A DNA stretch of 29,158 nt from a virus: the IMG/VR virus record IMGVR_UViG_3300025151_000204, positions 1 through 29,158 of that record. One strand, 5' to 3'. Position 1 is the first letter of the stretch. The number at the start of each line of letters is the position of its first letter. The notes below the pieces were generated by a model. It saw only the letters and a program-made list of their open reading frames with translations. It was not told where the DNA came from and did no database searches. Below, one piece after another: positions 1 to 29,158 of this stretch. The translations under genes were made by a program, and so were the position numbers.

Positions 1-81
1 ATAGGTTTCACCATGTTATCGGATAGTCGTTTAGGTTATAAAGGGGTCGGTTGATGCACGATAGATGCACCATTGGGTAGG

Positions 82-91
82 GTATATATAC
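82..91. promoter_or_regulatory. Palindromic TATA-like element GTATATATAC
   Basis: The ten bases are identical to their own reverse complement and identical to the core of the palindrome upstream of the portal gene (3677-3686). Two GATGCAC repeats one helical turn apart lie 12-29 bp to its left. It may be a TATA box with a flanking operator. No clear gene begins at the right distance on either strand, so its target is unknown. Confidence 0.35.
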
Positions 92-184
92 TATGACTAA
101 ACGGGTGCCAAAAACGGGGGTGGAGCTACAACTTGCATCGCCCACCACTCCTCGAAATTTTCAGGAAATTTTTAGTAAATCGTA

Positions 185-193
185 TTTATAAAA
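185..193 (+). promoter_or_regulatory. TATA box for the zinc-ribbon gene
   Basis: TTTATAAAA resembles an archaeal TATA box. In archaea transcription starts about 25 bp downstream, which would be near 212 and leave a leader of roughly 28 nt before the ATG at 240. No strong Shine-Dalgarno site is seen in that leader. This is a sequence match only. Confidence 0.4.
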
Positions 194-239
194 GCATTTT
201 TACCTCTTTTCTAAATAACTATAACACCTATGGATAACC

Positions 240-410
240 ATGCTCCGATGCTCGATATGTGGCTACAAGGGAGAAAGGTGGCTTGTTCATAATGCTATGT
301 TCGAGTTAGAGGTGGCAGCACTATACTATGAGTTTCAATGCCCCGAATGTGATTCATTGGATATAGAGATTCTAATTTCCAAAAATGATGAACCTTCCGC
401 TCCCAGATGA
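240..410 (+). CDS. 56-aa zinc-ribbon protein
   Basis: This short gene encodes two zinc knuckles, C4-x2-C7 (CSIC) and C34-x2-C37 (CPEC), separated by 26 residues. That spacing fits a four-Cys zinc ribbon, a fold used for nucleic-acid or protein binding. The C-terminal third is acidic and then Pro/Ser-rich. The start ATG is preceded by a TATA box at 185-193. A second ATG at 230 is in another frame and stops after 20 codons. The last 39 bp overlap the 3' end of the terminase gene on the other strand, tail to tail, so the two transcripts would be antisense there. The role is unknown; a small transcription regulator is one possibility. The regular Cys spacing is the main evidence that it is real. 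Confidence 0.6.
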   Translation: MLRCSICGYKGERWLVHNAMFELEVAALYYEFQCPECDSLDIEILISKNDEPSAPR

Positions 411-1847
411 CTTTGAATTACCCCATGATGTGTTATTAGCAGTTTGGGTAGCCATTGGTAAAGCATTAGAATCTGCATGAGTCATTTGGTCTATTGCATG
501 TGCAAACGCCATGACCGTATCGTTGTGTTTTCCTACATCAATGATATTACCGGCTTTCCATACATGGGTGTCTAATTCATCTAATAGTATATTTACCATG
601 CGTCTTGTTTCATCATTACCATAGGGGAATATAACTTTCTTTTGTTCAAACCATACCCGCAACCTATTCATCAATGCCTGTTTTAAAGCACGATTAGATA
701 CTTTGCTTTGTCGGTAGTCCACAGTTATTCCCTTTTGAACCAATAACGACTCATACAATCTTTGAAAGCCTACATCTTCTGCTGATATTGGCGAATTGAA
801 AGTTTTAGACCATTGACCGAGCATATCTGCTTGTTTATCCGGTGCAAAGTCATTCCTACGCCACATATTAACAAAGTGAACAAATCCCTCCGAATCTTGT
901 CTAAGTACAACCATAACCGAGTAGTCTTTGCCTAAACCTTGTGATGGGTCAAACCCTATCATGTATTTACCAGGCTCTTTGCTATCCCACTCGATAACCG
1001 CATTAGTATTCATATTTGCACGAGTATGTTCACGCTTAAATGCTTGGGCTTCATCATCAACCACTTTACACAAATACTCTTGAGTAAATGCTAATTCACC
1101 TATTGCTTGTCGTTGTTCTAACAAAAACGATATTGGCCTTTGTTCTTCCCATAGGGCAATAGGTTTTACTTCGGGGTCGGCTTTATGTTCCTCCCAATTG
1201 GGTATTGCTGATGTAGTAGTAGTTTTCCATACATCATTTGATAACATTTCCGTATGGTATAGGTCTGTCATAGCCATAGGTGTTCCGACAACAAATATAG
1301 ATGTTCCTGGCGAAAGCATAGGTGTTATTTTCTTTCTAAACCAATGTTGTAGGTTGTTTGGGGATTGTTCGCCTATATCATCTAATACATCGTCAAAGAC
1401 AATACGGGCTGGGTGTTCACCACGAATGGCTGCACCTACACCGGTTGCTCTAATCCATGAACCATTAGTAAAGTGAATAGAATGCTTGGTTCCTCGCTTT
1501 GGGTCTATTAGATTTCTAAGTTGTGGGTGTCGTCTCATATCTTCTCTAATTTCCTCTAACCTACGATTAGCAAGGTCTTTACTTGCACTAAACAACCAAG
1601 TAGTAAAGGGTTTATCACGCCACTTTTCAAATAAACAAGACCATAATACCGCTACCCTTAGCGTAGTGGACTTTGAGTGGTCTCGGGGTGCAATAATACA
1701 AACACGGTGAACATTTGCTTCACCACGATTGAAATACATATCCATCCACTCCTCGATATGGTCTCCCCAAGAATAACCTAACCATTCATAGAAATACTTT
1801 GGGTCTCTGGCACTACGCTTTAGGGATAGTGTTTGTGTTGCACTCAT
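372..1847 (-). CDS. terL: Terminase large subunit
   Basis: This is the motor and nuclease that cuts concatemeric DNA and pumps it through the portal. The 491-aa length is normal for the family. The N-terminal ATPase has a Walker A-like loop APRDHSKSTT at residues 53-62 (K59, S60) and a Walker B strand RIVFDD at 148-153 (D152, D153). The RNase-H-like nuclease carries D300 (IGFDPSQG), E357 (ISAEDVG) and D443 (HNDTV) as likely metal ligands. The C-terminus is a flexible Asn/Ser/Gly tail ending GRFIIFGN. The start ATG overlaps the stop of the upstream Cys-rich gene (ATGA), which implies coupled translation. The gene is on the opposite strand from the portal and all other structural genes, which is less common. 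No classical small terminase is visible nearby. Confidence 0.95.
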   Translation of the reverse strand: MSATQTLSLKRSARDPKYFYEWLGYSWGDHIEEWMDMYFNRGEANVHRVCIIAPRDHSKSTTLRVAVLWSCLFEKWRDKPFTTWLFSASKDLANRRLEEIREDMRRHPQLRNLIDPKRGTKHSIHFTNGSWIRATGVGAAIRGEHPARIVFDDVLDDIGEQSPNNLQHWFRKKITPMLSPGTSIFVVGTPMAMTDLYHTEMLSNDVWKTTTTSAIPNWEEHKADPEVKPIALWEEQRPISFLLEQRQAIGELAFTQEYLCKVVDDEAQAFKREHTRANMNTNAVIEWDSKEPGKYMIGFDPSQGLGKDYSVMVVLRQDSEGFVHFVNMWRRNDFAPDKQADMLGQWSKTFNSPISAEDVGFQRLYESLLVQKGITVDYRQSKVSNRALKQALMNRLRVWFEQKKVIFPYGNDETRRMVNILLDELDTHVWKAGNIIDVGKHNDTVMAFAHAIDQMTHADSNALPMATQTANNTSWGNSKSSGSGRFIIFGN

Positions 1848-2008
1848 TTTTCATCACCATATCTAATAACTCGCATTGTTCCACAATAGACCATGCGTTT
1901 TTCTTCCTTACACCATTTTTTACATGATGTATAACGACAATACTTTTCACAACCGCATTCATTACATTTGCGGTGCTTATAAAATAAAACTCCACCACTT
2001 CTAACCAT
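1844..2008 (-). CDS. 54-aa cysteine-rich protein between phosphoesterase and terminase
   Basis: This small basic protein has seven cysteines (C15, C18, C20, C24, C29, C33, C42) and H12, with C-x2-C-x-C-x3-C-x4-C-x3-C spacing that suggests one or two bound metal ions. It contains many Lys and Arg, so nucleic-acid binding is plausible. The start is well supported: GGTGA lies 5 nt before the ATG, the first 8 nt overlap the end of the phosphoesterase gene, and its stop codon overlaps the terminase start (ATGA). The overlap chain makes it an integral part of the packaging operon. A longer minus-strand frame at 1813-1998 is a shadow of it. I do not recognise the family; a packaging accessory or DNA-binding factor is a guess from position. 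Confidence 0.72.
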   Translation of the reverse strand: MVRSGGVLFYKHRKCNECGCEKYCRYTSCKKWCKEEKRMVYCGTMRVIRYGDEK

Positions 2009-3437
2009 GATGCCTCACCGGACTAAATAAACTTCCTATCAAACCTAATTCTTTATCTATAATGTGAGCAGCCAACCCAGCCTTTGCCGTTGTATATCCG
2101 GCTCGGTAGTGGTATCGGTCATGTCCGGCTAATGAAGGCAATTGAATTACTAATCCACCCTCTAACTCATACAATACTTGGTGATGCAAATGACCGGTGA
2201 ACCATATATGATTTTCGGTTTGACCCCATAATACCCTTTGTTCTTTTGACATTAGCGTTGGTAGTTTTGCCTTTTTTATAGTATCACCATGATTAAAACC
2301 TAATAGTGTATTACCATAGGTGGTATAATGTCTAATTTGTGGATTTAGATTTATGCTAACATCATTGACTCCTTCGTATGCTGCCGATAAATACAACATC
2401 AAAGCCAATGTGCTATGTCTATCGTGATTACCAGCCATAAAGACAACCTCCACAGGTGCTACCTGTCGTAAAAGGTCTATATGTTCTCGTGCTAATTGAC
2501 AACCACTAATTAATATCTCAGCCGGTGAACCGCACATATCTTGCGGTGTACCACGAGTTGTTTGCCCTAAGTCATTATCAACATGAAACCAATCGCTACC
2601 GGAAGCCAAAATTATTTTATCAGGTTGTGCAGGTAGCCATGAAATTATTTCTTGTGTTCTATCCATTAGTCGGCTTCGTGCTTCTTTAAAGTTATATGAC
2701 TCACCGACCTCATCAACCCAACCATATTTACCCCAATGAAAATCTGTTGGCGACATAACTACCGCAAAAGGGGATTTACTTTCCGGTATTCGGAGTTTAG
2801 GAACGGTTTTTGGTGCTTTTGTTAGCCCACTTAGCATTCCTTTGTATGTATCTTCAAAGTGAAACCACTTTTCAGCTGCATCTTGAATGTCTTTCCATTT
2901 TTTCTTTTCATATTTTTTGTGTATTTCCCTACGATTTCTAAGAACAAGGTCTTCAACAAGTTCATCATTGTCGGTTTCCATTACTTCTTCATCGGTATAT
3001 GGTAGCATATCGTGAGTCCAACCATGTTTTCTTCGGTATTCATCAAACCAAAGACGGGGAAAGTTAAATTCTCGTGCAATTTGATTTAATGTTGCGCCTT
3101 TACTTGTCATATTAGAGTATGATGATTTCATGGCTCGGTGCATATCACCGGATATTACTAAATTTTCACCAGCACATTTTATGAATGTAATGTATGTATC
3201 GGTTTCTTTGTTGTAGTGATAGGGTGTTTTGTCATATTCTATTGGACTACTTTCTTCTTGAATAGCCCCGTCAATATACTTTAGGTAGCGATATAGTATT
3301 GCTTCCCAACCTTTGTGTGTACGATAGGGATAGTTTTCGTGCAAATCTGCCGATAACTTTGTTTTCATTCCTTTTACCGACATTGGGTAGTCGCCAATCA
3401 TTTGTTCTATCTTATCATAGTCCTCGTGTCGTTCCAT
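2001..3437 (-). CDS. HTH-linked calcineurin-like metallophosphoesterase
   Basis: The C-terminal half (about residues 222-465) is a calcineurin-like phosphoesterase with its metal ligands in order: D232-F-H234 (TDFHWG), D282 and H285 (GSDWFHVD), N337-H338-D339 (GNHDR), H383 (NHGD) and H416-L-H418 (GHLHH). Enzymes of this fold hydrolyse phosphodiesters, including DNA ends. The N-terminal 220 residues look like DNA-binding helices, with an HTH-like stretch around residues 110-140 (SKGATLNQIAREF) and a basic helix near 168-185. It is the first gene of the minus-strand packaging operon, where tailed viruses usually carry the small terminase. A TATA box at 3462-3468 would give a nearly leaderless message. 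The family is clear; the substrate and any packaging role are inference. Confidence 0.85.
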   Translation of the reverse strand: MERHEDYDKIEQMIGDYPMSVKGMKTKLSADLHENYPYRTHKGWEAILYRYLKYIDGAIQEESSPIEYDKTPYHYNKETDTYITFIKCAGENLVISGDMHRAMKSSYSNMTSKGATLNQIAREFNFPRLWFDEYRRKHGWTHDMLPYTDEEVMETDNDELVEDLVLRNRREIHKKYEKKKWKDIQDAAEKWFHFEDTYKGMLSGLTKAPKTVPKLRIPESKSPFAVVMSPTDFHWGKYGWVDEVGESYNFKEARSRLMDRTQEIISWLPAQPDKIILASGSDWFHVDNDLGQTTRGTPQDMCGSPAEILISGCQLAREHIDLLRQVAPVEVVFMAGNHDRHSTLALMLYLSAAYEGVNDVSINLNPQIRHYTTYGNTLLGFNHGDTIKKAKLPTLMSKEQRVLWGQTENHIWFTGHLHHQVLYELEGGLVIQLPSLAGHDRYHYRAGYTTAKAGLAAHIIDKELGLIGSLFSPVRHHG

Positions 3438-3461
3438 TATCTATGCGTTATAACACACCCA

Positions 3462-3468
3462 CTATAAA
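3462..3468 (-). promoter_or_regulatory. TATA box for the packaging operon
   Basis: On the minus strand this reads TTTATAG, 25-31 bp before the ATG of the phosphoesterase gene (first base 3437). An archaeal start about 25 bp downstream would give a leaderless or nearly leaderless transcript, which fits the lack of a ribosome site before that ATG. Confidence 0.45.
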
Positions 3469-3578
3469 CATATCCTGATTTCTTTTTATTCTTTTGACCC
3501 AACCACAAAAAAATAAATATGTTTCAGTCATCGTTTTTTTAAAATTCTTTATTAATGCTTATAGTATATAGAAAGTTA

Positions 3579-3601
3579 TTATTACAGTACTTATTACAGT
3601 A
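3579..3601. repeat. Tandem 11-mer, 12-bp period
   Basis: TTATTACAGTA occurs twice in a row (3579-3589 and 3591-3601), separated by one base. The 12-bp spacing is close to one turn of the helix, as in regulator binding sites. It lies midway between the two divergent promoters. Confidence 0.4.
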
Positions 3602-3673
3602 TTATTATTCCCAACCCTATAAGAAGAAAAAATAAAAAATTACCAATACCTTCGCAGCATAGCGTTTAATTTA

Positions 3674-3689
3674 TTTGTATATATACAAA
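3674..3689 (+). promoter_or_regulatory. Palindromic TATA element upstream of portal
   Basis: TTTGTATATATACAAA is a perfect 16-bp palindrome whose centre is a TATA box. An archaeal start about 25 bp downstream would fall near 3706-3710, about 10 nt before the portal ATG at 3719. A symmetric repressor or activator could bind the same bases and so control the structural block. The inner ten bases recur at 82-91. Confidence 0.5.
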
Positions 3690-3706
3690 AGAATTAATCC
3701 AATTGA

Positions 3707-3732
3707 TTCAAATAGCCAATGGCTTATTTGAA
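3707..3732 (+). promoter_or_regulatory. Hairpin enclosing the portal start codon
   Basis: TTCAAATA-GCC at 3707-3717 pairs with GGC-T-TATTTGAA at 3721-3732, with one bulged T and a loop of three bases. The loop and the first stem base contain the ATG at 3719-3721. In RNA this could mask initiation; in DNA it could be an operator. The pairing is seen directly and the function is inferred. Confidence 0.45.
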
Positions 3733-5161
3733 CATCATGGCGAAGGAGTCCAGGCTACGCAGGTTGTTTAGGAGAAAGCCGGTGGTCGCAACGGAAGTAC
3801 CGACTGGTGTAGGTGGTAGGAAAGCATCACCAACGGAGGTTTTTGGTGGCCTATCCGATGTATTAAAACAAACAGATGATTTGGGGCGTTCATCACGCTC
3901 CCGTTCAGTATATGACAATTATGACCAAACATTTGATTTGTTTGATAGTATGGTTAGATTAGACCCCGAATTAAACGGTGCTGTGCGTTCTGTTTCATTG
4001 ACGGCTAATAACTACCACATAGACTACAAAGTGGCTAAGAATGCCCGTATTCGCAACGCTATCAAAAAATTAATCCATGACATTGACTTTGACGATATTC
4101 TAATATCGGCTTTGCGTAATTTAATGGTATATGGTAATGACATAAACAAATTGGTAGGTAAAGCGGGTGTTGGTATTACCGGCATACAATCCCTACCGGC
4201 AAAACAGATAACAATAATGGACAGACGAGTTGATGTTAGAGAATTATCATCATCGGGCTACACCGGACACATAACCGAAGATAATCCAGTTATGAGTGCC
4301 GAATACTATTTGTTCCGTGAAAACAAGGTTGATACACAGGTGTTTTCAAAAGATGAAATACTACACATAAAGATTGACTACCGCTCTAATTGGTTTAGGG
4401 ATAGATTAGGTCGCTGGACATACGGAATATGGGGCGCATCACGATTCACCGCACTAAAACAACCTATTCGTGCAAAATACAATAGCATTAACAATAGGGT
4501 AGCATTAGAGGATAGTCTAACTAAACAATTCATTAGTATTGACATGAAAGCGGTTGAACATATTTCAGACCCAGCCGAACAAAAAGAAAGACTAAAAACA
4601 ATAATGAACGATGTTGCCAAGTTATTAGAAACACTTGAGGGCGACCAAATACCAATCTTACCGGACTACATCAAGATAAACCATGTTGATTTACAAAACG
4701 CAATCCCCGACTCATCATCGTTTTTAGACTCGGTTAATGCGGATATTGCAGCTGTATTAAATGTTCCTCGTGTTGCTTCCGGCCAAGAAAGGGGGTCAAC
4801 ATTTGCTGCAACCTACAATGCTAATGTGTGGGCGGTATCAGCAATTACAAGACTACAAGGCATATTAGAAGAATCGGTGCATAAACTATTTGGTAAGCAT
4901 TTAGAATTATTAGGCATACCATACAAACATGACGATTTACCAGTTTTAAAGTTTCAACCAATAGATGAAGAAACACCACTAAATAGAATGCGTAGAGCCG
5001 TTCAAGGATATGATAGTGGGATATTATCATTAGAACAATCCCTAAATATCGTTGGTCTTTTAGATGATAAAAAGCCAAGAAAGGAATCAAAAAAGACTGA
5101 ACAAGGAACCATGCCTCGTGAAAATTCATTCGAGAATGAATCCAAACCAAACAACAATTAA
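3719..5161 (+). CDS. Portal protein
   Basis: The portal is the dodecameric ring at the capsid vertex through which DNA enters and leaves, and to which the terminase and the connector dock. The 480-aa product shows the usual pattern: a basic, disordered N-terminus (to about residue 60), a clip/stem region with LDPELNGAVRSVSLTANNY at 81-99, a helical block at 109-147 (LISALRNLMVYGND), the segment EILHIKIDYRSNWF at 213-226, and a C-terminal crown with the portal-type run SVNADIAAVLNVPR at 338-351. The tail is Lys/Glu/Asn-rich. The ATG at 3719 sits in a hairpin; the in-frame ATG at 3737 (M7) is an alternative start. No ribosome site precedes either, which fits a leader of only about 10 nt after the TATA element. 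Confidence 0.92.
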   Translation: MAYLNIMAKESRLRRLFRRKPVVATEVPTGVGGRKASPTEVFGGLSDVLKQTDDLGRSSRSRSVYDNYDQTFDLFDSMVRLDPELNGAVRSVSLTANNYHIDYKVAKNARIRNAIKKLIHDIDFDDILISALRNLMVYGNDINKLVGKAGVGITGIQSLPAKQITIMDRRVDVRELSSSGYTGHITEDNPVMSAEYYLFRENKVDTQVFSKDEILHIKIDYRSNWFRDRLGRWTYGIWGASRFTALKQPIRAKYNSINNRVALEDSLTKQFISIDMKAVEHISDPAEQKERLKTIMNDVAKLLETLEGDQIPILPDYIKINHVDLQNAIPDSSSFLDSVNADIAAVLNVPRVASGQERGSTFAATYNANVWAVSAITRLQGILEESVHKLFGKHLELLGIPYKHDDLPVLKFQPIDEETPLNRMRRAVQGYDSGILSLEQSLNIVGLLDDKKPRKESKKTEQGTMPRENSFENESKPNNN

Positions 5162-5205
5162 GTTAAAACAAGCAAGGACATACAGAAGGAAGCGGAGACG
5201 GCATT

Positions 5206-5646
5206 ATGCGTGGTACACCTAACAAATCCTTTAATGACAAAATGGTTTCATCAACCGTAAAACCAGCAATTTACCTTTGGCTTCTTGCATGTGGCGCAGT
5301 AGTCGGTATGGGTATATTATATCCCGATGTAGTATTGGCTAACCTTGACGGCTTTATCGCTCTAATTGCTATTATTGGTGGTACAGCAGCACCGGCACTA
5401 CAAACCGTTTTGCGTATGTGGGAGGCCGAACAACAAATAGAGGTTGACAATATCCCTATTGAATTAAAACACCAAAGGGAATTGCAAGATAAAAATCTTA
5501 TACATAAAATTGAATTAGAAAAGGTTGCACAGGCACATGAAAATATCATCAAATCTTCAGACCAAAAACACCAACAGGAATTAGATAAAATAAAAATTAC
5601 CAAAGAAACTACAGCTGAAAAGAAACCTATTGTAAAGAAAAAGTGA
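5206..5646 (+). CDS. Two-helix membrane protein with coiled coil (holin-like?)
   Basis: The 146-aa product has two predicted membrane helices (about residues 20-40 and 44-66) joined by a short turn. A long charged helical region follows (72-135, likely coiled coil), then a Lys-rich end (KKPIVKKK). Both ends probably face the cytoplasm. This topology is found in some holins, but lysis genes are not usually placed between portal and protease. The gene starts 44 bp after the portal stop; GGAG lies about 8 nt before the ATG. An internal ATG at 5242 is an alternative start. The next gene, also membrane-bound, begins 4 bp after its stop, so the two may work as a pair. I do not recognise the family. 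Confidence 0.7.
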   Translation: MRGTPNKSFNDKMVSSTVKPAIYLWLLACGAVVGMGILYPDVVLANLDGFIALIAIIGGTAAPALQTVLRMWEAEQQIEVDNIPIELKHQRELQDKNLIHKIELEKVAQAHENIIKSSDQKHQQELDKIKITKETTAEKKPIVKKK

Positions 5647-5650
5647 TTCT

Positions 5651-6373
5651 ATGACTGACAAAATAGAGGCTTTGGGTAATGCTGAAGAAATTGCTAAATT
5701 AACAGGTCGTACCAAATCCGAAGTTATAGAGGATTTACTTGACGATGGCAAATTAAATAACTCCAACGCTATTAGGGAAAATACATCGGCAATTGATAGG
5801 GCTACGGAAATGGCAGGTAAAACCCATAAATTACTAACTGCTATTATCCCTATTCTTATTTTGTTATCCACAAGTGGATTAGAATTAACAGGTATTATTG
5901 ATTTAACACCCGCTGGTAATGGCGACGATGATGAGTGGTTTTGGGAAGATGAAGAATATGAAGCATATTGGGGTTGTACAGACTATGATGCCGAAAATTA
6001 TGACGAGTATGCTACTGACGATGATGGTTCATGTGAATATGAGCCGGAAGAATGCGAACCTTTCTATTATGATTACTACCTAAATTATGCCGATAGTAAT
6101 AATTCAAGTCTAATATACCAATATGATGTTGATTTACCATGCGAAGAAACACAAGAGGTTGAAGTTCAATTTCTTGCATACGCAAATAACTCAACAGACT
6201 CAATTCCCGAAAACTACTCAATAGATAAGTGGAATGTGTATAACGGTGATGCCGAATACCGAAATATGACAATTTCTTTACCTAAAGGTCGCTATGACAT
6301 TTACGCATACATCATAAACAAAGATGGTGTTATGCAAGATGAAAAGATTTGGTCTAATATAGAAATAGAATAG
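5651..6373 (+). CDS. Membrane-anchored surface protein with GCTD...DDGSC motif
   Basis: Residues 1-59 are charged and helical, 60-84 form one membrane helix, 91-104 are strongly acidic, and residues 107-131 carry the pattern WGCTD...A-NYD--ATDDDGSC-YE with C109 and C128. The rest (about 165-240) is beta-rich and Ig-like, with further cysteines C135 and C164. N-x-S/T sequons occur at N150, N151, N179, N180, N188 and N205, all on the side of the membrane I predict to be external. The GCTD motif is widespread in secreted proteins of marine archaea and bacteria. The start follows GTGATTCT directly after the previous gene. The role is unknown: host-surface display, exclusion of rival viruses, or lysis are all possible. 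Confidence 0.7.
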   Translation: MTDKIEALGNAEEIAKLTGRTKSEVIEDLLDDGKLNNSNAIRENTSAIDRATEMAGKTHKLLTAIIPILILLSTSGLELTGIIDLTPAGNGDDDEWFWEDEEYEAYWGCTDYDAENYDEYATDDDGSCEYEPEECEPFYYDYYLNYADSNNSSLIYQYDVDLPCEETQEVEVQFLAYANNSTDSIPENYSIDKWNVYNGDAEYRNMTISLPKGRYDIYAYIINKDGVMQDEKIWSNIEIE

Positions 6374-6386
6374 TGGAGGTTATAGT

Positions 6387-8036
6387 ATGAGTGAAGATAC
6401 ATACGAAGCAGCAGAATATCAAGGCAAAAAAGTAAAATTAAATAAACCATTTAGAACTTCGGGCGGGTCAAAAAAGTTTGCCGTTTATACTAAGAATGAA
6501 AAAGGAAATGTAGTCATTGTGCGTTTTGGAGACCCAAACATGGAAATTAAAAGAGACGACCCAAAAAGACGCAAGGCCTTCCGAGACAGACATAATTGTG
6601 CAAATCCTGGCCCAAAATGGAAAGCTCGTTATTGGTCTTGCAAAATGTGGTCTTCTAAACCTGTCAATAAAATAACAAAAACTGAAGATTGTAGCGATTG
6701 TGGGTGTGGTGGTGATTGTAAAGAAGGTGGAGAATTAAATAGCCCATTAGCATTAGAATCCGCTATGGGAGAAAAGGAAAAAGAGGTTTATGCAGAACTT
6801 CCAAAACCTTCATCTGATGAAACACATGATGAATATATGTCTCGCTGCATGGAAGCTGGAGGAACCGAACAGGCATGTATGTTAGCCCATGAAGGACACA
6901 CTTTCAAAGAGGCCGGTTGGAAGAAAAAGAAAGCAAGTGTTGAATATGTATTTTTTGATACTAAAATTACTGAAGCAGTTGCACATGTTCAAGCATCTGG
7001 AGAAACCGTTGTAAAAATTAGTGGTATCGCTTTTCACGAAGGCATGAATAAGAATATGTGGCAAATTACTCGTGCTGGTGCCGAACAAATGCTTACACAA
7101 ATGATTGGTGCTGATTTAACTTTAAATCACCCACCAACAAAAGAAAGGGGCATTGGTTTTACAAGAAACATGGATGGCGGAGTCAATGATGCCGTAGTAG
7201 GTATTGTGACTGAAGCAAAAATTGTTGATTTAGAAAATGGCGGATATGAAGTACATTATGTTGCCGAAGTTATGAGAACCGAATTATTCCCCGCATTAGA
7301 ATCCGGTCTATGGACTCGTGGAGATTATGGGGTATCAATTGGTGGCTACGGAATACCTATCGCAACTGCCGAAGATGGTAGCATGACTTTTGAATCCGAC
7401 TTCACATTCGACCACCTCGCAATTGTGCATAAACCGGCTTACGAAAGGGCAGATATTAAAAAGGTTGAGAAGATTGAGGCCTCAAAAGAGTTCATATACC
7501 AGACCGATACTAACGAGGAACAAGCGAAGGAAGCGAATATCATGAGCGACGAAATAGATTATGTTGCCGAACTCGAAGACCTAAAGTCTCAACTTGTTTT
7601 GGCAAATGCGATTATTGACGAAAAAGAAGCACAAGAAGCAGCACTTGCCGAAGAAGCAAGAATGGAACTTGTAAAGAAAGCAAGCGAAATTGGTCTAAAA
7701 GGCCATGAGGACTTAGGTGCTGACACAATTACAAACCTAATATCATCTTGGGAAGCATCACGCCCCGTTGAAACACCGGTTGTAATGGCAGAAGCAACAC
7801 CGGCACCAGATAACATGGTTTCCGAAGTTGTTGAAGCAGAAACTGAATCAAATGTAGTAGCGAATTACCTAAACGGCGAATTGGTATCAACCGACGCTGA
7901 ATTATACGGTAGAGTTTGGAACTCATTAGTCGCTTCTTACAACACCGGCAACTTTTCAATGAACGGTGATGGAAACGCATACAAATTCGAGGAAGCTGTT
8001 GAAAAAGGTTTCCTTAAGATAACAAGAGGTGAATAA
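6387..8036 (+). CDS. Prohead maturation protease fused to scaffold
   Basis: The protein cleaves scaffold and capsid precursors during head maturation. Residues 5-88 form a basic domain (GKKVKLNKPFRTSGG to ARYWSCKMWS) that I associate with marine phage head proteins. A Cys4 cluster follows (C102, C105, C107, C111), then a short helical motif (ETHDEYMSRCMEAGG, 145-159). The protease domain spans about 188-370, with likely catalytic H248 (TLNHPP) and S317 (YGVSIGG). From about 386 to 460 a charged coiled coil (ELEDLKSQLVLANAIIDEKE) resembles a scaffold, ending in a small folded tail (about 500-549). GGAGGT lies 7 nt before the ATG. An in-frame ATG at 7542 may give the scaffold alone. Protease identity is firm; the exact clan (S78/S80-like) is not. 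Confidence 0.88.
   Translation: MSEDTYEAAEYQGKKVKLNKPFRTSGGSKKFAVYTKNEKGNVVIVRFGDPNMEIKRDDPKRRKAFRDRHNCANPGPKWKARYWSCKMWSSKPVNKITKTEDCSDCGCGGDCKEGGELNSPLALESAMGEKEKEVYAELPKPSSDETHDEYMSRCMEAGGTEQACMLAHEGHTFKEAGWKKKKASVEYVFFDTKITEAVAHVQASGETVVKISGIAFHEGMNKNMWQITRAGAEQMLTQMIGADLTLNHPPTKERGIGFTRNMDGGVNDAVVGIVTEAKIVDLENGGYEVHYVAEVMRTELFPALESGLWTRGDYGVSIGGYGIPIATAEDGSMTFESDFTFDHLAIVHKPAYERADIKKVEKIEASKEFIYQTDTNEEQAKEANIMSDEIDYVAELEDLKSQLVLANAIIDEKEAQEAALAEEARMELVKKASEIGLKGHEDLGADTITNLISSWEASRPVETPVVMAEATPAPDNMVSEVVEAETESNVVANYLNGELVSTDAELYGRVWNSLVASYNTGNFSMNGDGNAYKFEEAVEKGFLKITRGE
7491..7498 (+). promoter_or_regulatory. Candidate late promoter TTCATATA (scaffold/capsid)
   Basis: This is one of four exact plus-strand copies of TTCATATA in the window. 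It lies inside the protease gene, 51 nt before the in-frame ATG at 7542. If used, it would drive scaffold, decoration and major capsid protein, the products needed in most copies. Confidence 0.45.
7542..8036 (+). CDS. Nested scaffold protein (internal start)
   Basis: An in-frame ATG at codon 386 of the protease gene opens a 164-aa product (MSDEIDYVAELED...) that matches the start of the coiled-coil scaffold part. A purine-rich GAAGGAAG lies 9-16 nt upstream and the TTCATATA element lies 51 nt upstream. Lambda uses the same plan: protease C and scaffold Nu3 share a C-terminus through an internal start. Such nesting lets the virus make many scaffold copies and few protease copies. The internal start is inference; the coiled coil and ATG are seen directly. 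Confidence 0.45.
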   Translation: MSDEIDYVAELEDLKSQLVLANAIIDEKEAQEAALAEEARMELVKKASEIGLKGHEDLGADTITNLISSWEASRPVETPVVMAEATPAPDNMVSEVVEAETESNVVANYLNGELVSTDAELYGRVWNSLVASYNTGNFSMNGDGNAYKFEEAVEKGFLKITRGE

Positions 8037-8038
8037 AT

Positions 8039-8491
8039 ATGGTAGCATTCGGAGCAGCAGACCCAAGAAACGCAACACTAAAAGATAGCGAAGTCGTTAG
8101 AGGACTTGGCAGACTTTTAGTTAATGATGGAACAAACAACAAACTCGAAACAACTGACGCAACAGACATTTGTATTGGTGTGTCCGCTGGTGAATCCAGT
8201 CGTGATGCAGACCACGCATTCGAGACAACCGGTGCAACCGTATCATATTTCCCACTTGGCGGAGTACTAATGGTACAATCCGCTGCATCAGCAACATACA
8301 CCACAGGATGCACAGTCTATGTCGGTGCTGATGGATTAGCAACCGCAACAGCCGGTTCTAACAAGAAACTTGGATTGTATGTCGGTGAAGGACAAACTAC
8401 ATCTGGTACACTTTTAACTCCTGCAAATGAATCTTCCGCAACAGAAGGTGAATTAATTGCAGTTATGACAGCAGGAGCAGCAATCGCTTGA
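8039..8491 (+). CDS. Capsid decoration/cement protein
   Basis: The 150-aa product is rich in Gly, Ala, Thr and Val with predicted beta strands (VSYFPLGGVLMVQSA, GCTVYVGADG, KLGLYVGEG). It sits between the scaffold and the major capsid gene, the usual place of a head decoration protein (as lambda gpD), and its composition resembles capsid cement proteins of the DUF2190 kind. GGTGA in the last codons of the scaffold gene precedes the ATG by 7 nt. The assignment rests on position and composition rather than on a firm motif. Confidence 0.65.
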   Translation: MVAFGAADPRNATLKDSEVVRGLGRLLVNDGTNNKLETTDATDICIGVSAGESSRDADHAFETTGATVSYFPLGGVLMVQSAASATYTTGCTVYVGADGLATATAGSNKKLGLYVGEGQTTSGTLLTPANESSATEGELIAVMTAGAAIA

Positions 8492-8501
8492 GGTGAATAA
8501 T

Positions 8502-9398
8502 ATGGCAAACAAAACATTAGAAGAAGTACTAAACATAAGCGCAGCATCTGGCCCATTCGGAACTGGAGACGCTGTTATACAACAAGTTATGCGTGATTTC
8601 ATTCAATTGGAATCCCTAAGACTTGCAATCGGAACAAACCTTGTCGGTGTTAGAAGTGTCCCTTGGCTTGAATACAAGTGGTACACCGCCGGAGTAGGTT
8701 CTTTTTCATACCCAATCGACGATGCAGCTGTTGTTGACCCAACAAAGGTCGGCACCAAAAACTACACCGTTAAGTTAGAAAAAGGACAAGGCCGAACAAC
8801 TTTCCTTGACACCGTGAAACTTCGTGGTGAATCCTGGGAGAACATGGATAGACAACAACTTGCAATCGCTAAGGGTCGTGCCGACAAAATTGATGAGCAC
8901 ATTCTTGACAAACTACTTGCTGGTGCTGGCCAAACTTTGGCTGCTACCGGTGCTGGTTTCAAAGCAGCTGACGGTGATGCAGAACTTGACATTCTAAAGG
9001 GTGTTGATTTAATCTTTAACAACGCAAGAGTTTCTGGGAACGAGGCTTTGGCTTTGGTTCTTCCTGCAACACACAAGTCGGCTATGAACTCCACAACCCT
9101 TTACGGAAATGTTGTTCAATCCCTTTCAGAAAGATTAGGTGGTCAAATCAACCTAACTGTTTACTACACAAGAGATTCTGATTTTGCTTCAACCGGTCTA
9201 TTGTTGGTTCCTGGAGCACAAACCGCTGAGCTCTTTACCTACAATGGCCCAGGAGTAACTGAAACTGAAATCACAAGAATGCCTGGTGTCGGGTTTGATT
9301 ACCTATTGACTTCCTACATGGGTGTCGTTATCCACGAACACGATGATGGAGCGTCTGCTGGCACAAATAACAGAATTGTAAAGATTACAGGCATTTGA
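8502..9398 (+). CDS. Major capsid protein (HK97 fold)
   Basis: The 298-aa product builds the icosahedral shell. It lies after protease, scaffold and decoration genes, and has the expected order of elements: an N-terminal arm, an E-loop-like stretch (YTAGVGSFSYPIDDAA, then a strand with KLEKGQGR), a spine helix (ENMDRQQLAIAKGRADKIDEHILDKLL) and A- and P-domain strands (LALVLPATHKSAM, GLLLVPGAQTAELFTYNGPG). The length is typical without a delta domain, which agrees with a separate scaffold. I choose the ATG at 8502, not the in-frame GTG at 8493, because GAGGTGA, overlapping the previous stop, lies 6 nt before 8502 and would itself contain the GTG. Confidence 0.85.
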   Translation: MANKTLEEVLNISAASGPFGTGDAVIQQVMRDFIQLESLRLAIGTNLVGVRSVPWLEYKWYTAGVGSFSYPIDDAAVVDPTKVGTKNYTVKLEKGQGRTTFLDTVKLRGESWENMDRQQLAIAKGRADKIDEHILDKLLAGAGQTLAATGAGFKAADGDAELDILKGVDLIFNNARVSGNEALALVLPATHKSAMNSTTLYGNVVQSLSERLGGQINLTVYYTRDSDFASTGLLLVPGAQTAELFTYNGPGVTETEITRMPGVGFDYLLTSYMGVVIHEHDDGASAGTNNRIVKITGI

Positions 9399-9409
9399 GG
9401 TGATTTAAG

Positions 9410-9802
9410 TTGGCACGAAACAACAACATCTCAGCGTCATTCAGCGTTGCATCAGGTGATGGTGCAAGCGGTTTTGACGAATCATCGGGTTCTAAAACCT
9501 TTACTACCGGAGATGCTGTGAAACTCGAAGCATCAACCGGTGGTTCAGCAGAAGTAGAGCATTCCGTTGCATCTTTTGGTGTAGCACAAGCAGATGGCAT
9601 ATACTTTGAGAACCGTGATTCAACAGACCTAATGATTCTATCTATTAGAAGTGCTACCGGAAGTAGCAACAACCTTGCTTCTTTTAAAATTGCACCTAAT
9701 GGTATCTTTTGTGTCCGTTTTGATGCTACACAAACTGCAGTAACTCATATTGCAGTAGAGTGTGGTAATGACTCCCCGTATGTTCTTTGTATAGCGGAGT
9801 GA
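9410..9802 (+). CDS. Small beta-rich virion protein
   Basis: The 130-aa product is beta-rich, with an N-terminal Ser/Gly/Thr-rich half and a C-terminal part (LMILSIRSATGSS, FCVRFDATQTAVTHIAVECG) like small head- or tail-associated proteins of marine phages. It begins with TTG: GAGGTGA, overlapping the capsid stop codon, lies 7 nt before it, and no ATG is better placed. Its position directly after the capsid gene suggests an accessory capsid protein. Function is unproven. Confidence 0.6.
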   Translation: MARNNNISASFSVASGDGASGFDESSGSKTFTTGDAVKLEASTGGSAEVEHSVASFGVAQADGIYFENRDSTDLMILSIRSATGSSNNLASFKIAPNGIFCVRFDATQTAVTHIAVECGNDSPYVLCIAE

Positions 9803-9808
9803 TTCTAA

Positions 9809-10024
9809 ATGGCACGAGAAGACCTAAAAAGGTTGCAATCAATGTGTAAAGCAGCCGGAAAAGATGAGCCTAAAGAATGGCCGGAAGGTCTTATTGGTGT
9901 CGGCCCAGATATGAGAACATGGGTTAAAGCCCAAGATGATGCGAAAGCAAAGCCAAAGAAAAGTGAAGTGAAGAAAGATGGCAATAAGCAAAAAGACAAG
10001 TCTAATAAAGAAACTAAAGAGTGA
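9809..10024 (+). CDS. Small lysine-rich protein
   Basis: The 71-aa product has a short folded N-terminus (to about residue 45: LKRLQSMCKAAGK, EWPEGLIGVGPDMRTWVKAQ) and a very Lys-rich, disordered tail. GAGTGATT precedes the ATG, and the leader GATTCTAA-ATG recurs before the gene at 18318. The last 47 nt overlap the next gene in another frame. Its charge would suit DNA or capsid-interior binding, but I do not recognise it. Confidence 0.55.
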   Translation: MAREDLKRLQSMCKAAGKDEPKEWPEGLIGVGPDMRTWVKAQDDAKAKPKKSEVKKDGNKQKDKSNKETKE

Positions 10025-10277
10025 AGGCATACCTACATTTGGAAATCCAAGTGTTGCCGAACTCGAAAACCGATTAAAGAATTGGAAGCCAGGTCGTGGT
10101 TGGTTAGTTAGAAAACTACACCAAAAGAAACTACCCGATGGTTTAGAATTACCCCAAGCCGACGCTATTTGGATTCCCAATGGCGACTTAGCCCATAAAT
10201 TAATGTGTTCTGGTGTTATTGTATTACTTGCAAGAACACTCGAACCTCCTAAAGGTGCAGTGGTTTTGGGGGCATAA
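9978..10277 (+). CDS. SAP-like domain protein
   Basis: The 99-aa product begins with a SAP-type helix-turn-helix pattern at residues 8-36 (LIKKLKSEGIPTFG, then ELENRL), a motif family that binds DNA. A basic stretch (PGRGWLVRKLHQKKLPDG) and a small beta-rich end follow. It overlaps the preceding Lys-rich gene by 47 nt, and the next gene starts one base after its stop. GTGAAG lies 7 nt before the ATG. Proteins of this kind in head modules could touch packaged DNA, but the role is not known. Confidence 0.6.
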   Translation: MAISKKTSLIKKLKSEGIPTFGNPSVAELENRLKNWKPGRGWLVRKLHQKKLPDGLELPQADAIWIPNGDLAHKLMCSGVIVLLARTLEPPKGAVVLGA

Positions 10278-10278
10278 T

Positions 10279-10728
10279 ATGGCAGTGACAACGGACAACA
10301 TTAGGGATTTACTAAATAGACCTCGTGGACTAAACAATGCTACGATTAGTGAATATATTTCTATGCGTACCGAAGAAATAAACAAAAAGGCTCGTGGTGA
10401 ACAATACTTAGCAACCGGCTCGGCAAATGCAGTCACAACTGCACAAAAGGAATCAGCAATCAAAGCATTGGTTTGCTTAGATTGTCTTTCCGTATTAATT
10501 AACACAATTCCCACATATCACCCAATAGGAGACCAAAAAGCCGTTGACCAACGGTTTAGAGAACAGATAAAAGCATTTGATAAGAGAAGCAAAGATTTAG
10601 TGGATATGGTAGTAGGCAAAGGTGGAACAGCATTCGTTGTTGATTCAACCAACACAAGACTACCAACGGCAACAAATGAAACCGATGTTATTCGTAATTC
10701 GCTTCGTGAAACAAGCCCTTACGAGTGA
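10279..10728 (+). CDS. Helical head-connector candidate
   Basis: The 149-aa product is mostly helical (NIRDLLNRPRGLNNATISEYI, AIKALVCLDCLSVLINT, RFREQIKAFDKRSKDLVDMVVG). I start it at the ATG at 10279. A longer frame running upstream would overlap the SAP-like gene with no ribosome site. Size, helical content and position after the capsid genes are like head-tail adaptor or completion proteins, but the match is by context only. Confidence 0.55.
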   Translation: MAVTTDNIRDLLNRPRGLNNATISEYISMRTEEINKKARGEQYLATGSANAVTTAQKESAIKALVCLDCLSVLINTIPTYHPIGDQKAVDQRFREQIKAFDKRSKDLVDMVVGKGGTAFVVDSTNTRLPTATNETDVIRNSLRETSPYE

Positions 10729-10734
10729 TGAAGC

Positions 10735-13155
10735 ATGGCAGTATTACAGTGGCAAATCCCTTTACCATCTGGTGCTGGAAATTGGTCTGATGTATCAAAT
10801 TGGATTGATATTGCAACGAGTTCCGCGCCTTCATCTTTAGGCGCAGGTGATACCTATATTGTACAGATTGGTGGTCTTCTTACTAATGGAATAAATTTAG
10901 ATACTGCTAATTTAGGGCATTTGTATATTGAAACAAGGGGTGCAGACATAAATGTAAATTTAGCATCATATAACGCAAAGTCAATTATATTTGGTAATAA
11001 GTTTGGTGGTGGTTGTCCTTTAAAGTTAACACAATCAGCAACAGTTATCGCTATGGATGGAACTCATAGCGGAGTATCACCTAACTATGGTATGCCGATA
11101 GCAATAAACGGCTCGTTATCCTCCACAAGTAGTAATGCGATTTCAACACTAAAATTTACATTAGGGGGTAGCACTCAACACATTTTACCAAGTAGCGGTC
11201 AGATGGATTGTGTGATAGAGGTTCTTTCGGGCTCGCAAGCCATTTTAAAGTCCAACCCAGAAGAAGAAAACATTTGGTCTAATACTTATCTTCCTGGTGG
11301 TTCAGCACTGCCTTTATCAAACCCAAATCGAGCACTAAATAGTTTAAGAATACACCAATTACTTTTACCAACAAATACAACCCAACCTACCCGAGGAGGT
11401 AATCAAAGCGCACTTCTTCACAAAGATGGAGTAGAATACCCACAATACACATTAGAGGTAGGTTATGGTTTAGCATCAAGTGTGGGAATAATCTCGACTA
11501 ACAATCCCACACTAAATTTAACGGGTATAAAAGTGGTGTTTTGGTGTACTAACTCATTTACTTTACCATGCGATAATCTAAACACTAGTTCTGGTATGGT
11601 TCAAAACACAAATCCCGATGCTTGCACAACGGTATTATTTGAAGATGTTGAATTAAGATTAGATGATTCGGCAACAAGTTCGTGCGTTATTAAATCCCAA
11701 TTGACATTTAGAGCGGTATCTTTAACAATCGGTGCTGGGATATTTCTTCAAGGTCAAGGTGATGAAACCCATGCTGCACATATAGAGTTAGTACAAAAGC
11801 CGACTATTAGAGGCACATGGAATTTTGAAGAACAAACCGATGGTTTTTACAAAGTAATGGATAAAGCCCCTATCACATCAACAATACACGCAACACATTG
11901 TCATGCTCACATTCTAAAAGAGATACGGGTTGATGGCTACATAAAAGTTAAAGAAAGAGCGACAGCCCCAAATAGCACAGCCGGTTTTGGTATGTTTTGG
12001 GTTGATGATGCTGCCCCAAATACACCTATGTTTACCGATGATACTGGAGCATCACACAACCTATTATCCGGAGGTGGTGGTGGTACTACACAAAATCTTT
12101 TTGAAACAATAGCCGTAGCCGGACAAACCGATGTAGTAGCGGATAGTGCTACCGATACACTAACATTAGTGGCGGGGTCTAACATGACTATTACAACAAA
12201 CGCTTCAGCCGATAGTATTACATTTGCTTCAGCCAGTGGTGGTGGTGGGTCAAGCACATTTACAGGCCTAACCGACACACCAGCAAACTATACCGCATCG
12301 GCAGGTAAAGTAGTAGCAGTTAATTCTGCTGCTAACGCACTTGAATTTATAACTGCTGGTATTCAAGGTATAACAATACGAGATGAAGGAAGCGTAATAA
12401 CAGGTATTGCATCACCATCTGGTAATATAGACTTCGTAGGTGCTGGAGTGACTGCAACAAGCCCAAGTGCCGGTTCAGTCACAGTCACAATTCCTGGTGG
12501 TGGAGGTGGAGGTGGTTATCCTCTATTTGCACATGACGAAGCCCCATCAGCGAATAACTTTTCACCATTTAGATTATTAGCCGATGGTGATACAATAGAA
12601 ATAGGGGTATCAAGCGGTGGTACTAATGATAAAGATGTTTCAGTATTTACTCCCACAACAACAAATGGCTTTAGTCCAGGCACAGATGTTATTACTGCGG
12701 ATAGAATAGGCGCAGTAGGAACAAATACAGGCCGTGAGTACATCTTTTACGGTCAAGTCGGGAAATATGACTCAACAAATTTGACAAAATATAGGTTAAA
12801 CATGGCAAGTAATATGGGTGGTGTGCCGACCTTTTTTGTTAGAAGTATGAGTGTTGTTAGTGTAACTGTTGGTGTTATTACTCCGGTTAGCAGTGAAATT
12901 ATAATTGTTGGTTTAGAAAATACAACTAATGTTAGGGTGTTAGATGCCGGAACACATACTATAACACCTGTTGATTTATCAGAAGAAGAACCCGAACCTG
13001 CCTCCTCCCCCCTAACTTGCAGACTATTGTTAATCTGCGACCATCAAGTGCATTTAGTTCAAAATCCAGTCACTAAAGAACCACAATTACTCCCTAACTA
13101 CGGCTTTACCACTAAAGACTTAACTAGCGGAGGCGGTAAAGGTGGAGGTAAATAA
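10735..13155 (+). CDS. Large fibre-like protein in the head module
   Basis: The 806-aa product is beta-rich with little charge. Residues 1-430 look like an adhesin or pectate-lyase-like beta structure. From about 445 three Gly-rich hinges (near 446, 500 and 587) separate repeated modules: QNLFETIAVAGQTDVVADSA with DTLTLVAGSNMTITT, then STFTGLTDTPANYTASAGKV, then IRDEGSVITGIASPSGNIDF. These modules are typical of marine phage fibres, whiskers and receptor-binding proteins. The end is GGGKGGGK. The start ATG is close after the previous stop. Because it lies among head and connector genes, a neck whisker or capsid fibre is as likely as a tail fibre. Host binding is the probable role. Confidence 0.75.
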   Translation: MAVLQWQIPLPSGAGNWSDVSNWIDIATSSAPSSLGAGDTYIVQIGGLLTNGINLDTANLGHLYIETRGADINVNLASYNAKSIIFGNKFGGGCPLKLTQSATVIAMDGTHSGVSPNYGMPIAINGSLSSTSSNAISTLKFTLGGSTQHILPSSGQMDCVIEVLSGSQAILKSNPEEENIWSNTYLPGGSALPLSNPNRALNSLRIHQLLLPTNTTQPTRGGNQSALLHKDGVEYPQYTLEVGYGLASSVGIISTNNPTLNLTGIKVVFWCTNSFTLPCDNLNTSSGMVQNTNPDACTTVLFEDVELRLDDSATSSCVIKSQLTFRAVSLTIGAGIFLQGQGDETHAAHIELVQKPTIRGTWNFEEQTDGFYKVMDKAPITSTIHATHCHAHILKEIRVDGYIKVKERATAPNSTAGFGMFWVDDAAPNTPMFTDDTGASHNLLSGGGGGTTQNLFETIAVAGQTDVVADSATDTLTLVAGSNMTITTNASADSITFASASGGGGSSTFTGLTDTPANYTASAGKVVAVNSAANALEFITAGIQGITIRDEGSVITGIASPSGNIDFVGAGVTATSPSAGSVTVTIPGGGGGGGYPLFAHDEAPSANNFSPFRLLADGDTIEIGVSSGGTNDKDVSVFTPTTTNGFSPGTDVITADRIGAVGTNTGREYIFYGQVGKYDSTNLTKYRLNMASNMGGVPTFFVRSMSVVSVTVGVITPVSSEIIIVGLENTTNVRVLDAGTHTITPVDLSEEEPEPASSPLTCRLLLICDHQVHLVQNPVTKEPQLLPNYGFTTKDLTSGGGKGGGK

Positions 13156-13156
13156 T

Positions 13157-13321
13157 ATGAAAAGACAAGGAAAAATAGTTTTCGTTCCGGCTGAACGATG
13201 TTTTGCGAATATACTAATAGAAGAAACCCAATATGGGTACAAACTTTATAGGAGCGATAGTCCTACGCACTTCACAGTCATACCTCACTCTATGGTGAGG
13301 GCGATAGAATATAAAGATTAG
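13157..13321 (+). CDS. 54-aa small protein
   Basis: The gene begins one base after the fibre stop; GGAGGT lies 8 nt before the ATG, a strong ribosome site. The product (MKRQGKIVFVPAERCF...) is beta-like with alternating hydrophobic residues and a basic surface, and has one Cys. Its stop TAG overlaps the GGTGA site of the next gene. I do not recognise it; the strong site and tight packing make it a real gene. Confidence 0.65.
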   Translation: MKRQGKIVFVPAERCFANILIEETQYGYKLYRSDSPTHFTVIPHSMVRAIEYKD

Positions 13322-13330
13322 GTGAGAAAA

Positions 13331-13621
13331 ATGGAAGTAGAAATGATAGTATTGTATATTTGTATAGCAGCTGGATTAGGTTTAGGAGCATACAAATACT
13401 ACAAAAAATTAATGGCTGATGGAAAAATTACACTCGATGAAGTTTTAGATTTGGTTGATGATGTAAAAGATGCGATAGAGGATTTACCATCTTTGAGTCA
13501 AATCAAAAAGATGAAAAAAGACGAGTTGATTGGGCTTTGTAAAGATAACGGATTAGAAGTTAGCGGAACAAAAGCAGACCTAATTAGCCGTTTGGAAGAA
13601 ATACAAAAGGCAGTTGAATGA
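13331..13621 (+). CDS. Membrane-anchored SAP-domain protein
   Basis: The 96-aa product has one membrane helix (residues 4-22) and a linker with acidic helices (35-51). A clear SAP motif follows at 55-92 (SLSQIKKMKKDELIGLCKD, then GLEVSGTKADLISRLEEI). The SAP fold normally binds DNA, so the protein could tether DNA to a membrane. The start is the ATG at 13331, with GGTGA 6 nt upstream; a GTG at 13322 would lie inside that ribosome site. A small coiled-coil membrane gene follows 3 bp after the stop. Confidence 0.68.
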   Translation: MEVEMIVLYICIAAGLGLGAYKYYKKLMADGKITLDEVLDLVDDVKDAIEDLPSLSQIKKMKKDELIGLCKDNGLEVSGTKADLISRLEEIQKAVE

Positions 13622-13624
13622 AAT

Positions 13625-13774
13625 ATGACCGAAGAAAGATTTGATTCTATCGAGGAGCGTTTATTTTTATTAGAAAAAGCCGTGTTTGAATTATCAACAA
13701 TGGCTAAATATCTAAAGTATGCTGCAATAGCACTATTCGCTTCCCTTGGCGTTGATGTTCAGGGGGCTTTGTGA
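13625..13774 (+). CDS. 49-aa coiled-coil plus membrane helix protein (XhlA-like)
   Basis: The first 25 residues form an amphipathic, Glu-rich helix (TEERFDSIEERLFLLEKA). Residues 29-45 are a membrane helix (YLKYAAIALFASLGVDV). This size and order resemble the XhlA hemolysin/holin-accessory family, which acts in lysis, but the match is by shape. Its stop TGA overlaps the ATG of the connector gene (TGATG). Two adjacent membrane proteins here suggest a small membrane-active cassette. Confidence 0.58.
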   Translation: MTEERFDSIEERLFLLEKAVFELSTMAKYLKYAAIALFASLGVDVQGAL

Positions 13775-14316
13775 TGGTGTATTATTGTTCGGTAGCCGAT
13801 GTTGGTTCACGATTAGGATTAGATTCTGCACAAAGAACTCGTGCATCTTCCCGTTTGACTAATGCTATCCGTAGAGCATCTATTGATATAGACCAAGAAT
13901 TTTTATCGTATGGTAGGGCTACACCCAGTAGAGAAATAGCCGAAACCACTTTGAACGGTGGTGTTGCAGCGGGTGCTACAACAATTACACTAACAAGTGG
14001 AACATCATTTTCAAGTGCCGGTAATGGAAACATTGACGGAGATTCTTTTGCTTGGACAGGCAAATCAACAAATGATTTAACCGGAGTCACTGGTATATCA
14101 TTTGACCACTCAACAGGAGTATCAGTACAAGAAGGCGAGTTTGCTCATGTTTTGCGTGAGATTTGTGGTGATTTATCGGCTGCCTATTATTTAGAGGACG
14201 AGTCGGTATTTCAAGAAGGTATGGCGTTTGAAAATGGCGGTATGCGTTCAAATGTGCTCCGTGAGCGTGGATTAACAAACTTGCGTCGTGTTGCACATTT
14301 GGGAAGTGTTGATTAA
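13774..14316 (+). CDS. Head-tail connector protein with beta insertion
   Basis: The N-terminus (VYYCSVADVGSRLGLDSAQ, RLTNAIRRASIDIDQEFL) has the helical pattern of head-tail adaptor proteins of the gp6/DUF1320 kind, and the C-terminus (EICGDLSAAYYLEDES) returns to helix. Between them, residues of about 58-118 form a beta insert with the pattern TTLNGGVAAGATTITLTSG...DGDSFAWTGKS, a module seen in many phage virion proteins. The start ATG overlaps the previous stop (TGATG). A GTG 3 nt earlier is possible but unneeded. The next gene overlaps its stop by one base (TAATG). Confidence 0.7.
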   Translation: MVYYCSVADVGSRLGLDSAQRTRASSRLTNAIRRASIDIDQEFLSYGRATPSREIAETTLNGGVAAGATTITLTSGTSFSSAGNGNIDGDSFAWTGKSTNDLTGVTGISFDHSTGVSVQEGEFAHVLREICGDLSAAYYLEDESVFQEGMAFENGGMRSNVLRERGLTNLRRVAHLGSVD

Positions 14317-14807
14317 TGGATTCTATTTACGGCAATTTTAGAATAGAATTACTTTTCAAACATAGTGAGTTAGAAGATGCTTGGGGTTCACCATTACCTA
14401 CCGCAAGCGAAAAGGGTTATCCAAAGATATTCAATAGAATGGTTCATTGGGTATTGTTTGCCGATGAAACCGCAATAGCATATACATGTTCCCTATTGAT
14501 GCCCGACAAAGCCTATGCTTTAGTAGGAAACACCTATGTTCGCAAAGAATGGCGAAGCAAAGGACTACACACCCATTTACTAAACGAAAGAAACAAATCA
14601 CAACACCTATATGGCGTTCCTTTGATTACCGTTTTAAATCCCATAGAAAAGACCGATATAGATAGTTTGGTAAAGGTTGTATCTAAACTTGGCTACGAAA
14701 AGGTCAACGAGTATTTAGATGTGGCTGACATTATGCCCCTACCTTCATATACTAAATTGGATTTAAAAGAGCACCAGCAATTGTGGAGGTTAGACTATGG
14801 CTCGTGA
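14316..14807 (+). CDS. GNAT-fold acetyltransferase-like protein
   Basis: The 163-aa product has the GNAT order: strands ending in AIAYTCSLLMPDKAYALVGNTYV, then the acetyl-CoA pyrophosphate loop V75-R-K-E-W-R80-S-K-G83-L-H and helix (THLLNERNK), then PLITVLNP and a C-terminal KLGYEKVNEYLDV. The R80-S-K-G83-L loop departs from the usual Q/R-x-x-G-x-G/A in its last position. GNAT enzymes move acetyl groups to amines. This gene is wedged between connector and neck genes with overlaps on both sides (1 nt and 11 nt), so it is co-expressed with virion proteins. The substrate is unknown and loss of activity is possible. Confidence 0.7.
   Translation: MDSIYGNFRIELLFKHSELEDAWGSPLPTASEKGYPKIFNRMVHWVLFADETAIAYTCSLLMPDKAYALVGNTYVRKEWRSKGLHTHLLNERNKSQHLYGVPLITVLNPIEKTDIDSLVKVVSKLGYEKVNEYLDVADIMPLPSYTKLDLKEHQQLWRLDYGS
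14744..14751 (+). promoter_or_regulatory. Candidate late promoter TTCATATA (neck gene)
   Basis: Exact TTCATATA inside the 3' part of the GNAT gene, 53 nt before the ATG of the neck protein at 14797. The base after it is C, as at 7491 and 17830. Confidence 0.42.
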
Positions 14808-15483
14808 TTTTAGATTCGGTGGTTCAGGTGGTTGGAATGTCGTTGGTAGTGTTAATACCGGCAAAGGTTCAACCGGATTTGGTTTTACCGCTCGTATGAG
14901 TGATGTTCAACTTAGGATTTTTATGCAGGACATAAAAGAAAGATTCCCACGAGAAATGCAACAAATCATTACACAATCGTTAGGAAAAGGTATGCGTTGG
15001 GCTCGTGAAGATGGGGCAGATAAATTCAAAAGGACTGGTGCAAGACCCTACCAAATCATAGCCGACTCGCTACGAATGAAAGTATTAGGTGAAGGTGATG
15101 CGGGGGGTAGAGTTTTTACATCACCTGAAGGAACTGGGCCAACCGGTTCTCGGGGCGTAAAGTTAGCCCATTTGTTTTCACAAGATGTTGCGCCTTGGGA
15201 TTATGGTTTTGATTTTAATAGAGAAGGTAAACCATTTGTTGTTGATTCATCACAATTCAAAAGCACTATTAGACCAGGTTTGTTTTTGTTAGACGACCCA
15301 GACAAACAGTTTCCTGGTATCGGTTCATCAAGGGCATCACACGGTGGTCTTGTAAAATACGATTGGCCTGACGACATGAGATATTATACCGAGTTTATTT
15401 TAGAACAAAATCTCCGTGAGTGGATTAACAGGACATTTAAACAACAAGGAAGTGTACCAATGAAGAACATGGGTGGTTATTAA
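14797..15483 (+). CDS. Neck / head-tail joining protein (gp10-like)
   Basis: The 228-aa product has a Gly-rich N-terminus. A long helix (SDVQLRIFMQDIKERFPREM) leads into the segment AREDGADKFKRTGARPYQII, which resembles the HK97 gp10 family of tail-completion or neck proteins. The C-terminal helix (YYTEFILEQNLREWINRTFK) is also typical. GGAGGT lies 8 nt before the ATG, inside the GNAT gene, and TTCATATA lies 53 nt before it. The start of the next gene overlaps its stop (TAATG). Position just before the tail terminator supports the call. Confidence 0.65.
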   Translation: MARDFRFGGSGGWNVVGSVNTGKGSTGFGFTARMSDVQLRIFMQDIKERFPREMQQIITQSLGKGMRWAREDGADKFKRTGARPYQIIADSLRMKVLGEGDAGGRVFTSPEGTGPTGSRGVKLAHLFSQDVAPWDYGFDFNREGKPFVVDSSQFKSTIRPGLFLLDDPDKQFPGIGSSRASHGGLVKYDWPDDMRYYTEFILEQNLREWINRTFKQQGSVPMKNMGGY

Positions 15484-16535
15484 TGGCGATAGCAGATAAA
15501 ACAACATATTGGAAATTAAAATCAGATGGTTCAAGCGACCCATCGGCAAACACTAATCCCGAGTTATACGCATGGACTTTGACCGGTGCAGGTGGTTCAT
15601 CGGTAAATGACGAATGGGTAATTACTAATCAAACCGTTAGTTATACGCCAACATCAACGGCATATACTATATGGGCGGTTATTAAATACAATACTACACC
15701 CGTTGCAGATACCGTTCTTTTACGCCTACACAACGGTTCACACTATGTTAATGTAGTATCAAAGGGAAATGACACATCATTAGGTCTTGATGGTAATACC
15801 GATGATACATTTACTGATTTAGATTTAAAGAACGACCACACAATAGTTAGATTGACATTGGATAGTTCTGGTAATGCTCGAATGTATGTTCACGATATAA
15901 TAGAAGATGATGATGCTGCCACATCTTATCTAAGCGTAGTGGGCGTTTCTAACTCAGGAACAAAGACAATACAATTTAGCAACGATTCCGGCTCGGTTAG
16001 TTTTGCTAATGTATTGGGTTGCGACCAAGGAGCGTTTTCGCCAGACGAATTATCCCCAAGTCAATTCATAAACGATGCTTTTCATAGGGTAGGTCTAAAG
16101 GTTGTTGAAACACTACAAAACTCTAACCGACCATTTTTAAAGAATGTTGTTGATGATTCGGCAATAATCTATGGTTATGATATAAGCCAAAGCATGATTT
16201 CCCGACTTCCCGCACCATCAATCTATGTATTACAAAGACAAGTTGCGTCGGAGGCTTTAGATGTATTGGGCGGTCATGGTCTTACTACTATTGCACAGTT
16301 GCAGGTATTTATACTAACTCGTGGAACAAATTACAAAAATGCGTATCGTTCATGTCTTGATATTACCGGTGATGTATTTGATGAGGTTATGACTAATTTA
16401 GGACTAGATGCAAACCAAGATGCTATATTAGGATATGAGTTAGTGTTAGATAATAAGATGGATGAGGGCGAAACAGTATGTGTTCACAAACTATCTTTTG
16501 ACACAATGAGACGACATCACCTACAAAGGAGATGA
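15483..16535 (+). CDS. LamG-like domain fused to tail terminator
   Basis: Residues of about 8-185 look like a concanavalin/LamG beta sandwich (YTIWAVIKYNTTPVADTVLLRL, IVRLTLDSSGNARMYVHD, TIQFSNDSG). Residues 190-350 look like a tail terminator or completion protein: helix SQFINDAFHRVGLKVVETL, a strand-rich core with LPAPSIYVLQRQ, and EVMTNLGLDANQDAILGYEL near the end. The tail terminator caps the tube and joins it to the neck. Fusion of a carbohydrate-type binding sandwich would expose that domain at the neck. The gene is placed correctly, directly before the tail tube gene, and overlaps the neck gene stop by one base. Confidence 0.65.
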   Translation: MAIADKTTYWKLKSDGSSDPSANTNPELYAWTLTGAGGSSVNDEWVITNQTVSYTPTSTAYTIWAVIKYNTTPVADTVLLRLHNGSHYVNVVSKGNDTSLGLDGNTDDTFTDLDLKNDHTIVRLTLDSSGNARMYVHDIIEDDDAATSYLSVVGVSNSGTKTIQFSNDSGSVSFANVLGCDQGAFSPDELSPSQFINDAFHRVGLKVVETLQNSNRPFLKNVVDDSAIIYGYDISQSMISRLPAPSIYVLQRQVASEALDVLGGHGLTTIAQLQVFILTRGTNYKNAYRSCLDITGDVFDEVMTNLGLDANQDAILGYELVLDNKMDEGETVCVHKLSFDTMRRHHLQRR

Positions 16536-16536
16536 G

Positions 16537-16544
16537 TTCATATA
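16537..16544 (+). promoter_or_regulatory. Candidate late promoter TTCATATA (tail tube)
   Basis: The element lies in a 48-bp gap. Its layout is TTCATATA, 21 nt, TTAAAGGGG, 9 nt, ATG, and the same layout with the same spacing recurs before the gene at 17877. An archaeal start about 25 bp after the box would fall near TTAAAGGGG, with GGGG serving as ribosome site. Confidence 0.6.
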
Positions 16545-16583
16545 GTCGCCCATTAATAGCAGACATTAAAGGGGTTATTTATT

Positions 16584-17621
16584 ATGGCTTATACAATCGG
16601 TTCAGCAAATAGAGGCGCAGTCATTAGACAACAAACATCATTTGGTACAGTAGGTAGCGGAAGCACATTTTTTGGTGCAATAGATGATGAATCACTATCA
16701 ACCACATTTGACACAAACATGCGAGCAGATATGACTCGCTACGGTGCATCAAAATCAAAGACCGGAAAAAGATACTCGGAAGGTAGTATCAACATGGCTT
16801 TAGACGACTCGCAATTCTGCGCACTAATACTAAAGGGTGTTTTCCCAAAGGTAGCAACAACAGGTAGCGGAGACCCATACACCCACGCTATGACAGAAAT
16901 TAACCACGACCAAGGAAGGACTGGTTCAGATTCATTCCCTGTATTTCAATTAATTATTGTCCGTGATGAAAAGCAACATTCCTATTCATCTATGAGCATT
17001 AACCGTGTATCTATCAAAGGTTCTGTTGGCGAGTATGTAATGCTTAGCGCAGACTTTGTAGGAAAAGCGGAGGGCGAAGATTCAGTATCTTCACCAGCAG
17101 CAATTGACACCGAATCAACATTAGCCGTAGGTGCAACCGAACCAGTACACTTCCAAAGCGCAAGTGTAGCATTCAAAAATTCTGCGGTATCTTTGCAAGT
17201 AAAGTCCGTTGACATTGAGTTTAACCTAAACCGTGATGTTGATGCTTCCTTTGCATTAGGAAACGAAACATGCGTTAGAGAAGCACCACCACAACTTAGG
17301 GAAATAACAGGTTCCGTTGAGTTTATCAAGCCTATTCATAGCACATCATTAAATGAACCACTATTCGGTGATTTGATTGATGGCGGAGCAAACACTGTTT
17401 ACCAACCTGGTTCAAGCAACCCAGCAATCACACTAACATTTACCTCCACAGCAAACCACGACTTCATAATCAAAGTGTACCATGTTCAATGGGATGCACC
17501 TTCTATGAATGTATCAGGTAGAGATACACAAACAATGTCATTAGGATTTACAGCACTATTTGATGAAACAAAGAAGGCTATGGCTACCTGTGATGTTAGA
17601 AACGCATCATCATCATTGTGA
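16584..17621 (+). CDS. Major tail tube protein
   Basis: The 345-aa beta-rich product polymerises into the tail tube. It follows the terminator and precedes chaperones and tape measure, the fixed place for this gene. The sequence fits the tube fold: strand-rich segments (GSINMALDDSQFCALIL, SINRVSIKGSVGEYVMLSADFVGK, VKSVDIEFNLNRD, TMSLGFTALFDE) and an N-terminal YTIGSANRGAVIRQQTSFG that is common to phage tube proteins. It is one of the few genes in the tail block with its own intergenic leader and TTCATATA element, in keeping with high expression. Confidence 0.8.
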   Translation: MAYTIGSANRGAVIRQQTSFGTVGSGSTFFGAIDDESLSTTFDTNMRADMTRYGASKSKTGKRYSEGSINMALDDSQFCALILKGVFPKVATTGSGDPYTHAMTEINHDQGRTGSDSFPVFQLIIVRDEKQHSYSSMSINRVSIKGSVGEYVMLSADFVGKAEGEDSVSSPAAIDTESTLAVGATEPVHFQSASVAFKNSAVSLQVKSVDIEFNLNRDVDASFALGNETCVREAPPQLREITGSVEFIKPIHSTSLNEPLFGDLIDGGANTVYQPGSSNPAITLTFTSTANHDFIIKVYHVQWDAPSMNVSGRDTQTMSLGFTALFDETKKAMATCDVRNASSSL

Positions 17622-17630
17622 GGTGATTAA

Positions 17631-17828
17631 ATGAGCCACACCATTACCGACAAGTCCAAACTAACTGTCGTTCAAGTCAATGGTGATTTAGCAACCATTG
17701 ATGCACAATTACAAACCACACTTCAAGGTAGCACCTTTGCTAACGGTGATAAGATTATTGATATTAGCATCATAAAGAACAACCATAGCAACTTAGTAGT
17801 GGCTTACATAACATTTGAAGACCAATGA
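17631..17828 (+). CDS. Small protein after tail tube
   Basis: The 65-aa product (SKLTVVQVNGDLATIDAQLQ, then IIDISIIKNNHSNLVVAYI) has an alpha/beta pattern in which a strand, a helix, and a two-strand hairpin ending in FE recall small Cse60-like proteins; that is a weak resemblance. TGAGGTGA, made from the tube stop codon, lies 4 nt before the ATG. Function is unknown. Confidence 0.6.
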   Translation: MSHTITDKSKLTVVQVNGDLATIDAQLQTTLQGSTFANGDKIIDISIIKNNHSNLVVAYITFEDQ

Positions 17829-17829
17829 T

Positions 17830-17837
17830 TTCATATA
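17830..17837 (+). promoter_or_regulatory. Candidate late promoter TTCATATA (beta protein)
   Basis: The element starts one base after the previous stop, 47 nt before the ATG at 17877. Spacing to TTAAAGGGG and to the ATG equals that at 16537, while the 21 nt between differ at most positions, as expected for a conserved promoter and ribosome site. Confidence 0.6.
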
Positions 17838-17876
17838 CTCCAGCGCAAGTAAGGACAATTAAAGGGGAAAGATAAC

Positions 17877-18311
17877 ATGCCGTACAACCGATACCTAAAT
17901 GGCGTAATACGCAGCGAGCACCATGCACACGGACTATCACGAGAAATAACTGTAGAGTATGACTTTGCAGACCTTGGCGGAAGCGCAGGTGCAGTCACTC
18001 TAACCGATGTAAATAACAATGCAGTCACAATCCCTGACAATGCAATTATTACAAGTGTTATCTATGAAGAAATTACACCTATGACCTCCGGTGGCTCAGC
18101 AACCGTTGCTTTGGGTATTACCGGAAACACAGACGCATTCATAGCAGCAATTGCTTTTGATAACGCAGCATATACCACTGATGTTAGCAAAAAAGAAAAC
18201 GAAGTACCACTAAAAACAAGTGCAGCTGTATCAGTATTAGCAACAATCGCTACTGCTGATTTGACTGCAGGTAAATTTAGATTACACATAACATACATCA
18301 ACGGAGCTTGA
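17877..18311 (+). CDS. Beta-rich virion protein, probably abundant
   Basis: The 144-aa product (SREITVEYDFADLGGSAGAV, SVLATIATADLTAGKFRLHI) resembles a beta-sandwich structural protein that recurs in marine phage genomes and has no assigned role. It has its own leader with the TTCATATA element and an AAAGGGG ribosome site, arranged exactly like the tail tube gene, so I expect high copy number. It could decorate the tail or head. Confidence 0.6.
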   Translation: MPYNRYLNGVIRSEHHAHGLSREITVEYDFADLGGSAGAVTLTDVNNNAVTIPDNAIITSVIYEEITPMTSGGSATVALGITGNTDAFIAAIAFDNAAYTTDVSKKENEVPLKTSAAVSVLATIATADLTAGKFRLHITYINGA

Positions 18312-18317
18312 TTCTAA

Positions 18318-18470
18318 ATGGATGAGTTTACCGACGCACACGGAGTTTGGCGAGTAGCAGAAGTATTGCCAAACGGTGCAAAAAGATATGTTTTGGCCGA
18401 GCCAGTAGTAAAAGAAAAGAAAAGTAAAGGAAAAGTGAAGAAGAATGCCAGTACTAAAAAAGGAAATTGA
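18318..18470 (+). CDS. 50-aa small basic protein
   Basis: The product has a short beta hairpin (HGVWRVAEVLPNGAKRYVLAEP) and a Lys-rich tail. The leader GATTCTAA-ATG matches that of the gene at 9809. It starts 6 bp after the previous stop and overlaps the tail chaperone gene by 26 nt, so it fits the tight packing of the block. Its function is unknown. Confidence 0.55.
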   Translation: MDEFTDAHGVWRVAEVLPNGAKRYVLAEPVVKEKKSKGKVKKNASTKKGN

Positions 18471-18801
18471 ATTAAACGATGGAACAAAAATCTGGGTGCG
18501 CCAAGCATCTGGATTAGAAAAAATCAAAATCGAAAGCATACAAGCGAAAGCCGTTAGACGATGCCGAGACTTTGGAAACCCCGAAGATTGGACTATTGAA
18601 CAAAACGAAAAGTTTTTAGAAATTATAGAAGAACTTGGCGGTTCATTAGAAAACCAAATGACCGAGTGGATTCCTAAGTGTATATTGACTGAAGGTTTTG
18701 ATTACAATTTATTAACATCAGAAGAAGCTCGTGATATTCTCGGATTTGTTCGAGGGGATAATGGTGAGGGTGCTATCCCTTTGGGGTCTTCAGCCGAGTA
18801 G
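18445..18801 (+). CDS. Tail assembly chaperone, short form (gpG-like)
   Basis: The 118-aa product lies just before the tape measure, where tailed viruses encode chaperones that hold the tape measure before tube assembly. It is alpha-helical with an N-terminal strand hairpin (VLKKEIELNDGTKIWVRQAS) as in several tail chaperones. GTGAAG lies 5 nt before the ATG. Near its end CCCTTTGGGG forms a slippery run, and translation past it in the -1 frame would give a 209-aa form. Confidence 0.72.
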   Translation: MPVLKKEIELNDGTKIWVRQASGLEKIKIESIQAKAVRRCRDFGNPEDWTIEQNEKFLEIIEELGGSLENQMTEWIPKCILTEGFDYNLLTSEEARDILGFVRGDNGEGAIPLGSSAE

Positions 18802-19073
18802 CCCCACTTTTAAGTAGTGCATTTAAAGGAACCTTGCCCTCCGACCTATACGAGAAGTATCACGGTATGGGCGGGCGAGCACGAATGGAATTTGACTTAG
18901 AAATGGCTTCGGAAATTTCAAGACAAATAGCCGATGCACAAAACAAATCCAGAAACGAGCCTCGTGGTGGAATAAAGGGTGTAGTAGCCCGTAGGAATCA
19001 ATTACGAAAGCAAGCATCACAAAATGCTATTTCCGATGAGGAAGCGGTAAATATGCTTGTAGGTATGGAGTAA
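18445..19073 (+). CDS. Tail assembly chaperone, frameshifted long form (gpGT-like)
   Basis: A -1 slip on CCCTTTG joins bases 18445-18783 to 18783-19073. The result is 113 residues of the short form plus 96 more (GVFSRVAPLLSSAFKG, then LPSDLYEKYHGMGGRARMEF and EISRQIADAQNK). The second frame is open from 18768 and overlaps the first until its stop at 18801. It has no ATG with a ribosome site at its head; the only nearby start is a TTG at 18834. Lambda gpG/gpGT works the same way, with the long form recruiting the tape measure. Frame direction, position and heptamer all agree. The slip site within the overlapping run is not certain. Confidence 0.65.
18777..18786 (+). promoter_or_regulatory. Probable -1 frameshift slippery site CCCTTTGGGG
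   Basis: In the chaperone frame the bases read C-CCT-TTG-GGG. Both C-CCT-TTG and T-TTG-GGG match the X-XXY-YYZ heptamer rule for -1 slipping. The short frame ends 15 bases later at 18799-18801. A 5-bp stem, TGGGG with CCCCA (18782-18806), overlaps the site, and whether it stimulates slipping is unclear. Confidence 0.65.
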
Positions 19074-19091
19074 GTTATAGGGGGTGTATGA

Positions 19092-22000
19092 GTGGCAAAG
19101 GTAGGTGGCCCCCGAGTTTTCTTCGACATTGTAGGTGTCTTTAATGCTACCAACATGCTTAAAGACATGGATGCTAAGATGACTGTTGTAGAGTCAATTG
19201 TCTTAGACTCGATGGATGCTATCATAGGCTCATTTGCCGGAATATCAGAAGTCATAACACAAATAACTGAAACAACAGTACCACTCGCACAATCCCTATC
19301 GGAAGCCACTATTGAGTTTGAAAAATTCGCTGGTGTAAATAAAGAATTAGCAAAAGGAATTATTGAAACCGGTCAAGGGTTTGGTTTTACAGCCGAGGAA
19401 TCATTATCTGCCGGTGCAAAGATGGCGCAGTTAACCGCTTTGATTGGTGAATCATCGGTTCAGGCTGCTACCGAAATGGGTCAAACATTTGCGTTGATTT
19501 CTGGTATGGGAACAACCGAGGCTATGACCCGTATGATTAACATGCACCAACAAACTGGGTTTATGTATGGTAATCTAACAAAAGCACAATTCGATATGCT
19601 TGATGCACAAATGCAAGCCAATGTTGTTAGGGAAAACACAATAGAGATATTAGACCAACTTAACACCGTTGAAAACCGTTCTGCTGCATCAATGAAGCAA
19701 ATAACTTTTGTTATGAACCAATTTGCTGCGCAGGCACACCAGACCGGTGAATCTATTGCTAATATGGCTGCCATGTCTGCGGTTTTGATTGAGTCTGGTG
19801 AGGAGCAAGGTAAAGCGGGTAGGGCTTTGCGTATGATTTATGCAAGGTTAGGTGCAGATACAAGCGGAGCGCAAGAAGCGGTACAAGGATTAGGTATAGC
19901 GACCCATGATGCTAATACCGGTGCTTTACGCCCATTGTCGTCTATTGTTGAAGATTTAGCCGTCAAATTTAAAGATTTAGGGGCTGAAGAAAGACAGCGT
20001 ATTGTTCAGACCGTTGCAGGAAACGACCACTATGTTAGATTCATTAAACTAATTGAAAACCAAGCCCGTATGACGGAATTAGCCACCGATGCTATTTTTG
20101 ACCAATCAACCGCTTCGGAAGAATTGAACCGTGTTATTGAAGACCAATCAACGGCTTTAAAGGAAGCACAGGCCGAATTACAACACAATCAAGCACTATT
20201 GGGTCAAGCACTTGTTCCCGCATACACAAAGGCTACGGAAGTTCAAGCAGCATTTACATTAGGTTTAGCGCAATTGTCTGAAACAGGATTTGGTAATGCT
20301 GTTGCTACCGGATTAATAACATTACAAAGATACGCACAAATTTTAGGTGGTGTCTTTGACATGTATTTGAACATGAAGTCCGTGAATATCGCTATGAAAA
20401 CACATACGGCTATTCTTAGGGCTATAAATGGCGAAGAATTGGTCAGAACCGATACGCATAGGCAAAGAAACACTTTGGCTACCGCTACTATTGCTAACGA
20501 TGAAATTATTGCCGGATTACAAGAAAGAATACTATTCGCAAAACTAAAGATTGCTGAGTTTGATAATATATACGGACACAATGCACAATTGCGAGTTAGA
20601 CTCGAACAACAATTAAATTTTGAAACCGAAAGATTAGGAGTTTTAATTGCTGAAAGAAATACTTTACACCAAACAGAAATGCAAACTCGAACCAAAATGA
20701 GTATGTTAGCACTTGAGTTAGAATCAATTGAAGCAAACGCCTACAACAATGCCCTACAAAGAACAAAGGTACAAGGAATGGCGCAAGCCACTTTGAGTCA
20801 ACAACAAATAGCGGATATGATTGCAGTCAATGCACAATTAGAAATATCTTTAATTCATACGGGAAGAAGGATTCAAGAAGGTAAAATCGCAATTCAGCAA
20901 GCGACACACGAACATGCTATAAAAGTGGCAGAATTAGATATTGAAGACCAGAAGTTGACGATTGCTAAAATAGAATTGGAGATGGCTCGAAAGCTCGGCG
21001 TGGTGGCAGCAAACCATGCTGAAGTTGAAGCAGAAATCAACCGTCGTTTAGCAGAAAACATGACAAGAAGGGAAGGAATAATAAAATTAATGGAACTCCA
21101 TGATGCACATAATGATGTTTTGATTGCACAAGAACAAGACAGGAATAGAGCAGCAGCCACAATGTTATCCAGAAATGAAGCACTATTAGATATTAATTAT
21201 ATGTTAGTACAATTAACTGAAACCGAAGCAGCAAGAAAATCCCGAATTGCAGCAATAGATGAAGAATTAGTAATGACTATGCGAGCACAAGGTATTTTGA
21301 AAGAACAACTCGGTTTCTTAACCCAAGAAGAAATAGCGACTTTACCCATATTAATAGGACAAAAGGCAGCTCTTACCGAAGCAGAAAAAGCACAAAACTT
21401 GGCCGAAATTCAAAGAATAATTACCCGAAGGCAATTAAACGCTGAAGGTCTTAGGACACTACCTCTTTTAAGCGCACAATCCCAAGCACTAACAAAGTTT
21501 TCTATGGCAGCGGGTATGGCTTCTATGTCTATGCAAGTTCTTTCCGGTGTTCTTGGGTTAGACGAAGAAAGAAGCATGAGGGTATCTATGATACTAATGA
21601 GTTTGAGTATGATTCCCGCTATGGCTCAAATGGCTCAAATGACAGTTGGTATGACCGGTGCTGGATTAGCAGCACAAGGGGCAGCAACAAAAGTCAATAT
21701 GCTTGGTATGGCTGTTAAAGGATTAGTCGGTGGTGTCCTTCTTGGTGGTCTTGTATATTTGTTTGACATAATTACCGGTATGGGTAAAGATGCTGGCGAT
21801 GAGGTTGATGAACTCAACGATAGCCTACAATTAACTCAAAAATTACTAAGCGATATGACTCATGAAGAAGCAACACAATTCGAGGTGCCGACAACACTTG
21901 TTGATACATTAGGGGAATCATTAGACCTTACTACAATGGGTGTAAGACAATTAAACGACGCAATAGCAGAAGCCGAATCTGAAATAGATAATATAGACAC

Positions 22001-22748
22001 AAAGGTAAGAGAATTAGGAACAGACCACCCAGGAATCCCAACATTGTTAGACGAAAAGGGCGAAATAGAAAAAATGATTCAAGGTTTAGACCAAGCATTA
22101 GCATTAGAAATATCTTTATCATATCAAGGAATTGATGTTAATAGCACATTTGCGAGGAAAAAAGTACTGCGTGATTTAGAAAAAGGTTTATTTTCTGGCG
22201 AAGGTGCGCCTGAAATTTTTTCAAAGACACTCGTTCCTGGTGTTGATTATGTACCAATTGATACTGCAACAGGCACAGAATATATAGAAATTGAAACGAT
22301 GGTGTATGCCTACAAAGACTTAGATGAAACTATTGCTGGTCTTGCCGATGGTACTATTCGGTATAACGAAATAAACGAAGAAGGTCTTGCCTTTTTGTCT
22401 GCACTCGCAGAAAGTGGTTCATATTTGGCTGACAACTTCGGATATGCTGCAGAAGTAATTGTTGATGATACAGTTGAAATGGGAGAATCATTTAGCGAGG
22501 CTGAAGAAAAGATGCGAGCCTTTGCTAACGCTCGTGAAGAATTATTCTTTGGTGGTAAATCCCAATACATGTCCGGTGAAATGATGAAGCAAGTAGTTAA
22601 TAAGGGTGTGGAGAATCTATATCAGAATGTGGAGTTATTAATGACAAATAACTTTTACGGATTGACATTTGATGAGGCAGTAAATGAGATTAGTAATAGG
22701 ATAACCGACCAATTAATTAGTCAGGGTGTTCCTTTGAGCGCAAGTTAG
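19092..22748 (+). CDS. Tape measure protein
   Basis: The 1218-aa product sets tail length. About 0.15 nm per residue gives roughly 180 nm, a long tail. Residues of about 70-330 match the TP901-type tape measure core (KEFAGVN-like start, MNQFAAQAHQTGESIANMAA, ESGEEQGKAGRALRMIYARL). Residues 340-790 are long helical, Gln/Glu-rich coiled coil. Residues 790-896 hold hydrophobic helices (LVGGVLLGGLVYLFDIITG) that may insert in the host membrane during DNA entry. The end is acidic and mixed. It starts with GTG because TGA immediately precedes it in frame; GGGGGTG lies about 7 nt upstream. The next gene starts 8 bp after its stop. Confidence 0.9.
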   Translation: MAKVGGPRVFFDIVGVFNATNMLKDMDAKMTVVESIVLDSMDAIIGSFAGISEVITQITETTVPLAQSLSEATIEFEKFAGVNKELAKGIIETGQGFGFTAEESLSAGAKMAQLTALIGESSVQAATEMGQTFALISGMGTTEAMTRMINMHQQTGFMYGNLTKAQFDMLDAQMQANVVRENTIEILDQLNTVENRSAASMKQITFVMNQFAAQAHQTGESIANMAAMSAVLIESGEEQGKAGRALRMIYARLGADTSGAQEAVQGLGIATHDANTGALRPLSSIVEDLAVKFKDLGAEERQRIVQTVAGNDHYVRFIKLIENQARMTELATDAIFDQSTASEELNRVIEDQSTALKEAQAELQHNQALLGQALVPAYTKATEVQAAFTLGLAQLSETGFGNAVATGLITLQRYAQILGGVFDMYLNMKSVNIAMKTHTAILRAINGEELVRTDTHRQRNTLATATIANDEIIAGLQERILFAKLKIAEFDNIYGHNAQLRVRLEQQLNFETERLGVLIAERNTLHQTEMQTRTKMSMLALELESIEANAYNNALQRTKVQGMAQATLSQQQIADMIAVNAQLEISLIHTGRRIQEGKIAIQQATHEHAIKVAELDIEDQKLTIAKIELEMARKLGVVAANHAEVEAEINRRLAENMTRREGIIKLMELHDAHNDVLIAQEQDRNRAAATMLSRNEALLDINYMLVQLTETEAARKSRIAAIDEELVMTMRAQGILKEQLGFLTQEEIATLPILIGQKAALTEAEKAQNLAEIQRIITRRQLNAEGLRTLPLLSAQSQALTKFSMAAGMASMSMQVLSGVLGLDEERSMRVSMILMSLSMIPAMAQMAQMTVGMTGAGLAAQGAATKVNMLGMAVKGLVGGVLLGGLVYLFDIITGMGKDAGDEVDELNDSLQLTQKLLSDMTHEEATQFEVPTTLVDTLGESLDLTTMGVRQLNDAIAEAESEIDNIDTKVRELGTDHPGIPTLLDEKGEIEKMIQGLDQALALEISLSYQGIDVNSTFARKKVLRDLEKGLFSGEGAPEIFSKTLVPGVDYVPIDTATGTEYIEIETMVYAYKDLDETIAGLADGTIRYNEINEEGLAFLSALAESGSYLADNFGYAAEVIVDDTVEMGESFSEAEEKMRAFANAREELFFGGKSQYMSGEMMKQVVNKGVENLYQNVELLMTNNFYGLTFDEAVNEISNRITDQLISQGVPLSAS

Positions 22749-22756
22749 GTGAGTAA

Positions 22757-25700
22757 ATGACAAGAAGTATAGAAAATAGTAAGTATTCGGCATGGTTAGT
22801 AGGATATTATGATGATTGGATAGGTACACAATGTATCGCTGATGATTCTAATTTGTTTGAAACAATACACAACCATGCAAACACACATGCTGGCAATCCT
22901 TGTAATGGCGAGGCACCTTTAAATCCCCTATATAGGTTTTGCACAATAGAAAGACAAGAAGCACTATCATTTGCTTCTGGTAGTGGTAGTTTAAGCGAAG
23001 CATTTCCGGTAAGGTCATGGATGGGTGATTTCTCGCTAAACAACCAATTCTCTATTTTACACAATCAAGGAATACATGATTACATTACAAAAGATACAAA
23101 CCGATTATTAAAAGGGTGTTTTTACGAAGGAAAGGCTATACCACGAGCACCACAAACATTTTTTCACCAAAATAGAATAAACTTAGGTAGGTTAAACTCA
23201 AGCACCTATAACGATGGCGATTTAGAAAATGCTACCACAATAACAAATGGTGTTGGTTTTATGTGGATAAACAACGCACGAAGTACCAATGGTAAGTATT
23301 GGATTCCTTCAGACGATGATGGTTCTTATATAAGAAGGAGTACCAAAGATGTATCAGCCACCGAAACCGGTTATCTTGGTAATACAATAAAACATAGCGA
23401 GGCGGGTAGCCATCTTAGTTATACAATAGGAACTTCGGGGCGTGATGAAAGAAATTCCTATCTTACAGGAATGTTTCAATGGCAAGCCATGCACCAAGAT
23501 TCGGGGGCGGTTGATAAAAGAGATGCAATAGGTCAGGAAATAACATCGTTGGGCGGTAAGCCATTTATGGTATTCGATATTAAAAACTACGCAAGAAATA
23601 GGTCTAATTTTGCAGCCGGTGAAATACCAATTATAGCATACGATGGAACACTAAATGCAACCGGTGATGAAGATGTTTTTCATATTAGAATGTGTGAGCA
23701 ATCTCTATTTGGTGGCAGATTTGGTAGCGGTGCATCAATAACCGGTGCTTCACTAAATCAAAACTATGCCCCAAAACTAAAATTAAATTTAGGTTTTTTG
23801 TATTCAGATGCCTCGTATTCATCAGCCGGTATAACCGCTACAAATCCCGCTATCACCGTTGTAATAGATAGACATGCTATGGGATTGGGTGATACCTACG
23901 CCCATTATAGCCATAAAGCAACAGGATTGTCTGATAATGCCGGAGTAGTGCCTAAAGGCTCAGAATATCATTTTTGTGTCAATAAAATAGGAACACTAAG
24001 CGGTACTACGAAAGAAGATAAAATGAACAATCTTTGGTATGATATTGATGTGAAGTGTAATTTTACTACACAAAAATATCAAGTCTATGTAAATGGTGTT
24101 GCTTATGGTGCTTTAACATCTTTTCAATCTAAACCAGGTGGGGGTTCATGGGCAGCAACCGATTTTTACGGTTGGGAATTAAAGCAAAACAGGGTTTCTC
24201 ATGCAGGGCTAAGTAGCGAAAGCATGGTTGGTACTGAAGGTTGTTATTGGAATCACATAGTTATGATTGATAGAGTTGCCTTTGGTAAATATATTACACA
24301 CCCACTAACCGGAGAAACACCGTTATTAAACAAACTATCAACGATTATGACAAGTAATTCATTATCAACAATGCGTGTTGATATTTACGATGATTCTGAT
24401 GTATTGAACCTTTATCCCCTAATTACTGGTACGGCAAACTCGGATTATCATTTTTTGTTGTTTAGAAACGGACAAGATAGACCTATACTAAACGGTATAT
24501 TGAATACTATTAGAATCAAGCAACAAATGAAACAACAAACAAAGCAAATAGAACTTGCTATTACCGACCCCGCTAAATTGTTGGATAAAACGCTACCTGT
24601 TTTTGATTTAGGGCAAACAACACTATCAAATGATTTAGATGTAGCAGTGGGGCTACGGGGTAGCGCAGAATCGTTGCAAGACGCACTTTATTTTGGAACG
24701 GCAAAATTGTTAGTCCGTGATGATAATATAGGTGGGGATTCTAACTCTAACGCTTCACTAAGTTTTATGCCTACACAAGACCAAAGAACATGTTTAAATT
24801 CTGCACACCCTATCCAGATGTATAATAACGAGGAGACAATCGGGCCAAATTACCCCGAATACCAGTGGCTTGGTAAAAAGGCAAAGGTGATTCACCCGCT
24901 TAAGCATAATCCAGGTTCCGGTGTGGTTCTTTCATCAACAATTACTGCCGTTGCTATTGATGCTAACGATGGAACTGCAATATGGGATTTGACTGGGGGG
25001 CAAGCACCGGAAGGTTTGCAGACCGGTGATACAATAAACATTTTTGGAAGTGCGGTTAGCGATTGTACCAACCAAGCAGTCACACAACATAGCGGGCAGA
25101 ATGCAGCCGATGTAGCAGCAAATAACTTTTGTATTACTAAAACACCACCAACCCATAATGCTACATCAGATGCTTACATTCGTTGGATTGATGGAAGTTC
25201 ACACAAAGTTTGTCTTCGATTAACTGCGGGTTCATACACAGAATTACCATCATATACACAAGCCACACATGTAGTAGTAAAAAGAACAGATGCAGCACTT
25301 AGCCAAAATGATAATATGCCCTTTAAAATACTAAATGCAGGATATGGTACTGGTGCTGATTCAAGCAATTTTTACATTTGGATTGATGCGGATTGGAACT
25401 CCTTTGCCGGTCTTTCAACTTCTGTTGTAGGAAATCAAACACCGACAGGTTGTACTTCGACAAGCAATCAGTCTAAAGTGTATTGGAGTAATGGGTATGT
25501 TGACCTACATACAGCTGATTCAAGCAAATCCACACTAACGACTTTTAATAATGTAGCACCTTGGACTACACCAAGCGTAAAAAATCGTGCAGCACAAGCC
25601 GTCTGGATGCGCGACTTGCCTAAATCTCTTTGGTTTCAAAAGATGTTTGGTAGGATTGAAGAAACACCAGCCCATACGGGAACACTACAAACACCTTTAC

Positions 25701-28700
25701 CGGTCAACACATACGCAGGTTCCGGTTTTCATACAACTGGGGTATTAACAACCATAGATTATGCAGATATTTCCGCTGCTATGGTTAGCGGAGGTGGCGT
25801 AGCCGAATTAGTACACCCTAATGGCGAAGTTGATTCCTTTTGTTTTGGTTCAGTGACAAATAACTCCTCTAAAGCACAATTGAACAATTGTAAATTTATC
25901 ACTCATAATTACCAAACTAATTTTACTATGGGTGGTACAGCTCCAACAATTAACATTAGAACAATTAGAAATGATTACAAACATATCTGGGTATTGTGGG
26001 TTGATGCAAGAAATGATGGTACGGCTGATGCAGACGGTCTTACTCGTGATGAAAAGTTTGGCTTACTTTATCCCACACCGGATAATTATAGCGTATCACT
26101 ACAATATACCGACCAAGTGGATATAGAGGGTAATGCTGTGGATTTTGTTGATTTAAAGGTAGGTTATGATTGTGATATTTGGGAATTAAGCGCAAAACAA
26201 GAACCATATACCGAAAACGCTTGGAGTACTTTGGGCTCTAATAGCCACTTTGAACCGACATTTCACAATTGGGAAAGGAAGGCTGGGGCATTTTTAGTGT
26301 TTGATTTTTCTAAATTCTTTAACTTAAATACGGAGGCAAACGGTGGTAAATGCAATCAAATAGCCGGAAGAAGAAAAACTCTAGGCGACTTAGTTATTGA
26401 TACCGAAGGACACCCAGCACTAATTGATGATTATTGGCAAGAAGTTATAGCATCACCAAAGAACTTAGGATTAGCACGAACAGATATATCTAATCACCCC
26501 AACTGGTATAGATTCTTTAGTGCCGGTTCTAATTTAGCAGCAAATGTAGGAACTGCAAATACAAGTGCCGGCTCAACCACATTAAAATTAGATGACACAA
26601 GCGAGTTTCCAGCACAGGGCTTGGGTATGATAGAGTTAGAAAGAGAATCCACACAAGGCGGTACAAGGGAAAGAAACTTATTATTCTTTTTATGGTTTGG
26701 TAATAATACCAGTACTAACACTCTATCCCAAGTCACGAGTTTTGATTTTGACGAAACAACATTCACCCAAGACCAAATTGAAACGACTATGTTTAGACAA
26801 ATGTTAAATCTTGCTAATTCCGGTTCTGGTTTTTCCGCTGCTGGAGTAAACCAAGAACTAATTTACAACGACAGTATAAATAATATCACTCGTGGTTATG
26901 ATAAAATTGTTGCATATTCTTCCCTTAGTGCGCCATTTGCACTACGATTTATGATGAAGTTAAATGGTTATGTAGAGTCAAAAGATAACGGCAACTGGTA
27001 TATCCACGATGCACTTAGAAGCATGATGACACTTGCTAACACAGTACACCCATTATCTCTATTTAGAATGCCGATAACATTTAGTAAAGTCAATATCCCG
27101 ATAACAAAAAGAATGACGACTACCCAAGGTGCCGTGAATGTGGCATCTCGGATATATAGCGCAAGTTCCGGTGGTGTATTGGATTATGATAACTTCGGTG
27201 GCGTTGTTGATATGCGGGGCAAATCCCTACTACAAGGAATTGTGGAAATAACAGAAAAGACTCGGGTTGGTGAAAATGGTTCATCAATTGTTTTTACTTA
27301 TACTACCGGTAAAGATGGTAAATTAGACATAAGGCCAGCATATTCTGCCGGATTTGTATTTACTAGAAACAATCTTAGTGTATCTAATATCAATGGTACT
27401 CCTACTGTGGCCGTATCTAATGTTAGAGTTTTCTATAATAATGGTGCGTCTTTTATGGACTACCCAGCCGGTGTATCTGGAACCGAATCAAAATGGAAGT
27501 TTGTTGATGTTCCTACCGTTAGGTCTGATAAAGAAGCACTACAATTAGCAAAAAAAACTTATGAACAATCAAAACAATCTAATGTGGTTATAGATGCAGA
27601 ATTTATAACCCAAGCAACCGAAACAGATAAAATGCTTTACAATGCTCGCTTTGGGTATATAGCAGACCCCGCATTTAGAACATCTTCACCCGTTTTACAA
27701 GGAGCGCAAACATGGACTTCATGGTATAATGGTGCTCATTATAGTGGAATACAAAACAGATTAGATGGAAACCTTACTTGGAATGGTTATGGTACTGCTA
27801 ACGCATATAATACAAGGTCATACGGAAAAGAAGTAACAAATTATTCTTCCGACGCACAAACAAACTATGGCGGTGCTTGCATATTCCCTACCGGTGATGT
27901 TGCTCCTGAACAAAACTATGGTTGGGTTGGTGATAAATCAGTCACAAATGCGGTAGAGATAGTCCATATACCAAAGGGAATGCCTAAAGTTAGTGATGCA
28001 CACGGCCACGAGCTTAGGGTTAGTATTCAATTGGCTGATTACTACGAAGTTTCCGATGGTAAAGATATAGAGGACATGGAGTTTTATCTTACTTTGGCTG
28101 ATGTTGACCCTACCTTTACGGCTGGGGCAACAACTGTAGGTACTAATCACGGTTTTTCACCACTAACAATAACTGAGGCTACCCCAGATGTTAAACACCT
28201 AAAGTTTAAGCATAGTGGTTTTCATGAGATTGAAATACCGGCAGGATATTGGTCTGATGCAACCGGCAGTGAAAGAATCGTAGTTTCTATTGATTGTGAA
28301 TATCTAAGGGCATGTCTAAGGCATAGAATGGGTAATAACATAGGCTCGCCAAAGTGGGGTAATGCCGTACAAATTCCTGGTGCGCCTCTAATCGGTACTG
28401 TTGATGGGGGCTCATGTTTCCCTATGGGAGCAAGAACACAACCAAATATCCCAGTGGGTCAAGATGCACCTTGGTATCACGCCCCAAGAATAATTGTCGT
28501 TGACGATTTGAATTTTTACCCATCAACAAAGGTCACTTACACCGATGCCTCACTGGGTATTAGTAGCCCAACTGCATTTTCGATAAAACAGGTAAAATGG
28601 GATGCAAACGAAAGAAAACACGATTCAGTTCAATTGGTATTAGAAAAAGACGAGTCCAAAGGATTAGGGGGTCTTACATCATATATATTACCGGAAATAA

Positions 28701-29158
28701 ACAAAGGAAGAACTCCTGGAACAATACCATCAAAACCAGCACCACCACCTCGAACCGGTGGGGGCAGCGGCAGCGGAGGCGATAGCGGGTATAAACCAAG
28801 TGTACCACCACAAGTCGGCCCGATAGGAACGCCTTATACAAACACCTACCAATCTGAAGATATAGCCAACAAACAAGTAGCAAATAATCCCGAGGGGGTT
28901 AGAAATCAGCCTGGTGCGGGCGTTGATTCTGGAACCACTACAATTAGCGGGCAAATGTTATCACAAGCAAATGTTGGTATAAATAATACTACGGCTGATT
29001 TAATTAAAAGGGCTACCGGAAACATGGACTTTCACGGACAGTTCGGTAATAAAGATGGAGAATTTTCTATACTAGGCCAAAAGAAAAAGGGTGCTCCGGC
29101 ACAAACCACCCGAGAATTAGATGGTATTGATTGTGTTTGGGATAAAAATAGGGGCGCA
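22757..29158 (+). CDS. Giant tail-tip / baseplate hub protein, 3' end outside window
   Basis: The frame stays open for all 2134 codons to the window edge. TAGGTGA, made from the tape measure stop, lies 4 nt before the ATG. Residues of about 1-320 are a mixed N-terminal domain. About 330-520 is LamG-like (LWYDIDVKCNFTTQKYQVYVNG). About 525-620 has the hub pattern STMRVDIYDDSDVLNLYPLI, then GQDRPILNGILNTIRIK, then AITDPAKLLDK, like gp27/gpD-type baseplate hubs. Around 1470-1530 a second hub-like part contains VVDMRGKSLLQGIVEITEK and FTYTTGKDGKLDIRP. A Pro/Gly/Ser linker lies at 1994-2020. The protein follows the tape measure, the normal place for tail tip and Tal proteins. It probably closes the tube, binds the cell and opens the tail. 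Confidence 0.8.
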   Translation, partial: MTRSIENSKYSAWLVGYYDDWIGTQCIADDSNLFETIHNHANTHAGNPCNGEAPLNPLYRFCTIERQEALSFASGSGSLSEAFPVRSWMGDFSLNNQFSILHNQGIHDYITKDTNRLLKGCFYEGKAIPRAPQTFFHQNRINLGRLNSSTYNDGDLENATTITNGVGFMWINNARSTNGKYWIPSDDDGSYIRRSTKDVSATETGYLGNTIKHSEAGSHLSYTIGTSGRDERNSYLTGMFQWQAMHQDSGAVDKRDAIGQEITSLGGKPFMVFDIKNYARNRSNFAAGEIPIIAYDGTLNATGDEDVFHIRMCEQSLFGGRFGSGASITGASLNQNYAPKLKLNLGFLYSDASYSSAGITATNPAITVVIDRHAMGLGDTYAHYSHKATGLSDNAGVVPKGSEYHFCVNKIGTLSGTTKEDKMNNLWYDIDVKCNFTTQKYQVYVNGVAYGALTSFQSKPGGGSWAATDFYGWELKQNRVSHAGLSSESMVGTEGCYWNHIVMIDRVAFGKYITHPLTGETPLLNKLSTIMTSNSLSTMRVDIYDDSDVLNLYPLITGTANSDYHFLLFRNGQDRPILNGILNTIRIKQQMKQQTKQIELAITDPAKLLDKTLPVFDLGQTTLSNDLDVAVGLRGSAESLQDALYFGTAKLLVRDDNIGGDSNSNASLSFMPTQDQRTCLNSAHPIQMYNNEETIGPNYPEYQWLGKKAKVIHPLKHNPGSGVVLSSTITAVAIDANDGTAIWDLTGGQAPEGLQTGDTINIFGSAVSDCTNQAVTQHSGQNAADVAANNFCITKTPPTHNATSDAYIRWIDGSSHKVCLRLTAGSYTELPSYTQATHVVVKRTDAALSQNDNMPFKILNAGYGTGADSSNFYIWIDADWNSFAGLSTSVVGNQTPTGCTSTSNQSKVYWSNGYVDLHTADSSKSTLTTFNNVAPWTTPSVKNRAAQAVWMRDLPKSLWFQKMFGRIEETPAHTGTLQTPLPVNTYAGSGFHTTGVLTTIDYADISAAMVSGGGVAELVHPNGEVDSFCFGSVTNNSSKAQLNNCKFITHNYQTNFTMGGTAPTINIRTIRNDYKHIWVLWVDARNDGTADADGLTRDEKFGLLYPTPDNYSVSLQYTDQVDIEGNAVDFVDLKVGYDCDIWELSAKQEPYTENAWSTLGSNSHFEPTFHNWERKAGAFLVFDFSKFFNLNTEANGGKCNQIAGRRKTLGDLVIDTEGHPALIDDYWQEVIASPKNLGLARTDISNHPNWYRFFSAGSNLAANVGTANTSAGSTTLKLDDTSEFPAQGLGMIELERESTQGGTRERNLLFFLWFGNNTSTNTLSQVTSFDFDETTFTQDQIETTMFRQMLNLANSGSGFSAAGVNQELIYNDSINNITRGYDKIVAYSSLSAPFALRFMMKLNGYVESKDNGNWYIHDALRSMMTLANTVHPLSLFRMPITFSKVNIPITKRMTTTQGAVNVASRIYSASSGGVLDYDNFGGVVDMRGKSLLQGIVEITEKTRVGENGSSIVFTYTTGKDGKLDIRPAYSAGFVFTRNNLSVSNINGTPTVAVSNVRVFYNNGASFMDYPAGVSGTESKWKFVDVPTVRSDKEALQLAKKTYEQSKQSNVVIDAEFITQATETDKMLYNARFGYIADPAFRTSSPVLQGAQTWTSWYNGAHYSGIQNRLDGNLTWNGYGTANAYNTRSYGKEVTNYSSDAQTNYGGACIFPTGDVAPEQNYGWVGDKSVTNAVEIVHIPKGMPKVSDAHGHELRVSIQLADYYEVSDGKDIEDMEFYLTLADVDPTFTAGATTVGTNHGFSPLTITEATPDVKHLKFKHSGFHEIEIPAGYWSDATGSERIVVSIDCEYLRACLRHRMGNNIGSPKWGNAVQIPGAPLIGTVDGGSCFPMGARTQPNIPVGQDAPWYHAPRIIVVDDLNFYPSTKVTYTDASLGISSPTAFSIKQVKWDANERKHDSVQLVLEKDESKGLGGLTSYILPEINKGRTPGTIPSKPAPPPRTGGGSGSGGDSGYKPSVPPQVGPIGTPYTNTYQSEDIANKQVANNPEGVRNQPGAGVDSGTTTISGQMLSQANVGINNTTADLIKRATGNMDFHGQFGNKDGEFSILGQKKKGAPAQTTRELDGIDCVWDKNRGA

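What the first reader, a model, noticed from the sequence alone, without database searches (positions are those of the whole stretch)
6387..8036. Protease-scaffold fusion with nested start and internal promoter
The head protease carries its scaffold as a C-terminal coiled coil. An in-frame ATG at 7542 marks the scaffold start, with a TTCATATA element 51 nt upstream. If both are used, a transcriptional switch would produce excess scaffold over protease. Lambda achieves the same with translation of C and Nu3.
Basis: partly seen in the sequence, partly recalled or inferred. Interest (0 to 1): 0.62.

Follow-up and report, generated by a model that had tools for sequence, protein, structure and literature searches.

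The report
Hidden scaffold gene inside capsid protease
A marine archaeal virus appears to carry a second, hidden gene inside its capsid-protease gene, with its own archaeal promoter and ribosome-binding site, so that the scaffold (with the coat proteins behind it) can be made in excess of the protease, an arrangement known from herpesviruses that I found reported for no archaeal virus.

Summary

ORF 6387-8036 encodes a T4 gp21/herpes pUL26-like capsid protease fused to a C-terminal coiled-coil scaffold candidate. The in-frame ATG at 7542 (M386) is present in 124 of 124 distinct relatives although the surrounding linker is hypervariable. A Shine-Dalgarno stretch precedes it in 97% of 65 representatives, and a TATA-like element lies 42-57 nt upstream in 98%. 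Both together mark 64/65 of these ATGs but 43/1270 other in-frame ATGs.

DNA-level selection: no synonymous change in the element codons (0/26, against about 41% elsewhere); Ile is ATA in 38/39. A matrix built only from these elements finds other genes' promoters exactly 30-31 nt upstream of their ATGs (35 hits, about 1.4 expected), archaeal leaderless-promoter geometry, which puts the start site near 7522. Where a ~140-aa domain was inserted between protease and scaffold, the promoter-SD-ATG unit stayed with the scaffold. Decoration and coat genes downstream lack such a promoter, so the internal promoter probably drives all three.

Closest analogue: HSV-1 UL26/UL26.5 (internal promoter), closer than lambda C/Nu3.

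The parts
6387..8036 (+). Protease-scaffold polyprotein ORF (549 aa, P0001)
   Evidence: 594 related stretches in IMG/VR
6402..6680 (+). N-terminal mobile domain (phrog_7595; 'HVA1 family' in phage records), aa ~6-98; lies outside the protease ORF, in another frame, in L001-L003
6939..7481 (+). Capsid-maturation protease domain, aa ~185-365; invariant His (LNHP, aa 248) and Ser (YGVSIGG, aa 317) are the likely catalytic residues (inference)
   Evidence: T4 gp21 5jbl; pseudorabies pUL26N 4v07/4v08
7485..7490 (+). BRE-like purine-rich stretch just 5' of the TATA element (AAAGAG; family pattern G[AC]AA)
7491..7498 (+). Internal TATA-like promoter element TTCATATA
7522..7541 (+). Predicted transcription start (7522 +/- 1, element start + 31) and 20-nt leader
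   Evidence: inferred from the -31/-30 geometry of the family's other promoters
7527..7533 (+). Shine-Dalgarno-like stretch AAGGAAG in the leader (-7.6 kcal/mol with anti-SD)
7542..7544 (+). Internal in-frame start codon, M386
   Evidence: invariant in 124/124 relatives; next residue Ser/Thr in 63/65 representatives
7542..8036 (+). Nested gene: free scaffold protein, 164 aa (MSDEIDY...), long helix aa 392-434
8039..8491 (+). Decoration protein gene, probably co-transcribed with scaffold
   Evidence: phrog_122 head decoration; SD present, no promoter-like element
8502..9398 (+). Major capsid protein gene (298 aa, HK97-fold matches, no room for a delta domain), probably co-transcribed with scaffold
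14744..14751 (+). Second copy of TTCATATA, 53 nt upstream of gene 14797, lying inside the end of the preceding gene
16537..16544 (+). Third copy of TTCATATA, 47 nt upstream of tail-tube gene 16584
17830..17837 (+). Fourth copy of TTCATATA, 47 nt upstream of gene 17877

Best explanation
The gene is two nested, 3'-coterminal genes. The long product (protease plus scaffold) is made in low amounts from upstream transcription. A promoter inside the protease-scaffold linker (TATA element 7491-7498, probably read by archaeal TBP/TFB) starts a second mRNA near 7522 with a ~20-nt leader and an SD. Translation from ATG 7542 gives free scaffold, and the same mRNA runs on through decoration and major capsid protein. 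The high-copy head proteins are thus made from a promoter that skips the protease, while the few protease copies enter the prohead by being fused to a scaffold tail. Shown here (comparatively): conservation and DNA-level selection of the ATG, SD and element, and identity of the element with the family's other promoters. Inferred: transcript, protein, stoichiometry, timing and host transcription factors.
For: M386 invariant in 124/124 distinct relatives while the neighbouring 12 upstream columns have a commonest-residue frequency of 0.19-0.66; the loci were fetched with peptide patterns that do not include it. SD at -6 kcal/mol or better in 97% of 65 representatives, against 14% at other in-frame Mets in the 50-representative set. 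Element at -42 to -57 in 64/65. Combined rule: 64/65 at M386, 43/1270 at other in-frame ATGs. Synonymous randomisation: observed score never reached in 2000. Synonymous differences 0/26 in element codons and 7/77 in aa 366-390, against 316/718 and 215/572 elsewhere; the minimum of the whole gene is at aa 370-389. Aligned column 370 is I, K, N or M but always a codon beginning with A, and Ile is ATA in 38/39 against 21% background, p 3e-25. The matrix from internal elements alone finds other genes' promoters at -31 and -30: 20 and 15 hits, 0.69 expected each, p 1e-22 and 2e-15. Thirteen loci carry a ~140-aa domain between protease and scaffold, upstream of the element in all nine printed. No promoter-like hit upstream of decoration or coat genes (0%), both with SD. 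All four TTCATATA of the window precede SD-preceded gene starts, one of them the tail tube. Archaeal setting: RFC small-subunit-like protein in 6 long relatives, XPF/ERCC4 in 3 (control genomes positive only in archaea), PolB nearest to haloarchaeal tailed viruses.
Against: No RNA or protein data. Relatives are not independent samples. The codons of the element also encode a loose peptide pattern ([FLIV][IKNM][YSG][HQ]), so some conservation there may be at the protein level; synonymous randomisation of the segment still gives a high mean score (6.07 against 6.45 observed). The window's own SD is weaker and further from the ATG than the GGTGA typical of the family. One representative (L239) has a poor element (CTTATACC). 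Host not identified: no match in genome contigs.
Confidence: 0.87

Rival explanations
1. Translation only, as in lambda C/Nu3: a single long mRNA, with ribosomes entering internally at the SD and ATG 7542; the TATA-like element is incidental.
For: Strong conserved SD and ATG; lambda genes C and Nu3 overlap (Shaw and Murialdo 1980, cited in PMC8508860), and internal translation is how lambda is understood to do it (own knowledge).
Against: The element itself is under DNA-level selection and matches the promoters of other genes at a fixed 30/31-nt distance from their starts.
Confidence: 0.07
2. The conserved stretch is a protein feature (for example a protease release site or a scaffold-binding peptide) and M386 is just part of it.
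For: The linker is where a release site would be expected, and a loose peptide pattern exists at aa 369-373; candidate cleavage motifs (xEA followed by S/T/A) lie just upstream.
Against: The aligned residue is Ile, Lys, Asn or Met, which share only the first codon base; synonymous sites are frozen; the SD is conserved under different peptides (KVN, GEL, QVI, TEI); M386 alone among linker residues is invariant.
Confidence: 0.03
3. A promoter, but of bacterial type (a -10 element or a T4-like late promoter) in a bacterial virus.
For: The contigs are metagenomic with no proven host; T4-type late promoters are also short A/T boxes (own knowledge).
Against: The family's leaderless genes carry the element 30/31 nt before the ATG, the archaeal TBP position and not the bacterial -10 position; archaeal-type RFC, ERCC4 and PolB in long relatives.
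Confidence: 0.03

Closest known systems
Herpesvirus UL26/UL26.5 (HSV-1 protease and preVP22a scaffold)
   Same: Protease and scaffold in one ORF; in-frame nested scaffold gene sharing the 3' end; [quoted passage not shown] PMC4498786). The protease model matches pseudorabies pUL26N right after T4 gp21 in the PDB.
   Different: Archaeal-type promoter, and an SD instead of cap-dependent initiation; the short mRNA probably continues through decoration and coat genes; N-terminal extra modules; cleavage sites not established.
Bacteriophage lambda C/Nu3
   Same: Protease and scaffold encoded by a single gene, with overlapping genes C and Nu3 (PMC8508860 citing Shaw and Murialdo 1980).
   Different: Lambda is understood to use internal translation without a dedicated internal promoter (own knowledge); here both a promoter and an SD are conserved.
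T4 gp21 and gp22
   Same: Protease fold: best PDB match 5jbl (TM-score 0.54 on target length, E 1.5e-3); protease scarce and scaffold abundant in the core (~55 against ~580 copies; PMC9958956).
   Different: Separate genes in T4.
Magroviruses / Poseidoniales tailed viruses
   Same: Marine tailed dsDNA viruses with archaeal replication genes and a prohead protease in the head module (PMC10160649; PMC13108676).
   Different: Membership not established: no PCNA or thermosome found in the long relatives tested, and no close record in the phage collection.

Membership tests
Herpesvirus-type nested protease/scaffold gene (UL26/UL26.5 arrangement) | Capsid-protease fold at the N side, scaffold at the C side of one ORF | tested here: met
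   AlphaFold2 model (pLDDT 69); PDB best matches T4 gp21 and pseudorabies pUL26N at E ~1e-3; long helix aa 392-434. Scaffold role inferred.
Herpesvirus-type nested protease/scaffold gene (UL26/UL26.5 arrangement) | In-frame internal start codon for the scaffold | tested here: met
   124/124 relatives, SD in 97% of representatives
Herpesvirus-type nested protease/scaffold gene (UL26/UL26.5 arrangement) | Promoter inside the protease ORF, 3'-coterminal transcripts | tested here: inconclusive
   Promoter element strongly supported by comparison; transcripts not measurable here
Herpesvirus-type nested protease/scaffold gene (UL26/UL26.5 arrangement) | Self-cleavage at release (R) and maturation (M) sites | not testable with these tools
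   Only candidate motifs seen
Herpesvirus-type nested protease/scaffold gene (UL26/UL26.5 arrangement) | Homology of the whole gene to herpesvirus UL26 by sequence | tested here: not met
   Profile search of PDB sequences finds no herpesvirus protease: it works like one, it is not filed as one
Lambda C/Nu3-type nested gene | Internal start with SD within the protease frame | tested here: met
Lambda C/Nu3-type nested gene | No promoter of its own for the scaffold | tested here: not met
   Conserved promoter element
Archaeal tailed virus (Caudoviricetes), magrovirus-like | Archaeal replication genes (PolB, RFC, XPF/ERCC4) | tested here: met
   In long relatives, not in the 29-kb window itself
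Archaeal tailed virus (Caudoviricetes), magrovirus-like | Archaeal promoter geometry (TATA about 30 nt before the start of transcription) | tested here: met
   Leaderless-type genes with the element at -30/-31; start sites themselves are inferred
Archaeal tailed virus (Caudoviricetes), magrovirus-like | Link to a Poseidoniales host | tested here: inconclusive
   No relative in genome contigs; no reference Poseidoniales virus record available to compare

The most novel reading that the evidence does not exclude
Driving the scaffold from a TBP-type promoter buried in the protease gene may be an old trait of the HK97-lineage viruses (archaeal tailed viruses and herpesviruses) rather than two independent inventions; more modestly, a whole family of marine archaeal viruses sets head-protein stoichiometry by an intragenic promoter that has been kept in place through domain insertions.
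Probability: 0.1. Interest if true: 0.88.

Novelty: new variant of a known kind. Interest (0 to 1): 0.72.

Why it matters
Tailed viruses and herpesviruses must make many scaffolds per protease, and T4, lambda and herpesviruses solve it in different ways. An archaeal virus family that appears to use the herpesvirus way (an internal promoter), with a protease whose nearest solved folds are T4 gp21 and pUL26N, gives a testable case for how such nested genes arise. It also yields a promoter matrix and predicted start sites for uncultured marine archaeal viruses whose transcription is otherwise unknown. In practice, one-ORF annotation would miss a structural gene in more than a hundred contigs.

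Tried and rejected
Genome-contig scans for a host with the protease-scaffold and the coat-protein alignments found nothing. PCNA, thermosome and Rad51 searches in long relatives were negative, so they give no host evidence. A generic TATA consensus around gene starts with a large intergenic gap gave only a weak peak near -31; the family-specific matrix was needed. In the window itself the top matrix hits outside the element are mostly antisense or inside genes, so the matrix alone is not a specific promoter finder; the signal is positional. A sequence-profile search of PDB found no relative; only the fold search did. I looked for relatives with scaffold as a separate gene and found none: two apparent cases (L214, L223) are fused with a variant protease motif. 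An accession look-up for a Poseidoniales virus reference failed. The codon statistic was first computed with the element placed by best score, which is biased towards ATA, and was repeated on the alignment column.

Full report
Observation. The ORF at 6387-8036 reads 549 aa without interruption. ATG 7542 is codon 386 of that frame and is followed by SDEIDY; TTCATATA lies at 7491-7498, 51 nt upstream.

What the protein is. No Pfam family matches; PHROG matches only the first ~90 aa (phrog_7595, and weakly phrog_9979), a mobile domain seen in Pelagibacter, Roseobacter and Flavobacterium phages. In relatives the N-terminal part is a changing set of modules: in L001-L003 the first domain lies in another frame, outside the protease ORF, while many others have ~800-aa proteins with two or three more modules. 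The constant core is aa 185-549. Its AlphaFold2 model (pLDDT 69) has a beta-rich domain followed by a long helix; the best PDB matches are T4 gp21 protease (5jbl) and the pseudorabies protease pUL26N (4v07, 4v08), with a gap in E-value to everything else, and named matches in the viral library are mostly prohead or capsid-maturation proteases. The gene sits directly before a decoration gene (phrog_122) and a 298-aa protein whose model, although of low confidence (pLDDT 48), has HK97-fold shells (encapsulins and phage capsids) as its best matches. That coat protein is encapsulin-sized and has no room for an HK97-style delta domain, so a separate scaffold is needed; the C-terminal 164 aa are the only candidate. 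This last step is inference.

Is the internal start real? Relatives were collected with peptide patterns that do not include M386. In 124 distinct C-terminal sequences (65 representatives less than 80% identical to each other) the residue aligned to M386 is Met in every one; the 12 linker positions before it have their commonest residue at 0.19-0.66. The next residue is Ser or Thr in 63 of 65, as expected of a processed N-terminus. The SD energy at this ATG is -8.5 median against -3.3 at 1034 other in-frame Mets (p 1.4e-27), and different peptides encode the same GGTGA or GGAG.

Is the upstream element a promoter? (a) It is there: best scores sit at -48, -51 or -54 in nearly all, with p 3.5e-27 against other in-frame Mets. 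The combined rule (SD plus element) is met by 64/65 against 43/1270. (b) It is selected at DNA level: randomising synonymous codons never reaches the observed mean in 2000 trials (z 4.3), and twenty-three control offsets in the same genes give z between -4.7 and 2.1 while the true site gives 4.1; among the six closest sequences element codons show 0/26 synonymous differences, aa 366-390 show 7/77, the rest of the protease 316/718 and the rest of the scaffold 215/572; the aligned codon 370 encodes Ile, Lys, Asn or Met but always begins with A, and Ile is ATA in 38/39 against 21%. (c) It is the family's promoter: a 14-position matrix made only from the internal elements, scanned around 585 other gene starts, peaks at exactly -31 (20 hits) and -30 (15), 0.69 expected each. 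That is the position of an archaeal TATA box when transcription starts on the A of the ATG (own knowledge of archaeal promoters); leaderless transcripts are 72% of coding transcripts in Haloferax volcanii (PMC4983044). By the same geometry the internal transcript should start at about 7522 and have a 20-nt leader with the SD. (d) In this window the exact word TTCATATA occurs four times, all on the + strand and all 47-53 nt before an ATG that opens a gene, with an SD-like stretch between (7491, 14744, 16537, 17830); all four sites recur in the 61-kb relative. The third precedes the tail-tube gene (PF18906), another high-copy protein. (e) Natural experiment: thirteen loci (three representatives) carry a ~140-aa domain between protease and scaffold; in the nine printed, it lies upstream of the element and the unit element-SD-ATG-scaffold is undisturbed.

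What the promoter drives. Upstream of the decoration and coat ATGs no sequence has a matrix hit of 7 or more between -60 and -25 (0 of 55 and 0 of 48), whereas both genes have strong SDs. The simplest reading is one mRNA for scaffold, decoration and coat, so that protease and portal are expressed from elsewhere at lower level. In at least two relatives (L003, L134) the protease gene itself has a leaderless-type promoter. T4 proheads hold about 55 proteases and 580 major core proteins (PMC9958956), which shows the kind of ratio such a switch would serve.

Host. The window lies in an IMG/VR record and no host is known. Long relatives encode PolB nearest to haloarchaeal tailed viruses, RFC small-subunit-like proteins (6 of 10 records, below the curated cut-off) and XPF/ERCC4 nucleases (3 of 10; among 14 control genomes only the four archaea match). 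With the promoter geometry this points to archaea, most likely marine ones such as Poseidoniales, but membership in the magroviruses was not shown.

Comparison with the known. HSV-1 UL26 and UL26.5 are 3'-coterminal, in frame, and the UL26.5 promoter lies inside UL26 (PMC2949831; PMC4498786). Lambda and P2 encode protease and scaffold in one gene (PMC8508860); that lambda uses internal translation is from general knowledge. My literature searches in the held library found no report of this arrangement in archaeal viruses, which is weak evidence of absence. The case therefore works like the herpesvirus pair with archaeal signals; it is not filed as a member of either.

Limits. Everything is comparative. 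Relatives share ancestry, so p-values overstate independence; the matrix test on other genes is the most independent line. The window's own SD is one of the weaker ones, and one representative (L239) has a poor element. Lambda-like internal initiation from the long mRNA may add to scaffold output; the two mechanisms do not exclude each other.

Noticed in passing
window 14744, 16537, 17830 (+): Three further TTCATATA copies 47-53 nt before SD-preceded gene starts, including the tail tube gene; a probable promoter class for high-copy structural genes, conserved in L168.
   Followed up: partly
L016:607 and 3816, L025:4806, L014, L021, L134 and others: Leaderless-type promoters with a BRE-like stretch (GCAACC/GAAACC) and TTTAWA/TTGATAA exactly 30-31 nt before the ATG in this uncultured archaeal virus family, often before ~450-aa and ~409-aa genes.
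   Followed up: partly
L187, L193, L194, L196-L199, L208, L220, L221, L235, L239, L241: A ~140-aa module (NDPRKTPAKP...ARVNAFLYLLRNGRPSNPNYKQDNDLLP) sits between protease and scaffold here but at the N terminus of the polyprotein in L010 and L025: module shuffling within one structural gene.
   Followed up: partly
window 6402-6680 and L001-L003: The HVA1-like N-terminal domain is fused to the protease in the window but lies outside the protease ORF in the closest relatives; its role in head assembly is unknown.
   Followed up: no
window 6387-8036 and relatives: Repeated (V/I)EA followed by A/S/T motifs (VEAAEP, VEASE, IEASK) between modules look like candidate self-cleavage sites of the protease.
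   Followed up: no
window 5651-6373 (+): Gene before the protease encodes a protein with a hydrophobic segment and a CTDYDAENYDEYATDDDGSCEY repeat resembling calcium-binding repeats of marine proteins.
   Followed up: no
window 372-3437 (-): Terminase large subunit and an SbcD-like exonuclease (phrog_704) are transcribed divergently from the head genes, with a very A/T-rich 281-nt region between exonuclease and portal.
   Followed up: no
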